The notes below the pieces were generated by a model. It made no database searches, had not been told where the DNA came from, and saw only the letters and a list, made by a program, of their open reading frames with translations. The position numbers and the translations under genes are program-made. This document shows positions 1 through 64,000 of a stretch of 64,000 nucleotides of DNA, one piece after another; within the stretch, counting starts at the first letter, position 1, and the number at the start of each line of letters is the position of its first letter. Source of the stretch: Streptomyces yangpuensis (lineage in GTDB: Bacteria; Actinomycetota; Actinomycetes; Streptomycetales; Streptomycetaceae); contig NZ_LBMK01000001.1 in the NCBI RefSeq assembly GCF_001005295.1, positions 178,976 through 242,975 on the forward strand, in the 5' to 3' direction.

Positions 1-45
1 ACCGCCCCACCCCCTCGCACCACCGCCCAGCAGGAACGATCGCCA

Positions 46-153
46 CCCCGGCGGGAGCCGAACCCTGCACTCCCGGCCGGCAAAATCAGCCTCGCCGGCG
101 TTTGAGGCGCGGGGTCTGGGGCGGAGCCCCAGCACACCCCCGGCGGGAGCCGA
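46..153. repeat. Streptomyces-type intergenic repeat with hairpin
   Basis: A 16-base direct repeat CCCCGGCGGGAGCCGA occurs at 46-61 and 138-153. Between the copies, about 85-132, lies a segment of the kind recurrent between genes in many Streptomyces genomes (core CGCCGGCGTTTGAGG followed by a G-rich stretch). The segment ends in a hairpin with arms CTGGGGC at 116-122 and GCCCCAG at 126-132. It sits just downstream of the minus-strand gene ending at 191, so the hairpin could stop its transcripts. Family membership is from memory of Streptomyces sequences. Confidence 0.6.
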
Positions 154-190
154 GCCGCGCAGCGAACCGGCAACTCCGGCCGGGCCGAGG

Positions 191-1504
191 CTAAGTGGCG
201 GCGTGGCGGGTCAGGAACGTGCTCACCCGGGGCGACCGCTGGTGGGGGACAAGGGTCGCGGCCGTCTCCGCGAGCATCGACCGGACCCGCGTCGACTGAA
301 CCTCGGCCAGCAGGTCCAGCACCCGCCCACCCGCCCACGCCGCCTCGTCGGGCGCATCGGCCCGCGCCAGGTCACCGGCCAGCTCGGCGGTGTAGAGCGC
401 CACGTTCCGCGCGAAGTGCGGGTCCTGGAGGTCGGCCGCCCGCCGTGCGTGCCGCGCGGCCCGGGCGTGCTCGCCGAGCGCCGACCAGCACCGCGCCTCC
501 AGCGACTCCAGCTCGGCCTCACCGAAGAAGGACATCCACTCGGGGTCGGCCTCCGCGGGTCCCCGCGAGAACTCCCGGTGGGCCCGCGCCAGCGATTCCT
601 CGCAGGCCTTGCGGTCGTCGAGCCCCGCCCACCCGCCGGCCTCCCGCAGCGCGAGCAGCGACAGCAGCCGCGGCGAGCCGAGGGAGGCGGCGGCGCGCCG
701 GCCCGCCTGGGCCGCCCGTACGGCCTCGCGTGCGCGGCCGGTGTCCCGGGCCAGGAAGGACATGTTGCTGAAGGCATGGGCCTCCAGGCCGGCGTCCCGT
801 GCCACCCGGGCCGTGGCCAACGCCTCCGCGTAGTGCGAGCGGGCGTCGTCGAAACGGCCGGAGTCGTGGGCCAGCCAGCCGACGGAGACGGCCAGTTCGC
901 CGGCGCCCGAGTGCAGCCTGTCCTCGGTGGACTGCCGCGTCGCCCCGGCGTCGAGCAGGGCGTAGGCGGTGCGCAGGGGTTCGGAGGCCCTGCGGTAGAG
1001 GGCGTCCGCCCCGTGCCGGTCGTCGAGCAGCCGGATCCGGCGTACGGCGTCCTCGACGGCGGCTGCCTCGGACTCGCCGGCGCGCGCGGGCAGACGGCGG
1101 GTGTCGCCGAGCAGGGTGAGGCTGAGCGTCGCGGCCGCCACGGTCGCGGAGCCGCCCGCCATGAACGCGCGACGCAGCACGTCGCTCTCCTTGGCACTGG
1201 AAGGGGAACAGGGGACCGGGTGCGAGCCGCGCTGCGCCGAGCGGCCGCGGACGGCCTCGCGGGGGGAGAAGCCCAGGTCGGCCAGGGTGCGGCCGGGGAA
1301 CATGTGGAGGAAGACCCGCTCGTAGGCGTAGTTGGGGCAGCGGATCTCGCCGGACTCGACCCGGCCGATGTAGCGCGCGTCGCAGGAAACCGTTTCTCCG
1401 ATCTCCTTCGCCGACCTGCGTACCAGGGCCGCGAATTCGGCGGGGGAGAGCTGCCCGCGCAGCCGCCTGAACGTGGAGTTGGGTGAGTGGGGGAACGCCG
1501 CCAT
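191..1504 (-). CDS. HTH/TPR-type transcriptional regulator (NsdA-like family)
   Basis: Predicted 437-residue cytoplasmic regulator. The N-terminal 60 residues look like an XRE-type helix-turn-helix (AKEIGETVSCDARYIGRVES). A hydrophobic Ala-rich segment follows (about residues 112-130), then a long run of helical repeats rich in A-R-x-A-x-x-A pairs resembling tetratricopeptide repeats. This architecture is that of the Streptomyces NsdA/NsdB-type regulators, which negatively affect sporulation and antibiotic production; direct orthology cannot be shown here. I chose the ATG at 1504 over one 23 codons upstream because GAGAGG precedes it by eight bases. It is divergent from the next gene across about 235 bases. 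Target genes are unknown. Confidence 0.7.
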   Translation of the reverse strand: MAAFPHSPNSTFRRLRGQLSPAEFAALVRRSAKEIGETVSCDARYIGRVESGEIRCPNYAYERVFLHMFPGRTLADLGFSPREAVRGRSAQRGSHPVPCSPSSAKESDVLRRAFMAGGSATVAAATLSLTLLGDTRRLPARAGESEAAAVEDAVRRIRLLDDRHGADALYRRASEPLRTAYALLDAGATRQSTEDRLHSGAGELAVSVGWLAHDSGRFDDARSHYAEALATARVARDAGLEAHAFSNMSFLARDTGRAREAVRAAQAGRRAAASLGSPRLLSLLALREAGGWAGLDDRKACEESLARAHREFSRGPAEADPEWMSFFGEAELESLEARCWSALGEHARAARHARRAADLQDPHFARNVALYTAELAGDLARADAPDEAAWAGGRVLDLLAEVQSTRVRSMLAETAATLVPHQRSPRVSTFLTRHAAT

Positions 1505-1739
1505 GGACGTGACCTCTCTGGCGAGGAGCGCAGCGCCGGTGCGGGGGATGGTGCGGTAGGGCCCGGCGCGCATGAACGTACCCCCAGCGACGGGGCGTTC
1601 ACGCGATGTTTAGCTACAAAACGGATATCTCACCCGCGATCCGCCATGAACTGCCATCCTTTGCGGCGTCTTGGTGCCGCACCCGTTGACGTTCCTGTGC
1701 GTTGAACCCATGCGGAGACGGATCGAGGAGGGGTTCCCT

Positions 1740-2159
1740 GTGGTGGAGGCCGGCATGGAGAGCACTGGAACGAGCACCGCGCCCGAGGCCGGTGTCGCGG
1801 CCCCGGATCTGGACCTGGTGACCGTGCCCGCGCGGCAGGGCCTGGAGGCGGTGGACATCATCCGCCGGGCGGCCGGCCGGTCCGGCCCGGTGGGGCCCGT
1901 CCTGCACGACGGATCGGGTGGCACCCTCGGCTTCCTCGTACCGCCCGGCACCGCCGACGCCTGGGACCTCCCGGGCAGCGCGTGTACACAGACCAACGGG
2001 CGGGGGATGCGCTTCGGCGACGCCGTCTCGCCGACCGCGGGCGCCACGGGCTGGCTGCTCCCGCCGGAGGCCGTCGGGCCGGTCACCGATCCCGAGGTGC
2101 TGCGTGCGGCGCTCGGCGAGGCGGCCCGGCTGATCGAGGCCGCGGACAACTGCCGCTGA
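1740..2159 (+). CDS. Conserved hypothetical protein, 139 aa
   Basis: I do not recognise this protein. The GTG at 1740 is the favoured start because GAGGAGG lies eight bases upstream; an internal ATG at 1755 is an alternative. The product is acidic, has no signal peptide or membrane segment, and contains a Gly/Pro-rich middle (VLHDGSGGTLGFLVPPGT) followed by LPGSACTQTNGRGMRFG, a pattern seen in other short streptomycete proteins of unknown role. The C-terminus is a predicted helix (DPEVLRAALGEAARLIEAAD). It stands 32 bases before the spermidine-synthase-like gene on the same strand, so the two may be co-transcribed. Codon use is normal for Streptomyces. Confidence 0.65.
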   Translation: MVEAGMESTGTSTAPEAGVAAPDLDLVTVPARQGLEAVDIIRRAAGRSGPVGPVLHDGSGGTLGFLVPPGTADAWDLPGSACTQTNGRGMRFGDAVSPTAGATGWLLPPEAVGPVTDPEVLRAALGEAARLIEAADNCR

Positions 2160-2191
2160 CCGTTCCCCGGCCGGCCGCCCCGCACAATGGG

Positions 2192-3073
2192 GTGGTGGCA
2201 GGCAAGGACAGGAACAAGGGCAGGCAGCGCGGCCGGGGCGGCGCGGAGGCGGTCGTCGGGCAGGTGGGCGGCGGCCTGGCGGAGCTGGAGCCGGACCGGG
2301 AGCGCCCGGGCGCCTGGACCCTGTTGATCGACGGTGCCCCGCAGTCGCATGTGGACCTGGGCGATCCCGCGTACCTGGACTTCGCGTACCAGCGGCGGAT
2401 CGGTCACCTCATCGATCTCGCCGCGCCGGCCCGCCGGCCGCTGAACGTGGTGCACCTGGGCGGCGGCGCCTTCACCCTCGCCCGCTACACCGCGGCGTCC
2501 CGCCCCCGTTCCGCCCAGCAGGTCGTGGAGATCGACGCCGCCCTGGTGGCCTTCGTACGGGAGCACCTGCCGCTGGATCCGCAGGCGCGGGTCCGGGTGC
2601 GGGCGGCCGACGCGCGGGCCGGTCTGGCGAAGGTGCCGGACGGCTGGGCGGACCTGGTGATCGCGGACGTGTTCAGCGGGGCGCGCACTCCGGCGCACCT
2701 GACGAGCACGGAGTTCCTGGACGACGTACGCCGGGCCCTGGCGCCCACCGGGTGGTACGTCGCGAACCTCGCGGACGGGCCGCCGCTGACCCATCTGCGC
2801 GGCCAGATCGCGACGGCGGCGTCCCGGTTCACGGAGCTGGCGCTGGCCGCCGACCCGGTGGTGTGGCGAGGGAAACGTTTCGGCAATGCGGTACTGGTGG
2901 CCGCCGACCACGAGCTGCCCGTCGCGGAGTTCACCCGCCGGGTCGCGAGCGACCCGCATCCGGGCCGCGTCGAGCACGGCCGGGCGCTGGCCGACTTCGC
3001 GGGCGGCGCGACCCCGGTCGCCGACGCCTCCGCGGTGGCCTCGCCCCAGCCGCCACCGTCGGTGTTCCGGTAG
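2192..3073 (+). CDS. Spermidine synthase-fold methyltransferase-like protein
   Basis: Predicted 293-residue cytoplasmic protein with a Rossmann-like SAM-binding core. The glycine-rich motif is VVHLGGGAFTLARY (about residues 87-100), followed by an acidic strand end (VVEIDAALV) and a VIADVFSG motif where aminopropyltransferases carry their catalytic acidic residues. The canonical DSSDP-type polyamine motif is absent, so a true polyamine synthase is unlikely; many actinobacteria carry such spermidine-synthase-like paralogues of unknown substrate. The start is one of two adjacent GTG codons at 2192 and 2195, neither with a strong ribosome-binding site. The Pro/Ser tail is probably disordered. 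Confidence 0.75.
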   Translation: MVAGKDRNKGRQRGRGGAEAVVGQVGGGLAELEPDRERPGAWTLLIDGAPQSHVDLGDPAYLDFAYQRRIGHLIDLAAPARRPLNVVHLGGGAFTLARYTAASRPRSAQQVVEIDAALVAFVREHLPLDPQARVRVRAADARAGLAKVPDGWADLVIADVFSGARTPAHLTSTEFLDDVRRALAPTGWYVANLADGPPLTHLRGQIATAASRFTELALAADPVVWRGKRFGNAVLVAADHELPVAEFTRRVASDPHPGRVEHGRALADFAGGATPVADASAVASPQPPPSVFR

Positions 3074-3254
3074 GCGCGGCCGCGGCCGGCGGGCCGGATC
3101 ACCCCTGCCCGGCAGGGCTCCGCAGTCCCTGCGCCACCTCCGCGAAGGCGCGCCCGATCCCGCTCCGGTACGAGGCCGTGGACCACACCCGGGAGGGCCG
3201 GGACCCGCCTCGGACCCGCCTGGGAGCCGCCCCGGGCCCGCCTCGGCGGTCGCC

Positions 3255-3797
3255 TCAGGGGTCGACGATCTCCACCATCGGCGGGTGGTCGTGCCAGGTG
3301 CAGAACACCGACACCTCGCGCCCGTCCCGGGTGAAGGTGACCCGGATCCAGAAGTCCTGCTTCCACACCTGCATCCGCCAGCCCGCCGCCGGTGTCGCCG
3401 TGACCAGCTCGGCCGAGGAGGCGCCGAGGGAGAAGACGACCCGGCCGCCGGAGACCGGATAGGCCTGCACCTTCCCCGAGTCCTGGCCGTCCGGCTGCTG
3501 CGGCCCGCGCGGGGAGGCCGCAGGAGTCTGCGACGGCTTGCCGGCGGAGGCGTCCGGGGCCGGCGACGTGGTCGGGCCGGGCGACGGGGAGGCCGAGGCG
3601 GACGGGGACTGCGACGGCGAGCCCGAGGGCTGCGCGCTCCGGGTCGAGGAGGAGAGCGGCTGGCCGGCCAGGGGCACCGCGAGCGGCCGGTCGTAGGCCG
3701 TGCCCGACATGACGGTGTGGACGCCCCACCAGCACAGCGTCACCGCCGCCCCGGTCGCGAGCATCCACGCCATGGCATGCACAAGTCCTCTTCGCAT
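3255..3797 (-). CDS. Membrane-anchored secreted protein with Ser/Pro linker
   Basis: 180-residue protein of unknown function. An N-terminal hydrophobic segment (about residues 8-26, AMAWMLATGAAVTLCWWGV) is followed by a long low-complexity Ser/Pro/Ala linker (about 50-105), then a compact C-terminal domain ending in CTWHDHPPMVEIVDP. This suggests an extracytoplasmic domain held to the membrane by one helix. ATG at 3797 was preferred to a GTG nine codons upstream because the signal-like segment then begins near the N-terminus. It is divergent from the response-regulator gene with 79 bases between starts, so it may belong to the two-component system as sensor accessory or target; this is inference from position. 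Confidence 0.7.
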   Translation of the reverse strand: MRRGLVHAMAWMLATGAAVTLCWWGVHTVMSGTAYDRPLAVPLAGQPLSSSTRSAQPSGSPSQSPSASASPSPGPTTSPAPDASAGKPSQTPAASPRGPQQPDGQDSGKVQAYPVSGGRVVFSLGASSAELVTATPAAGWRMQVWKQDFWIRVTFTRDGREVSVFCTWHDHPPMVEIVDP

Positions 3798-3876
3798 CAA
3801 GGCACATACTGCACCACGCGCCACAAGAGTGGCCCGACACCCCGTTCAGTCGCCCGGATGGACTACGGTGCCGCCC

Positions 3877-4566
3877 ATGGCAAGTGTGCTCGTGGTCGAG
3901 GACGACCAGTTCGTACGTTCCGCCCTCATCCGGCACCTGACGGAGGCCTCGCACACCGTGCGGAGCGTCGGAACGGCCCTGGAGGCACTGCGCGAGGTCG
4001 CGCACCACCGCTTCGACGTGGTCATCCTCGACCTCGGCCTGCCCGACCTGGACGGGTCGGAGGCGCTCAAGATGCTGCGCGGCATCACCGACGTGCCGGT
4101 GATCATCGCCACCGCGCGCGATGACGAGGCCGAGATCGTCCGGCTGCTCAACGACGGCGCCGACGACTACCTGACCAAACCTTTCTCCGTCGAACACCTC
4201 TCCGCCCGGATGGCCGCCGTCCTGCGCCGCGCCCGGGCCGCCGCCGGAGCCGAACCGCCCTCGCGCGTCCTGCGCGTCGGCGGCCTCGCCATCGACCCGC
4301 TGCGCCGCCAGGCCGAACTCGACGGGGCGGTACTGGACCTCACCCGCCGGGAGTTCGACCTGCTGGCCTTCCTCGCCGGGCGCCCCGGAGTCGTCGTGGC
4401 CCGGCGCGAACTGCTCGCCGAGGTCTGGCAGCAGTCGTACGGCGACGACCAGACCATCGACGTCCACCTGTCCTGGCTGCGCCGCAAACTCGGCGAGACC
4501 GCAGCCCGGCCGCGGTACCTGCACACCCTGCGCGGTGTCGGCGTGAAGCTGGAGCCACCGCAGTGA
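3877..4566 (+). CDS. OmpR/PhoB-family response regulator
   Basis: 229-residue DNA-binding response regulator. The receiver domain (about 1-118) shows the acidic pair E8/D9, phospho-acceptor D52 in VVILDLGLPD, the switch Thr at 79 and K101 in the LTKPF motif. The C-terminal winged helix (about 130-228) includes LTRREFDLLAFLAGRPGVVV and the recognition region DDQTIDVHLSWLRRKLG. All residues needed for phosphorylation are present. It is followed 25 bases later by its cognate histidine kinase, so signalling from the kinase to this regulator is the obvious model. The signal is unknown. Confidence 0.92.
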   Translation: MASVLVVEDDQFVRSALIRHLTEASHTVRSVGTALEALREVAHHRFDVVILDLGLPDLDGSEALKMLRGITDVPVIIATARDDEAEIVRLLNDGADDYLTKPFSVEHLSARMAAVLRRARAAAGAEPPSRVLRVGGLAIDPLRRQAELDGAVLDLTRREFDLLAFLAGRPGVVVARRELLAEVWQQSYGDDQTIDVHLSWLRRKLGETAARPRYLHTLRGVGVKLEPPQ

Positions 4567-4591
4567 GCGCCGTGACCGCAGTGATGCAGCG

Positions 4592-5998
4592 ATGAGATGG
4601 GCCCTGGTCAAGGTGTGCCTCGCGGTCACGGCCATGGTGGTCGTGGCCTTCGCCGTACCGCTCGGGCTCGTCGTCCAGGAGATGGCCAGCGACCGCGCCT
4701 TCTCCAACGCCGAACGGCAGGCCGCCACCATCGGGCCGACGCTGTCGATCACCACCGACCCGGGGCAGCTGAGCAAGGCCGTGGAGTCCACACAGATGGG
4801 CGCCGCGCAGCGGATGGCCGTCCACGTGCCCGCGGTCGGCGGCGGCGCGCCGGTGAGCATCGGGGAGGGCCGGGCCGGGGAACGCGCCGTCGCGGAGACC
4901 CGCCGGATGGGGCGCGCCACCACGGCCTCGCTGACGGGCGGCGGCTCGGCGCTGCTCCAGCCGATCGCGCTGGGATCCGGCGACATCGCCGTGGTGGAGA
5001 TCTTCGTACCGGAGAGCGAGGTCAGCAACGGCGTCGCGACCGCCTGGCTGGTGCTCGCGGGCGTCGGACTGGCCCTGATCGTCGGCTCGGTCGCGGTCGC
5101 CGACCGGCTCGGTGCCCGGCTGGTCCGGCCTGCCGAACGGCTCGCGGACGCCGCACACCAGCTGGGCGAGGGGCGGCTCGGGGCCCGCGTACCGGAGGCC
5201 GGGCCCAAGGAGCTGCGCTCGGCGGCCGTCGCGTTCAACTCCATGGCCGACCAGGTGGTCGAGCTCCTCGCCAACGAGCGGGAACTGGCCGCCGACCTGT
5301 CGCACCGGCTGCGCACCCCGCTGACCGTGCTCCGGCTCAACACCGCCTCCCTCGGCGACGGCCCCGCCGCCGAGCAGACCCGGGCGGCGGTGGAGCAGCT
5401 GGAACGCGAGGTCGACACCATCATCCGCACGGCCCGGGAACAGCGCCCGGCCGCAGGCATGGCCGGGGCGGGAGCGGGGGCGGGCTGCGACGCCTCCGAG
5501 GTGATCCGCGACCGGATGGACTTCTGGTCGGCGCTCGCGGAGGACGAAGGCCGCGAGGTACGGCTCGCGGGCGTGGACCGCACCGTACGGATCCCCGTGG
5601 CGCGGCCCGAACTCGCCGCGGCCCTCGACGCCATGCTCGGCAACGTCTTCCGGCACACCCCCGAGGGCACCCCCTTCGCGGTGGACGTCCACGACGCGGG
5701 CGACGCGGTGATCGTGCTCGTCTCGGACGCCGGCCCCGGCATCTCCGACCCGGACGCGGCTCTGCGCCGCGGCAACGACGGCGGCCGGGACGGGTCCACG
5801 GGGCTCGGCCTGGACATCGTGCGCCGGGTCGCGGAGTCGACGGGCGGCGACGTCCGGCTGGGGCGCTCGGTGCTCGGCGGCACCGAGGTCCGCGTGTGGA
5901 TCTGCCTGGACGGGCGGAGCGCGGGCGGCCCGGGCGCGGGGCGGCCGGGCCGCGGCCGACGCGGCAACCGACGTAACCGGGGGCGCGCCACGCCGTGA
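4592..5998 (+). CDS. Membrane sensor histidine kinase
   Basis: 468-residue partner of the upstream response regulator. Transmembrane helices lie at about 5-28 and 148-170 and flank an extracellular sensing domain of about 120 residues. A HAMP linker (about 172-225) leads to the dimerization/phosphotransfer helix with H238 in LSHRLRTPLTVLR. The ATP-binding domain has the N box around N351 (MLGNVFRHTP), G1 box DAGPGI (379-384) and G2 box GSTGLGL (401-407). All catalytic motifs look intact. The last 30 residues are a basic Gly/Arg tail. The stimulus cannot be read from sequence. Confidence 0.92.
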   Translation: MRWALVKVCLAVTAMVVVAFAVPLGLVVQEMASDRAFSNAERQAATIGPTLSITTDPGQLSKAVESTQMGAAQRMAVHVPAVGGGAPVSIGEGRAGERAVAETRRMGRATTASLTGGGSALLQPIALGSGDIAVVEIFVPESEVSNGVATAWLVLAGVGLALIVGSVAVADRLGARLVRPAERLADAAHQLGEGRLGARVPEAGPKELRSAAVAFNSMADQVVELLANERELAADLSHRLRTPLTVLRLNTASLGDGPAAEQTRAAVEQLEREVDTIIRTAREQRPAAGMAGAGAGAGCDASEVIRDRMDFWSALAEDEGREVRLAGVDRTVRIPVARPELAAALDAMLGNVFRHTPEGTPFAVDVHDAGDAVIVLVSDAGPGISDPDAALRRGNDGGRDGSTGLGLDIVRRVAESTGGDVRLGRSVLGGTEVRVWICLDGRSAGGPGAGRPGRGRRGNRRNRGRATP

Positions 5999-6050
5999 GC
6001 GGGGGCGCGCCTAGCAGGCAGGATGACCTCGTCTCGGTACGGTCCGCGGC

Positions 6051-6215
6051 ATGGACACCCTCATCTTCGGCGGGCTCCTCGCCACGCTGATCGCCATGTA
6101 CCGGGAGACGTCCCGGATGGTCGTGCTCGGGGCGTGGTGGGTCATGCTCATCGCCGTCACCCTGCTGATGGCACACCACATCACCGGCGGCCTGGCCCTG
6201 ACGCTGAGCTGGTGA
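6051..6215 (+). CDS. Small membrane protein (DUF5993-like), 54 aa
   Basis: A very short gene encoding MDTLIFGGLLATLIAMY and onward, ending HHITGGLALTLSW. Two hydrophobic helices (about 1-17 and 22-41) make a small integral membrane protein. The stop TGA at 6213-6215 is two bases before the ATG of the DsbB-like gene, which indicates translational coupling. From memory, this matches the DUF5993 family, which is repeatedly found next to DsbB-type proteins; no function is established. Residues HH near position 42-43 in a membrane-proximal position are the only obvious polar candidates. Confidence 0.75.
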   Translation: MDTLIFGGLLATLIAMYRETSRMVVLGAWWVMLIAVTLLMAHHITGGLALTLSW

Positions 6216-6217
6216 CC

Positions 6218-6868
6218 ATGGCCACGATCGAGAGCCTCCTGCCGGAGAGCACGCCCGAGGCCGCGCAGCCGGGCAAGGTCCAGTACTGGTTCGCGTGCCT
6301 CTTCACCGTCGGCTGGGCGGGCGTGGCGTCCGGCGGCCTCCTCCAGCAGTTCGCGCGGGGGGAGCACCCGTGCCCGCTGTGCGTCGTGCAGCGGATGTTC
6401 ATGCTGCTGGCGGCGCTGGGCGCGGCGTACATCATCCGTACGGCGCTGCTGCGCGGCTCGGTGACGGGCCGCCACTACATGACGGGCTGGGGTCTGGTGC
6501 TGGTCGCGGCGACCGGGGGCTCCTTCGCGGCCTGGCGGCAGACGACGCTGCACATCCTGCCGGGTGCCAAGGGGTACGGGGGCGAGGTGTTCGGCCTGCA
6601 CCTGTACGTGTGGGCGCTGATCCTCTTCCAGGTCTCGGTGGTCGTCGTCGGAATCCTTCTGGCCTGCTCGCACGCGACGGCGGACCGCGGGGTACCGGCG
6701 ACCGGGCCGGGGCCGCTGCGGGCGGCGGGGCTGTTCGCGCTGTGGTTCCTGGGCCTGGTCATCGCCGTGAGCATGGTGGCGGTCTTCCTGGACGAGGGCT
6801 TCCACTGGTTCCTGCCGGACGCCCCGGACAAGTACCGCTTCTTCCATGACGCAGGGATCCTGGACTGA
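6218..6868 (+). CDS. DsbB-like disulfide bond formation membrane protein
   Basis: 216-residue polytopic membrane protein with about five hydrophobic segments. The DsbB-type redox motif C52-P-L-C55 sits in EHPCPLCVVQRM at the start of the second helix, where DsbB passes electrons to quinone. The second external loop (about 107-128, ending GLHLYVW) contains no cysteine, although classical DsbB has a second Cys pair there; the only other cysteines are C27 and C150 in or near helices. It therefore belongs to a shorter actinobacterial branch and may use a different partner. It is translationally coupled to the upstream 54-residue microprotein. Confidence 0.8.
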   Translation: MATIESLLPESTPEAAQPGKVQYWFACLFTVGWAGVASGGLLQQFARGEHPCPLCVVQRMFMLLAALGAAYIIRTALLRGSVTGRHYMTGWGLVLVAATGGSFAAWRQTTLHILPGAKGYGGEVFGLHLYVWALILFQVSVVVVGILLACSHATADRGVPATGPGPLRAAGLFALWFLGLVIAVSMVAVFLDEGFHWFLPDAPDKYRFFHDAGILD

Positions 6869-6937
6869 GGCACGACGAGGCGGGCCGGCCGACCTGCCCG
6901 GCCCGCGCCCCTTCGCACCGACCGTAAGGAAGCACGG

Positions 6938-7600
6938 ATGCGCTACGCAGTCCTCGGCACCGGGATCGTCGGCCGTACGGTGGCCGCCCGGCTCGAGTCC
7001 CTGGGCCACCGGGTCGTCATCGGGACCCGGGACCCCGGCGCCACCCTGGGCCGGCCCGATTACGCGGACTGGCAGGAGGTCCACCCGGGTGTGTCCCTGG
7101 CGGGCTTCGCCGAGGCGGCCCGGGACGGCGAGGTCCTGGTCAACGCCACCGGCGGGCAGTTCAGCATCGCCGCGCTGACGGAGGCGGACGCCGCACACCT
7201 GGACGGCAAGGTCCTGATCGACATCGCGAACCCGCTGGACTTCTCGGCCGGCTTCCCGCCGGGCCTGGATCCGGTGGACGACGACAGCCTGGGCGAGCTG
7301 ATCCAGCGGACGTTCCCGGGGCTGCGCGTGGTCAAGACGCTGAACACGATGAACTGCCAGATCATGGTCGACCCGGCGCGGGTCGCCGGCGCGCACCACG
7401 TCTTCGTCTCGGGCGAGGACGCGGAAGCGAAGAAGCTGGTGCGCGAGCTGCTGCACTCCTTCGGCTGGCCGCCGGAGAGCGTCCTCGACCTCGGCGGCAT
7501 CGAGACGGCCCGGGGCACGGAGATGCTGCTCCCGCTCTGGCTCCGGCTGATGAGCGCCCTCGGACACACGGACTTCAACGTCCACATCCAGGGCGCCTGA
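6938..7600 (+). CDS. F420-dependent NADP reductase-family oxidoreductase
   Basis: 220-residue protein with an N-terminal Rossmann motif GTGIVGRTVAARLESLGH (about 7-24) and the RDP motif that binds the NADP phosphate (VIGTRDPG). The family transfers hydride between coenzyme F420 and NADP, or reduces related substrates using the same fold; which applies cannot be decided here. Internal motifs DIANPLDF and VVKTLNTMN are typical of the family. It starts 69 bases after the DsbB-like gene on the same strand; GTAAGGA upstream of the ATG gives a plausible ribosome-binding site. Length and composition are normal. Confidence 0.8.
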   Translation: MRYAVLGTGIVGRTVAARLESLGHRVVIGTRDPGATLGRPDYADWQEVHPGVSLAGFAEAARDGEVLVNATGGQFSIAALTEADAAHLDGKVLIDIANPLDFSAGFPPGLDPVDDDSLGELIQRTFPGLRVVKTLNTMNCQIMVDPARVAGAHHVFVSGEDAEAKKLVRELLHSFGWPPESVLDLGGIETARGTEMLLPLWLRLMSALGHTDFNVHIQGA

Positions 7601-7710
7601 ACCCCGGCCCGGTCGGGCGCGCACATGGTGCCGCGCCCGCCTTCGGCTCGGCGTACCGAGCTGCACGGACGTCTCCTATGCCTGACCGGGCTTGTCAGGG
7701 CACGGTTCGA

Positions 7711-7880
7711 TCACGTCGAGGGCGAGCCTTGGCCCGAGCCGGACGGGGCGTCGAGCCGCTTCCTGCCGCGTACGGACGGGGTGGAGGCCAGGGCGAGGGC
7801 GGTGGAGGCGGTGGCCGCGGTGCAGGAAACGGCGAAGACGGCCCGGTGGCCTGGGCGGCGGCCAGAGGGCCCGCGGTGGG
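7711..7880 (-). pseudogene. Possible C-terminal remnant of an MFS transporter
   Basis: The 280-base gap between 7601 and 7880 has no convincing complete gene. Immediately downstream of the MarR gene, one frame encodes HRAVFAVSCTAATASTALAL and then a basic Ser/Pro tail to a stop at 7711. A GHRAVFAV-hydrophobic-helix end is typical of the last helix of drug-efflux MFS proteins, which often follow marR genes. There is no start or upstream domain, so if real it is only a fragment. This is a weak call from one hydrophobic stretch. Confidence 0.25.
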
Positions 7881-8381
7881 TCAGCCGGGCTCGCCCGAGG
7901 TCAGCCGCTCGGCCTGGGCCCGCCCCACCTCGGCGGCGCGGTGCAGGTAGTCGGCGATGACGGCGAGTTCGGAGTCGGAGTAGCTCTCCAGTACCGCACC
8001 GAAGGCGCGGCCCGGGGTCTCCCATGCCGCACCGATGCGCTCGCGGGCCTCGGGAGAGAGGGAGACGAGGGAGCGGCGGCGGTCGTTGGGGTCGGTCTGC
8101 CGCGCGACGATGCCCGCTTTGACCAGCCGGTCGACGAGGCGGGTGGCCGAGCCGGAGGTCAGGCCGGTGAGGCGGGCGATGTCGCCGGTGCTGACGGGGC
8201 CGGACTCCATGTCCAGGAGTGCGACGCACTGCATGTCGGTGGGGTGCAGGCCGACCGAGTCGGCCATGGCCTGGTTGAAGAGGGAGTAGTCGGCGTAGTG
8301 CCGCTGGCTCTCGGTGACGATGCGCGCGAGGAGTTCGGCGCGGCTCCACTCATCACCCGTACGGGGGGAATCGGTTGACAT
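7881..8381 (-). CDS. MarR-family transcriptional regulator
   Basis: 166-residue winged-helix regulator. The DNA-binding core is VSTGDIARLTGLTSGSATRLVDRLVKAGIVARQ followed by the wing DPNDRRRSLVSLSPEA, the hallmark of MarR proteins. These repress efflux or detoxification genes and respond to small phenolic or oxidizing ligands. It is divergent from the NmrA-type reductase gene, with 114 bases between the two starts, so it probably controls that gene and itself. The start ATG at 8381 is preceded by GGAGAATCCG, a reasonable ribosome-binding site. Confidence 0.9.
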   Translation of the reverse strand: MSTDSPRTGDEWSRAELLARIVTESQRHYADYSLFNQAMADSVGLHPTDMQCVALLDMESGPVSTGDIARLTGLTSGSATRLVDRLVKAGIVARQTDPNDRRRSLVSLSPEARERIGAAWETPGRAFGAVLESYSDSELAVIADYLHRAAEVGRAQAERLTSGEPG

Positions 8382-8495
8382 CGGATTCTCCGTGCTCCAA
8401 ATTTATCTGTGTGGCGCAGAGGATGTGTAGTGCAGAATCTGTGTCGCGTATTCATCCTAGCGTCAGTTCACACCATTCAAGAATGAGGACCAGTC

Positions 8496-9326
8496 ATGTC
8501 CATTCTCGTGACCGGCGGTCGTGGCGCCGTCGCCCGCGGTCTCGCCGGCCTCCTTGAGGCCCGCGGTATCCCGTACCGCCTCGGCTCCCGTGAGCGGGGC
8601 ACCCCCGATGCCGTCCACTGCGACCTCGGCGATCCGGCGACGCTTCCCGGCGCCCTCGCCGGCATCCGCTCCGTGTTCCTCTATGCGGAGGCGTCCGGCA
8701 TCGAGGCCTTCACGAAGGAGGCCGTGGCCGCCGGAGTGGAGCACGTCGTGCTCCTGTCCTCCTCCTCCTCCTCGGTGCTCGCCCCGGACGCCGCCGACAA
8801 CCCGCTGTCGGCCTCGCACCTCGTGGTCGAGCAGGCTCTGTCGGCCTCCCCGCTGCGCACCACCCTGCTGCGGCCGGGGTCCTTCGCGGGCAACGCCCGG
8901 AGCTGGGCCCGGCCGCTGAGGTCGGGCCGTCCGGTCCGCCTGCCCTACCCCGGCGCCTACTGCGACCCCGTGCACGAGACCGACCTCGCCGAGGCGGCCC
9001 TCGCCGTCCTCACCGAGCCGGCCCTGGCCGGCCGCGCGTACACGCTGACCGGCCCGCAGGCGCTGACCTTCGCGGCCCAGCTCTCGATACTGGGCGATGT
9101 CCTCGGCCGGTCCATACCCTTCGAGGCCGTCTCGGCCCAGGAGTGGAAGGCCGAGGCCGAGGCCGACGGCCACGTCCCCGGCCCCTACGCCGACGCGCTC
9201 CTGGAGTACTGGGCGTCCACCGACGGTCTCCCGGTCGAGATCACGGGCGCCGTCGAGCGGCTCACCGGCCACCCGGCCCGCACCTTCCGGACCTGGGCCG
9301 AGGAGCACGCCGACGTCTTCGCGTGA
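8496..9326 (+). CDS. NmrA-type NAD(P)-binding reductase
   Basis: 276-residue atypical short-chain dehydrogenase. The N-terminal cofactor motif is VTGGRGAVARGLAGLLEARG (about 5-24), and the centre contains SASHLVVEQALSASPLRTTLLRPG as in NmrA/QOR2-type proteins, which bind NADP(H) and act on quinones or sense redox state. No Tyr-x-x-x-Lys catalytic pair is visible, in line with the NmrA subgroup. Divergent to the MarR gene, suggesting induction when MarR is released. The ATG at 8496 lies eight bases after GAATGAGGA. Substrate is unknown. Confidence 0.85.
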   Translation: MSILVTGGRGAVARGLAGLLEARGIPYRLGSRERGTPDAVHCDLGDPATLPGALAGIRSVFLYAEASGIEAFTKEAVAAGVEHVVLLSSSSSSVLAPDAADNPLSASHLVVEQALSASPLRTTLLRPGSFAGNARSWARPLRSGRPVRLPYPGAYCDPVHETDLAEAALAVLTEPALAGRAYTLTGPQALTFAAQLSILGDVLGRSIPFEAVSAQEWKAEAEADGHVPGPYADALLEYWASTDGLPVEITGAVERLTGHPARTFRTWAEEHADVFA

Positions 9327-9371
9327 GCTCCCCGGCGGGCCGGCTGCATGACCCTTCTCCATGACCGCCTT

Positions 9372-10757
9372 CTACATGACCCCCTTCCGGGCCAGGCGGG
9401 CGTACCAGTGGGCGCTGGAACGCGGCGTGCGGACCTGGGTGTCGTAGTCGACGTGCACGATGCCGAAACGCTTGCTGTACCCGTAGGACCACTCGAAGTT
9501 GTCCAGCAGCGACCAGAGGAAGTAGCCCCCCACCGGGGCGCCGTCCGCCAGCGCGCGGTGGATGGTGGCGAGGTGGGCCTGCAGGTAGGCGATCCGCTGC
9601 GGGTCGTGCAGGTCCGGGGCGTAGGCCGCGCCGTTCTCGGTGACCATCAGCGGCAGGCCGGGCGCCTCGCGGGTGAAGCGCATCAGCAGGTCGTACAGGC
9701 CGGTGGGGTCGATCGACCAGCCCATGTCGGTCTGTTCCCCGGGGGGCTGGTGGAAGGCCACCGTGTCCGCGGCGGGCCACGGGGAGTGGGACGCGGCGCC
9801 GTGTCCGTCGGCGCGCGGGCCGTTCCCGTCCGGGGCCGCCGACACCACCGCCGGCGTGTAGTAGTTGACGCCGAGGAAGTCCAGCGGCTGGCGGATCAGC
9901 GCCTCGTCGCCGGTGCGGACGAACGACCAGTCCGTCAGGGACGCGGTGTCCGCGAGCAGGTCCTGCGGGTAGGCGCCGTTCAGCAGCGGCCCGGTGAAGA
10001 TCCGGTTGGCCAGCGCGTCGATACGGCGGGCGGCGTCCAGGTCGGCCGCCGAGCCGGTCAGCGGGCGTACCGCGCTGGGGTTGAGGGCGATGCCCGCCCG
10101 GGTCCTGGCCGGGAGGGCCGCCGCGGCCAGGCCGTGGGCCAGGTTCAGGTGGTGGGCCGCGCGCAGCGAGTCGGCGGGGGAGGTGCGGCCGGGGGCGTGC
10201 ACGCCGGAGGCGTAGCCGAGGAAGGCGCTGCACCAGGGCTCGTTGAGGGTGGTCCAGAGCTCCACGCGGTCGGCGAGCACGTCCGCGACCTGCTGGGCGT
10301 ACTGGGCGAAGGCGTAGGCGGTCTCCCGCTCGGGCCAGCCGCCGGCGTCCTCCAGCTCCTGCGGGAGGTCCCAGTGGTAGAGGGTCACGCAGGGCCGGAT
10401 GCCTTGCGCGAGCAGCTCGTCGACGAGCTCGTCGTAGAAGCCGATCCCGCCGGCCAGGACACGCGGCCAGGACACCGAGAACCGGTAGGCTCCGAGCCCC
10501 AGTTCGGACATGAGGCCGACGTCCTCGCGCCACAGCCGGTGGTGGTCGACCGCGACGTCGCCGGTGTGGCCGCCGTACACCCTGCCCGGGGTGCGGCAGA
10601 AGGTGTCCCAGATGGACGGCCCGCGCAGGGCGGCCGCGCCCTCGATCTGGAAGGCCGCCGTGGCCGTGCCCCACAGGAACCCGTCGGGGAAGCGGAGTTC
10701 CCCGCTTGGATCCGTCGCGTTCGACGGGTGAGTCGTGTGCGTCGGGGTGTCAGTCAT
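9372..10757 (-). CDS. bglC: GH1 beta-glucosidase (cellobiose hydrolysis)
   Basis: 461-residue intracellular glycoside hydrolase family 1 enzyme that splits imported cellobiose and short cello-oligosaccharides to glucose. The N-terminal motif [15 protein letters not shown], the acid/base E173 in TLNEPW and the nucleophile E374 in VTENG are all present; the C-terminal [13 protein letters not shown] motif shapes the -1 subsite. No signal peptide. The ATG at 10757 overlaps the TGA of cebG (ATGA), so the two are translationally coupled as the last genes of the cebEFG-bglC operon. Control by CebR through the operator at 13983-14000 is expected from the known system. Confidence 0.92.
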
Positions 10758-11578
10758 CCCTTTACCGCTCCCTGCATGATGCCGCCGACGATCTGGCGGC
10801 CGAAGACGAGAAACACCAGCAGCAGCGGGAGCGTGCCCAGGAGCGCACCCGCCATGATCACCGACTGGTCGGGGATGTATCCCCGGCCCAGTCCGGTCAG
10901 GGCCACCTGGACCGTCGGGCTGCCGTTCTGGGTCAGCGCGACGATCGGCCAGAAGAAGTCGTTCCAGGACATGACGAAGGTCAGCATCCCCAGCACAGCC
11001 ATCGCCGGCCGGGCCGCCGGGAAGACCACGTGCCACATGACCCGCAGGGAGCTCGCCCCGTCCGTGCGGGCGGCCTCCACCAGTTCCGTCGGCAGCGCGT
11101 GCACCAGGTACTGGCGCATGAAGAACACCCCGAAGGCGCACACCAGGGAGGGCAGGACCACCGCCTGGAGCCGGTCGGTCCACGACAGCTTCGCGATCAG
11201 CATGTACAGCGGCACCACGCTCAGCTGCGGCGGGATCAGCATCGTCCCCACCACCAGGGCCATCAGCATCCGGCGCCCGCGGAAGCGCAGTTTGGCGAAG
11301 GCGAAGCCCGCCAGGGTGGAGAAGAGGACCGTCCCGACGGTGACGGTGCCCGCCACGATCACCGTGTTCAGCAGGGCCGTGCCCATGTTGGCGTCGGTCC
11401 AGGCGATTTGAAGGTTGCGTCCCAGGTTCCCCCCGAACCAGAACGGCGGCGGGGTCTGGGCCAGGCGGGTATTGGTACGGGAGGCCGCGATCGCCGTCCA
11501 CACCAGAGGGAAGAGCGACCCGGCCGTGAAGAGGCCGAGCGCCAGATAGGTGAGCCGGCCCGCGCGCAGTGATCTCAT
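10754..11578 (-). CDS. cebG: Cellobiose ABC transporter permease
   Basis: 274-residue inner-membrane permease of the CUT1 carbohydrate ABC family with about six helices. The cytoplasmic EAA loop is [20 protein letters not shown]-like (about residues 177-196), where the shared MsiK-type ATPase would dock; no ATPase gene lies in this cluster, as is normal for Streptomyces CUT1 systems. Overlaps cebF upstream by four bases and bglC downstream by four bases. Assignment to cellobiose rests on the whole cebR-cebEFG-bglC arrangement and the CebR operator. Confidence 0.9.
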
Positions 11579-12570
11579 CGCGCATTCCCCCGTCCGCGCA
11601 GCAGCCGCGCCGCCCCGGCGATCAGCAGCAGGATCAGGAACATCGCCCAGGCGATCGCCGAGGCCCGCCCAAGGTGCAGGTTCACCCAGCCCTGCTCGTA
11701 CAGGTACAGCCCGAGCGTCTGGAACTGGTGGTCCGAGCCGCCAGTGGCGCCCGCCCCGCCGTTGAACAGCAGCGGTTCACCGAACAGCTGGGTCGCCCCG
11801 ATCGTCGACACCACGCACGTGAAGAGGATCGTCGGCCGCAGCGAGGGCACCGTGACGTGGAGGAACTGCTGCCAGCGCGAGGCCCCGTCCAGCGCGGCCG
11901 ACTCGTACAGCTCGCCCGGTATGGCCTGCATGGCCGCCAGGTAGATCAGCGCGTTGTAGCCGGTCCACCGCCAGATCACGATGGTGGAGACCGCAAACTG
12001 GGAGGCGAAGGTGCCGTTCTGCCAGTCCACCGCCCCGAGGCCGACCGCCGAGAGCGCCCAGTTGATCATCCCGTAGTCCCGGCCGAAGAGCAGCACGAAG
12101 ACGAGCGTGGCCGCCGCCACCGAGGTGGCGTACGGGGTGAGCACGGCGACCCGGAAGAACGCCGAGCCCCGCAGCCGGTAGTTGAGCAGGTGGGCCACGC
12201 CCAGCGCGATCGCCAGCTGCGGGACCGTCGAGAGCAGCCCGATGGTGACGGTGTTGCGCAGCGCGTTCCAGAAGAACTCGTCGTCCCACAGCCGGGTGAA
12301 GTTCCGCAGGCCCACCCACGTCATGCTGTCCGGATCGGTCAGCTCCACCTGGTGCAGCGCCGCCCATCCCGTGTAGAGCAGCGGGAACAGCCCGAAGGCG
12401 GCGAAGAACAGGAAGAAGGGGGCCACGAAGGCGTACGGGCTCCAGCGCAGGTCCCAGCGGTAGCGGCGCGAGCGCCACACCTGGCCCCGCCGGCCGCGGC
12501 CGCCCCCCTCCGCCGCCGGCCGCTCGGGGGCGGCGGCGGAGGGGGACAGGAGAGCCGTCTCGTCCGTCAC
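11575..12570 (-). CDS. cebF: Cellobiose ABC transporter permease
   Basis: 331-residue first permease of the CebEFG importer. About 50 basic and Pro/Gly-rich cytoplasmic residues precede the first helix ([20 protein letters not shown]), typical of the MalF/CebF-type partner. The EAA loop is [20 protein letters not shown]. The stop codon overlaps the cebG start, and the gene begins seven bases after cebE ends, so the three form a tight operon. It pairs with CebG to form the membrane channel. Confidence 0.9.
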
Positions 12571-12577
12571 CGGCGCC

Positions 12578-13930
12578 TCACTGGTCCAGGGCGTTGTCGA
12601 TGGCCTTCACCGCGGCCTCCCAGCCCTCCTGCGGGCTCCGGCCCTTCTGGTCGACCTGGAGCATCCCGATGTCCGACAGGTTCTGGGAGATCACCAGGTC
12701 CTTCGGGCCGACCGCGGCCACCGGCACCCCCTGGGCCGCCTTGGAGAAGATCTCCCCGATCGGCGCCCCGCCGAAGTACTCGTGCTTCGCCCCCGACACC
12801 GTCGGCAGCTTGTAGGCGGCGCTCGCGCTCGGGAAGCTGCCCCGCTTCTCGAAGAGCTTCGCCTGCTGCTCCGGAGCCGTCAGCCAGGCCGCCAGCTTCG
12901 CCGCCTCCTCGGCGCGCTTGCCCGCCTTCGGGACCACCAGGAAGGAGCCGCCCCAGTTGCTGGGCTTCGGAGCCTGGGCCACGTCCCACTTGTCCTTGCC
13001 CGACGGACCCGCCTTGTCCTGGATGTAGCCGAGCATCCAGGCCGGGCAGGAGACCGTCGCGAAGGCGCCGTTGGCGAAGCCCTGGTCCCAGCCCGGGGTG
13101 AACTGCTGCAGCTTGGCGCTGAGCCCCTCGGTGGCGAAGGACGCGGCCAGGTCGAAGGCCCCGCGCACCGCCGGATTGGTCTTGTAGACGACCTTGCCCT
13201 GCTCGTCGTAGAACCGCTGCGCGCTGCTGCCCGTGACCGCCGCCATGACACCGGACGCCGAGTCCACGAAGGCCTTGCCGTCGCCGGCCTTCGCCTTGTA
13301 GGTCTTGCCCGTCTCCAGGTACTTGTTCCAGTCGCCCGCCCACAGCGCGCCGACGGCCTCCCGGTCGGTCGGCAGCCCGGCCGCCTCGAACAGGTCCTTG
13401 CGGTAGCAGATGCCCTGCGGGCCGATGTCGGTGCCGAGGCCCACCGTGGCCCCGCCCTTCGCGGCGGGCGCCGTGCCCTGGGCCCACTTCCACGGCAGGT
13501 ACGCGGCCTTGTCCACGCCCGCCACCTTGCCCAGGTCCACCAGCTTGTCGGCCTGGGTCGCGGTGATCTCGGCGATGTTGTTGACCTCGACGGCCTGGAT
13601 GTCGGCGAGCCCGCTGCCCGTCCCCAGGTGCGTGAGGAGCTGGGGGTAGTAGTTCTCGTTCCGCTCGATGGATGTCTGCTCGATGCGGATCGAGGGGTTC
13701 TTCGCCATGTACTCGTCGTAGAGCCCGGCCTCCTGGAGGCCGAAGGCTCCGAAGACGCCCACGGTCAGGGTGGTCCGGCCCTTTCCGTCGGCCGAGGAGG
13801 AACCCGGCTCCGGGGCCGCGTCGGGGTCCTGCGCGCACCCTCCGAGCAGCAGCGCGGCGGCGCCCACCGTGGCGACCGCCGTGGCGAGGGTTCTTCGGGC
13901 TCGTGCTCGGGCCGGGGACTGGGCTCGCAT
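12578..13930 (-). CDS. cebE: Cellobiose/cellotriose-binding lipoprotein
   Basis: 450-residue extracellular sugar-binding lipoprotein. A basic n-region and hydrophobic stretch end in the lipobox LLGG-C32, followed by an acidic/Ser-rich linker. The mature part is a type I solute-binding protein rich in Trp and Tyr suited to stack sugars (DWNKYLETGKTYKAK, GWDQGFANGAF, NWGGSFLVV). The start is the ATG at 13930 because GGAGGAACCC lies directly upstream; an in-frame upstream start would bury the signal peptide. The CebR operator lies 53 bases upstream. In S. scabiei-type systems this importer also takes up cellotriose that triggers virulence. Confidence 0.9.
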   Translation of the reverse strand: MRAQSPARARARRTLATAVATVGAAALLLGGCAQDPDAAPEPGSSSADGKGRTTLTVGVFGAFGLQEAGLYDEYMAKNPSIRIEQTSIERNENYYPQLLTHLGTGSGLADIQAVEVNNIAEITATQADKLVDLGKVAGVDKAAYLPWKWAQGTAPAAKGGATVGLGTDIGPQGICYRKDLFEAAGLPTDREAVGALWAGDWNKYLETGKTYKAKAGDGKAFVDSASGVMAAVTGSSAQRFYDEQGKVVYKTNPAVRGAFDLAASFATEGLSAKLQQFTPGWDQGFANGAFATVSCPAWMLGYIQDKAGPSGKDKWDVAQAPKPSNWGGSFLVVPKAGKRAEEAAKLAAWLTAPEQQAKLFEKRGSFPSASAAYKLPTVSGAKHEYFGGAPIGEIFSKAAQGVPVAAVGPKDLVISQNLSDIGMLQVDQKGRSPQEGWEAAVKAIDNALDQ

Positions 13931-13982
13931 GGGTTCCTCCCTGAAGGGGTGGGCGACAACGTGGGGGTGTCGTGTGACACAG

Positions 13983-14000
13983 TGTGGGAGCGCTCCCACA
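13983..14000. promoter_or_regulatory. CebR operator
   Basis: Perfect 18-base palindrome TGTGGGAGCGCTCCCACA. Its inner 14 bases, TGGGAGCGCTCCCA, equal the known CebR-binding consensus. It lies between the divergent cebE and cebR starts (53 and 37 bases away), so one site can repress cebEFG-bglC and autoregulate cebR; cellobiose would relieve repression. Confidence 0.93.
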
Positions 14001-14036
14001 GTAGTCAAGGGGTAGATTCACAACCGGGAGGAAGCC

Positions 14037-15083
14037 ATGAACGGGCACGGGCGCAGTGGGGGACGGCCGACGCTGGAAGAGGTGGCGGCGCGCGCCGGAG
14101 TCGGACGCGGCACGGTGTCCCGGGTGATCAACGGGTCCTCCAAGGTCAGCGAGCAGACCAAGGCCGCGGTCGAGGCGGCCGTGACCGAGCTGGGGTACGT
14201 ACCCAACCGCGCGGCGCGCGCCCTCGCGGCCAACCGCAACGACGCCATCGCGCTCGTGATCCCGGAGCCCGAGGCCCGGTTCTTCGCCGAGCCGTACTTC
14301 TCCGAAGTGGTCCGCGGGGTCGGGGCCGCCCTCGCGGAGACCGACATCCAGCTCGTCCTCACCCTGGCCGGCAGCGACCGCGAGCGCCGCCGCCTCGCGC
14401 ACTACCTGTCCGGGCACCGGGTCGACGGCGTGCTGCTGGTCTCCGTCCATGCCGGGGACCCGCTCCCGGAACTGCTGGTCGAGCTCGGCATCCCGACCGT
14501 GATCAGCGGCCGCCGGTCCGCCGCCGAGACGCTGCCCTGTGTGGACTCCGACAACCTGGAGGGCGCCGCCGAGGCAGTACGTCACCTGCTCGACCGGGGC
14601 CGCCGGACGATCGCCACGATCACCGGCCCGCTGGACGTGTACGGAGCCCGCTGCCGGCTCGACGGCTACCGGCAGGCCCTGGCCGCCGCGGGCCGCCCCG
14701 TGGACGAGCGGCTCGTCGCGGTCGCCGACTTCACCGAGGAGGGCGGCCGCCGGGCCATGCGCGAGCTGCTGGAGCGCAGCCCCGCGCTCGACGCGGTCTT
14801 CGCCTCCTCGGACGTCATGGCGGCGGGCGCCCGGCTGGAGCTGCGCGCGGCCGGCCGCCGGATCCCGCACGACGTGGCGCTGGTCGGCTTCGACGACTCG
14901 GTGGTGGCCCGGCACATGGACCCGCCGCTGACCAGCGTCCGCCAGCCCATCGAGGAGATGGGCCGGACCATGGCGAGGATGCTGCTGGAGCGCGTCTCGG
15001 GAGGGCGGGGGAGCGCCACCGGCACGGGCGGCGGGCCCTCGGTGGTCCTGCAGAACAGACTGGTGGTCCGGGAGTCGTCCTGA
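14037..15083 (+). CDS. cebR: LacI-family cellobiose repressor
   Basis: 348-residue regulator. Residues 11-35 are the LacI helix-turn-helix (TLEEVAARAGVGRGTVSRV) followed by the hinge helix NRAARALAANR that inserts in the minor groove. The remainder is the periplasmic-binding-protein-like effector domain with typical motifs FAEPYFSEVVRG, HRVDGVLLVS and VGFDDSVVARHMDPPLTSVRQP. The divergent placement, the operator and the neighbouring cebEFG-bglC genes identify it as CebR rather than another LacI protein. GGGAGG precedes the ATG. It should release DNA on binding cellobiose. Confidence 0.92.
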   Translation: MNGHGRSGGRPTLEEVAARAGVGRGTVSRVINGSSKVSEQTKAAVEAAVTELGYVPNRAARALAANRNDAIALVIPEPEARFFAEPYFSEVVRGVGAALAETDIQLVLTLAGSDRERRRLAHYLSGHRVDGVLLVSVHAGDPLPELLVELGIPTVISGRRSAAETLPCVDSDNLEGAAEAVRHLLDRGRRTIATITGPLDVYGARCRLDGYRQALAAAGRPVDERLVAVADFTEEGGRRAMRELLERSPALDAVFASSDVMAAGARLELRAAGRRIPHDVALVGFDDSVVARHMDPPLTSVRQPIEEMGRTMARMLLERVSGGRGSATGTGGGPSVVLQNRLVVRESS

Positions 15084-15166
15084 CCGCCCCGGAGCCCCCG
15101 AAAGCGCGGAGCCCCCGAAAGCGCGGGGCCACCCTGCGCGGGACCACCCTGTGCGGGGACACGCAG

Positions 15167-15200
15167 AAGGCCCCGGTCCGCTTCCGCGTACCGGGGCCTT
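15167..15200. terminator. Bidirectional hairpin terminator
   Basis: Perfect 11-base arms AAGGCCCCGGT (15167-15177) and ACCGGGGCCTT (15190-15200) around a 12-base loop. It lies between cebR and the convergent tRNA-His gene and has AA/TT flanks usable in either direction. Confidence 0.85.
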
Positions 15201-15207
15201 CCCGCAG

Positions 15208-15280
15208 GGTGAGTGACGGGACTTGAACCCGCGGCCACCTGGACCACAACCAGGTGCTCTACCAACTGAGCTACACCCAC
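15208..15280 (-). tRNA. tRNA-His (GTG)
   Basis: The minus strand folds as a 73-base cloverleaf. Acceptor GTGGGTG pairs with CACTCAC (one G-T pair), the D-arm contains AGCTCAGTTGGTAGAGC, the anticodon stem CCTGG/CCAGG holds loop TTGTGGT (anticodon GTG), and the T-arm carries GGTTCAAGTCC. The discriminator is C73 and the base before the acceptor (15281) encodes G, as expected for the G-1 of tRNA-His. CCA is not encoded. Confidence 0.97.
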
Positions 15281-15387
15281 CATGTCCGGTCGGAGAACCG
15301 ACCGGCCGAAGAAAAGGGTACAGGGTTCAGGAGGGTGCTCGCTCCACCCTTTTCCCGCACCCCCTCCGGAGGGGTCGGGCAGGACGC

Positions 15388-15990
15388 CTACGCGCCCGGC
15401 GCCGTGTGCTTGGCCGCGATGCTGCGGGCCGTGTCCGAGTCGGGTCCGGGCTGCGGCACGAAGACGGCCTCCCGGTAGTAGCGCAGCTCGGTGATGGAGT
15501 CCTTGATGTCGGCCAGCGCCCGGTGGTTGCCGTTCTTCGGGGGGCTGTTGAAGTACGCCCGCGGGTACCAGCGGCGCGCCAGCTCCTTGACCGAGGACAC
15601 GTCCACGATCCGGTAGTGCAGGTAGCTCTCCAGCGCGGCCATGTCGCGCAGCAGGAAGCCGCGGTCGGTGCCGACCGAGTTCCCGCAGAGCGGTGCCTTG
15701 CGCGGCTCCTTCACGTGCTCCCGTACGTACGCCAGGACCTGCGCCTCGGCGTCCGCGAGGGTGGTTCCGCCGGCCAGCTCGTCCAGCAGGCCGGAGGCGG
15801 TGTGCATCTCGCGGACCACGTCGGGCATGGTCTCCAGGGCACGGTCCGGCGGGCGGATCACGATGTCCACGCCCTCGCCGAGCACGTTGAGTTCCGAGTC
15901 GGTGACCAGCGCGGCCACCTCGATAAGTGCGTCGTCCGTCAACGAGAGCCCGGTCATCTCGCAGTCGATCCACACCATGCGATCGTTCAT
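15388..15990 (-). CDS. orn: Oligoribonuclease
   Basis: 200-residue DEDDh-type 3'-5' exoribonuclease that degrades two- to five-base RNAs and, in actinobacteria, the pGpG product of cyclic-di-GMP breakdown. Motifs: WIDCEMTGL with D9 and E11, [11 protein letters not shown] in the middle, and [12 protein letters not shown] with the catalytic His and last Asp. It is the essential-type family in streptomycetes and lies just downstream of adpA, the usual adpA-ornA arrangement, in which it is made both from its own promoter and by read-through. ATG at 15990 follows AAGGTGGG; a GTG three codons upstream is also possible. Confidence 0.96.
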
Positions 15991-16035
15991 GTGTCCCACC
16001 TTATGCGGTCCCCCGCGGAGCCGACCGCATATGCG

Positions 16036-16073
16036 GAAGGTCCCCCATCGGGGGTGACCGATGGAGGACCTTC
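16036..16073 (-). terminator. Hairpin between adpA and orn
   Basis: Sixteen-base arms (16036-16051 and 16058-16073) with one mismatch and a six-base loop. It sits 23 bases after the adpA stop and 46 bases before the orn start, so it probably attenuates rather than wholly blocks read-through from adpA into orn. No T-run follows, as is common for Streptomyces. Confidence 0.7.
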
Positions 16074-16095
16074 GCTGTCGTACCCGTTGTGAGGG

Positions 16096-17268
16096 TTACG
16101 CGTGTTCCCGCAGGACCCGGTTCGGGGCGTACAGCTCCGTCACCGTGGGGCCCGCCGCGGCCAGGGCCGCCGCCGCCCGGTGGGGCTGCGGAGTGCGCTG
16201 GTGCGGCACCGGTCCCGTGGAGATCTCCGCCACCTGTGCCACGTCGGCCTGCGGCCGGCGTGCCCGGTAGGCCGAGCGGTAGGCGGCCGGGGAGGACCCC
16301 AGCTGCCGCCGGAAGTGACCGCGCAGGGCGACCGGCGAGCGGAACCCGCAGCGTCCGGCGACCTCGTCGACCGAGTAGTCGGAGGTCTCCAGCAGCCGCT
16401 GGGCCTGGAGCACCCGCTGCGTGATCAGCCACTGGAGCGGCGCGCTGCCGGTGAGCGAGCGGAACCGCCGGTCGAAGGTGCGCCTGCTCATGTAGGCGCG
16501 GGCGGCCAGCGTCTCCACGTCGAACTGCTCGTGGAGGTGTTCCAGGGCCCAGGCGACGACCTCGGCCAGCGGGTCGGCGCCGATCTCCTCCGGCAGCGAC
16601 CGGTCGAGGTAGCGCTCCTGGCCGCCGGTGCGGCGCGGCGGCACGACGAGCCTGCGGGCCAGGGCCCCGGCCGCCTCGCTGCCGTGGTCGGTGCGCACGA
16701 TGTGCAGGCAGAGGTCGATTCCGGCAGCCGTGCCCGCAGACGTGAGCACGTCGCCGTCGTCGACGAACAGTTCGCGCGGATCGACGTGGACGGACGGGTA
16801 GCGCTTGGCCAGCGTCGGCGCGTACATCCAGTGCGTCGTCGCGGGCCGGCCGTCCAGCAGACCGGCGGCCGCGAGCACGAACGCCCCGGTGCACAGTCCG
16901 ACGATCCGGGCCCCCTCCTCGTGCGCCAGACGCAGTGCGTCGAGCGCCTCCGGAGGCGGCGGTGAAGTGATGGAACGCCAGGCGGGCACGACGACCGTGC
17001 CTGCCCGGGCGATCGCCTCCAACCCGTACGGCGCGGTCAGTTCGAGTCCGCCGGTGGTCCTGAGCGGACCGTCCTCACCGGCGCACACGAGCAGTCGGTA
17101 GCGTGGAACTCCCGCGTCCTGCCGGTCAATGCCGAACACGGATAGTGGAATGGAGCTCTCGAAGATCGGTCCGCCGCTGAAGAGCAGCACCGCGACGATC
17201 TCCCTGCGGCGACGCCCCGCGAGCTTCCGGCCGGCGTCCGCGACGACGGCGGTGGAATCCTGGCTCAT
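16096..17268 (-). CDS. adpA: AdpA, AraC-family developmental master regulator
   Basis: 390-residue pleiotropic regulator of aerial growth and secondary metabolism. Residues about 24-190 form a DJ-1/PfpI-like dimerization domain (C126 in GLCTGAFVLAAAG). Residues about 235-335 form the AraC-type double helix-turn-helix (SRRTFDRRFRSLTG and VDEVAGRCGFRSPVALRGHF). Neighbourhood with orn supports the name. Most streptomycete adpA genes carry one TTA leucine codon that makes them depend on the bldA tRNA; every codon here was inspected and none is TTA (for example L221 is CTC, L225 and L281 are CTG). The start is ATG at 17268. A candidate AdpA site upstream suggests autoregulation. Confidence 0.95.
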   Translation of the reverse strand: MSQDSTAVVADAGRKLAGRRRREIVAVLLFSGGPIFESSIPLSVFGIDRQDAGVPRYRLLVCAGEDGPLRTTGGLELTAPYGLEAIARAGTVVVPAWRSITSPPPPEALDALRLAHEEGARIVGLCTGAFVLAAAGLLDGRPATTHWMYAPTLAKRYPSVHVDPRELFVDDGDVLTSAGTAAGIDLCLHIVRTDHGSEAAGALARRLVVPPRRTGGQERYLDRSLPEEIGADPLAEVVAWALEHLHEQFDVETLAARAYMSRRTFDRRFRSLTGSAPLQWLITQRVLQAQRLLETSDYSVDEVAGRCGFRSPVALRGHFRRQLGSSPAAYRSAYRARRPQADVAQVAEISTGPVPHQRTPQPHRAAAALAAAGPTVTELYAPNRVLREHA

Positions 17269-17577
17269 GGCGCTAAGCCCCCCTTGGGTGTCGCGACTCC
17301 TTGGTCTGGTCGCACCTGCACGTTTCCCCTCGGCCTTGCACGTGGATCCCCCGCCGTAAATACATGATCGAATCTACTGCGTCCCGTGGTGTCGGCGTGA
17401 CAAGTTCAGCACGCAGCGCTATGTCGACTTCTCAACTTGGCGAAAAGCATTCGATCAGGAAGGGTTCCACTCCGCTACCCGGGTGGGAAGCGCCCAACGC
17501 GGCTGTGGCCAGTACCCATAGGGCCAAAACGCCCCCCGGCGAGTGTCGTCGCTGGTGGTGAGGGGGTCGGGGGGACA
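17269..17577 (-). promoter_or_regulatory. adpA upstream region with AdpA-type site
   Basis: About 310 bases without a gene, as usual for the long leader/promoter of adpA. TGGCCAGTAC at 17506-17515 matches the AdpA-binding consensus TGGCSNGWWY exactly and lies about 240 bases before the start. I could not assign -35/-10 boxes. The region is more AT-rich (for example around 17340-17400) than its surroundings. Confidence 0.5.
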
Positions 17578-17579
17578 TT

Positions 17580-17603
17580 CCGGCAAGGGGGGCGCCCTGC
17601 CGG
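17580..17603 (-). terminator. Hairpin downstream of small membrane-protein gene
   Basis: Nine-base stem CCGGC(A)AGGG with CCCTGCCGG, one bulged A and a short G-rich loop, 41 bases after the end of the minus-strand gene at 17645. Likely a terminator isolating it from adpA. Confidence 0.45.
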
Positions 17604-17644
17604 GAAGTTGGCTGAAAACGTGCGGGTGTGGGTGTGCGAATGAG

Positions 17645-18070
17645 TCAGTCGCGCGGGGATGCGGAGTCGGAGGTGCGGCAGCCCCGGCGGCCCGCGGGGC
17701 CGCCGCGCGGGCGCCGGCGGTGGTGCGCCGAGGCGAGCCGCTCCTGCGCCGGGGTCCGGGCCGCGACCCGCTCCGAGTGCCGCAGCAGGACCAGGCAGGC
17801 GGCCGTCACGACGAACAGGCCGAGGGTGGCGACCGCCGCCCCGCCGAAGGACGTTCCGTAGACGACGAGGACCACCGGGACGAGCAGGCAGCTGAAGGCG
17901 GCCCAGCGCACGACATCACCCGCGGGGTCGTCGTGCGCGCGTCCGGAGGACCGCACGGACGGGTGAAGCGGCTGCCGCGGCGAGGCGGTGAAGTGCGGGC
18001 TCGGGTCGGGGAAGTGGACGGACCGGGCCGGCTGGGCCGGCTGGTCGGGGTGAACCGGATGGCCGGGCAC
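17645..18070 (-). CDS. Hypothetical two-helix membrane protein
   Basis: 141 residues. The first 50 are Pro/His/Ser-rich, two transmembrane helices follow (about 56-72, WAAFSCLLVPVVLVVY, and 78-97, AAVATLGLFVVTAACLVLL), and the tail is strongly basic (HHRRRPRGG). I see no known domain. GTG at 18070 was chosen because AGGGAG precedes it by seven bases and it opens the Pro-rich segment. It lies upstream of adpA on the same strand but is separated by a hairpin and a 376-base gap, so it is probably an independent unit. Confidence 0.6.
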   Translation of the reverse strand: MPGHPVHPDQPAQPARSVHFPDPSPHFTASPRQPLHPSVRSSGRAHDDPAGDVVRWAAFSCLLVPVVLVVYGTSFGGAAVATLGLFVVTAACLVLLRHSERVAARTPAQERLASAHHRRRPRGGPAGRRGCRTSDSASPRD

Positions 18071-18392
18071 GGCGTACTCCCTGCGGGCTCTTCCTGAACG
18101 GTCGGACGCATGTCCAACGCCGCCCGGCGGGGCTCGGTCACTGCGCGCACGGGTGGCAACTCCCCGTCTCGTCACTGGCTGTAGGGGACAGCGGCCATTG
18201 CCAAGGCGCCCGCGCTCCGGCATGCTCCCTGGGACGCTCTCCAAGTGCGGCAAGCCCTGGGCAGGACAGGAGTGTCGCCGTACCCTGGTGGGTATGGGCT
18301 TGGGAAGATGCTTCCCGGACAGAGCTCCGTCACACTGCGTCGCCGATTTCGCCCCTGTTGCTTCCTCCAAGGACCTCTTCGCCGAGACACCC
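18071..18392. other. Divergent intergenic region
   Basis: 322 bases between the divergent membrane-protein and universal-stress-protein starts. It must hold both promoters, but I could not recognise convincing -35/-10 elements or operators. One in-frame ATG at 18294 could extend the stress protein by 33 residues. Confidence 0.4.
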
Positions 18393-18926
18393 ATGGCCGG
18401 TCACGAATTCCCCGAACCCGCGGACCGCAAGCGCAAACGGCTCGCCGACCCCGCATCGGCCGCCGAGCTGCGCGCGGTGGAACAGACACACTCCCCCTGC
18501 GACCCGGCCTTCCGGCACGGCGTCGTTGTGGGATTCGACGGATCGACGTCCAGTGAGCGCGCGCTCGCGTACGCGATCGGTATGGCCCGCCGCTCCGGAT
18601 CGGGTCTGATCATCGTCCATGTCGCCAACCGGCTTCCCACCACCGTGTGGGCCGGCTGCGAGCCGCCCGTCTTCGTGGACGTGCCCGACCACCGCACCGA
18701 GGTGCTCGGACTGGAGCTGGCCTGCGCCGACTATCTGGCCGAAGTGCCTTGGATCCTGGTCGAGCGCGGCGGTGACATCTGCCATGAGCTGGAGGAGGTC
18801 GGCCGGGAGTATTCGGCCGACGCCATCGTGGTGGGCTCCACGCACGGGATCGTCGGCCGGATCTTCGGCTCGGTGGCCGGGCGGCTCGCCAAGCGCGCAC
18901 AGCGACCGGTTGTTGTCATTCCGTGA
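18393..18926 (+). CDS. Universal stress protein (UspA family)
   Basis: 177-residue cytoplasmic protein. After about 45 charged residues comes one Usp domain: the first strand VVVGFDGSTSSERALAYAI, a middle LIIVHVANRL, and the ATP-binding signature GSTHGIVGRIFGSVAGRLAKRAQRPVVVIP at the C-terminus (G-x2-G-x9-G-S/T type). Such proteins bind ATP or AMP and are induced in stasis or stress; the precise job is unknown. ATG at 18393 is preferred, giving the MAGHEF N-terminus. Only about 100 bases separate it from the next gene. Confidence 0.88.
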   Translation: MAGHEFPEPADRKRKRLADPASAAELRAVEQTHSPCDPAFRHGVVVGFDGSTSSERALAYAIGMARRSGSGLIIVHVANRLPTTVWAGCEPPVFVDVPDHRTEVLGLELACADYLAEVPWILVERGGDICHELEEVGREYSADAIVVGSTHGIVGRIFGSVAGRLAKRAQRPVVVIP

Positions 18927-19024
18927 CCGGGTGTTAAGCCGATTGTGCGGTTGTGCCCTCGTGTAAAGGGTAGATAAATGCTGCTGGGACGCAGCAAACA
19001 ACTGCAGATCGAAGGGAGCCCGCC

Positions 19025-19594
19025 GTGGACAATGGTGTCTCTGCGGGAAGCACGGCCTCGACTTCGACCCTCGGGAACATCGCCCTGGGTCTCACCCTTC
19101 TCGCATTCGGTATCGGCCACACCGGTGTCATCGACGGCGTGTCCGCTGCCGGCTCCGTGTCGCTCGCGATGTACGTCGGCGGCGCCGCCCTCTTCCTCCT
19201 GGGTCTCCTGGAGTACCGAGGCGGCAACGGATTCAACGGCACCGCGTTCGCGGGCCTCGGCGTCTTCTGGTTCACGTGGGCCAAGGGCGCGGGCGGCTCT
19301 GCCTCGGACGAGGCCGCCGGAACGTTTCTTGTTCTTTTCGCGATGCTCGCGCTGACCCTCACGGTCGCCGCCGCGAGCGGTCTGTTCAGCCAGGGCGTCT
19401 ACGCCCTCCTGACCCTCTCCCTCCTCCTGCTGGCCGTCGCCTCCTTCGTGGACAACGGCGCGCTGGCCAAGGCGGGCGGCTGGGTCGCCGCCGTCTCCGG
19501 ACTGCTGGCCTGGTACGGGGCCACCGCGGCCCTGGCGCACTGGCCGATGGCCTTCGGCCGGGCGGGGCGCAGCGGCGCGGTCGCCGCGGGCTGA
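19025..19594 (+). CDS. GPR1/FUN34/YaaH (SatP-type) acetate transporter-like protein
   Basis: 189-residue membrane protein with six hydrophobic helices. The start of helix 1, GNIALGLTLLAFGIGHTGV, aligns with the NPAPLGL signature of acetate/succinate channels but is degenerate. NGFNGTAFAGLGVFWFTWA matches the family's conserved second motif. Likely an acetate or short-acid carrier, specificity uncertain. GTG at 19025 is preceded by GAAGGGAG. A strong bidirectional terminator separates it from convergent glmS. Confidence 0.75.
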   Translation: MDNGVSAGSTASTSTLGNIALGLTLLAFGIGHTGVIDGVSAAGSVSLAMYVGGAALFLLGLLEYRGGNGFNGTAFAGLGVFWFTWAKGAGGSASDEAAGTFLVLFAMLALTLTVAAASGLFSQGVYALLTLSLLLLAVASFVDNGALAKAGGWVAAVSGLLAWYGATAALAHWPMAFGRAGRSGAVAAG

Positions 19595-19606
19595 GCGCGG
19601 GACGCA

Positions 19607-19641
19607 GGAGCCCCCGTGCGCGTGGTGCGCACGGGGGCTCC
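19607..19641. terminator. Bidirectional hairpin terminator
   Basis: Perfect 15-base arms (19607-19621 and 19627-19641) with a five-base loop GTGGT, placed 13 bases after the transporter stop and 26 bases from the convergent glmS stop. Confidence 0.9.
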
Positions 19642-19666
19642 CGTATGTCCGTGACAGCCGGGGCTG

Positions 19667-21484
19667 CTACTCGACGGTGACCGACTTCGCCAGGTTGCGC
19701 GGCTTGTCGATGTCCCGGCCCATGGCCAGGGCGGTGTGGTACGCCAGCAGCTGGAGCGGGATGCCCATGAGGATCGGGTCCAGCTCGTCCTCGTTCTTCG
19801 GGACCACGATGGTGTGGTCCGCCTTCTCCTGCTCGCGGTGGGCGACCGCGAGGATCCGGCCGCTGCGGGCCTTGATCTCCTCCAGCGCCGCGCGGTTCTT
19901 CTCCAGCAGGTCGTCGTCCGGGACGATGGCGACGGTCGGCAGCGAGGGCTCGATCAGGGCCAGCGGGCCGTGCTTGAGCTCGGAGGCGGGGTAGGCCTCG
20001 GCGTGGATGTAGGAGATCTCCTTCAGCTTGAGGGAGGCCTCCAGCGCCACCGGGTAGCCGCGCACCCGGCCGATGAACATCATCGACTTGGCCTCGGCGA
20101 ACTCGGCCGCGAGCTTCTTGATGTCCTCTTCGCCGTCGAGGATCTCCTGGATCTGAGCGGGCAGCTTGCGCAGGCCGTCGATGATCCGCTTGCCGTCGGT
20201 GACCGAGAGGTCCCGGATACGGCCCAGGTGCACGGCGAGCAGCGCGAAGGCCACGACCGTGTTGGTGAAGCACTTGGTGGAGACGACGCAGACCTCGGGG
20301 CCGGCGTGGACGTAGACGCCGCCGTCGGCCTCGCGGGCGATGGCGGAGCCGACCACGTTGACCACGCCGAGGACGCGGGCGCCCTTGCGCTTGAGCTCCT
20401 GCACGGCCGCGAGCACGTCGTAGGTCTCACCCGACTGGGAGACCGCGATGTAGAGGGTGTCGGGGTCCACGACCGGGTTGCGGTAGCGGAACTCGGACGC
20501 CGGCTCGGCGTCGGCGGGGATGCGCGCCATGCCCTCGATGAGGCCGGCGCCGATCAGGCCCGCGTGGTACGAGGTGCCGCAGCCCAGGATCTTGACCCGG
20601 CGGATGCCGCGCGCCTCGCGCGGGTCCAGGTTCAGGCCGCCCAGGTGGACCGTGTTGAAGCGGTCGTCGATCCGGCCGCGCAGCACGCGGTCGACCGCGT
20701 CGGGCTGCTCGGAGATCTCCTTGTGCATGTAGGTGTCGTGGCCGCCCATGTCGTAGGAGGCGGCCTCCCACTCCACGGTCTCCGGGGTGGAGTTCGTCGT
20801 CGTGCCGCTCGTGGTGTACGTGCGGAAGTCGTCGGCCTTCAGGGTGGCCATCTCGCCGTCGTTCAGGGTGACGACCTGGCGGGTGTGGGCGATCAGCGCG
20901 GCGACGTCGGAGGCGACCAGCATCTCCTTCTCGCCGATGCCGAGGATGACCGGCGAGCCGTTGCGGGCGACGACGATGCGGTCGGTGAAGTCGGCGTGCA
21001 TCACGGCGATGCCGTAGGTGCCGTCGATCGCCTTGACGGCCTCGCGGACCTTCTCCTCCAGGGTGTCGGCCTGGGAGCGGGCGATCAGGTGGGTGATGAC
21101 CTCGGTGTCGGTCTCGGAGGCGAAGACGACGCCCTCGGCCTCCAGCTTGGCGCGGAGCTCGGCGGCGTTGTCGACGATGCCGTTGTGGACGACGGCGACC
21201 TTGTTCTCCGGGTCCAGGTGCGGGTGCGAGTTGACGTCGCTCGGGGCGCCGTGCGTGGCCCAGCGGGTGTGGGCGATGCCGGTGGTGCCGGCGAAGCGCT
21301 TCGGGACCCGGGCCTCCAGGTCGCGGACGCGGCCCTTGGCCTTGACCATCTTGAGCGCGCCGGCCTTCGGGCTGTTCACGACGATGCCCGCGGAGTCGTA
21401 GCCGCGGTACTCCAGCCGCGCCAGGCCCTCCAGCAGCAGCGGTGCCACGTCACGCTTTCCGATGTATCCGACGATTCCGCACAT
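19667..21484 (-). CDS. glmS: Glucosamine-fructose-6-phosphate aminotransferase
   Basis: 605-residue enzyme that makes glucosamine-6-phosphate from fructose-6-phosphate and glutamine, the first step to cell-wall UDP-GlcNAc. N-terminal class II glutaminase begins MCGIVGYIGK with Cys2 as nucleophile; RWATHG and the GNAxG-equivalent HNGIVDN follow. Two SIS sugar-isomerase domains contain GCGTSYHAG, VSQSGETYDV and SKCFTN..., and the end is KSVTVE. S. coelicolor is known to carry two glmS genes; this locus corresponds to the second. No glmS ribozyme is present upstream; only about 70 bases separate it from the next gene. Confidence 0.95.
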   Translation of the reverse strand: MCGIVGYIGKRDVAPLLLEGLARLEYRGYDSAGIVVNSPKAGALKMVKAKGRVRDLEARVPKRFAGTTGIAHTRWATHGAPSDVNSHPHLDPENKVAVVHNGIVDNAAELRAKLEAEGVVFASETDTEVITHLIARSQADTLEEKVREAVKAIDGTYGIAVMHADFTDRIVVARNGSPVILGIGEKEMLVASDVAALIAHTRQVVTLNDGEMATLKADDFRTYTTSGTTTNSTPETVEWEAASYDMGGHDTYMHKEISEQPDAVDRVLRGRIDDRFNTVHLGGLNLDPREARGIRRVKILGCGTSYHAGLIGAGLIEGMARIPADAEPASEFRYRNPVVDPDTLYIAVSQSGETYDVLAAVQELKRKGARVLGVVNVVGSAIAREADGGVYVHAGPEVCVVSTKCFTNTVVAFALLAVHLGRIRDLSVTDGKRIIDGLRKLPAQIQEILDGEEDIKKLAAEFAEAKSMMFIGRVRGYPVALEASLKLKEISYIHAEAYPASELKHGPLALIEPSLPTVAIVPDDDLLEKNRAALEEIKARSGRILAVAHREQEKADHTIVVPKNEDELDPILMGIPLQLLAYHTALAMGRDIDKPRNLAKSVTVE

Positions 21485-21555
21485 ACGGTCCTGCCCCTCC
21501 TGAAGTTCGGTTCATGTACCCGTCACCCGCCCGCGGCCGCTCCGGCGGCGGCCGG

Positions 21556-21861
21556 TCAGCCGTAGACGATGCGGCGCAGCTGCCGGAGCGAGAGCTCCGG
21601 AGGCGCCACGGCGCGGTGCGGCAGTTCGGCCGCGATCCGCTCGAAGATCTCCGCGTTCACGGCTCCGCCGGCCTGCAGTTCGCGGTGGCGGCGGCGGACG
21701 AAGTCCTCCGTCGTCTCGTCGAAGTAGGCGAGCACGTCGAGGACCACCCGGGCCGCTTCGCCCCGCTGCAGCGAGGTGCTGCGCACCAGGTGTTCGACGA
21801 GATCGTCATAGGACGGGCGGCGGTCGAGCACCCGTAGATACTGACGTCTCAAGCCGCCCAA
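21556..21861 (-). CDS. Conserved streptomycete protein of unknown function
   Basis: About 101 residues, very charged and helical: RRQYLRVLDRRPSYDDLVEH, a middle RGEAARVVLDVLAYFDETTED, and a C-terminal SLRQLRRIVYG. No known domain is recognised. The start is uncertain: the frame is open farther upstream, but a strong hairpin at 21867-21894 makes a start inside or before it unlikely. TTG at 21861 or 21852 are candidates, and the only GGA-type ribosome-binding bases lie in the right arm of that hairpin. It precedes glmS on the same strand and could be co-transcribed with it. Confidence 0.55.
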   Translation of the reverse strand: MGGLRRQYLRVLDRRPSYDDLVEHLVRSTSLQRGEAARVVLDVLAYFDETTEDFVRRRHRELQAGGAVNAEIFERIAAELPHRAVAPPELSLRQLRRIVYG

Positions 21862-21866
21862 CGCAA

Positions 21867-21894
21867 AGATCCTGCCCGATTCCGGGCAGGATCT
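21867..21894 (-). terminator. Perfect 12-bp hairpin upstream of small gene
   Basis: Arms AGATCCTGCCCG (21867-21878) and CGGGCAGGATCT (21883-21894) with loop ATTC. It follows the DUF4429 gene by 35 bases and so can terminate it; its distal arm also overlaps the ribosome-binding region of the next gene. Confidence 0.75.
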
Positions 21895-21928
21895 CTCTGG
21901 CCTGGACCAGCGGAATGGATGCATCCGG

Positions 21929-22813
21929 TCAGAATCTGCGCAAAACGGACTGCTTCGCCGCGGCGAACTCGTCGGCCGTGAGGACTCCCGTCTGGTGCAG
22001 ATCCCCCAGCTCCCGCAGCCGCCGCAGCAGGGCGTCGTGGTCCTCCGCGGCGCCGGCGGCCGACGCGGGGAGCTCCTTCGGCGGGGCGTCCTCGACCCGC
22101 TCCTGCGGCGGCGCGGCCGGGTGCGGCAGCCGCAGCGCCACCGCCGCGGCGACCAGCGCCATCAGCGGGTCCTTCTTGAAGCCGAACAGCTCCACCGTGT
22201 ACGGGTCGTACTTGGGAGCGGCGGGCTGCACGGCACCGGTCAGGCTGAAGCGGAGCCAGCCGTTCTCCAGTCCCTTCGCCGGCGCCCACTCCACCGTCCG
22301 CAGGTCCGTGACCCGGAACTCGCGCGGCCCGCCGGAGCGCTTGGCCTCCTCGGTCGTCCAGTTCCACTCCAGGGCGACGCGGTCGCCGTCGAAGGTGACG
22401 GTCCCGTCGCCCGCGCCCACCGCTATCGGCACGGTCGGGCCGGGCAGCAGGTAGCTCTCCGAGGGACCCGGATCCACCTGCTCCAGCAGCAGGGCGTTGC
22501 GCACCGCGTCCACGAAGTACTCCGCGACCCCCGTGCGGTCCGGCTCCACGCTCAGCCGGTACGGGTCGGAGGCCTCCGGCAGCCGCCCGCCCGTCACCTG
22601 GGTCAGCGCGTCGGCCCCCTCGCGCATCCGCAGCCGCAGCCGCCCGGCCTTGCGGCCGGGCTCGTAGGAGATCCCCGCGAGCGCGCGCAACGGCACGACC
22701 ACCTCACCCAGGGTCTGCCGCAGCAGCCCCACCCCCTTGTCGCGACCGGGCACGATGCGCACCGCGTCGCCGTCGAACGTCCAGGTTCCGTCCTTCTGGA
22801 TGATTTCCGCCAT
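21929..22813 (-). CDS. DUF4429 and SHOCT domain protein
   Basis: 294-residue cytoplasmic protein. Two related DUF4429 units begin DGTWTFDGDAVRIVPG (near residue 7) and DGTVTFDGDRVALEWNW (near 137); these PH-like beta domains are common in actinobacteria without known function. The last 35 residues, DALLRRLRELGDLHQTGVLTADEFAAAKQSVL, form a SHOCT motif, an oligomerization or localization helix pair seen at ends of many bacterial proteins. ATG at 22813 begins MAEIIQKDG. It is divergent from the hexosaminidase gene with 51 bases between starts. Confidence 0.8.
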   Translation of the reverse strand: MAEIIQKDGTWTFDGDAVRIVPGRDKGVGLLRQTLGEVVVPLRALAGISYEPGRKAGRLRLRMREGADALTQVTGGRLPEASDPYRLSVEPDRTGVAEYFVDAVRNALLLEQVDPGPSESYLLPGPTVPIAVGAGDGTVTFDGDRVALEWNWTTEEAKRSGGPREFRVTDLRTVEWAPAKGLENGWLRFSLTGAVQPAAPKYDPYTVELFGFKKDPLMALVAAAVALRLPHPAAPPQERVEDAPPKELPASAAGAAEDHDALLRRLRELGDLHQTGVLTADEFAAAKQSVLRRF

Positions 22814-22864
22814 TCGGCGATTCTCCCACCGCGCACGGCGGGCCAGTTGGCCTATACCTGGCAC

Positions 22865-24445
22865 ATGAGAGTCCTGCGACGCGCGCTCGGCACCCTCCTC
22901 GTCCTCGGTGCCGTCTCCTGCACCGCCGCCCACGGCGACGACGCGAGCGCCGGTGACGACCCGCCCGCGGCCCTCACCCCCTTCGAACGGCTCCTGCCGG
23001 CGCCGGTCTCCGCGCGCGCCGCCGGGCCCGGCTACTCCTTCGGGCCGGGCACGGTCATCCGTACGGGGCCGGGCGCGGGCGAGGAGGTCCGCCGGGTGGG
23101 CGAGCTCCTCGCGGAGCAGCTGCGCGGCCCGAGCGGGCTGCCGCTGCCGGTGATCGGCGGGGCGCGTGGGGACGGGATCCGGCTCAGGATCGACACGGCG
23201 GCCGACGGGGCCGGGGAGGAGGGGTACCGGCTGGTGTCCGGGCCGAGCGGGGTCGACCTCGTCGCGCGGACCCCGGCCGGACTGTTCCGCGCGGGCCAGA
23301 CCCTGCGTCAGCTGGTGCCCGTGGCGGGGCCCGGGACGGTTCCGGGCGGCACGGTCACCGACCGGCCGCGCTTCGCCTACCGGGGAGCCATGGTGGACAT
23401 CGCCCGGCACTTCTTCACGGTGGAGCAGGTGAAGCGGTACGTGGACCAGCTCGCCCAGTACAAGATCAACACGCTGCACGTGCACCTCACCGACGACCAG
23501 GGGTGGCGCCTCGCGATCGACTCCTGGCCGCGGCTCGCCCGGTACGGGGGCGCCGGCGAGGTCGGCGGCGGGCCGGGCGGCCACTGGACCAAGGACGAGT
23601 ACCGCGAGCTGGTGGCGTACGCGGGCGAGCGGTACGTGGATGTGGTCCCGGAGATCGACATGCCGGGGCACACCAACGCGGCGCTGGCCTCCTACGCCGA
23701 GCTGAACTGCGACGGGAAGGCGCCGCCCCGGTACACCGGGACCAAGGTCGGCTTCAGCTCGCTGTGCGTGGCGAAGGAGCGGACGTACGAGTTCGTCGAC
23801 GACGTGCTCGGCGAACTGGCGGAGCTGACGCCCGGCCGCTACCTGCACATCGGCGGCGACGAGGCGCACGCGACGCCGGCGGCGGACTACGCGGCCTTCA
23901 TGGACCGGGCCCAGGAGGTGGTGGGCCGCCACGGCAAGACGGTGGTGGCCTGGCACCAGCTGGCGGCGGCGCGGCCGGCGGCCGGGGCGGTGCTCCAGTA
24001 CTGGGGCCACGACAGGACCTCCGCCGCGGACCGGTCGGCCGTGGCGGAGGCCGCGAAGGCCGGGCACCCGCTGGTCCTGTCGCCCGCGGACCGGGTGTAC
24101 CTGGACATGAAGTACGAGGCGGCGACGAAGCCGGGGCTGTCGTGGGCCGGCTACGTCCCGGTCGCCCGGTCGTACTCCTGGAACCCGGGGGCCTACCTGG
24201 CCGGGGTGCCGGAGTCCGCGGTGCTCGGGGTGGAGGCCCCGCTGTGGACGGAGAACGTCGCGACGCGGGCCGAGTGGGAACTGATGGCGTTCCCGAGGGT
24301 GCTGGGCCTGGCGGAGCTGGGCTGGTCCCCGGCGGCCGCCCTCGACTGGACGGCGTACAGCCGCCGCCTCGCGGCGCAGGCGCCCCGCCTGGACGCGCAG
24401 GGCATCGGCTACCACCGGGCCCCGGACGTCCCGTGGGCGCGCTGA
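22865..24445 (+). CDS. Secreted GH20 beta-N-acetylhexosaminidase
   Basis: 526-residue exported enzyme releasing terminal N-acetylhexosamine from chitin or cell-wall oligosaccharides by substrate-assisted catalysis. The N-terminal signal (RVLRRALGTLLVLGAVSC) ends in a lipobox-like AVSC, so it may be a lipoprotein. An N-terminal GH20b domain (about 45-165) leads to the TIM barrel; the catalytic pair is D332-E333 in HIGGDEAHAT. The conserved NTLHVHLTDDQGWRLAIDSWP motif and the Trp-rich subsite (WAGYVPVARSYSWNP) are present. With glmS nearby, amino-sugar recycling is suggested. A strong terminator separates it from desD. Confidence 0.92.
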   Translation: MRVLRRALGTLLVLGAVSCTAAHGDDASAGDDPPAALTPFERLLPAPVSARAAGPGYSFGPGTVIRTGPGAGEEVRRVGELLAEQLRGPSGLPLPVIGGARGDGIRLRIDTAADGAGEEGYRLVSGPSGVDLVARTPAGLFRAGQTLRQLVPVAGPGTVPGGTVTDRPRFAYRGAMVDIARHFFTVEQVKRYVDQLAQYKINTLHVHLTDDQGWRLAIDSWPRLARYGGAGEVGGGPGGHWTKDEYRELVAYAGERYVDVVPEIDMPGHTNAALASYAELNCDGKAPPRYTGTKVGFSSLCVAKERTYEFVDDVLGELAELTPGRYLHIGGDEAHATPAADYAAFMDRAQEVVGRHGKTVVAWHQLAAARPAAGAVLQYWGHDRTSAADRSAVAEAAKAGHPLVLSPADRVYLDMKYEAATKPGLSWAGYVPVARSYSWNPGAYLAGVPESAVLGVEAPLWTENVATRAEWELMAFPRVLGLAELGWSPAAALDWTAYSRRLAAQAPRLDAQGIGYHRAPDVPWAR

Positions 24446-24474
24446 CCGCGCGGCCGTCGCCCGGGCACGGCGAA

Positions 24475-24517
24475 GGCGTGACCGCGACGAGGGCCTTTTC
24501 GACGTCGCGGTCACGCC
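24475..24517. terminator. Bidirectional hairpin terminator
   Basis: Perfect 15-base arms (24475-24489 and 24503-24517) with a 13-base loop, between the hexosaminidase and convergent desD genes. Confidence 0.88.
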
Positions 24518-24581
24518 GTCACACGGTCGGCGCGGGGGAGGTGCCGAGGGACCGTATCGGCCGCCTCCCCCGCCCCGTGTC

Positions 24582-26363
24582 TCACCGTCGGGCGAAGGCC
24601 GCGACGGGGTTCTTGAGGCTGCCGATCAGCTGGAGCGCGGCGGACGGGTCGGAGAGGTCGACCATCTGCTTGTTGTTGCGCAGCTGGAGGCGGTTGAGGC
24701 AGGACAGCTGGAACTCCTCGGCGAAGAAGTCGTAGCGTTCGAACTTCTCCGCCAGGGCCGGCATGGACTCCTGGTAGTCGTGGGCGCAGTCGGCCACGGC
24801 CCGCCAGAAGGTCTCCTCCGTGCAGATGCCCTCCGAGACGAGGATGGAGGACAGGAAGCGGAAGAAGCAGTCGAAGACGTCCGTGAAGATCGACAGCAGC
24901 TTCATGTCCTCCGGGACGTCCGCCCGGATCCGCTCGACCGCGGGCGGCAGCACCGCGTCCGCGTCCATGATGACGATCTCCTCGGCGATGTCCTTGAAGA
25001 TCGCACGCTGGACGACGCCGTCCTTGATGACCAGGATGGTGTTCTCGCCGTGCGGCATGTACGCGAGGTCGTACTGGTAGAAGCAGTGCACCAGCGGCAG
25101 CAGGTACGCGCGCAGGTAGGGCTTCAGCCACTCGGCCGGGGTGAGGCCGGACTCCTCGATGAGGGCGCCGACAAAGGACCTGCCTTCGGCGTCCACGTGG
25201 AGGAGCGAGGCCATGGTGGCCAGGCGCTCGCCGTCCCCGAGGGAGTTCACGGGGGATTCGCGCCACAGGGCCGCCAGCATCTTGCGGTACGGCGAGTAGC
25301 GGTCGGTGGCCCGCTCGTACTGCAGGTGCCGGTAGCCGATCGCCGCCCGCTCGCGGATGATCGAGAAGTCGACGGACTGAAGAACCTCGTCGGACTCGAT
25401 CAGCTGGTGCAGCCAGTCGTTGATGGCGGGGGTGGCCTCCATGTAGGCGGCCGACAGGCCCCGCATGAAGCCCATGTTCAGGACGGAGATGGCCGTCTTG
25501 ACGTAGTGCTTGGTGGGGGTGGTGGTGTTGAAGAAGGTACGGATCGACTGCTGCGGGAGGTAGGCGTCCTCGCCCTCGCCGAGCAGCACCAGCCGGCGGC
25601 CCGCGATCTCCGCGGCGAAGGTGATCGTGGTCTTGTTCCACCACTGCCAGGGGTGGACCGGGAAGAGCAGGTAGTCGGCCGGGTCCAGGTCCAGCGAGCG
25701 CAGCTTCGCCGCGAACAGCTCGACCGCGGCGTCGCCGAGCTCGGCGCGCATGAAGCTGTCGTGCTCCAGGCCGGCGCCGGCGGTGAAGGTGGCGACGTCC
25801 TTGTGCGCGGCGGCCCAGATCAGGTGGACCGGGTTCGCGGCCTCCGGGGCGTACGCGTGGTACTCGTGCACGCCGAAGCCGAGCCGGCCGTTGTTGGCGA
25901 CGAAGCAGGGGTGACCCTCGGTCATGCCGGTCTCGATGTCCTGGAAGGAGGACTTGGCCAGCACGTCGGCGGGGATCTGCGGCTTGGTGTACTTGAAGGC
26001 CGAGCCCGCCAGGGTGGAGGAGATCTCCTCCAGGTAGACCGGCATGACCTCCGCGCTCAGCCCCAGGGTCTGCTGGAACTCGATGTGGAAGTCGAGGGCG
26101 TCCAGCGGCAGGGACGCGCCGTCCCGCAGCCGGGTGATGCTGGCCTCGTCCACCGACCAGTGGTCCAGGACCTGCCGGGCGGCGTCGAAGTGGTACTCCA
26201 CCGCGCCGTCGTCGGAGACGACCGAGTAGCGGTCGCCGCCGAGGGGGGCGGGGGCCAGCAGGCGCTCGTGTGCGAACTCGGCGAGGGCCTTGCGGACCAG
26301 GGCGCGGTTGGCGCGGGCCCACAGCTCGGGGGAGAGGTGGGAGACGGCGTCGGTGAGGCTCAT
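24582..26363 (-). CDS. desD: Desferrioxamine synthetase (NIS synthetase)
   Basis: 593-residue ATP-dependent siderophore synthetase of the IucA/IucC family. It condenses N-hydroxy-N-succinylcadaverine units and cyclizes the trimer to desferrioxamine E (and related B). Motifs include VHPWQWWNK, FNTTTPTKHYVKTAISVLNMGFMRG-type core and HGENTILVIKDG near the active site. The start at 26363 follows AGGAGGTGTCGAT and overlaps the desC stop by ATGA, so desC and desD are coupled. It is the last gene of the iron-regulated desABCD operon. Confidence 0.97.
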   Translation of the reverse strand: MSLTDAVSHLSPELWARANRALVRKALAEFAHERLLAPAPLGGDRYSVVSDDGAVEYHFDAARQVLDHWSVDEASITRLRDGASLPLDALDFHIEFQQTLGLSAEVMPVYLEEISSTLAGSAFKYTKPQIPADVLAKSSFQDIETGMTEGHPCFVANNGRLGFGVHEYHAYAPEAANPVHLIWAAAHKDVATFTAGAGLEHDSFMRAELGDAAVELFAAKLRSLDLDPADYLLFPVHPWQWWNKTTITFAAEIAGRRLVLLGEGEDAYLPQQSIRTFFNTTTPTKHYVKTAISVLNMGFMRGLSAAYMEATPAINDWLHQLIESDEVLQSVDFSIIRERAAIGYRHLQYERATDRYSPYRKMLAALWRESPVNSLGDGERLATMASLLHVDAEGRSFVGALIEESGLTPAEWLKPYLRAYLLPLVHCFYQYDLAYMPHGENTILVIKDGVVQRAIFKDIAEEIVIMDADAVLPPAVERIRADVPEDMKLLSIFTDVFDCFFRFLSSILVSEGICTEETFWRAVADCAHDYQESMPALAEKFERYDFFAEEFQLSCLNRLQLRNNKQMVDLSDPSAALQLIGSLKNPVAAFARR

Positions 26364-26947
26364 ATCGACACCTCCTGGGTGATGCCGGTGGCGGCCTCGA
26401 ACTGCGCGCGGGTGCAGAAGCTCAGCAGGGCTTCCTTCTCCGGCTTGGTCACCTGGCCCTCCGGTACGAAGCCGACGACCGCGTTCAGGGCGTGCACGGC
26501 GGTGTTGGCGACGTCCGGCTCGACGACGACGCGCACGGTGGCCGGGTCGGCGAAGATCGCGGCCATGACGGTCGTGATGACCGCGCGGGTGAAGCCGTGC
26601 AGGGGCCGGTCGCTGGGCGCGACGAGGAAATGCATGCCGACGTCGCCGGGCTGGGCGTCGTACAGGCCGGCCAGTTCCATCCGGCTCGGGTCGTAGGTCT
26701 CCATCAGGAAGGCCGGGCGGCCCTCGTGCAGGCCGATGTAGGCCTGGTGGTGCTCGTGGGCCGTGATGCGCATGTACTCGCGCTCGACGTCCGGCAGCGA
26801 GGCGTCCTGCATCATCCAGAACGAGGCCTTGGGGTGCGTGACCCAGCCGTGGAGCAGCTCCGCGTCGGCGAAGGGGTCCAGCGGGCGGATCGCGAAGTCC
26901 CCCAGGACGGAGTCGGTCCGGGAGTAGAGGGTGTCGGTGGTGCTCAT
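26360..26947 (-). CDS. desC: N-hydroxycadaverine acyltransferase
   Basis: 195-residue GNAT-fold acyltransferase of the IucB/AlcB type that succinylates or acetylates N-hydroxycadaverine, providing the hydroxamate building blocks. The family features [14 protein letters not shown], a YIGLHEGRP strand and the acyl-CoA loop [18 protein letters not shown] are visible, with [20 protein letters not shown] near the C-terminus. Its ends overlap desD and desB by four bases each (ATGA), giving strict translational coupling. Confidence 0.95.
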
Positions 26948-28245
26948 GCGTGGGTGCCTTCCGGGGCGGCGAACTGCTGGAACGCGATGGACTTCTCGAC
27001 CTTGTAGTACTCGCGGCCGAGCAGCTCACCGACGATGTACGCGTTGCGGTACGCGGCCATGCCCAGGTCGGGGGAGGTCAGGGAGTGGTTGTGGGTGGTG
27101 CCGTTCTGGAGGTACACCTCGCGGCCCGTGGTGTCGACGCTGTAGTTGCGGGCGGCGTCGAGGCGGCCGCGGCCGTCGAAGTTCAGGCGGCCCTGCACCG
27201 GGTTCAGGAAGTCCGGCGTGCGGTACTTGTAGCCGGTGGCCAGGACCAGGCCCTCGGTGCTGAGGGAGAAGTCCCGCTCCTGCTCCTCCTGGCGCAGCCC
27301 CAGGGTGTAGCTGCCCGTGGTGGTGTCGTACGCCGCGCTGTTCAGCGAGGTGTTGGTCAGCAGGGTCGTGGGCACGGCGCCCGGCATGGTGATCTTCTTC
27401 TGGTAGAGCAGGTCGAAGATGGCGTTGATCAGGTCGCCGTCGATGCCCTTGAAGAGGTTCTTCTGCTGGGTCTCCAGCCGGTAGCGGGTGTCCTCGGGGA
27501 GGGCGTGGAAGTAGTCCACGTACTCGGGGGAGGTCATCTCCAGCGTCAGCTTGGTGTACTCCAGCGGGAAGAAGCGCGGGGAGCGCGTGACCCAGTTGAG
27601 CTGGTAGCCGTACACGTCGATCTCGGCGAGGAGGTCGTAGTAGATCTCCGCGGCGCTCTGGCCGGAGCCGATCAGGGTGATGGACTTCTTCTTCTGCAGC
27701 TCCGCCTTGTGGGGCATGTAGGCGGCGTTGTGCAGGAAGTCGCCGCCGAGGCCGGCGCAGGCCTCCGGGACGTACGGCGTGGTGCCGGTGCCCAGGACGA
27801 GGCGGCGGGCGCGGTGGGTCTCGCCCTGGTCGGTGCGGACCTCGTAGAGGGCGGCGGCCTCGTCGTAGGTGACCTCGGTGACGGAGGTGGAGTACAGGAC
27901 GTTGTCGAGGCGGTCGGCGGCCCAGCGGCAGTAGTCGTTGTACTCGGCGCGCAGCGGGTAGAAGTTCTCCCGGATGTAGAAGGAGTACAGCCGGTCCTGG
28001 TCCTTGAGGTAGTTCAGGAAGGAGAAGGGCGACGTCGGGTCGGCGAGGGTGACCAGGTCCGACATGAAGGGCGTCTGGAGGTGCGCGCCGTCCAGGAACA
28101 TCCCCGCGTGCCACTCGAAGTGCGGCTTCGACTCGATGAACAGGCCGTTCAGCTCGTCGATCGGCGCAGTCAGGCAGGCCAGTCCCAGGTTGAAGGGACC
28201 GAGGCCGATGCCGATGAAGTCGTGGGGCTCAGTGGTGGACGGCAA
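26944..28245 (-). CDS. desB: Cadaverine N-monooxygenase
   Basis: 433-residue flavin-dependent N-hydroxylating monooxygenase that converts cadaverine to N-hydroxycadaverine. FAD motif [14 protein letters not shown] near the N-terminus, NADP motif [16 protein letters not shown] in the middle and [10 protein letters not shown] near the C-terminus are all present, as in IucD/PvdA-type enzymes. TTG at 28245 is the start, with GGGAG six bases upstream; it overlaps the end of desA by 17 bases. Second step of desferrioxamine biosynthesis. Confidence 0.95.
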
Positions 28246-29719
28246 GGGATTCTCCCAGGAACTGCTCGGCGTGTGCGGCGAGGAGGTCGAGGACGGCGGT
28301 GATGTCGGCCGTCGTGGTCTGCGGGTTGAGGAGGGTGAACTTCAGGTACTGCTTCCCGTCCACCTTGGTGCCGGCGACGACGGCCTCGCCGGAGGCGAAG
28401 AGCGCCTTGCGGGCGTGGAGCTGGGCCTCGTCGAGGAGTTCCGCCGGAACGTCCTCGCCGGGCAGGAAGCGGAAGACGAGGGTGGAGATCTGCGGTGCGA
28501 CGACGACCTCGAAGCGCGGATCGGCCGTGATGAGGTCGTAGCCGGCGGCGGCGAGGTCGATGACCTCGTCGAAGAGCGAGCCGATGCCGTCGGCGCCCAT
28601 GATGCGCAGCGTCATCCAGAGCTTGAGGGCGTCGAAGCGGCGCGTGGTCTGGATGGACTTGTCGACCTGGTTGGGGATGCGCTCCTCGGCCATGCGCCGC
28701 GGGTTGAGGTAGTCCGCGTGGTACGTGGCGTGCTTGAGGGTGTCGCGGTCGCGGACCAGCATCGCGCTGGAGCTGACGGGCTGGAAGAACGACTTGTGGT
28801 AGTCGACCGTGACCGAGTCGGCGTGCTCGATGCCGTCGAGGAGGTGCCGGCGGGTGGGGGAGACCAGCAGTCCGCAGCCGTAGGCGGCGTCCACGTGCAT
28901 CCACGCGGAGTGCTCGGCGGTCAGGCGGGCGATCTCGGGGAGCGGGTCGATGGACCCGAAGTCGGTGGTGCCGGCGGTGGCGACGACGGCCATGGGGAAG
29001 AGGCCCTCGGCGGCGCACTCCTCCAGCTCCAGCGCGAGGACGGAGGTGTCCATGCGGCGGTTGCGGTCGACGGGTACGGAGATGACGGCCTCGTAGCCCA
29101 GACCCAGCATGGCGGCGGACTTCTGCACGCTGAAGTGACTGGCCTCGGAGGTGAAGATGCGCAGCTTCGGCAGGAGTTCGGCCTTGGTCAGGCCGATCCC
29201 GGCGTCCATGGCACGCTTCATGACGGTGCGGCAGGCCTCGTCGCGGGCCAGCAGCAGGGCGTGGAAGTTGGACTGGCTGCCACCGGAGGTGAAGATGCCG
29301 TCCGCCTTCTCCCCGAGGCCGATGCGGCGGGTGGTCCAGTCGATGAGGCGGCGCTCGATGAGCGTGCCGCCGATGGACTGGTCCCAGGTGTCGAGGGAGG
29401 AGTTGACGGCGGCCATGACGGCCTCGCCGACCACCGCGGGGATGACGACCGGGCAGTTGAGGTGGCCCAGGTAGCGCGGGTGGTGGAAGTAGACGGCGTC
29501 GCGGAGGTAGACGTCCTCCAGCTCGGCGAGCGCGGCGGAGGAGTCGCCGAGCGGGGTGTCGAGGTCGATCCCGTCGATGACCGGAGCGAGTTCGTCGACG
29601 GATATGCCGGTGTGGGGCCGTTCCGTGGTGGCGAGCTTGGCGGCGACGCGGTCGACGCCCTCGGTGACAGAACGGCGGTAGATATCCGCGGTCGTCTCGT
29701 TCAGCAGATGCTGGCGCAT
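28229..29719 (-). CDS. desA: Lysine decarboxylase, PLP-dependent
   Basis: 496-residue group II decarboxylase that makes cadaverine from lysine, the committed step to desferrioxamine. K309 in [13 protein letters not shown] is the Schiff-base lysine; [11 protein letters not shown] and [15 protein letters not shown] bind PLP. The ATG at 29719 was chosen over the preceding TTG because GGAGG lies seven bases upstream. The first gene of desABCD; the iron box at 29770-29788 lies about 50 bases upstream, so the operon should be silent in iron excess. Confidence 0.96.
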
Positions 29720-29769
29720 CAACTTTCCTCCGGGCAGGGGGGAGAAGGGGAGGGTGGGGCGTGTGATGT

Positions 29770-29788
29770 TTAGGTTAGCCTAACCTAA
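29770..29788 (-). promoter_or_regulatory. DmdR1-type iron box for desABCD
   Basis: TTAGGTTAGCCTAACCTAA is a perfect 19-base palindrome (nine-base arms, central C) and matches the DtxR/IdeR/DmdR1 consensus. It lies about 50 bases upstream of desA, in the expected promoter position. Confidence 0.95.
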
Positions 29789-29806
29789 GCGGAATGGCCA
29801 AATAGC

Positions 29807-29836
29807 GATGGGCCCCGGTTGTGGCCAGGGCCCATC
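29807..29836 (-). terminator. Hairpin after desF-like gene
   Basis: Nine-base arms GATGGGCCC (29807-29815) and GGGCCCATC (29828-29836). It is downstream of the minus-strand gene ending at 29880 and ahead of the desA iron box, isolating the two units. Confidence 0.8.
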
Positions 29837-29879
29837 TCGAACTGCTGTGGAGCGAAGCGGAGCTGACGGCAGGACACCC

Positions 29880-30779
29880 CTACAACTCGGAGGCGGGGTC
29901 CTCGCTGGGAGCCTTGCCCGCGTATGCCTCGGCGAGGAGCTGCTCCTCGCTCGCGCCGAGCCTCCAGTAGCCGGTGAAGCGCACCGAGCGGCGGTCGACG
30001 GATCGTTCCTGCACGAAGTGGCGGCGCACCGCGCGAACGGTGCCGGCCTCGCCGGCCAGCCACACGTAGGGGGCCTCGGCGTCCGACGGCGGCGCCGAGC
30101 GCAGCGCGTCCAGCACCTGCCCGGTCCGCTCCCGGCCGTCGCCCTCGCGCACGATCCAGGTGATGTCCGCGTCGGCGGGCGTGCCCGGTTCGAGGCGGTC
30201 GTCCTCGTGCGGGACCTCGAACCAGGCCCGTACCCGCATGCCCGCGGGCAGCCGCTCCAGGATCGCGGCCGCGGCCGGCAGGGCGGTCTCGTCCGCGTAC
30301 ATCCAGACGGCGTCGGCTTCGGCCGGGGCCTGGAAGCGTACGGACTTGTTCTCGGCGACGGCCGGGCCGATCGCGAGGATCCGGCGGCCGGCGCGCGCGC
30401 GACCGGCCCAGTGGGAGGCGGGGGAGGAGTCCCCGTGGAGGACGAAGTCGATGTCGACCTCGACCGCGCCCGCCTCGTCACGGCGCTGCTCGCGCACGGT
30501 GTAGGAGCGCATGACCGGCCGCTCCTCGTCCGGCATGCCGCGCCAGGCGGCGAACCAGGTGTCCTCGTCGGTGGACGGGAGCACGGTGTGCTCCACGCCG
30601 GACGGCGGCAGGAAGAGCGACAGGCTCTGGTCGAAGCCGCCCGAACGGAAGTCCGCGAGGGACTCCCCGCCGAACGTGACCCGCAGGAACGAGTGGCCCA
30701 GGCGGCGGGTGCGGAGCACTTCGAGCGCGAAGAAGCGGAAGTGTGCCACGGCCGGGCTGCCGGACTCGGTGACGGTCAT
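29880..30779 (-). CDS. desF: Siderophore-interacting (ferric-siderophore reductase) protein
   Basis: 299-residue FAD/NAD(P)H-dependent reductase of the SIP/ViuB family that frees iron from ferric siderophores in the cytoplasm. The FAD domain contains MRSYTVRE, and RRILAIGPAV marks the flavin site; the C-terminal domain has VWLAGEAGTVRAVRRHFV and ends GYWRLGASEEQL, both typical. ATG at 30779 begins MTVTESG. No iron box is seen in its own 140-base leader, which instead holds a 16-base tandem repeat and double hairpin, so iron control may come by read-through from desE or not at all. The symbol follows the S. coelicolor des cluster. Confidence 0.85.
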   Translation of the reverse strand: MTVTESGSPAVAHFRFFALEVLRTRRLGHSFLRVTFGGESLADFRSGGFDQSLSLFLPPSGVEHTVLPSTDEDTWFAAWRGMPDEERPVMRSYTVREQRRDEAGAVEVDIDFVLHGDSSPASHWAGRARAGRRILAIGPAVAENKSVRFQAPAEADAVWMYADETALPAAAAILERLPAGMRVRAWFEVPHEDDRLEPGTPADADITWIVREGDGRERTGQVLDALRSAPPSDAEAPYVWLAGEAGTVRAVRRHFVQERSVDRRSVRFTGYWRLGASEEQLLAEAYAGKAPSEDPASEL

Positions 30780-30800
30780 GCGGAAGTCCCCCCTGGAAGT

Positions 30801-30848
30801 CGGTACGGCCTCACGTCGGTACGGCCTCACGTCGGTACGGCCTCAAGA
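30801..30848. repeat. Three tandem 16-bp repeats
   Basis: CGGTACGGCCTCACGT occurs at 30801-30816 and 30817-30832, and a third copy with two final changes (CGGTACGGCCTCAAGA) at 30833-30848. It lies in the leader of the desF-like gene, beginning 22 bases before its ATG, beside two terminator hairpins. Confidence 0.9.
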
Positions 30849-30853
30849 CGTGC

Positions 30854-30911
30854 CCAGGGCGTGTCCGTGCGGACACGCCCTGGCGGCGGGCGCCCGGGGT
30901 CACCGGGCGCC
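30854..30911 (-). terminator. Double hairpin terminator after desE
   Basis: Two adjoining perfect hairpins: 14-base arms 30854-30867 / 30870-30883, and nine-base arms 30889-30897 / 30903-30911. They begin ten bases after the desE stop at 30921 and should strongly end its transcript. Confidence 0.88.
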
Positions 30912-30920
30912 GCGCATGGG

Positions 30921-31961
30921 TCAGGCGACCTTCTTGGCGTTCTGCACGGCCTTGGCGAGGTCTTCGAGGATCTGGGCGCACTTGTCGTACGAGAAGATCG
31001 GCTCGGTGGTGCGCGGGGCGATCTGGCCGGCCTTCACGGCGGGCATCTCGGCCCAGGTGGCCTTGGCCTTCAGCTCCTCCGGCTGCAGGGTGCCGGTGCG
31101 GTTGTCGAGCAGGATCAGGTCGGCCTTGTACTTGCCGGCGTTCTCCCAGCTCAGGCTCTCGAAGAAGCCGCCCTCGTCGAGCTTCTCGGGGGTGATGAAC
31201 TCGACGCCCAGGGACTTGAAGTACTTCAGGTCGGCCGAGGTGTCCGCGGTGGAGGCGTAGAACAGGTCGGCGGAGCCGGATCCGGCCAGGACCTTGATGC
31301 CCGGGTTGGCCTTGGTGGCCTCGCGGACCTTGGCGGCCGCGGCCTCGAAGCGGGCCTTGCCGTCGACGGCGGCCTTGGCGTTCATGTCGGCGCCCAGGGA
31401 CTTGGCGAGGTCCGCCGTGCGCTCCAGGGCCTTGTCCATCGAGACGTTGCCGCCGACGCCGATCGCGGCGTGCGGGGCCAGCTTCAGGATCTTGTCCTTG
31501 GAGGCCTCGGGCACGTACCAGTACGAGCCGTCCCAGGTGTTGGTGACGAGCAGGTCGGGCTGGAGGGCCGCGTACTTCTCGACGTTGAACTCGTCGTAGA
31601 CGTTGCCGAGGATCTCGACCTTGGAGATGTCCATCGAACCGGCCTGGACGTCGGGCTTGCCGTCGGCGGTCCTGGTCGGGCCGAAGACGCCCTTGACCGA
31701 GACGCCGTAGTCGTGCAGCGCGGCGGCGGTGCCGGTGAACGCGACGATGTTCTTCGGCGTGGACTTGGCGCTGACGTCCTTGCCGAGGTCGTCCTTGAAG
31801 GTCCAGGCACCGGAAGACGCGGCGGCGGTGCTGCCCTTGTCGCCGTCACCCTTCGCCGAGTCGGAGCCGCCGCACGCGGCGAGCGTGGCGACGAGGCCGA
31901 GGGCACCGCCCGCGGCGATGAAGCCGCGACGGGTGAAGGAGAAGCTGCGGGACTTGGGCAT
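30921..31961 (-). CDS. desE: Ferrioxamine-binding lipoprotein
   Basis: 346-residue ABC-transport substrate-binding lipoprotein for ferric hydroxamate siderophores. The signal peptide combines a Tat-type twin-arginine (SFSFTRRGFIAAGG) with a lipobox ending at C30 (LAAC), so it is probably exported folded and lipidated. The mature part is a type III (helical-backbone) binding protein with EILGNVYDEFNVEKYAALQPDLLVT, a family hallmark. ATG at 31961 has only a weak ribosome-binding site. The iron box 57 bases upstream places it under DmdR1. Confidence 0.92.
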   Translation of the reverse strand: MPKSRSFSFTRRGFIAAGGALGLVATLAACGGSDSAKGDGDKGSTAAASSGAWTFKDDLGKDVSAKSTPKNIVAFTGTAAALHDYGVSVKGVFGPTRTADGKPDVQAGSMDISKVEILGNVYDEFNVEKYAALQPDLLVTNTWDGSYWYVPEASKDKILKLAPHAAIGVGGNVSMDKALERTADLAKSLGADMNAKAAVDGKARFEAAAAKVREATKANPGIKVLAGSGSADLFYASTADTSADLKYFKSLGVEFITPEKLDEGGFFESLSWENAGKYKADLILLDNRTGTLQPEELKAKATWAEMPAVKAGQIAPRTTEPIFSYDKCAQILEDLAKAVQNAKKVA

Positions 31962-32017
31962 AATCGATGTCCGATTTCGTGCGTACCGGGGCGGCCACCA
32001 GCGTGCCGTTCGTGGGG

Positions 32018-32034
32018 AAGGTTAGCCTAACCTT
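32018..32034 (-). promoter_or_regulatory. DmdR1-type iron box for desE
   Basis: AAGGTTAGCCTAACCTT is a perfect 17-base palindrome that shares the core GGTTAGCCTAACC with the desA site. It lies 57 bases before the desE start. Confidence 0.93.
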
Positions 32035-32093
32035 GGCCGAAATCGGTAAGGGGGCCCTAAGTTTTTTTGGGCCTCCCTCACCTCATCCCGCGC

Positions 32094-32111
32094 ACGCACG
32101 GGACCGTGCGT
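32094..32111 (-). terminator. Hairpin at the end of the fadE4 operon
   Basis: Eight-base arms ACGCACGG (32094-32101) and CCGTGCGT (32104-32111), abutting the stop codon of the acyl-CoA dehydrogenase gene. Confidence 0.65.
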
Positions 32112-33271
32112 CAGCCGGGGAAGCCCAACTCGCGGGCGATCAGCATGCGCTGGACCTCGCTGGTGCCCTCGCCGATCTCCAGGATCTTGGAGTCCCGCCA
32201 CATGCGGGCCACCGGGTACTCGTTCATGAAGCCGTAGCCGCCGTGGATCTGCGTCGCGTCACGGGCGTTGTCCACGGCCACCGTCGAGGAGTACAGCTTC
32301 GCGATCGCCGCCTCCTTCTTGAACGGCTCGCCGGCCACCAGCCGGGAGGCCGCGTCGCGCCAGCCGATGCGCGCCATGTGGGCGCGCATCTCCATGTCGG
32401 CCAGCTTGAACTGGATGGCCTGGTTGTCGCCGATCGCCTTGCCGAAGGCGTGCCGCTCCCTGGCGTACTTCACCGACTCGTCCACACAGCCCTGCGCGAG
32501 GCCCGTGGCGAGCGCGGAGATGGCGATCCGGCCCTCGTCGAGGATCCGCAGGAACTGCGCGTAGCCGCGGCCCTCCTCGCCCACCAGGTTGGCGAGCGGG
32601 ACCCGCACGCCGTCGAAGGAGAGCTCACGGGTGTCGGAGGAGTTCCAGCCCACCTTGGAGTAGGGGGCGGCCACCGTGAAGCCAGGGGTGCCGGACGGGA
32701 CGATGATCGAGGAGATCTCCGGGCGGCCGTCCGCCTTACGGCCCGTCACGGCCGTGACCGTGACCAGACCGGTGATGTCCGTACCGGAGTTGGTGATGAA
32801 GCACTTCGAGCCGTTGATGACCCACTCGTCGCCGTCCTTGACGGCGGTCGTGCGGGTGCCGCCGGCGTCCGAGCCCGCGCCGGGCTCCGTCAGACCGAAG
32901 GCGCCCAGCACCTCGCCGGAGCACAGCTTCGGCAGCCACTGGCGCTTCTGCTCCTCGGTGCCGAAGAGGTACAGGGGCATGGCGCCCAGGGAGACCCCGG
33001 CCTCCAGGGTGATGGCGACCGAGGAGTCGACGCGGGCAAGCTCCTCCAGGGCGATGCCCAGGGCGAGGTAGTCCCCGCCCATGCCGCCGTACTCCTCCGG
33101 GAAGGGCAGGCCGAACAGGCCCATACGGCCCATCTCGGCGACGATCTCGTAGGGGAACTCGTGCCGCTCGTACAGGTCGCCGATCTTCGGGGCGACGACG
33201 TCGTGGGCGAACGCCTCGACAGTGCGGCGGAGTTCCTCGTGCTCAGGGGTGAGCCGGTGGTCGAGGGACAT
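32111..33271 (-). CDS. fadE4: Acyl-CoA dehydrogenase (isovaleryl/short-chain type)
   Basis: 386-residue flavoprotein oxidizing a short or branched acyl-CoA, in this setting probably isovaleryl-CoA from leucine. FAD/acyl motifs LTEPGAGSDAGGTRTTAV and VINGSKCFITNSG are present. The C-terminal IGEGTSEVQRMLIAREL keeps a Glu in the position used as catalytic base by butyryl-CoA-type enzymes. It is seven bases after hmgL and the last gene of the accD1-accA1-hmgL-fadE4 operon. The symbol follows that operon in other Streptomyces; substrate is inferred. Confidence 0.9.
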   Translation of the reverse strand: MSLDHRLTPEHEELRRTVEAFAHDVVAPKIGDLYERHEFPYEIVAEMGRMGLFGLPFPEEYGGMGGDYLALGIALEELARVDSSVAITLEAGVSLGAMPLYLFGTEEQKRQWLPKLCSGEVLGAFGLTEPGAGSDAGGTRTTAVKDGDEWVINGSKCFITNSGTDITGLVTVTAVTGRKADGRPEISSIIVPSGTPGFTVAAPYSKVGWNSSDTRELSFDGVRVPLANLVGEEGRGYAQFLRILDEGRIAISALATGLAQGCVDESVKYARERHAFGKAIGDNQAIQFKLADMEMRAHMARIGWRDAASRLVAGEPFKKEAAIAKLYSSTVAVDNARDATQIHGGYGFMNEYPVARMWRDSKILEIGEGTSEVQRMLIARELGFPG

Positions 33272-33278
33272 GGTGTGA

Positions 33279-34211
33279 CTACTCCTTGTGGGAGAGGGCG
33301 CGGACGGTACGGGAGGGGCTGGGGCGCCCCAGCTGTTCGGCCATCCACACGCTCGTGGCGGTGAGGGCGGCCAGATCGACCCCGGTCTCGATGCCGAGAC
33401 CGTCGAGCATCCACACCAGGTCCTCGGTCGCGAGGTTGCCGGTGGCGCTCTTCGCGTACGGGCACCCGCCGAGGCCGCCCGCGGAGGCGTCGACGGTGGT
33501 CACGCCGTGCTGGAGCGCGGCGAGGGTGTTGGACAGGGCCTGGCCGTAGGTGTCGTGGAAGTGCACGCCGATGCGGTCGGTGGTCACACCGGCCTCGTTC
33601 AGCGCGGAGAGCAGTGCCTGGACATGGCCCGGGGTGGCCACGCCGATCGTGTCGCCGAGGCTCAGCTCGTCGCAGCCGAGGTCGAGCAGGGCCTTGGCCA
33701 CGGAGACGACCTGGTGGACGGGGACGGCGCCCTCCCAGGGATCGCCGAAGCACATGGACAGGTAGCCGCGCACGTGCGCCCCGCCCTCCCTGGCGCGCGC
33801 CACGACCGGCTCGAACATCGCGAGGGACTCGGCGACGGTGCGGTTGAGGTTGCGGGAGGCGAAGGTCTCCGTGGCCGAGCCGAACACGGCGATACGGGTG
33901 GCCCCGAGGGCGAGCGCGCGGTCGAGGCCGCGCTCGTTGGGCACCAGGACGGGCAGGGCGGCGTCCACGTCGGCGAGCAGCGGGAAGAGCTGCTCGGCAT
34001 CGGCCAGCTGGGGCACCCACTTGGGGTGCACGAAGCTGGTCGCCTCGATGGTGGTCAGTCCCGCGCCGGCCAGGCGGCGGACGAACTCCGCCTTGACCTC
34101 CGTGGGGACGGCCGACTTCTCGTTCTGCAGGCCGTCGCGGGCGCCGACCTCGTGGATGCGGACCCGGGCCGGCAGGCCGGGGGCCGGGACGGTCATGGGC
34201 AGGCCGATCAC
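33279..34211 (-). CDS. hmgL: Hydroxymethylglutaryl-CoA lyase
   Basis: 310-residue TIM-barrel lyase that cleaves HMG-CoA to acetoacetate and acetyl-CoA, the last step of leucine breakdown. Early VGARDGLQNEK supplies metal-binding Asp, HFHDTYGQ provides His ligands, and the Gly-rich loop GGLGGCPYAKSATGN carries the catalytic Cys. GTG at 34211 is the start because GGAGGAGG precedes it; it overlaps the accA1 stop (GTGA). An internal ATG five codons later lacks such a site. Confidence 0.95.
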   Translation of the reverse strand: MIGLPMTVPAPGLPARVRIHEVGARDGLQNEKSAVPTEVKAEFVRRLAGAGLTTIEATSFVHPKWVPQLADAEQLFPLLADVDAALPVLVPNERGLDRALALGATRIAVFGSATETFASRNLNRTVAESLAMFEPVVARAREGGAHVRGYLSMCFGDPWEGAVPVHQVVSVAKALLDLGCDELSLGDTIGVATPGHVQALLSALNEAGVTTDRIGVHFHDTYGQALSNTLAALQHGVTTVDASAGGLGGCPYAKSATGNLATEDLVWMLDGLGIETGVDLAALTATSVWMAEQLGRPSPSRTVRALSHKE

Positions 34212-36217
34212 GCGCCCTCCTCCTCGTCCGCCGTGACGACGGCCAGGACCTGGTCCATGGCCACGGTGGTGCCGGGCGAGACGTCCAGCTCGGTGACCGT
34301 GCCGGCGTGCGGGGCGGAGATGACGTGCTCCATCTTCATCGCCTCGACGACCAGCAGGCTCTGACCGGCCGACACCTTGTCCCCGACGGCGACCTTGACG
34401 ACGGTGACGGTGCCGGGCATGGGGGCGGCGAGGGTGTCCGCCCCTGCGCTCGCCGTGCCGTGGGCGGACACCGGATCGTGGCGCTGGACGTGCCAGGAGT
34501 CGGCGTCGCGCCCGAGCCAGGTCCCCTCCGGGGAGGCGGCGTGGGTGAAGCGGTGGGTGAGGCCGTCGAGTTCGAGGGTGACCGTGTCGGGGGTGCGGCT
34601 GACGATCCGGGCGCGCGCCGGTGCGGCGCCGCTGTCGACCGCGTCCAGCAGGATGTCCTGCTCGGCGCCCACCTGCCGGGTACGGACCTCCACCGGGTCC
34701 TGGCCCGGGAGGCGGAAGTGGTGGACCGTCCAGGCGGGGGTGCCGCCGAGGCGCCAGCCGTCGGCGGCGTCGAACGGGTCGACCCACCCCGTCGCGCGCG
34801 GCTCCGGGGCGGCGCCCTCCAGCAGCGCGGCAGCCGCGTACACCTCGCCCGGGACCCCCTCCGGCAGGAGGGACGGGAGGTCGCGCTCGACCAGGCCGGT
34901 GTCGAGGTCGCCCGACACCACGTCCGGGTGGGCCAGCAGCCGCCGCAGGAAGCCGGCGTTCGTCTGGACGCCCAGGATCACCGTGTCGGCCAGCGCCGCC
35001 CGCAGCATGCGCAGGGCGGCCGGGCGGTCCGGCCCGTGCACGATGACCTTCGACAGCATCGGGTCGTACGTCGACCCCACCGGCACGCCCGCGGTCAGGC
35101 CCGAGTCCGTGCGGACCGCACCGCCCGACGGCTCGGACAGGGCCAGGACCGTACCGCCGGACGGCAGGAAGCCGCGCGCCGGGTCCTCCGCGCAGACGCG
35201 GGCCTCGATGGCGTGCCCGGTCAGCCGGATGTCGTCCTGGGTGACGGGCAGGGCCTCGCCGGAGGCGACCCGCAGCTGGAGCTCCACCAGGTCCAGGCCG
35301 GTGATCAGCTCCGTCACCGGGTGCTCGACCTGGAGACGGGTGTTCATCTCCATGAAGTAATAGGAGGACGGGTCCCCGCCCGGGACGATGAACTCCACCG
35401 TGCCCGCGCCGACGTACCCGCAGGAGCGGGCCGCGTCGACGGCCGCCGCGCCCATCGCCGCCCGGGTCTTCTCGTCGAGCAGGACCGAGGGCGCCTCCTC
35501 GATGACCTTCTGGTGGCGGCGCTGCAGCGAGCACTCGCGCTCGCCCAGGTGGACCACGTTGCCGTGGGCGTCCGCCAGCACCTGGATCTCGATGTGCCGG
35601 GGCCGGTCCACCCACCGCTCGACCAGCAGCGTGTCATCGCCGAACGAGGAACGGGCCTCGCGGCGGGCTGCCGCGATCTCCTCGGCCAGCACCGCCTCGT
35701 CCCGTACGAGCCGCATGCCCTTGCCGCCGCCGCCCGCCGAGGGCTTCAGCAGCACCGGCATGCCGATCTCCGAGGCGGCCGCGACCAGTTCGGCGTCGGT
35801 CAGGCCGCTGCCGGAGGAGCCGGGGACGACGGGCACCCCCGCCGCCTTCACCGTCTCCTTGGCGCGGATCTTGTCGCCCATCAGCGAGATCGCGGAGGCG
35901 GGCGGCCCGATGAAGGCCAGCCCGGCCTCGGTGCAGGCCTGCGCGAAGGCGGCGTTCTCCGCCAGGAAGCCGTAGCCGGGGTGCACGGCCTCGGCGCCCG
36001 TCCGCTTCGCGGCATCGAGCAGCCGCTCCACCGACAGGTAGCTCTCCGCGGCCGCCGCCGGCCCGATCCGGACGGCCGTGTCGGCCTCCCGTACGTGGCG
36101 GGCGTCGGCGTCGGCGTCGCTGAAGACGGCCACGGAGCGGATACCGAGCTCCCGCAGGGTGCGGATGACCCGGACCGCGATCTCGCCGCGGTTCGCGACC
36201 AGAACAGTGCTGAACAT
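34208..36217 (-). CDS. accA1: Methylcrotonyl/acyl-CoA carboxylase biotin-carrying alpha subunit
   Basis: 669-residue subunit with biotin carboxylase (about 1-450: VLVANRGEIAVRVIRT start, GGGGKGMR ATP loop, FMEMNTRLQVEHPVTE active site), a linker domain and a C-terminal biotinyl domain with K628 in EAMKMEHV. It carboxylates biotin using ATP and bicarbonate for the partner AccD1, most likely on 3-methylcrotonyl-CoA. ATG at 36217 gives the standard MFSTVLVANRGE N-terminus and follows GAGGACC. Overlaps hmgL by four bases. Confidence 0.93.
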   Translation of the reverse strand: MFSTVLVANRGEIAVRVIRTLRELGIRSVAVFSDADADARHVREADTAVRIGPAAAAESYLSVERLLDAAKRTGAEAVHPGYGFLAENAAFAQACTEAGLAFIGPPASAISLMGDKIRAKETVKAAGVPVVPGSSGSGLTDAELVAAASEIGMPVLLKPSAGGGGKGMRLVRDEAVLAEEIAAARREARSSFGDDTLLVERWVDRPRHIEIQVLADAHGNVVHLGERECSLQRRHQKVIEEAPSVLLDEKTRAAMGAAAVDAARSCGYVGAGTVEFIVPGGDPSSYYFMEMNTRLQVEHPVTELITGLDLVELQLRVASGEALPVTQDDIRLTGHAIEARVCAEDPARGFLPSGGTVLALSEPSGGAVRTDSGLTAGVPVGSTYDPMLSKVIVHGPDRPAALRMLRAALADTVILGVQTNAGFLRRLLAHPDVVSGDLDTGLVERDLPSLLPEGVPGEVYAAAALLEGAAPEPRATGWVDPFDAADGWRLGGTPAWTVHHFRLPGQDPVEVRTRQVGAEQDILLDAVDSGAAPARARIVSRTPDTVTLELDGLTHRFTHAASPEGTWLGRDADSWHVQRHDPVSAHGTASAGADTLAAPMPGTVTVVKVAVGDKVSAGQSLLVVEAMKMEHVISAPHAGTVTELDVSPGTTVAMDQVLAVVTADEEEGA

Positions 36218-36243
36218 CAGTGAGGTCCTCACGTCACATCACG

Positions 36244-37860
36244 TCACATACGGAAGATGCCGAAGCCCGAGTCGCCCAGCGGGGCGTTCGCGCACGCGGT
36301 CAGGGCCAGTCCCAGCACCTGCCGGGTCTCCATGGGGTCGATGACCCCGTCGTCCCACAGCCGCGCCGTGGCGTAGTAGGCGTTGCCCTGCTCCTCGTAC
36401 TGGGCGCGGACCGGGGCCTTGAAGGCCTCCTCGTCCTCGGCCGGCCACTCCTGGCCGGCGCCCTCGATCTGGTCGCGCTTGACCGTCGCGAGGACCGAGG
36501 CCGCCTGCTCGCCGCCCATCACCGAGATCTTGGCGTTGGGCCACATCCACAGGAAGCGGGGCGAGTAGGCCCGGCCGCACATCGAGTAGTTGCCGGCGCC
36601 GTACGAGCCGCCGACCACCACCGTCAGCTTCGGCACCCGGGCGCAGGCCACGGCCGTCACCATCTTGGCGCCGTGCTTGGCGATGCCGCCGGCCTCGTAG
36701 TCGCGGCCGACCATGAAGCCCGAGATGTTCTGGAGGAAGAGCAGCGGGATGCCGCGCTGGTCGCACAGCTCGATGAAGTGCGCGCCCTTCTGGGCGGACT
36801 CGGCGAACAGGATGCCGTTGTTCGCGATGATCCCGACCGGGTGGCCGTGGATCCGGGCGAAACCGGTGACCAGCGTCTGGCCGAACTCGGACTTGAACTC
36901 CTGGAAGCGGGAGCCGTCCACGACCCGCGCGATGATCTCGCGGGCGTCGTAGGGGGTGCGGGAGTCGACGGGGACCGCGCCGTACAGCCCGGCCGGGTCC
37001 ACCTTCGGCTCCTCCGGGGCCTCGACCGACCAGGGCAGGTCCCCGCGGTCGGGCAGGGTCGCCACGATGTTCCGTACGATCCGCAGCGCGTGCGCGTCGT
37101 CCTCCGCGAGGTGGTCGGTCACACCGGAGACGCGGGAGTGGACCTCGCCGCCGCCGAGCTCCTCGGCGGTGACGACCTCACCCGTGGCGGCCTTCACCAG
37201 CGGCGGGCCGCCGAGGAAGATCGTGCCCTGGTTGCGGACGATGACGGCCTCGTCGCTCATCGCCGGGACGTACGCCCCGCCCGCGGTGCAGGAGCCGAGG
37301 ACGGCGGCGATCTGCGGGATGCCGGCGCCCGACATGCGGGCCTGGTTGTAGAAGATGCGGCCGAAGTGCTCCCGGTCGGGGAAGACCTCGTCCTGCATGG
37401 GCAGGAAGGCGCCGCCGGAGTCGACCAGGTAGAGGCAGGGGAGACGATTCTCCAGGGCCACTTCCTGGGCGCGCAGGTGCTTCTTGACGGTCATCGGGTA
37501 GTACGTGCCGCCCTTGACGGTGGCGTCGTTCGCGACGATCACGCACTCGCGGCCGCTGACCCGGCCGATGCCCGCGATGACCCCGGCGGCGGGCGCGGCG
37601 CCCCCGTACATCCCCTCGGCGGCCAGCGGGGCCAGCTCCAGGAACGGGGAGCCCGGGTCGAGGAGGGCGTCCACGCGGTCGCGCGGGAGGAGCTTCCCGC
37701 GGGCGGTGTGGCGGGCGCGGGCCTTCTCGCCGCCGCCGAGCCGGGCCGCGTCGAGCCGGGCGCGCAGGCCCTCGGTCAGCTCGCGGTGGGCGGCCTCGTT
37801 GGTCCGCCAGGCCTCGGACGCCGGGTCCGCGGCGCTCGTCAGCACTGGTGCCTGCTGCAT
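36244..37860 (-). CDS. accD1: Methylcrotonyl/acyl-CoA carboxyltransferase beta subunit
   Basis: 538-residue carboxyltransferase that moves CO2 from biotin to 3-methylcrotonyl-CoA (or a related short acyl-CoA). Two crotonase-fold halves: the N-half with [25 protein letters not shown] and the C-half with [24 protein letters not shown] and [16 protein letters not shown] oxyanion loop, both typical of MCC beta. First gene of the operon; the leader to accR contains two GTTA-N8-TAAC sites. It begins ATG at 37860 with GGGAGC upstream. Confidence 0.93.
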
Positions 37861-37889
37861 CGGTCGAGCTCCCTTGCTCGTTCCAGGCG

Positions 37890-37935
37890 GTTAATGAGCG
37901 TTAACGCTCGTGAGCTCAGGTTAACGACCGCTAAC
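37890..37935. promoter_or_regulatory. Two 16-bp AccR-type operators
   Basis: GTTAATGAGCGTTAAC (37890-37905) and GTTAACGACCGCTAAC (37920-37935) share the pattern GTTA-N8-TAAC and begin exactly 30 bases apart, about three helical turns. A perfect 14-base palindrome GAGCGTTAACGCTC overlaps the first. They lie between divergent accD1 and accR, fitting repression of both by AccR. Confidence 0.8.
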
Positions 37936-37958
37936 GGCCCTGTCTAGAATGGTTTCCC

Positions 37959-38537
37959 ATGAGCATCAGAGCGGCCGCCCCCACCCGACGCGAGCAGATC
38001 CTCAGCGAGGCCGCCCGCCTCTTCGCCGCGCGCGGGTTCCACGGCGTCGGCGTGGACGAGATAGGGGCCGCCGTGGGCATCAGCGGCCCCGGCCTGTACC
38101 GGCACTTCGCGGGCAAGGACGCCATGCTCGCCGAGCTGCTCGTCGGCATCAGCGAACGGCTGCTCACCGGCGGCCGCCACCGGGTCGCGGAGGCGGCGGG
38201 TGACCCGTGCCGGGTCCTGTCCTCCCTCATCGACGGCCACATCGACTTCGCCCTCGACGACCGGGCGCTGATCACCCTGCACGACCGCGAGCTCGACCGG
38301 CTGCGGGAGGCCGACCGCAAGCTCGTGCGGCAGCTTCAGCGGCAGTACGTGGAGCTGTGGGTGGAGGTCGTACGGGAGCTGCATCCCGAGGTCGGCGAGG
38401 CGGAGGTGCGGGTCGCCGTGCACGCGGTCTTCGGCCTGCTCAACTCCACCCCGCACCTGGGCGCCCTCGGCCGCGAGGCCACCGAATCGCTGCTGCGCAG
38501 GCTCGCGCACGGGGCCTTCGGGGCGCTGTCGGCGTGA
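37959..38537 (+). CDS. accR: TetR-family regulator of acyl-CoA carboxylase operon
   Basis: 192-residue repressor. The N-terminal HTH is REQILSEAARLFAARGFHGVGVDEIGAAVGISGPGLYRHFAGKDAML (about 11-57), classical TetR. The C-terminal ligand domain is helical. Divergent to accD1 with about 100 bases holding the paired GTTA-N8-TAAC sites. In S. avermitilis the corresponding TetR protein AccR represses this operon and responds to short-chain acyl-CoAs; the same role is inferred. Start ATG at 37959. Confidence 0.85.
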   Translation: MSIRAAAPTRREQILSEAARLFAARGFHGVGVDEIGAAVGISGPGLYRHFAGKDAMLAELLVGISERLLTGGRHRVAEAAGDPCRVLSSLIDGHIDFALDDRALITLHDRELDRLREADRKLVRQLQRQYVELWVEVVRELHPEVGEAEVRVAVHAVFGLLNSTPHLGALGREATESLLRRLAHGAFGALSA

Positions 38538-38602
38538 CCCGGGGCGTCCGCCGACCGGAATGGACGCGCCGCCTCCGCCCCGGCGGCGGCAGAATGGCCC
38601 GT

Positions 38603-39415
38603 ATGCCGAAGCCGATAGAGACGTCCGACCGATCTGTTGAAGCGCCGAGCCGCGCCGAGCTCATCGACCATCTGGTCCGCACGCGGATCGCGGGGCAGGT
38701 CGCGACGCCGCGCGAGAACAACCTCTCCCACTACCGCAAGCTCGCCAACGGCGACCGGCACTACTGGCTCGGCCTGGAACTGGGCGACCGCTGGGCCGAC
38801 GAGCAGGACGTGCTCGCCGTGATGGCGGAGCGCTGCGGCGTCGTGGACGACCCGGAGGTCCGCCACGGCCAGGACACCATCGACCCCGAGCTGACCGTGG
38901 CCGGCCTGGACCGGCTGGCGGCCCGGCTGCGCAAGGCGGCGGCCGACCGGCAGCGCGTGCTGTTCGCGACCGGCCACCCGGGCGGCCTGCTGGACGTCCA
39001 CCGCGCGACGGCGGCGGCCCTGCGCGCCGCGGGCTGCGAGATCGTGGTGATCCCGCAGGGCCTGGTGGCGGACGAGGGCTCGGTGTGGCAGTTCGCGGAC
39101 GTCGCGGTGCTGGAGCGGGGCGCGACCCTGTGGCACACGCATTCGCCGGCGCCGATGGCCGCGATCCTGGACGCGCTCGCGGCCGAGGGCCGCCCGCAGC
39201 CGGACCTGGTCGTCGCCGACCACGGCTGGGCGGGCTGCGCGGCCCAGCGCGGCCTGGACGCGGTCGGCTACGCGGACTGCAACGACCCGGCCCTCTTCCT
39301 CGGCGAGGCCGAGGGCACCCTCCAGGTCGCGGTCCCCCTGGACGACCACGTCCGCGACCCGCGCTTCTACGACCCGATGGTGGACTACCTGCTGCACGCG
39401 GCGGGCCTGCTCTGA
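38603..39415 (+). CDS. Phosphatase-like protein of unknown specificity
   Basis: 270-residue cytoplasmic protein present in the same place in other streptomycetes, often labelled phosphatase; I cannot point to a known catalytic motif. Regular features: RAELIDHLVRTRIAGQVATPRENNLSHYRKLANGD near the N-terminus, GQDTIDPELTVAGLDRL, LFATGHPGGLLDVHRA with a Gly-rich turn after a strand, and VVADHGWAGCAAQRGLDAVGYADCNDPALFLGEAEG. The HPGG, DHGW and DCNDP segments could form a metal or phosphate site. ATG at 38603 or 38594 are both possible. Function left open. Confidence 0.7.
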   Translation: MPKPIETSDRSVEAPSRAELIDHLVRTRIAGQVATPRENNLSHYRKLANGDRHYWLGLELGDRWADEQDVLAVMAERCGVVDDPEVRHGQDTIDPELTVAGLDRLAARLRKAAADRQRVLFATGHPGGLLDVHRATAAALRAAGCEIVVIPQGLVADEGSVWQFADVAVLERGATLWHTHSPAPMAAILDALAAEGRPQPDLVVADHGWAGCAAQRGLDAVGYADCNDPALFLGEAEGTLQVAVPLDDHVRDPRFYDPMVDYLLHAAGLL

Positions 39416-39627
39416 CGGCGCAGCCGCGCAGACGGCGGAAAGCCCCGGCCGTGTCCACCGGCCCGGGGTCCCGCCGGCCGTTCCCGCCGTCGCCTGCTAC
39501 CGGCCCCTTCCCCGACCCTGACGCTCCATGCCAGACCGGCGGTCAGGCCCGGGAACCCCGAAGCGGGGTACGGCCGTCGGCGCGGACGGCCGCGTCCGCT
39601 GTCAGTGGACGCGGTTACCGTCGCCGC

Positions 39628-40518
39628 ATGGCGAAGCCTCCGAAGCGGCGCGATCCGCTGTGCATACTGGCCGATGATCCCCAAGGGCGTTCCCTCGGGC
39701 TGGACTTGCCGCCTGGCGGAGTCGTCCCGAGATCGGGGCGCCGCCGGTGGGGGAAGGCCCCCGAGCCACTGGTGTGGGTGTCCGACGACGCGGTGGGCGT
39801 GGGCGTGCTCGCCGCACACCGCAGCCCGCAACTCGCGGACGCCGGGCTGCAGGCGGTGCTGTTGCAGGACCGCCCCGGGCTGGAACGCTGGTGGCAGGAG
39901 AGGGAGTTCGCGCCGGAGCGGATGTCCGACCCGGACGACCACCACGTCGAGCCCGTACTGCGCGAGTTCTGGAGCAGGGTGGTTCCCGACCCCGAGGAGG
40001 GGGAGGAAGGTGAGGAGATCATCGCGCCGTTCGGCAGGGACTGGCCCGGGCTCGCGGTGGCCGGCCAGTCGGCCGGTCCGGACGCCGTGGATCCGGACAC
40101 CTCGGATCCGGACGCCCCGGATCCTGAGGTCGCGGCCTGCGAGCTGGCGGACGAGCTCATCGAGCGCGGATGGCTGCCGGCCCCCCGGCTCGCGCTGGTC
40201 CCCTCCCACCGCGGAGCCGATGTACCCACCGCGCTGGGCTGGGGCGGGCCGGCCAACTACGAGAACGACACCGCCCTGATCAGCGTGGTACTCCGGTCCT
40301 GGGAGGACCGCTTCGGCGCCCGGCTCGTCGCCCTCGGATTCGACGAGCTCCATCTGTCGGTGGCGCTCCCGCCGCCCACGACCGCCCTGGCCCTGCCCGT
40401 CGCGGCGGAGCACTTCGCCCTCTCGCCCGACAACATCTGGCAGGGCTCCGGCAGCATCCGGTCCTACGCCGAAGAGGCCGTCACCGGCAGCGGCCACTGG
40501 TCGTTCTGGTGGGACTGA
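39628..40518 (+). CDS. DUF4253 domain protein
   Basis: 296-residue cytoplasmic protein. The C-terminal 110 residues (GWGGPANYENDTALISVVLRSWEDRFGARLVALGFDELHLSV to the terminal WSFWWD) match the DUF4253 pattern, a family of unknown function common in Streptomyces. A central acidic stretch repeats (D/E)-P-D (about residues 150-172, DPDTSDPDAPDPE). No signal or membrane segment. ATG at 39628 begins MAKPPKRRDP; no clear ribosome-binding site. The preceding 212-base gap holds a small GCGGACG/CGTCCGC hairpin at 39582-39599. Confidence 0.75.
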   Translation: MAKPPKRRDPLCILADDPQGRSLGLDLPPGGVVPRSGRRRWGKAPEPLVWVSDDAVGVGVLAAHRSPQLADAGLQAVLLQDRPGLERWWQEREFAPERMSDPDDHHVEPVLREFWSRVVPDPEEGEEGEEIIAPFGRDWPGLAVAGQSAGPDAVDPDTSDPDAPDPEVAACELADELIERGWLPAPRLALVPSHRGADVPTALGWGGPANYENDTALISVVLRSWEDRFGARLVALGFDELHLSVALPPPTTALALPVAAEHFALSPDNIWQGSGSIRSYAEEAVTGSGHWSFWWD

Positions 40519-40537
40519 GCGATCCGGCCCCGCGCGG

Positions 40538-41413
40538 TCAGGCGCGCGGGATGCGGACCACGCCCTCCTGGATGACCGTGATCGCCAGGCGGCCGTCCTG
40601 GGTGTAGATGCGGGCCTGGCCGAGGCCCCGGCCGCCGTGGGCCGAGGGGGACTCCTGGTCGTACAGCAGCCATTCGTCCGCCCGGAAGGGCCGGTGGAAC
40701 CACATCGCGTGGTCCAGTGAGGCGCCGACCACGTCGCCGACCGCCCAGCCGCCGCGTCCGTGCGCGAGCAGGACCGCGTCGAGCAGGGTCATGTCGGAGA
40801 CGTAGGTGGCCAGGCAGGTGTGCAGCAGCGGGTCGTCCGCGAGCTTGCCCTGCGTGCGGAACCAGACCTGCGAGCGCGGCTCCAGCGGTTCGCCGACCGT
40901 GCCCCAGGGCGGGGTGGTCGCGTACCGCAGGTCCACCGCGCCGCGTGCTTCCAGCAGCCGCTCGACGGTGCCGGGGTCGCGGAAGATCTCGCGGTACGGG
41001 GGCAGTGCCTGGAGGGCCGTCGGCAGGGACTCGGGGTCCGGGGCGGCCGGCATCGGGACCTGGTGCTCCAGCCCCTCCTCGTACGTCTGGAAGGACGCGG
41101 AGAGGTGGAAGATCGGCTGCCCGTGCTGGACGGCGACCACGCGCCGGGTGGTGAAGGAGCGCCCGTCGCGAATCCGGTCCACGGAGTAGACGATCGGCGC
41201 GCCGGAGTCGCCGGTCCGCAGGAAGTACGAGTGCAGCGAGTGCGGCAGACGGTCCGCGGGCACCGTGCGCCCGGCGGCGACCAGGGCCTGCGCGGCCACC
41301 TGGCCGCCGAACACGCGCGGCACCAGGGAGGTGCGGCTGGTCCCGCGGAAGATGTTCTCCTCGATCTGCTCCAGGTCGAGCAGATCGAGGAGATCCGTCA
41401 GTGCCTCGTTCAA
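40538..41413 (-). CDS. tesB: Acyl-CoA thioesterase II
   Basis: 291-residue double hot-dog thioesterase that hydrolyses medium- and long-chain acyl-CoA. The two halves begin FRGTSRTSLVPRVFGGQVAAQALVAA and (second) PWGTVGEPLEPRSQVWFRT; the conserved Gln/Thr/Asp region SDMTLLDAVLLAHGRG is present. It begins seven bases downstream of the second acyl-CoA dehydrogenase on the same strand; their products would act on the same acyl-CoA pool. ATG at 41413 follows GGGGAC-type bases. Confidence 0.9.
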   Translation of the reverse strand: MNEALTDLLDLLDLEQIEENIFRGTSRTSLVPRVFGGQVAAQALVAAGRTVPADRLPHSLHSYFLRTGDSGAPIVYSVDRIRDGRSFTTRRVVAVQHGQPIFHLSASFQTYEEGLEHQVPMPAAPDPESLPTALQALPPYREIFRDPGTVERLLEARGAVDLRYATTPPWGTVGEPLEPRSQVWFRTQGKLADDPLLHTCLATYVSDMTLLDAVLLAHGRGGWAVGDVVGASLDHAMWFHRPFRADEWLLYDQESPSAHGGRGLGQARIYTQDGRLAITVIQEGVVRIPRA

Positions 41414-41419
41414 GGGGAC

Positions 41420-42577
<1,158 letters not shown>

Positions 42578-42794
42578 GGCCGGCTCCCTTCGTCGCGGCG
42601 GTCCGCCGCCTAAATTAAGCGCTTGCTCAGACTAAGTTACCGACGGGTTGGCCAGGCTGTCCAGATGTGGTCGCACGCGCGTACGTCACACCGGCGCCCC
42701 GAGGGCGGCTGGCCGGATACCTCCTTCTGTCGCCCCGGCCGTGCCGGTTGACTCGGTACGCCCGGCCCTTCCCCCGACAGGACAGGAATCCCAG

Positions 42795-43655
42795 ATGCTC
42801 AGGAGGCTGTTCAGCCTTGCGGTGGCGACGGTGGTGGCCTTTGCGCTCGGCGCGGGCACGGTCCACGCCGAGACGCAGGAGTCGCCGCAGGCCAAGCGGG
42901 TCCACAACGCGATGCAGATCGTTTTCAACGCCTCCACCCCGGACAGCTTCTGCACCATCGGGGCCGTCGGCAGCGACGGCTACGGGCGGAACATCGCCCT
43001 CTCGGCCGGGCACTGCATCTCGGCCCCCGAATATGCCGACCGTGAGATCCACGAGGACCTCATACCCGTCTTCCACCGGCAGGACATCGGCTTCGGGCCG
43101 ATCGGGTACGTCCGGTACTTCAAGGACCCGGAGGGGTCCATGACAGGCCACCTCACCAAGGACTACATGGTGATCGAGCTGGTCGCGGCCGTGACGCCGT
43201 CCTCCCAGGGCCCGCACCTGAAGCAGACCGGGGTGCTGGAGGTGCCGGGCGGGACCCCCAGCCCCAATGCCCTCAGCCCCGCCCCGAACCGGGAGCGGCT
43301 GCTCGGCGCGGCGTGGTTCAACAACAACGAGCTGGTCGTCTCCGGCCAGCTCGGCGTCTGGTACGGCCGGATCACCAACAACGACAGGGGCGTCTACCAG
43401 GCCCACCCCCAGCACAAGGCCGGTGACTCGGGCGGTCCCGCCATCTGGCACGTGCCGGGGACGGCATACCCCTCCGAGGCCAACGGGTTCAAGGCCGAGG
43501 GGCCCTGGGCGGGCATCACCAAGGGGATGATCATCTCGTACCCCTGGTACGTGTACACCAGCTCGGCCAACATCCTGGCCGACCTGCGTGCCCGCGACAC
43601 CGCCGACCCCGCCGACGTCTACGGCGCCGGCTTCCAGGTGACCGCCAATCCCTGA
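42795..43655 (+). CDS. Secreted trypsin-fold serine protease
   Basis: 286-residue exported protein with a Sec signal peptide (MLRRLFSLAVATVVAFALGAGTVHA). The catalytic His is in ALSAGHCIS, Ser in HKAGDSGGPAIW, and the Asp is probably the one in KDYMVIEL, though this segment departs from the usual DIALL. Only two Cys pairs at most are visible, so it is a compact bacterial S1 enzyme; target unknown. ATG at 42795 after GACAGGAATCCCAG. Its 217-base leader is not assigned. Confidence 0.82.
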   Translation: MLRRLFSLAVATVVAFALGAGTVHAETQESPQAKRVHNAMQIVFNASTPDSFCTIGAVGSDGYGRNIALSAGHCISAPEYADREIHEDLIPVFHRQDIGFGPIGYVRYFKDPEGSMTGHLTKDYMVIELVAAVTPSSQGPHLKQTGVLEVPGGTPSPNALSPAPNRERLLGAAWFNNNELVVSGQLGVWYGRITNNDRGVYQAHPQHKAGDSGGPAIWHVPGTAYPSEANGFKAEGPWAGITKGMIISYPWYVYTSSANILADLRARDTADPADVYGAGFQVTANP

Positions 43656-43683
43656 CCCGGCGCGCGGGGCCGGTGGCCCGTGA

Positions 43684-43709
43684 GGGGCCGGCTACCGCTT
43701 CCCGGCCCC
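43684..43709. terminator. Hairpin terminator after protease gene
   Basis: Eight-base arms GGGGCCGG (43684-43691) and CCGGCCCC (43702-43709), 28 bases after the protease stop; it overlaps the end of the pucR remnant. Confidence 0.7.
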
Positions 43710-43980
43710 GGGAAGGCGGCGCAGGGCGAACCAGCTCCATCCGGGTGTCCGGGTCGTCCAGGTCGCGCCCCAGCAGCACCGCCGCCCGGGCGACGCGCTG
43801 GCGGACGGTGGTGCGGTGCACGGCCAGGGCGGCGGCCGTGCGGTCCCAGCTGCCGTGTGGTGCGCGCACCACACGGCAGCGTCTCGGTGGGCCGCCCCCA
43901 GCGGCGCCGGCAGGGTCTCGGCGAGGGCGTGGGCCTCCGCCGGGTCGAGGAGGTCCGCGGCCTGCAGTGGAGGGCTTGCA
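43692..43980 (-). pseudogene. Truncated, frameshifted pucR remnant
   Basis: The minus strand encodes the last 95 or so residues of a PucR-type regulator, homologous to the intact gene at 56202-57614. In one frame it reads LLDPAEAHALAETLPAPL...AAVWCAHH, in another [41 protein letters not shown], and back in the first FALRRLPGAGKR. Comparison shows two extra bases after the CACCAC codons and two missing bases before the FALR segment; the shifts compensate. No N-terminal part exists: homology stops near 43980, where the defence island begins. It is a relic, not a working gene. Confidence 0.85.
43849..43880. repeat. Perfect 32-bp palindrome in the pucR remnant
   Basis: Two 16-base arms with no spacer, centre CGCG, key half GCTGCCGTGTGGTGCG. 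In the intact relative the equivalent stretch lacks the two bases (AC) that complete the symmetry. The palindrome therefore coincides with the frameshift. Confidence 0.95.
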
Positions 43981-44100
43981 CATAGTGAGTCACTGCAGAG
44001 ATATCCGCCCAGTCCATAAGGCCGTCGGCACGCCCCGATGCCGCCCGACGCGAGCCGCTGTCTTAGATGACCATTACCCTGGCCGCGGAGAGGGGGCAGC

Positions 44101-45372
44101 ATGCTGCTGAGGTTCCGCACCGCGAACGTACGGTCCCTGCGCGATGAGCAGGAGCTGTCGTTCGTCGTGTCCGGGGACGACGAGGGCGAGCCGAGCGAGG
44201 CCGCCCGGCCGGTGGAGCTCGCCGGTGGGCAGACCGTGGGGGTTCTCCCCCTGATCGGCATCTTCGGTGCCAACGCCTCCGGCAAGTCGAACGTGCTCGC
44301 CGCCATGACGGACATGCGTACCGCAGTCCTGCACTCCTACGGGAGGTGGGCCTCGCACGACACCGTCCCGCGCCGTCCCTTCGCGCTCGACGCCAAGGAG
44401 GGGGGCGAGCCGAGCTTCTTCGAGGCGGACATCGTCCTCGACGGTGTGCGCTGGACCTACGGCTTCGAGCTGGGCACTGCACGCGTCGAGGCCGAATGGC
44501 TGCACTGCTACCCGCGCGGTCACCGCCAGGTGTGGCTCGACCGGGACGCCTCCCGCGCCGAGGTCTACGACTGGCCCGGCGCCCGCGTGAAGGACCGCAC
44601 CCAGCTGGCGCGGCGGACCCGTCCCAACGCCCTGCTCCTGTCCACGGCGGGTACGGACAACCACCCACAGCTGTCGGCGCTCTACCACTGGTTCCGCCGC
44701 AATATGTGGCTGATCGGCCCGGAGACCGAGCGGGTGGAGCGCGAGCAGTACACGACGCGTGAGCTGGCCGGCAGCCGTGCGCGTCGCATCAACGAGCTGC
44801 TCCAGGTCGCCGACCTCGGCATCACCGGCGCCGAGGTCGTCGACGAAGGACAAGGCAAGGGCCCTGCGACGGTCCGTCTCACCCACCGGTCGGGCGGCGC
44901 AGACGTCGCCCTCGACTGGCGGCACGAGTCCTTCGGCACCCGTTCCTGGTTCGCCCTCCTCGGACCCATGCTGCTCGCACTCGATGAAGGAGCCGTCCTC
45001 CTCGTCGACGAACTGGACTCCAGCCTCCACCCGCGTTTCGCCGCCGAGGTCGTCCGGCTCTTCCACGACCCGGACGCGAACCCCCGCGGAGCCCAGCTGG
45101 TCTTCACCTCGCACGCCCCCTCGGTGCTCAGCACCCCGAGCGGCGGGCGGCTGCTGGAGCCGGGCCAGGTGTGGCTGACCGAGAAGGACAAGGACGGAGC
45201 GACCGAGCTCTACCCGCTGACCGCCGCGTCCCCGGGGAAGGACGAGGACCTCATGCGGTCCTACCTGGCGGGAGCCTTCGGCGGAGTCCCAGCCCTCTTG
45301 GAGGGCCAGATCGCGCGGCGTCTGACGGCCGCGACCGCACAGGAACGGGAGCACGGGGTGGAGCGGAGCTGA
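44101..45372 (+). CDS. AAA/ABC-type ATPase, RloA/AbiLii-like
   Basis: 423-residue ATPase of the SMC/OLD-type class often found in defence islands. Walker A GANASGKS (56-63) follows LIGIFGANASGKSNVL, the ABC-like region includes LDWRHESFGTRSW, and Walker B LLVDELDSSLHP has D303-E304. QLVFTSHAPSVLS gives the His switch. RloA/AbiLii proteins pair with a RloB partner next to type I restriction genes; the downstream gene is such a partner (stop/start overlap TGATG). Likely an abortive-infection ATPase; mechanism inferred. ATG at 44101 follows GAGAGGGG. Confidence 0.85.
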   Translation: MLLRFRTANVRSLRDEQELSFVVSGDDEGEPSEAARPVELAGGQTVGVLPLIGIFGANASGKSNVLAAMTDMRTAVLHSYGRWASHDTVPRRPFALDAKEGGEPSFFEADIVLDGVRWTYGFELGTARVEAEWLHCYPRGHRQVWLDRDASRAEVYDWPGARVKDRTQLARRTRPNALLLSTAGTDNHPQLSALYHWFRRNMWLIGPETERVEREQYTTRELAGSRARRINELLQVADLGITGAEVVDEGQGKGPATVRLTHRSGGADVALDWRHESFGTRSWFALLGPMLLALDEGAVLLVDELDSSLHPRFAAEVVRLFHDPDANPRGAQLVFTSHAPSVLSTPSGGRLLEPGQVWLTEKDKDGATELYPLTAASPGKDEDLMRSYLAGAFGGVPALLEGQIARRLTAATAQEREHGVERS

Positions 45373-46052
45373 TGGCGCGTACGAGGGGGAAGGACTCGCT
45401 GACGTCCGCCAAGCCGAAGGGCGGGAAGCGGCGCCGGGTGGTGCATGTCTTCACGGAAGGCAAGGTCACCGAGCCCGAATACATCAGGATCGTCCAGGCC
45501 AGGGGCGTCCTGAAAGATCCGGGCGTGCAGGTCGACGTGCACATCGCCAACGACTCGGCGGCGGGCTCCCACCGCAAGCCGATCAAGCTGGTGGAGGACG
45601 CCGTCCGGCTGATGCGCGAGGAAGTCCGCGCCGCGAAGCGCAGCAAGCTGGACCCCGAGTCGGAGTTCTGGCCGCAGGTCTGGTGCCTGTTCGACCGGGA
45701 CGAGCACGAGCAGATCGAGGCGGCGAGGAAGCAGGCCAAGGAAGCGGGCGTACAGATCGCCTTCTCCCACCCCTGCTTCGAGCTGTGGCGACTGCTGCAC
45801 GTCAAGACCGTGGACGCGCAGTTCGGCGGGGCCTGCAACCAGGTGACCGCGCGCCTGCCGTTCGCCAAGAACACCGACAACATCAAGCACGTGGAGTCGG
45901 ACCAGATCCCGAAGAACAGCTTCAAGCTGGCCAAACAGCGCGCCCAGAAGATCAACTCTGCGTACGGTGAGCACGTGTCCTGGCTCCATCGCGATCCTTA
46001 CACGGACGTCTTCGAGTTCGTTGAGAAGGGGCTGGGGATCACCGCCTACTGA
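45372..46052 (+). CDS. RloB-family protein, probable effector of RloA
   Basis: 226-residue protein matching the RloB family (FTEGKVTEPEYI near the N-terminus, CLFDRDEHEQIE in the middle, and the hallmark SHPCFELW at 132-139). E29-G30 and the D108-x-D110 pair are spaced like the acidic residues of Toprim nucleases, so it may be a nuclease switched by RloA; this is inference from motif spacing. Its ATG overlaps the RloA stop by one base (TGATG), giving strong coupling. Function in phage defence is suspected, not proven. Confidence 0.82.
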   Translation: MARTRGKDSLTSAKPKGGKRRRVVHVFTEGKVTEPEYIRIVQARGVLKDPGVQVDVHIANDSAAGSHRKPIKLVEDAVRLMREEVRAAKRSKLDPESEFWPQVWCLFDRDEHEQIEAARKQAKEAGVQIAFSHPCFELWRLLHVKTVDAQFGGACNQVTARLPFAKNTDNIKHVESDQIPKNSFKLAKQRAQKINSAYGEHVSWLHRDPYTDVFEFVEKGLGITAY

Positions 46053-46147
46053 CGGGCCCGGCCTCGGCCGGATACACGGTTTTCGCCGGTGTCCACTGTC
46101 GCCGTACTGTTTCCTACGTCGCATCGGGGTCGTAGGGAGTCGTATTC

Positions 46148-48745
46148 GTGGCCAAGCTCACGCTCGCGCAACTGGAGCGGCATCTGTTCGCCGCTGCGGA
46201 CATCCTCCGCGGCACCATGGATGCTTCCGAGTACAAGGACTACATCTTCGGGCTGCTCTTCCTGAAGCGGGCCAACGACGAGTTCGAGGCCGCGCGGGAC
46301 CAGATCCGCGAGTACGCCGCCAAGGAGCTCGGGCTCGACGGCGAGCTGCTGGAGGGCTACCTGGAGCAGGAGTCCGCGTACAGCGACCGTGACGTGCTCT
46401 TCGTTCCGGCAGAGGCCCGCTGGAAGGGCATCTCTGCGGCCACCCACAACATCAATGAGCAAACGCTGCGCCCCGCCCTCCAAGCCCTGGAAGGCCAGAA
46501 CAGCAAGCTCAAGGGCCTCTTCGACCATCTCGACTTCAACCGCATCGGCGGCTCCGGCACCTCCGGCGGCGCGGCCAAGCTCGCCGACCAGCGCCTCAAG
46601 CTGCTGATCGCGCACTTCGGGCGGGTCCGGCTGCGGACCGACGACTTCGAGTTCCCCGACCTGATCGGCGCCGCGTACGAGTACCTGATCAAGGAGTTCG
46701 CGGACTCGGCCGGCCGCAAGGGCGGCGAGTTCTACACCCCGCGCGCCGTGGTCCGGATGATGGTCGAGCTGCTCGGCCCCAAGCAGGGCATGCGGATCTA
46801 CGACCCGTGTGTCGGCTCGGGCGGCATGCTGATCCACGCCAAGGAGTACGTGGAGGAGCACGGCGGGGACACCTCGGACATGTTCTTCGCCGGCCAGGAC
46901 GCCAACAGCGGCTCCTGGATCATGTCCACGATGAACATGGTGCTGCACGGCGTACGCCGCTTCGACCTCACCACCGGCGACACCCTGGCCGAACCGACCC
47001 ACGTTCCGAAGTCCGACGCGGACCGCTTCGACGGGGTTCTCAGTAACCCGCCGTTCTCCATGGACTACGTGGCCGCCGACCTCCAGTACGCCGCCCAGCG
47101 CACGACGTACGGCATGACCAGCGAGCGCGGCAAGGCCGACCTGATGTTCCTCCAGCACATGCTGTGGGAGACCAAGCGGGAGGGGCGCGGCGGCATGGTC
47201 ATCACGGTCATGCCGCACGGTGTGCTGTTCCGGGGCGGCGGCGAGCAGGAGATCCGCACCAAGCTGCTCGACGAGGACGCGATCGAGGCCGTCATCGGCC
47301 TGGCCCCCAACCTCTTCTACGGGACCGGCATTCCGGCCTGCATCCTCCTGCTGCGCCCGCCGGGCCGCAAGGACCCGGCGCGGGCGGGCAAGGTGCTGTT
47401 CATCAACGCGGACCGCGAATACCACTCGGAGCGCGCCCAGAACGTCCTGCTGCCGGAACATGCAGAGAAGATCGTCACCACCTTCCACGGCTACACCGAG
47501 GTGCCAGGCTTCTCGCGGATCGTGACCCGCGAGGAGCTGGCGGCCAACGACGACAACCTCAACATCCGCCGTTACGTGGACAACACCCCGCCGCCGGAGC
47601 CGCAGGACGTGCGGGCCCACCTGGTGGGCGGGGTGCCGCGCGCGGAGATCGAGGCGAAGAAGGAACTGCTGGACGCTTACGGGGTGAAGCTGACCGACCT
47701 CTTCGCGGAGCGCTCCCCGGCGGACCCCGACTACGTGGACTTCCTACCGGAGGGCAGCCGCCCGGACGCGGCCCGGCTGGCGGAGCTGGCCCGCCCGCGT
47801 GAGGAAGCCCTGCGGGCGGCGTTCGGACGGTGGTGGGAGAAGGAGGCCCGCCACCTGGAGGCGGTGGCCGCAACCCCGGAGCGTCTGGCCGACCTGACCG
47901 CGTCGGAGCGCAAGGCAGGGCTGATGGCGGTACGCGGCGAGCTGATCGAGTCGTTCGTCGAGCGGCTGGGAGAGGTAGACCTCCTCGACCGTTACGCCCT
48001 CGCGGGCGCGGTGGCCGGCTGGTGGTACGAGGCCAAGTACGACCTGCTCGCGCTGTCGGAGAACGGCTTCGCGGGCGTCCTGGACGGCTGGGTCGAGAAC
48101 GTGGACACCCTGCTGGCCCCGGAACAAGACCCGAAGACACGCAAGCTCCGCAAGCGCACCGCCGCCGAACGCCGCCAGGCGTACGACCACAAGGTGGTCG
48201 CGGCGATCGCCCCGGACTTCCTGGAGAAGCTGGCGGCGGCGGACGCGCGTAAGGCGGAGCTGGACGCACGGTGGAAGGAACTCAACGCGGAGCCGGAGCC
48301 GTCGGAGGACGACGAGGCGGACGAAGCGGACACGCCGACGCGCGAGGCGGTCGCCCTGAGCGTGGAGCAGCTGGCGGAACTGGCGCACGTGAAGAGGGAA
48401 CGCACCAAGGCCGCCGCCCTGATCAAGCGCCTGGAGGCGGACTTCTGGTTCCCCTGGCCGAGCGACCCGCCCAAGCTGGGCGAGGACCCGCCGGGCCTGT
48501 TCGCGGCGCGGCAGAAACTGGCGCTGGACCCGGACGCCGAGCGGCGGGTGGTGCTGGAGCTCCTCCGGGACGACCTCGCGGGCAAGCTGGAGGGGCATGT
48601 GGTCCGCAGGCGGCGGGAGTTGGCCGACGCATACGGGGTGTGGTCAGACAAGTATGTGGTGTCGCTCAAGGAGATCCGCGCGGAGCGCGAGCGAGCGGCG
48701 GCCACGCTGGACGGCTTCTTGAAGGAGCTGGGCTATGCCAACTGA
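46148..48745 (+). CDS. hsdM: Type I restriction-modification methyltransferase subunit
   Basis: 865-residue N6-adenine methylase. The N-terminal HsdM domain starts [39 protein letters not shown] motif I is DPCVGSGGM (219-227) and the catalytic motif is N300-PPF. A long C-terminal extension (from about 525) with [12 protein letters not shown], coiled, charged helices and many KR/EE pairs makes it about 300 residues longer than EcoR124-type HsdM; long forms do exist. GTG at 46148 follows AGGGAG. It overlaps hsdS by 11 bases. Confidence 0.92.
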
Positions 48746-49943
48746 TGCTGAAGTGCGGTGGCTCCCTGTCCGCGAGGTCGGGGAGGTTCGCATGGGGAAG
48801 CAACTTTCTCCCGCGAGCCGTGAAGGGGTGGGGCAGTTCCCCTATCTCAGGGTTGCCAATGTGTATGAAGATCGAATTGACCTCGCTGATGTGAAGACTA
48901 TGAGCTTCACGCGAGCCGAGCGCCGGGTGTATGAGCTTCATCCGGGCGACATTCTCTTGAACGAAGGTCAGGAGAATCTTCGAATGGTCGGGCGAAGTGC
49001 CCTATATTCAGGCCCTGCGGGATCCTATTGCTTCCAGAACACGCTTATCAGATTTCGGCCTGGATCCCACGTTATTCCCGAATATGCGCAAGCGGTTTTC
49101 GTTCGATGGCGACTGAATGGTGTGTTCGCTGGAATCGCGGAGAAGACCAGCATTTCCCATCTAGGTGGAAACCGGTTCGGGTCCCTACTTTTTCCCTGGC
49201 GACCGCTTCGGGACCAGCGGCGGATTGTCGGGGTGGTCGATGCTGTATCGGAGCAGGAGCGCGCTATCGAAGCCTCGATCGCGAAGCTCAAGGCTATGCA
49301 CTCAAGGGCACTGGATGGGCTGCTCGACGGGCTGGAGTGGGATTCCGTGCTGGCGGAAGCTTCGATCGGTGCGATCCGTAACGGATTCTCTCCGATCGAA
49401 AGCGAGGCGTGGACCGGAGTGCAAATGCTGGGGCTCGGCTGCCTCACGCGTACAGGGTTTGAGCCTGTTCAGCTGAAGAATGCCCCGTCGTCCGTTACGG
49501 CTAAGCATCCCGCCGCTCTGTGCGATGGCGACCTGCTGATGAGTCGAGCTAATACGCGAGAATTGGTTGGATTGGCTGGGGTGTATCGGGATGTTGGTGT
49601 GCCATGCATTTACCCGGACCTCATGATGAGAATTCGAGCGTCCGCTCGCTGTTCAGCGGAGTTTCTGGACGCGGTTCTGAGGTCGACTCGCTCGCGTCGC
49701 TATGTACGGTCGATGGCGCAAGGTACTTCAGAAAGCATGGTGAAGATCTCGGCGAAGACGGTTCGGGAGCTGCCCGTCCCGCTGCCAAGCCTTGAAGAAC
49801 AAGCGCGAGTGCTGGCAACCCTTGGTGATCTGTCTCGACAGGTGGATGCTGAGGGCGAAGAGTTGGCCAAGCTGCGAAGCCTCAAGCGCGGGCTTATGGA
49901 CGGCCTGCTGAACATTGGGGGAGGGCCCGCCCTGTCCGGTTAG
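48735..49943 (+). CDS. hsdS: Type I restriction-modification specificity subunit
   Basis: 402-residue DNA-recognition subunit. Two target recognition domains (about 1-150 and 205-350), each followed by a conserved coiled-coil: [42 protein letters not shown] (near 155-195) and [42 protein letters not shown] at the end. Base composition drops clearly below its neighbours (for example around 48900-49200 and 49500-49700), as expected for exchanged TRDs. The ATG at 48735 lies inside the hsdM end. Recognition sequence cannot be deduced. Confidence 0.9.
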
Positions 49944-49976
49944 GACTTCGCGAAGAGCCGACCGGCGGCGTCTGGC

Positions 49977-50198
49977 TCAGGCCGGGAACTTCCCGGCCTT
50001 GAGGGCCGTGACGAACATTGACCAGATGGCCGTCGGGAAGACTAGGGCCGGGCCTCGCGGGGTCTTGGAGTCGCGGACCGGGATGCCTGACGGGTGGTCG
50101 TCCAGGACCTCGACGCAGCTGCCGCCGTCGCCGCTGCTGTAGGAGGACTTGCGCCAGCCGCTCAGTGCTGCCGCGTTCGAGATGCTGCGCTCAGTCAT
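49977..50198 (-). CDS. DUF397 small regulator partner
   Basis: 73-residue protein with the DUF397 pattern: LSGWRKSSYSSGDGGSCVEV in the N-half and IPVRDSKTPRGPALVFP followed by a short helix. Such proteins pair with XRE/DUF5753 regulators (WhiJ/AbaA-type groups of Streptomyces), and the upstream gene is one; the coding ends overlap by eight bases. Located on the strand opposite to hsd genes inside the island. The role is probably to modulate DNA binding of the partner. Confidence 0.9.
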   Translation of the reverse strand: MTERSISNAAALSGWRKSSYSSGDGGSCVEVLDDHPSGIPVRDSKTPRGPALVFPTAIWSMFVTALKAGKFPA

Positions 50199-50985
50199 CG
50201 TGCCCGTATTCCTTCGCCGTCGCCCTCAGTAGGGCAATCGACTCCTTGCGTGGGAGTGCGTCGCCCAAGGCGAGAGTGTATGTGTGCCGCAGCGTCTCAA
50301 CCAGGTCGGGAGAGTCGTGCAGTTTGCCCATCAGTACGCCTTCGCCGTACGCGACTGGAGGCTGGTCCTCGAACGTCATCAGCGACAGCATCCCTTGGAG
50401 TAGCGGGTGGTAGCCCACTCCAAAGGGGAGGATGTACGCGCGAACGCGCCCTTCGTCCGAGAGGCGAGCGATGTGGAGGAGCTGGTTCGCCATGACCTTC
50501 GCGCCACCAACGCGACGGCGTAGCACTGCCTCGTCCAACAGCGCGCAGAATAGCGGCGAGGCCGGGTTGGTGAGGACCTTTGCGCGCTCCAGCCGTGTGA
50601 CAAGGAGCCTGTCACATTCCGCTTCACCCCGAGGAGGGAACCCAGGCCGCAGAACCGCCCGCGCGTATCCGTCAGTCTGCAAGACGCCGGGTACCAGGGA
50701 CAGTGCGAACTCCTGGATCATCGTCGCCTGTTGTTCGAGCTGGCGAGCCGCCTCGAAGTAGTCGGCGACCGCCGCGTCCTCCTCCGGCAGGAAGCTGCTC
50801 AGCACGTTCCCCGTGTTCAGGACCCTGTCCAGGCGTCGCGCGTCCTCCTTCGACGGCACGCGGCGGCCCGCCTCGATGTGGGAGATGTGCGAGCGGGTCA
50901 TGATCGCCGCGTCGGCCAGTTGCTGCTGGGTGAGCCCGGCCGTCTCGCGCTGCGCCTTCAACCAGTCCCCATAGATGTTGCTCAC
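50191..50985 (-). CDS. XRE-family regulator with DUF5753 (WhiJ-like)
   Basis: 264-residue regulator. N-terminal HTH (about 5-60) reads GDWLKAQRETAGLTQQQLADAAIMTRSHISHIEAGRRVPSKEDARRL. The C-terminal domain (FALSLVPGVLQTDGYARAVL, ERAKVLTNPASPLFCALLDEAVLRR, VGYHPLLQGMLSLMTFEDQPPVAY) is the DUF5753/Scr1 type. GTG at 50985 was preferred because GGGAG lies seven bases before; the frame extends 13 codons upstream. A 7-base-arm inverted repeat lies just before the start. It may control the restriction genes or an independent small locus; unknown. Confidence 0.88.
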   Translation of the reverse strand: MSNIYGDWLKAQRETAGLTQQQLADAAIMTRSHISHIEAGRRVPSKEDARRLDRVLNTGNVLSSFLPEEDAAVADYFEAARQLEQQATMIQEFALSLVPGVLQTDGYARAVLRPGFPPRGEAECDRLLVTRLERAKVLTNPASPLFCALLDEAVLRRRVGGAKVMANQLLHIARLSDEGRVRAYILPFGVGYHPLLQGMLSLMTFEDQPPVAYGEGVLMGKLHDSPDLVETLRHTYTLALGDALPRKESIALLRATAKEYGHDD

Positions 50986-50997
50986 GGTCAACTCCCA

Positions 50998-51018
50998 TGT
51001 GACAGAGGCGTTGTCACA
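50998..51018 (-). promoter_or_regulatory. Inverted repeat upstream of XRE gene
   Basis: TGTGACA (50998-51004) and TGTCACA (51012-51018) with seven bases between, directly ahead of the XRE start region. A candidate operator for self-control. Confidence 0.45.
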
Positions 51019-51191
51019 CGCCACCCACTGGCGAGGCTACTCCGCTTCGTCTCACCCTGTGAGGGGATCGCTACTCAGCGATGTCCCGTGATGTCCCTGC
51101 GCCCGGCCGTTCCTGGCCGTGCACGCAAGGACCCCCGCGACCGCTCTGAACGGTCCGGGGGCGTGGACGCCAACCAACTGGAGTTGACGAC

Positions 51192-51416
51192 GTGTTGCAC
51201 TGTATCGCCCGCCTCTTCGAGGCGTTGCTGTACCTGCTCTGGGCCGACCCGGGTTCCCGGGTGGTGCCCGCCCGGCCCGGCACCCCGTACCGTCCCGCCC
51301 GCGCACGCCGCGCCCGCGCCCGCCGGCAGCGGGCCAGGCGGGTGGCGTTGTGGCTGGCCCTGCACGGGGTCGATATCGGGCCACGTGTCATCCACGGCCG
51401 GGTGGTGGCCGCGTGA
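51192..51416 (+). CDS. Small hydrophobic/basic protein, coupled to next ORF
   Basis: 74 residues: a hydrophobic N-terminus (MLHCIARLFEALLYLLW) then a strongly basic Arg/Pro middle and LALHGVDIGPRVIHGRVVAA. I know similar short proteins near XRE/DUF397 pairs in Streptomyces, but no function. GTG at 51192 with GGAG eight bases upstream. Its TGA overlaps the ATG of the next ORF by one base, so the pair is translated together. Divergent to the XRE gene. Confidence 0.65.
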   Translation: MLHCIARLFEALLYLLWADPGSRVVPARPGTPYRPARARRARARRQRARRVALWLALHGVDIGPRVIHGRVVAA

Positions 51417-51736
51417 TGGGCCGGTGTGCCGACGAGGGGCGGTTGCTGCCCTGGGCCAGTCCGGACGGGAAGCCCTGCTACCTGATGGGCGACGGGAGCG
51501 GATACCTCTCCCGCGTCGCCGACAACGTCGAGAGCGTGCAGCTCGGCATGGCCGTCGAACTGCTCGACCACGCCCACGACATGCTCTCCGACTGCCGTGC
51601 CACCTCCGCTCAGCTGCACTACCTCGCCGCCCGCATGGCCGAGGCGCTGCGTGACGTCCACCGCATCGCCCGCAGCCGGGGTGCCCGGCTGCCCGTCCCG
51701 GTCCATGACGGGGACGAGCCGGCTCCCGGAATGTAG
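51416..51736 (+). CDS. Small hypothetical protein of the XRE-linked pair
   Basis: 106 residues, acidic and soluble. Starts MGRCADEGRLLPWASPDGKPCYL, then GDGSGYLSRVADNVESVQL and a helix GMAVELLDHAHDMLSDCRATSAQLHYLAARMAEALRDVHRIA. No known domain. ATG at 51416 overlaps the previous stop. It ends 129 bases before hsdR on the same strand, so it may be co-transcribed with hsdR. Conserved small companions of this kind are frequent near XRE/DUF397 genes. Confidence 0.7.
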   Translation: MGRCADEGRLLPWASPDGKPCYLMGDGSGYLSRVADNVESVQLGMAVELLDHAHDMLSDCRATSAQLHYLAARMAEALRDVHRIARSRGARLPVPVHDGDEPAPGM

Positions 51737-51865
51737 AGGGCGCCCCGCATGTCCTGGTACGTGACCGTCTCCACCCGCTCCCGTACGGCCTGATCCCTCC
51801 CGCTCACCCCCGCTGCCCCGCACAATGGATCACCTGAGCGGGCGGTGGGCGGAGGGCGCGGGGGC

Positions 51866-54800
51866 ATGGTGGTTCAAATCGAGCGGGACGAGGTCGAGCG
51901 GCCCATCGTCGACCAGCTGGTGGCGATGGGCTGGACCCACATCCCCGGCAAGCAGGTCGGCGCGCTGAATGCAGGCATGCCGCTGCTCGCCGACAAGCTG
52001 AGTGACGCCCTGCGCCACATCAACGTCCGGGCCGCCGACGGCAAGCCGTGGATGAGTGACTCCGACGCGGCCCGCGCCATCGCCGAGCTCGCCGCAGGCA
52101 CCGGCGGCAAGAGCGTCGCGCACGCCAACTTCGCCGCCACCGACCTGCTGCTCAGCGGGGCCGTCCTCAGCAATCCCTCCGCCGGGCACGGCGGGGCCTC
52201 CGCCACCGTGCAGTACATCGAGTGGCATGAGGAACGCGTCGACCTCAACACGTTCACGGTCGTCGACCAGTTGCGTGTCACGAACAGCTCTGGGGAGCTG
52301 TCGATACTCGACATCGTCCTCTTCGTGAACGGCATCCCGCTCGTCGCCGTCGAGTGCAAGAGCCCCGAGCTGTCCGACCCCATCCGCAGCGCCGTCCTCG
52401 ACCTGCGGCACTACGCGGGGGACCCGCTCGCCGACGACGAGCGCGACGGCACCGACCTGCCGCCGCCCGCCGGCGTGCCCGAGCTGTTCCGGACCGTCCA
52501 GCTGCTGGTCGCCGCGACCGATCAGACCGCGTACCTGGGCACCATCACCTCCACCCCCGACCACTTCCACCCCTGGCGCAGCATCGAGCCGCAGACCGAG
52601 GCCACGCTCAGGGCCGGGCTGCCCAAGGGCACTGGCAAGCTCAACGAACGGCACAAGCTCGTCGGCGTCGTGCTGCGGCCCGCCGCGCTGCTCAACCTCG
52701 TACGCCACTACGTCATCCCGCTCCCCGTCGAGAGCGAGTCCGGCGGCACCCGAACCGTCAAGGCCGTCGCCCGTCACCAGCAGTACCGGGCGGCCGAGAA
52801 GGCGGTGCACAAGCTGCGGAACGGGCGCTGCCGCGGCCCCCTCGTACCGGACGACGAGCGCGGCGGGATCATCTGGCACACCCAGGGCTCCGGCAAGAGC
52901 CTGACCATGGCGTTCCTGGTGCGCCGGATCCATCTGCACCACGATCTCAGCGAGTTCACGGTGGTCGTGGTCACCGACCGGACGCAGCTCCAGACCCAGC
53001 TCTCCAAGACGCTCAGGCTCAGCGAGTCGGACGTGCAGACCGCCGAGACCCGCACCCAGATGGAGGGCCTGCTGAGGGACGGCGGGCGGCGGGTCGTCTT
53101 CGCGATGATCCAGAAGTACGGCACCGGACTCAACTTCGCTGGAGACGGGGACGGCGACGGCTCGGGTGACGGGGACGGCCGGGACCTCGCGGGGGAGTAC
53201 GCGGACGCCGAGCGGGCCAGGAAGCAGCCCAAGCCGAAGTCCGAGGCTGCGCCGCCCGTGGTGGACTTCCCCGAGTGCAACAGGTCCTCCGACATCCTCG
53301 TCCTGGTCGACGAGGCCCACCGCTCGCACACCAGCGTGCTCCACGCCGCCCTGCGCAAGGCGATCCCGAACGCGGCGAAGATCGGATTCACCGGTACGCC
53401 GATCATGACCGAACGGGCGGACGACACCCGCCGGATCTTCGGCGCGTTCCTCGACACCTACCGGATGGCCGAGGCCGAACGCGACGGTGTCGTCGTCCGC
53501 ATCCGCTACGAGGGCCGTACCGGCAAGGGCAAGGTCTTCGACAAGGAAGGCCTGGACCGGAACTTCGCCGACCTGGTCCGCGACCGAACGGCCCAGGAGA
53601 CCCGGACACTGCTCAACCGCACGCCCTCCGAGCGCGACGTGGCCGAGTCCCAGCCGATGATCCGGGCCAAGGCCGAGGACATGCTGGAGCACTGGGTGAC
53701 GTGGGTGCTGCCCGGCGGCGGCTTCAAGGCCCAGGTCGCCGCCGTCAGCCGCAGGGCGGCCGTGGAGTACCACCACGCCCTCCGGCTCGCGCGCGACACC
53801 CTGCTGGCCGACCTCGCCGCTTTTGACCCGGAGTCGCTGGCCGGGACCCCGCTGGACAAGCTGCCTCGGCGCGAGCGCTACCTCTACCAGGCCCACCAGT
53901 ACCGCGCGCTGCTGCGCCGGATCGACTTCGTGCCGGTCGTCTCCCCCGGAGAGGAGAAGAAGCGGCGCCAGTGGCTTCACTGGACGGAGAAGACCCGGCA
54001 GGACGCGTACATCGAACGCTTCCACCAGGCCTTCCCGCTCCTGGAAGCGGAAGCGGACTGGCTCACCGCCGTGCCGTTCGACCCGCCCGCACAGGACCTC
54101 ACGGGCCCGGACGGCGGCGTCGGCGACCACCCCTGGTCCCAGGACGCCGCCGAGGCACAGCCGACGGCCGTGCCCGACCCCGTGCACCCCGACAGCCCCA
54201 TCGCCTTCCTCATCGTGAAGTCCATGCTGCTCACCGGATTCGATGCCCCTCGCGAGCAGGCGCTCTACCTGGACCGGCCGATCCGGGACGCCGAGCTGCT
54301 CCAGGCGGTGGCCCGGGTCAACCGGCCCGCGCCGGGCAAGGAGGTCGGATACGTCGTCGACTACTACGGCGTCTTCGAGCACCTGACGGGCGCGCTCGCC
54401 GCGTACGACCAGGCGGACGTCGACGACACGATGCGTGGCCTGTCCGCGGAGCTCGACGGTCTGAAGCCGGCGGCTGACGCGGTGCGCGATCTCCTGCTCG
54501 CCTATGGGCTCAGCGATGCGGACCTCGCCGACCCGGCCACGCTGGGCGGCAAGCTGGAGGCCTTCGACCCCGAGCCTGCCCGGTTCGCGTTCGACACCGC
54601 GCTGCACGAGTTCCTCGCCGTGCTGGAACGCGTACTCCCGCACGAGGACGGTCTGGAGTACGTGGCCCACGCCCGGCTCTGGGGCATGCTGCAAAAGCGC
54701 GTCCGCAGGCTCTACCGGGACGCGCCGGGCGGGACGTTCACCCTGCGCCGCTACGGCCGCAAGGTACGCGCGATGATCGCCGACCATCTGGAGGGGCCGG

Positions 54801-55417
54801 AGATCGACCAGGTCATCGCCCCCGTGTCGCTGGGCGCTCCCGCCTTCGACGACCACGTCCGCACGCTCCCCGCGCGCGAGGCCGCCGCGGAGATGGGGCA
54901 CGCGCTCCGCTTCCACCTGGAGGAGCGGGTCAAGCGGGAGGACCCGGGGAAGTACAAGGAGCTCTCGGAGCGCCTGGAGGAGATCCTGCGGGATCTCCCC
55001 GGACGTTTCGAGGATCAGGTCCGGGAGTTCGGCGACCTGATCGACAAGGCTCGTGGGCAGGATGCGGAGGACCCTGCCACGGAGGGGCTCAGCCCACTGG
55101 AGCAGAAGGTGTACCGGCTGCTGGACAAGCTCCTGGACGAGAACCCCGGCGTCGCGCGGGGTCAGGCCGCCGCCGATGCCCGCCCGCTGGTGGAAGCGGT
55201 GTGCGATACGGCCGGGCAAGCCATGGCCAAGGCTTCCTACCAGGGCCAGCATCAGGACGTCACGGCGCTGGCGAGCAGCATTCAGAACCGGCTGCTGGGC
55301 GGCGGGCTGAAGCCGGCCGGCGGCGACTGGGCCCCCTTGCGTGCCGTCGCGGAAGGCCTCGCGGCGTACGCGGCGGCGCACAAGCAGCAGTTCCTGGCCA
55401 GAGCCCGGGGAGAATAG
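51866..55417 (+). CDS. hsdR: Type I restriction endonuclease subunit
   Basis: 1183-residue DNA translocase-nuclease. The N-terminal PD-(D/E)xK nuclease is D149-x13-E163-C-K165 (LDIVLFVNGIPLVAVECKSP). SF2 motor: Walker A HTQGSGKS with K344, DEAH box 482-485 (LVDEAHRS), TGTPI and MLLTGFDAPREQALYLD. The C-terminal part has a coiled helical region. It requires HsdM and HsdS to cut DNA distant from unmethylated sites. ATG at 51866 follows GGAGGG; a GTG 7 codons earlier is possible. All motifs appear intact, so the restriction activity should be functional. Confidence 0.94.
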   Translation: MVVQIERDEVERPIVDQLVAMGWTHIPGKQVGALNAGMPLLADKLSDALRHINVRAADGKPWMSDSDAARAIAELAAGTGGKSVAHANFAATDLLLSGAVLSNPSAGHGGASATVQYIEWHEERVDLNTFTVVDQLRVTNSSGELSILDIVLFVNGIPLVAVECKSPELSDPIRSAVLDLRHYAGDPLADDERDGTDLPPPAGVPELFRTVQLLVAATDQTAYLGTITSTPDHFHPWRSIEPQTEATLRAGLPKGTGKLNERHKLVGVVLRPAALLNLVRHYVIPLPVESESGGTRTVKAVARHQQYRAAEKAVHKLRNGRCRGPLVPDDERGGIIWHTQGSGKSLTMAFLVRRIHLHHDLSEFTVVVVTDRTQLQTQLSKTLRLSESDVQTAETRTQMEGLLRDGGRRVVFAMIQKYGTGLNFAGDGDGDGSGDGDGRDLAGEYADAERARKQPKPKSEAAPPVVDFPECNRSSDILVLVDEAHRSHTSVLHAALRKAIPNAAKIGFTGTPIMTERADDTRRIFGAFLDTYRMAEAERDGVVVRIRYEGRTGKGKVFDKEGLDRNFADLVRDRTAQETRTLLNRTPSERDVAESQPMIRAKAEDMLEHWVTWVLPGGGFKAQVAAVSRRAAVEYHHALRLARDTLLADLAAFDPESLAGTPLDKLPRRERYLYQAHQYRALLRRIDFVPVVSPGEEKKRRQWLHWTEKTRQDAYIERFHQAFPLLEAEADWLTAVPFDPPAQDLTGPDGGVGDHPWSQDAAEAQPTAVPDPVHPDSPIAFLIVKSMLLTGFDAPREQALYLDRPIRDAELLQAVARVNRPAPGKEVGYVVDYYGVFEHLTGALAAYDQADVDDTMRGLSAELDGLKPAADAVRDLLLAYGLSDADLADPATLGGKLEAFDPEPARFAFDTALHEFLAVLERVLPHEDGLEYVAHARLWGMLQKRVRRLYRDAPGGTFTLRRYGRKVRAMIADHLEGPEIDQVIAPVSLGAPAFDDHVRTLPAREAAAEMGHALRFHLEERVKREDPGKYKELSERLEEILRDLPGRFEDQVREFGDLIDKARGQDAEDPATEGLSPLEQKVYRLLDKLLDENPGVARGQAAADARPLVEAVCDTAGQAMAKASYQGQHQDVTALASSIQNRLLGGGLKPAGGDWAPLRAVAEGLAAYAAAHKQQFLARARGE

Positions 55418-55422
55418 GGCGC

Positions 55423-56205
55423 GTGAGCGCCCTTGCCGAAGACAGCCGGTCCCCCTCCATGGCCGAGGGGAGCCTTCTGGCCGTCGACGGCCTGGAGCTG
55501 CGGGTGCGGGTCAGCGCGCGCCGTAGGCGCTTCGCGCTCACGGTGGAGCCGGACGCCGGTCTGACCCTCCACGCACCCGAGGGCCGGCCGGTCGCCGACG
55601 CGGAGGACTTCGTCCGTGCCCACCGCTCCTGGCTGGTGGGCAAGATCGGGCTACGCGAGGCGACCCGCCCGCTGAACCCGACGAAACGACTCGCAGAGGG
55701 GGAGGTCTTCCGCTATCTGGGCCGGACCTACCGGCTCACCCTGGCCGGGGACCAGCCCACCGGGAGAAGGGTCCGGCTGATCGCCGGCCGTCTCGTCATG
55801 GGCGAGGGGACGGCAGCCGATCCGGACCGGGGGAGAGCGGCTCTCGTCGACTGGTACTGCCGGGCGGGGCAGAAGTGGGCGTCCGGGCGGCTGCAGCCAT
55901 GGGCGGCACGCATGGCCGTCGCCGAGCCGGAACTCGACGTGCGCGACCTCGGAAGCAGGTGGGGAAGCTTTCGTCACGACGGTGAGCGAGCCGGATGCGG
56001 ACGGATGAGCCTCGGCTGGCCGCTCTTCCAGCTTCCGATGCACCTCGTGGACTACGTCGTCGCCCACGAACTGGCCCACGTGCGCGTGTCCGGACACCGG
56101 GCCGACTTCTGGCGGCTGCTGGGGCAGGCGCTGCCCGAGTACCAGGAGCGCAAGAACGAGCTCGACGAACTGGGCCGCCGCATGTGGATGGGCGAGATCG
56201 CCTAG
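55423..56205 (+). CDS. YgjP-type (M48-like) metallopeptidase
   Basis: 260-residue zinc-peptidase-like protein. The zinc motif is H215-E-L-A-H219 (VVAHELAHVRV), with a third ligand likely in SGHRADFWRLL just after, as in YgjP/DUF45. The N-half is a beta domain (LRVRVSARRRRFALTVEPDAGLTLHAPEG). It begins five bases after the hsdR stop with GTG at 55423, and its TAG is interlocked with the stop of the convergent pucR gene (CTAG). Such genes are frequent companions of type I restriction loci; the peptidase target is not known. Confidence 0.88.
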   Translation: MSALAEDSRSPSMAEGSLLAVDGLELRVRVSARRRRFALTVEPDAGLTLHAPEGRPVADAEDFVRAHRSWLVGKIGLREATRPLNPTKRLAEGEVFRYLGRTYRLTLAGDQPTGRRVRLIAGRLVMGEGTAADPDRGRAALVDWYCRAGQKWASGRLQPWAARMAVAEPELDVRDLGSRWGSFRHDGERAGCGRMSLGWPLFQLPMHLVDYVVAHELAHVRVSGHRADFWRLLGQALPEYQERKNELDELGRRMWMGEIA

Positions 56206-57614
56206 TCCACCGTGCGCAGCGCGAACCACAGCTCCATCCGGACGTCCGGGTCGTCCAGGTCCCGGTCCAGCAGGGCCGCGCAGCGCGCCACCCGCTGGCG
56301 CACGGTGTTGCGGTGCACGTCCAGGGCGGCCGCCGTGCGGTCCCAGCCGCCGTGGTGCGCCAGCCAGGCCCGCAGGGTCTCGCGCAGCGCGGGGGAGAGC
56401 GGCCCGAGCAGGGCCTCGGAGTGGGCGCGGGCCTCGGCCTCCCCGACCAGGCCCGCGAAGCCGGCGTCGGCGTGCCGGGCCAGCGGGGTACGGGCCGCCT
56501 CCGCGCGCTGGAGCGCCCGTCCGGCCTGGGCGTCGGCCGCGGCCAGGGCGTCCGGCTCCGCGCCCGGCTCCGCGGGGGCGCTCACCCCCAGCCGCCAGCC
56601 GGGCTGCGCGCCGGGCTCCCGGTCGGTCAGCAGCCGTACGACCGGCCCGCCCGGGTCCAGCAGTACGGTGCCCAGCGCGTCGGCGAGGGCCCGCGGGTCG
56701 CCGCCGCCGCGGGCGTGGACGGCGTACCAGGGCCCGGCCGTCAGGGCCGCGGCGGGATCCCCGTCGAGCAGCAGCCGGGTCAGGGCCGCGGCCTCGGTCC
56801 CGGCGGGCCGCTCGGCGGTGAGCAGGGTCAGCAGTACCGCGGCCACCGAGGCCACGGTGTGGTCGCCGGGCGCGCGGGCCGGGGTCGCGGTGCCCAGCGC
56901 GGCCCGCCCGGCCAGGGCGTAGGCGGCCAGGTGGTGTCCGCCCGCCCGGTCCGTGGCCGTGGCGGGCCCGCCCTCGCGGCCGACCCGGGCCAGCAGCGCG
57001 GCCAGCGCCTCCCGGGCCGGGGCGGGCAGTTCCGGGCCCGCCGTCCGGCCGCCCGGCCACAGGGCGGCCGACCCGCCCAGGCTCGCGGCGAGCCGGGCCA
57101 GCACCGCCGGGACCGGATCGGGCCGGGCCGCGGCCGAGGCCAGGGCCTGCTGGGCCTCCGTGGTCCGGCGCAGCTCCCGGGTCCGGGCCTCCGCCGTCAG
57201 CCGCCCCACCGCGCGGGCGACCGCCGAGAACGGGGTCCGCGGCGGAACCTCCAGCAGCGGCAGCCCGTGCCGGGCGCAGGCCTGCGCCAGCGCTGCCGGG
57301 ACCTCCTCGTGCACCGGGGCCACGCCGAAGCCGAGGGCGGCCGCCCCCGCCCCGGCCAGCCGGGCCACGTACCCGTCGGGGTCCTCTGCCGGGCCCGCCC
57401 CGGCGGTCAGCAGCAGCTCGCCGCCGAGCAGGTAGGGGGAGGGGTCCGGCATCTCGGAGGCGTGCACGCCGTGCACCCCGGCGGCGGCCGGCCCGGCGAG
57501 GTGGCGCAGGCCGAGCTCCCGGTCGGCGAGCAGCGAGGCGAGGAGCACCGGCGGGGTCAGCGGCTCCCCGGCCGGGCCGTTGCCGTACTCCGGATCACGG
57601 GGAGCGGCGGACAT
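56202..57614 (-). CDS. PucR-family transcriptional regulator
   Basis: 470-residue regulator. The N-terminal PucR sensing domain ([17 protein letters not shown]..., [11 protein letters not shown]) leads to a GGDEF-like middle region and a C-terminal HTH_30 domain: [57 protein letters not shown]. It is divergent to the ureohydrolase gene (116 bases between starts) and probably controls that gene and the following ThDP enzyme in response to nitrogenous compounds. ATG at 57614 follows GGAG. Its stop overlaps the metallopeptidase stop by three bases; a remnant of a second copy lies at 43692-43980. Confidence 0.9.
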
Positions 57615-57730
57615 GGATACTCCATACACATCAGTGGGACCAGATGGATGAAACGTACACTCCCCACCCCCGTGCGGCCCGCTTACGCTCGAAGTACCGC
57701 ACACGTCAGGCCAGAGAAAGAGGCACAGCC

Positions 57731-58693
57731 ATGAGCACGCAGCCGCGCGGACCCGTCGACTCCTCCCGCATCCCGCGCTACGCGGGCCCGGCGACCTTCG
57801 CCCGGCTGCCCCGCCTCGACGAGGTCGGCTCCGCCGACGTCGCCGTCGTCGGCGTGCCCTTCGACTCCGGCGTCTCCTACCGCCCCGGCGCCCGCTTCGG
57901 CGGCAACGCCATCCGCGAGGCCTCCCGCCTGCTGCGCCCGTACAACCCGGCGCAGGACGCCTCCCCCTTCGCCCTCGCGCAGGTCGCGGACGCCGGTGAC
58001 ATCGCGGTGAACCCCTTCAACATCAACGAGGCCGTCGAGACGGTCGAGGCCGCCGCGGACGAGCTCCTCGCGGGCGGCTCCCGCCTGATGACCCTCGGCG
58101 GCGACCACACCATCGCCCTGCCGCTGCTGCGCTCCGTCGCCAAGAAGCACGGCCCGGTCGCGCTGCTGCACTTCGACGCGCACCTGGACACCTGGGACAC
58201 CTACTTCGGTGCCGAGTACACCCACGGCACCCCGTTCCGCCGTGCCGTGGAGGAGGGCATCCTCGACACCGAGGCCCTCTCCCACGTCGGCACCCGCGGC
58301 CCGCTGTACGGCAAGCAGGACCTCGACGACGACGCCAAGATGGGCTTCGGCATCGTCACCTCGGCGGACGTCTACCGCCGCGGCGCCGACGAGGTCGCCG
58401 ACCAGCTGCGCCAGCGCATCGGCGACCGCCCGCTCTACATCTCCATCGACATCGACGTCCTGGACCCGGCGCACGCGCCCGGCACCGGCACCCCCGAGGC
58501 GGGCGGCATGACCTCCCGCGAGCTCCTGGAGATCATCCGCGGTCTGTCCTCCTGCAACCTCGTTTCCGCCGACGTGGTCGAGGTGGCCCCGGCGTACGAT
58601 CACGCGGAGATCACCTCGGTCGCGGCCTCGCACACCGCGTACGAGCTCACCACGATCATGAGCCGCCAGATCGCGGCGGCGAAGGCGAAGTAG
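57731..58693 (+). CDS. speB: Ureohydrolase (agmatinase/guanidinobutyrase family)
   Basis: 320-residue binuclear manganese enzyme releasing urea from a guanidino compound. Metal-ligand motifs [19 protein letters not shown] and [22 protein letters not shown] are complete. The family includes agmatinase, guanidinobutyrase and guanidinopropionase, which are not separable by eye. The neighbouring ThDP decarboxylase-like gene favours 4-guanidinobutyrate as substrate. Divergent PucR is the probable regulator. ATG at 57731 after AAAGAGGCACAGCC. Confidence 0.9.
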
Positions 58694-58711
58694 GAAGGGC
58701 ACCGTACCCCC

Positions 58712-60397
58712 GTGACGCACGACCACGACCTGGTACTCCGTCCCACCGAGGCCCAGACGGCCGCCGCCCTGGCCGCGCCGCCGGGGCGGACGGGCGGGGA
58801 CCTGGTCGTGGAGACGCTGCGTTCGCTGGGCGCCACCACCGTGTTCGGCCTGCCGGGGCAGCACGCCCTCGGCCTCTTCGACGCGGTGGGGCGCTCCGAC
58901 CTGCGGCTGGTCACCCTCCGGGTGGAGAACAACGCGGGCTTCGCGGCGGACGCGTACGGCCGCGTCACCGGTGAGGCCGCGCCCCTGCTGCTGTCCACCG
59001 GCCCCGGCGCACTCACCGCCCTGCCGGCCCTGGCCGAGGCGGCGGCGGCCTCGGCCCCCGTCCTCGCCATCTCCTCCCAGGTCCCCGTCGCGGGCCTCGG
59101 CGGCGGGCGGCGCGGCCACCTGCACGAGCTGCGCGACCAGGCCGCGTCCTTCCGGGACGTGGTCAAGTCGGTCCACGAGGCCCGCACCCCCTCCCAGATC
59201 CCCTCGGTGATCGCCGAGGCCTGGGAATCGGCGCTCACGGCCCCGCACGGCCCGGTCTGGGTGGAGATCCCGGAGGACGTCCTGCGGTCGGAGACGATCG
59301 TCCCGCAGGTCACCGGCATGGACGCGACCCCGCACGAGCTCGCCCCCCGACCCGAGCTGACGGCGGTGGCGGCCCACTGGCTGTCACGGGCCTCCCGGCC
59401 GGTGATCATCGCCGGCGGCGGGGTCGTCCGCGCGGACGCGTCCGGCAAGCTCAGGCAGCTGGCGGAGCGCCTGAACGCCCCCGTGGTCACCACCTTCGGC
59501 GGCAAGGGCGCCTTCCCCTGGACGCACCCGCTGTCCCTGCAGTCCTGGCTGGAGGACCGTCACATGACGGACTTCCTGGAGGACGCCGACGTGCTCCTCG
59601 TGGTCGGCTCGGGCCTCGGGGAACTCTCCTCGAACTACCACACGTTCTTCCCCACGGGCCGGGTCGTCCAGATCGACGCCGACCTCGGCAAGCTGGAGTC
59701 CAACCACCCCGCCCTGGGCATCCACGCGGACGCCCGCCTCGCCCTCCAGGCCCTGCTGGAGACGGTGACCGAGCGGCAGGACGACCATGCCCCCGAGCGC
59801 GTCCGCATGGTCCTGGAGGACATCGCAGCCCGCCTCGCCGACCAGGACCTGGCCCTGGAGCAGTCCCTCCTGGCCTCGATCCGGTCCGCGCTGCCGGCCC
59901 GCTCCCCGTCCTTCTGGGACATGACGATCCTGTCCTACTGGGCGTGGTCGGCCTTCGACGCCAAGCACCCCAACACCATGCACTCGGCCCAGGGCGCCGG
60001 CGGCCTCGGCTACGCCTTCCCGGCGGCCCTCGGCGCCTGCGTCGCGGAGCCGGGCACCCCCGTCCTCGCCGTCTCCGGGGACGGCGGCGCGATGTACTCG
60101 CTCGCGGAGCTGGCCACCGCCCGGCAGCACGACCTCGACGTCACCTGGCTGATCGTGGACGACGGCGGCTACGGCATCCTGCGGGAGTACATGACCGACG
60201 CCTTCGAGGGCCGCACCACGGGCACCGAGCTCACCCGCCCCGACTTCGTCGCCCTCGCGGAATCCTTCGGCGTCCCGGCCGCCACGACCACCCCGGACTC
60301 CCTGACGGCCGACCTCAAGAAGGCCCTCGCCACCCCGGGCCCCTCGGTCCTCGTCCTCCCGGCCACCCTCAGGATGTTCGCCCCGACCCACCTCTGA
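58712..60397 (+). CDS. ThDP-dependent enzyme (acetolactate synthase-like)
   Basis: 561-residue enzyme of the POX/ALS/decarboxylase superfamily. Catalytic E72 in LRVENNAGFAADAYGRV activates ThDP; the cofactor-binding motif is SGDGGAMYSLAELATARQ and ends VDDGGYG, with Asp in place of the usual Asn. Not a normal acetolactate synthase of the branched-chain pathway, which lies elsewhere with IlvN. It starts 19 bases after the ureohydrolase, so the two are an operon; 2-ketoarginine decarboxylase (AruI-type) is a plausible role. GTG at 58712 is the start. Confidence 0.85.
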   Translation: MTHDHDLVLRPTEAQTAAALAAPPGRTGGDLVVETLRSLGATTVFGLPGQHALGLFDAVGRSDLRLVTLRVENNAGFAADAYGRVTGEAAPLLLSTGPGALTALPALAEAAAASAPVLAISSQVPVAGLGGGRRGHLHELRDQAASFRDVVKSVHEARTPSQIPSVIAEAWESALTAPHGPVWVEIPEDVLRSETIVPQVTGMDATPHELAPRPELTAVAAHWLSRASRPVIIAGGGVVRADASGKLRQLAERLNAPVVTTFGGKGAFPWTHPLSLQSWLEDRHMTDFLEDADVLLVVGSGLGELSSNYHTFFPTGRVVQIDADLGKLESNHPALGIHADARLALQALLETVTERQDDHAPERVRMVLEDIAARLADQDLALEQSLLASIRSALPARSPSFWDMTILSYWAWSAFDAKHPNTMHSAQGAGGLGYAFPAALGACVAEPGTPVLAVSGDGGAMYSLAELATARQHDLDVTWLIVDDGGYGILREYMTDAFEGRTTGTELTRPDFVALAESFGVPAATTTPDSLTADLKKALATPGPSVLVLPATLRMFAPTHL

Positions 60398-60596
60398 GCC
60401 CCGCCGCGCGCCGCCGGCCCGCGCCCCCGCCGGAGTCGCGGGCGGGGCGCGGACGACCCGGACGGCGCACAGTGCGGGGCTCCCCGCGTGCGCCGGAGGC
60501 CACCGGCGTACACGTTCGAATGGTTGCGGCGGGATGAAATCCGCCGGTCGGGGCGTTCCCGCTTCCGGCAGGACAGGACCGAACGGGGAGGCCTAC

Positions 60597-63500
60597 GTGG
60601 CGGCGGCACAGACAGCGGCGGGGGAGAAACAGGGCTGGGCCAGGAGGCTCGCCGCCTACACCTGGCGGTACAAGGCCAACGTGCTGCTCGCGCTCGGCTC
60701 CTCGCTGGCGGGCATGGCCGTCATGGCACTCGTACCCCTGGTCACCAAGGTGATCATCGACGACGTCATCGGGGACCACAGCAGGCCCATGGGCCCCTGG
60801 GCCGGGCTGCTCATAGCCGCCGCCCTGCTCGTGTACGTCCTCACCTACATACGCCGCTACTACGGCGGACGCCTCGCCCTCGACGTGCAGCACGACCTGC
60901 GCACCGACATGTACGACACCATCTCCCGCCTCGACGGGCGCCGCCAGGACGAGCTGTCCACCGGCCAGGTCGTCGGACGCGCCACCACCGACCTCCAGCT
61001 CATCCAGGGCCTGCTCTTCATGCTCCCGATGACGATCGGGAACTTCCTGCTCTTCGGGATATCCCTGGGGATCATGCTGTGGCTCTCGCCGCTGCTGACC
61101 GTCGTCGCCCTGCTGATGGCCCCCGCGCTCTGGTTCATCGCCAAGCGCAGCCGCAAGAAGCTCTTCCCCGCCACCTGGTACGCGCAGAGCCGGGCCGCCG
61201 CCGTCGCGGGCGTCGTCGACGGGGCCGTGACCGGCGTACGCGTCGTCAAGGGCTTCGGCCAGGAGGAGCAGGAGACCGCCAAGCTCCGCGACGCCGGACG
61301 CGGGCTGTTCGCCGGACGGATGCGGGCCATCCGGCTCAACTCCCGCTACACCCCCGCCCTGCAGGCCGTGCCCGCGCTCGCCCAGGTCGCCATGCTGGCG
61401 CTCGGCGGCTGGCTGGCCACCGAGGGGCGGGTCACGCTCGGCACCTTCGTCGCCTTCTCCACCTACCTCGCCCAGCTCGTCGGGCCCGTCCGCATGCTCG
61501 CCATGGTCCTCACGGTCGCCCAGCAGGCCCGCGCCGGCGGGGAGCGGGTCTTCGAGCTCATCGACACCGAGCCCGCGATCCGCGAGGGCGCGCACGAACT
61601 GCCCGCCGACGCACCCGCCACGGTCGAGTTCGAGGACGTCCGCTTCGGCTACGACCCCGAGCGGCCCGTCCTCGACGGGTTCTCGCTGTCCGTGGCGGAG
61701 GGCGAGACCGTCGCCGTCGTCGGCGCCTCCGGCAGCGGGAAGTCCACCGTCTCGCTCCTCATGCCGCGCTTCTACGACGCCGACGGCGGCACCGTCCGCA
61801 TCGGCGGCCACGACGTCCGCGAGCTGACCTACTCGTCCCTGCGTGGTGCGATCGGACTCGTCCCCGAGGACTCCTTCCTCTTCTCCGACACCATCCGCGC
61901 CAACATCGCCTACGGCCACCCCGGCGCCACCGACGAGCAGATCGAGGCCGCCGCCCGCGCCGCCCAGGCCGACGGGTTCGTCCGGGCCCTGCCCGCCGGG
62001 TACGACACCAAGGTGGGAGAGCAGGGCCTGACCCTCTCCGGCGGCCAGCGCCAGCGCATCGCCCTGGCCCGCGCGATCCTGACCGACCCCCGGCTGCTGC
62101 TCCTCGACGACGCCACCTCCGCCGTCGACGCCCGCGTCGAGCACGAGATCCACGAGGCCCTGCGCGCCGTCATGGCCGGCCGGACCACCGTGCTGATCGC
62201 CCACCGCCGCTCCACGCTCGCGCTGGCCGACCGGATCGCCGTACTCGACCGCGGGCGGCTCGCCGAGATCGGGACGCACGAGGAGCTGGAGCAGCGCTCG
62301 CCGCTCTACCGCAGGCTGCTGACCGACCCCGACGCGCTCGGCGCCGGCTCGCCGCGGACCCCGGACGCCCTCGCGATGGCCGAGTTCGAGAGCGAGCTCG
62401 ACCGAGACCTCGAACGCGACATCGAGCTGGAAGCCGAGATCGACTCCGAGCCCGTCAACGCCAAGCGCAGGGTCCCCGCCGGGATCACCCCCGAGCTGTG
62501 GCGCCGCCGCGAGGAGCCCGACGGGGCCCCCGCGACGGCTCCCGCCGCCGGCGCGGGGGCCCCCGGCGCCGGCCACTCCATGGCCGGCGCGGTGGCCGGG
62601 ACGCCCGCCACCCCCGAACTCCTCGCGCAGGTGGCCGCGCTGCCGCCCGCCGACGACCGGCCCGACGTGGACGAGGCGCGCGCCGCGGCCGCCGAGGACA
62701 GCTACGGGCTGCGCCGCCTCCTCAAGGGGTTCTGGGCGCCGCTCGCCATCAGCCTCGCCCTCGTCGCCGTGGACGCGGGCGCCGGACTGCTGCTGCCGGT
62801 CCTGATCCGCCACGGCATCGACCAGGGTGTGGAGCAGGCCGTGCTCGGCGCCGTCTGGGCGGCTGCCGGGCTCGCCCTCGCCGTGGTCGTCGCCCAGTGG
62901 GCCGCGCAGTTCGCCGAGACCCGGATGACGGGCCGCACCGGCGAGCGCGTCCTGTACTCCCTCCGCGTCAAGATCTTCGCCCAGCTCCAGCGGCTCGGCC
63001 TCGACTACTACGAGCGCGAACTCACCGGCAAGATCATGACCCGGATGACCACGGACGTGGACTCGCTGTCCACGTTCCTGCAGACCGGGCTGGTCACGGC
63101 CGTCGTCTCCGTCTTCACCTTCTTCGGGATCCTCGTCGCCCTGCTCGTCCTCGACGTCGAGCTCGCGCTGATCGTCTTCGCGACCCTCCCCGTCCTGGTC
63201 ATCGGGACGATCGTGTTCCGCCGCAGGTCCGTCGCCGCCTACGAGCTCGCCCGCGACCGGGTCAGCCTGGTCAACGCCGACCTCCAGGAGTCCGTCTCCG
63301 GTCTGCGCATCGTCCAGGCCTTCCGACGCGAGGGCTCCGGCGCCACCCGCTTCGCCGAACGCAGCGACTCCTACCGCGAGGCCCGGGTCCGCGGCCAGTG
63401 GCTGATATCGGTCTACTTCCCGTTCGTCCAGCTGCTGTCCTCGGCGGCCGCGGCCGCCGTGCTGATCGTCGGCGCGGGCCGGGTGGAGGCCGGGACGCTC

Positions 63501-64000
63501 ACCACCGGCGCGCTGGTCGCGTACCTGCTGTACATCGACCTGTTCTTCGCCCCGGTCCAGCAGCTCTCCCAGGTCTTCGACGGCTACCAGCAGGCCACCG
63601 TCTCCCTCGGCCGCATCCAGGACCTGCTGCGCGAGCCCACCACCACCCCGCGGCCCGAGACCCCGCGCGAGCTGCCGGAGCTGCGCGGCGAGATCGCCTT
63701 CGAGGACGTCCGCTTCCAGTACGGGACGGCCGCCGAACGCGGTGAGAAGGGCGAGGCCCTGGCGGGCATCAGCCTGCGCATACCCGCCGGTCAGACCGTC
63801 GCCTTCGTCGGCGAGACCGGAGCCGGGAAGTCCACCCTGGTCAAGATGGTGGCGCGGTTCTACGACCCGACCTCCGGCCGGATCACCGCCGACGGCACCG
63901 ACCTGCGGGAGCTCGACCTGACGGCGTACCGCCACCGGCTGGGCGTGGTCCCCCAGGAGTCGTACCTCTTCCCGGGGACCGTCCGGGACGCCATCGCCTA
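60597..64000 (+). CDS. Fused double ABC exporter (partial)
   Basis: 1134 residues visible, continuing past the window. Two complete TMD-NBD exporter units joined in one chain. Unit 1: six helices (about 25-310), Walker A GASGSGKST (376-384), signature LSGGQRQRIALARAI, Walker B LLLLDDATSAVD. A charged Glu/Asp/Arg and Ala/Pro linker (about 590-700) leads to unit 2, whose Walker A GETGAGKST lies near residue 1072; Q-loop VVPQESYLFPGT is the last motif seen. Such fusions export lipids, peptides or drugs; the substrate is unknown. GTG at 60597 follows GGGGAGG. Confidence 0.9.
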   Translation, partial: MAAAQTAAGEKQGWARRLAAYTWRYKANVLLALGSSLAGMAVMALVPLVTKVIIDDVIGDHSRPMGPWAGLLIAAALLVYVLTYIRRYYGGRLALDVQHDLRTDMYDTISRLDGRRQDELSTGQVVGRATTDLQLIQGLLFMLPMTIGNFLLFGISLGIMLWLSPLLTVVALLMAPALWFIAKRSRKKLFPATWYAQSRAAAVAGVVDGAVTGVRVVKGFGQEEQETAKLRDAGRGLFAGRMRAIRLNSRYTPALQAVPALAQVAMLALGGWLATEGRVTLGTFVAFSTYLAQLVGPVRMLAMVLTVAQQARAGGERVFELIDTEPAIREGAHELPADAPATVEFEDVRFGYDPERPVLDGFSLSVAEGETVAVVGASGSGKSTVSLLMPRFYDADGGTVRIGGHDVRELTYSSLRGAIGLVPEDSFLFSDTIRANIAYGHPGATDEQIEAAARAAQADGFVRALPAGYDTKVGEQGLTLSGGQRQRIALARAILTDPRLLLLDDATSAVDARVEHEIHEALRAVMAGRTTVLIAHRRSTLALADRIAVLDRGRLAEIGTHEELEQRSPLYRRLLTDPDALGAGSPRTPDALAMAEFESELDRDLERDIELEAEIDSEPVNAKRRVPAGITPELWRRREEPDGAPATAPAAGAGAPGAGHSMAGAVAGTPATPELLAQVAALPPADDRPDVDEARAAAAEDSYGLRRLLKGFWAPLAISLALVAVDAGAGLLLPVLIRHGIDQGVEQAVLGAVWAAAGLALAVVVAQWAAQFAETRMTGRTGERVLYSLRVKIFAQLQRLGLDYYERELTGKIMTRMTTDVDSLSTFLQTGLVTAVVSVFTFFGILVALLVLDVELALIVFATLPVLVIGTIVFRRRSVAAYELARDRVSLVNADLQESVSGLRIVQAFRREGSGATRFAERSDSYREARVRGQWLISVYFPFVQLLSSAAAAAVLIVGAGRVEAGTLTTGALVAYLLYIDLFFAPVQQLSQVFDGYQQATVSLGRIQDLLREPTTTPRPETPRELPELRGEIAFEDVRFQYGTAAERGEKGEALAGISLRIPAGQTVAFVGETGAGKSTLVKMVARFYDPTSGRITADGTDLRELDLTAYRHRLGVVPQESYLFPGTVRDAIA

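Follow-up and report, generated by a model that had tools for sequence, protein, structure and literature searches.

Quasipalindrome correction in genomes is reportedly the subject of a 2003 paper by van Noort et al., whose title points to the same idea as that developed here. In Escherichia coli, template switching at quasi-palindromes has been established with a lacZ reporter (PMC7202029). Inverted-repeat arm homogenisation has been inferred for yeast genes such as REG2, whose perfect arm lengthened from 5 bp to 16 bp (PMC8604942), and for RNA hairpins it has been proposed that a single template switch can generate a perfect stem (PMC8794818). The class of event is thus already known, and the scar presented in this study adds one more instance to it. 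The site itself was not named in the listed results of our literature search, and no wider claim is made.

The DNA analysed here (the window) is a 64,000-nucleotide stretch of Streptomyces yangpuensis. The initial annotation reported a perfect, spacerless palindrome of 32 bases in a pucR remnant, and this is present at exactly 43849-43880 as two arms of 16 bases, GCTGCCGTGTGGTGCG/CGCACCACACGGCAGC. It ranks longest among the spacerless palindromes of the window, where the runner-up has 18 nt, and it occurs at a single location in its own genome (7.65 Mb, 14 contigs). No exact match was found in genome_contigs, a set that may omit the own genome, and its inner 20-mer had no copy in viral_contigs. 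With independent bases, a palindrome of this length is expected about 2e-4 times per 64 kb and 0.03 times per 7.65 Mb. Real genomes hold more: elsewhere in the own genome, 800 kb contained two spacerless palindromes of at least 32 nt (36 and 40 nt), and two more (34 and 36 nt, one in an Amycolatopsis and one in a Nonomuraea locus) were found in 585 kb of fetched loci, which partly overlap and include three from the own genome. Length is therefore insufficient as proof, and the case for template switching rests on sequence comparison.

Other repeats were seen along the way. Long spacerless palindromes of the own genome include those at L149 9136 (40 nt), L158 1664 (36 nt) and L154 1210 (26 nt), and the last two have in common a GTTTCACGTGAAAC core, a putative parS-like site. 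In the window, perfect 16-bp arms with a 6-base loop lie at 41356-41393 within an acyl-CoA thioesterase ORF; this repeat also matches inverted in the loci of several relatives and seems conserved.

The 32-base palindrome is part of a pucR scar (about 43692-43965, minus strand) that is truncated on its 5' side and keeps roughly the final 90 codons out of about 500. One readable frame contains an HTH_30 domain (43732-43854, minus strand; E 1.2e-14, 54.2 bits against a cut-off of 27), and this C-terminal family profile match marks the fragment as the remnant of a PucR-family regulator. Neither the N-terminal PucR domain nor a full-length gene was found in the scar, as its DNA homology to the closest relative, G526, stops near 43953-43965. 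An 8-bp inverted repeat, CTGCAGTG/CACTGCAG, with 21-base spacing (43962-43969 and 43991-43998) is located where the pucR homology ends.

G526 was the one close match when genus genomes were searched with the scar, and its gene is intact. No scar carrier was found among the genomes searched (392 + 392, partly the same; 61 + 21, largely repeats; and 12 named), samples drawn from a larger group in which an unseen carrier may exist. The same search against plasmids gave three weak partial matches only. The intact pucR of G526 occupies the same locus, with the neighbours found at the scar, namely a protease-like ORF and an acyl-CoA dehydrogenase. Its DNA identity to the scar is 87%, rising to 90% across 42680-43953, and the two are sisters with support of 0.99 in a FastTree tree whose 61 sequences were mostly chosen by a fixed-length pattern. 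The initial annotation had taken as its reference the intact PucR-family regulator of the window (PucR and HTH_30 domains; 56202-57704, minus strand), which has only 76% DNA identity to the scar, G526 being the much better comparison. Because it is 13% diverged, G526 serves only as a proxy for the ancestor.

Read in pucR sense, G526 has GGGAGACGCTGCGCGCCTGGCTCGCCCACCACGGCAGC where the scar has GAGACGCTGCCGTGTGGTGCGCGCACCACACGGCAGC. Four length changes separate the two (-2, -1, +2 and -2, a sum of -3). The first removes two bases beside the palindrome (43883-43888, minus strand; GGG in G526 versus G in the scar), the second falls within one arm, the third is an extra AC, and the fourth lies downstream (43731-43737, minus strand; CTGTGG versus CTGG). 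The initial annotation was right about the AC and about a nearby, frame-restoring loss of two bases, and the translation behaves as it described, AHR..AHH and WFALRR sharing one frame and GSWDRT..RMEL lying in another; it missed the adjacent -2 and the in-arm -1. It had also called the frameshift inactivating, a description that may not hold, because the fragment, with just ~90 of about 500 codons left, is dead by truncation too. The scar was probably already dead before the palindrome formed.

The AC is absent from G526 and from every homologue row displayed. No AC or other indel between CTG and GGC was found in 30 homologue rows, own intact copy included, or in the best 26 of 71 homologous loci, and it is on these rows and loci, which include some duplicates, and on G526 that the claim rests. 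A further set of 62 homologous cores is uninformative on indels because its members had to fit a pattern of fixed length.

The two arms differ in how far they depart from G526. The 3' arm in pucR sense, nearest the HTH end (43849-43864, minus strand), is conserved: it carries the AC within 43855-43860 and one C/G difference and otherwise retains the letters of G526. The 5' arm (43865-43880, minus strand) is the changed one and is now the exact reverse complement of the 3' arm; in the BLAST alignment it shows a net one-base loss and four substitutions. The one-sidedness of the change is moderate and depends on the alignment: differing columns in the changed arm number 5/17 with BLAST and 11/17 with MAFFT (best edit count 6 in 19 letters), against 3/16 with either program in the AC arm (2 edits in 12 letters).

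The five changes of the 5' arm are exactly those that complete its pairing with the AC arm. When the 5' arm of G526 is written opposite the arm with AC, 12/16 positions already pair, with one bulge; the G526 arms without AC make 11 pairs and stand 6 edits apart. The AC thus improved the register, and the remainder looks like correction. For comparison, 66 of 20,000 random 17-mers of the window come within 5 edits of the arm's complement. The outcome in the scar is a pair of longer and more perfect arms, 16 + 16 versus interrupted pairing. The scar strand is predicted to fold into the palindrome hairpin (z -3.4), whereas the G526 strand folds no better than shuffles in two runs (z +1.2 and +0.2), nor does a hypothetical G526 strand with AC added (z +0.7); with or without AC, its predicted fold prefers a different hairpin. 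Judged by these predictions, the ancestral repeat is one of letters, without predicted structure. GCGCAC stands at the palindrome centre in 7/62 homologous cores, so an ancestor with a CGCG centre is plausible.

The perfect symmetry is best explained by template switching, which is well supported. A single inverted copy accounts for five of the differences from G526, because the one-base loss and the four substitutions all complete pairing, and in a simple switch model the cost of change falls from 9.8 without a switch to 4.6 plus one event. Against the 62 homologous cores, the gain for the scar ranged from 5.2 to 10.4 with a median of 7.6; among 1472 random homologue pairs, the 99% point was 5.6 and the maximum 6.6. 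The scar therefore stands out among pairs of like divergence. Its gain against G526 alone (5.2) falls under that 99% point, which comes from a poorly matched control whose pairs are more diverged and whose median is the code for no solution.

We assign a probability of about 0.7 to an origin of the palindrome by AC-first template switching in the dead pucR scar. The pucR 3' end would have been left as a dead scar next to a defence island. An imperfect inverted repeat would first have acquired a two-base AC duplication in one arm, which aligned the register of the two arms; to judge from its letters, the AC looks like ordinary dinucleotide slippage or tandem duplication that was subsequently copied to the other arm. 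At a later round of synthesis of the window's plus strand, the new strand would have copied the AC arm, quit its template near the CGCG centre, which is self-complementary and could act as the switch point, and then used its own arm or the sister strand as template for about 14-16 bases. Return to the template would have occurred at the GCTGC/GCAGC repeat, and removal of the bulge and the four mismatches would have yielded the 32-base palindrome. A simple fold-back hairpin fits poorly with the absence of a spacer, and because the product is spacerless a switch from strand to strand would be favoured over a tight fold-back. The AC-first order, the strand, the switch points and the relation of the AC to the switch event are inferred.

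The initial annotation also invoked quasi-palindrome template switching, and this class of mechanism is supported. It had the copying run the other way, with the AC taken from the other arm into the conserved arm, breaking the frame; the direction was probably the reverse, and we consider its version unlikely. The other arm now reads GTGTGG and would template CCACAC, and GTG TGG is present at that place in 1/62 distinct homologous cores. With the 62 cores, which are more distant homologues, standing in for the ancestor, the stretch best explained as a copy is the 5' arm in 46 and the AC (3') arm in 15, so that these 15 favour the AC arm as the copy; they also run opposite to the G526 comparison, in which the AC is cheaper as a slippage duplication. 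However, copying into the AC arm leaves the changes of the other arm unexplained, though each matches the AC arm, and the AC is equally a plain tandem duplication. It is also the costlier direction, by 0.4 to 4 units, in 16/16 combinations of ancestor and cost built on G526, the two directions being nearly equal with cheap gaps (4.6 versus 5.0).

The defence island (44043-56205, plus strand) comprises rloA, rloB, hsdM, hsdS, an unknown ORF, hsdR and a gene for a YgjP-like metallopeptidase, and its left edge (44043) was set where matches to other genomes begin. On the other side of the scar is the ORF (42648-43655, plus strand) that is protease-like by eye only, without a Pfam match, and whose G526 homologue adjoins the intact pucR. 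In relatives, pucR stands beside the acyl-CoA dehydrogenase gene; the gap is smallest in L037 and L039, at a few bases, and largest in G416, at about 3.3 kb. Streptomyces amritsarensis (L096), the closest named relative seen, with flanks 95.7% and 97.8% identical, carries a different gene in the gap (3140-4520), which by eye looks similar to a serine beta-lactamase/carboxypeptidase-type hydrolase.

A strong match to the rloA end was found in 25/392 genomes, own included, and 20 of the 24 others also match pucR. Of those 20 genomes, 17 have both matches on one contig and no more than 21 kb apart; the matches are far apart in one and on different contigs in two. Seven regions were read. Three of them (G266, G387 and G076) have the island between pucR and the acyl-CoA dehydrogenase gene, and three (G131, G160 and G279) have it on the side of pucR that faces arginase; in G379 it is on the far side of pucR from the usual place of arginase, with the acyl-CoA dehydrogenase out of view. 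The gap of G387 has the gene order of the window (YgjP, hsdR, unknown, hsdS, hsdM, rloB, rloA) and has no room for a scar and a protease-like ORF, because rloA is about 255 bases from the acyl-CoA dehydrogenase gene. Since 17/20 are near and 3/7 in the gap, the RloAB/type I restriction neighbourhood by pucR recurs, though not always in that exact gap. Integration linked to a tRNA gene was rejected, the sole tRNA of the window being at 15207-15280, and no integrase was detected among the ORFs scanned with Pfam at the island (7, 10 and 5 in three scans).

The scar and the protease-like ORF look like the remains of an earlier occupant, and such a history is more likely than the AC to have killed the gene. 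It is quite improbable that repair synthesis during arrival of the island at the pucR 3' end made the palindrome, in which case template-switch scars might mark the edges of islands exchanged at a recurring hotspot linked to pucR.

We regard it as very unlikely that the dead gene reached the palindrome by chance, through ordinary substitutions and indels that arose independently. The scar does decay elsewhere, with two -2 indels and 40/262 differing columns outside the palindrome (MAFFT, against G526), and an ancestor already paired at 12/16 positions needed just five changes. However, all five changes of one arm run towards the complement of the other. Decay was simulated on a 58-base stretch of G526, each run receiving at random positions 6 substitutions, one duplication of 2 bases and two losses, one of 2 bases and one of 1 base. 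None of 6000 simulated decays matched the observed gain (maximum 5.0 versus 5.2), and none of 400,000 gave a palindrome of at least 32 nt, the longest having 26.

Selection for a functional palindrome, such as an operator, terminator or recombination site, is more doubtful still. The symmetry is perfect, the island edge adjoins, and the core shared by two other long palindromes of the genome may be that of parS. Against this, the 32-base palindrome has a single location in the genome and no exact match in genome_contigs, and it is absent from the 30 homologue rows, the best 26 of 71 loci and G526. A role as terminator or promoter was rejected, as no terminator-like or sigma-70-like site was found at 43600-44150. 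An assembly or amplification artefact is hardly credible: the genome is a draft in 14 contigs, but the arms are short and local, the contig is otherwise ordinary, and the frame is disturbed elsewhere in the scar too.

Perfect symmetry inside a dead gene thus need not signify a binding site. The locus provides a natural bacterial case, comparable with an intact relative, where a single template switch can explain the five changes that complete a perfect 32-bp palindrome. The recurrent defence-island neighbourhood by pucR is flagged here and is open to survey.

As in the E. coli lacZ report (PMC7202029), an inverted repeat, here imperfect by its letters, apparently became perfect by copying of the other arm, with a change of frame. 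That case is a designed reporter with an 18-bp quasi-palindrome, whereas ours is a natural scar compared with one relative at 87% identity. The work on RNA hairpins (PMC8794818) likewise has a single event create or complete a perfect stem, although RNA function is not indicated for the scar palindrome. Yeast REG2 (PMC8604942) made a comparable jump of its uninterrupted outer arm from 5 bp to 16 bp; there the change sits in a coding gene and is polarised with the help of close strains, whereas the present setting is a bacterial scar with an added 2-base duplication.
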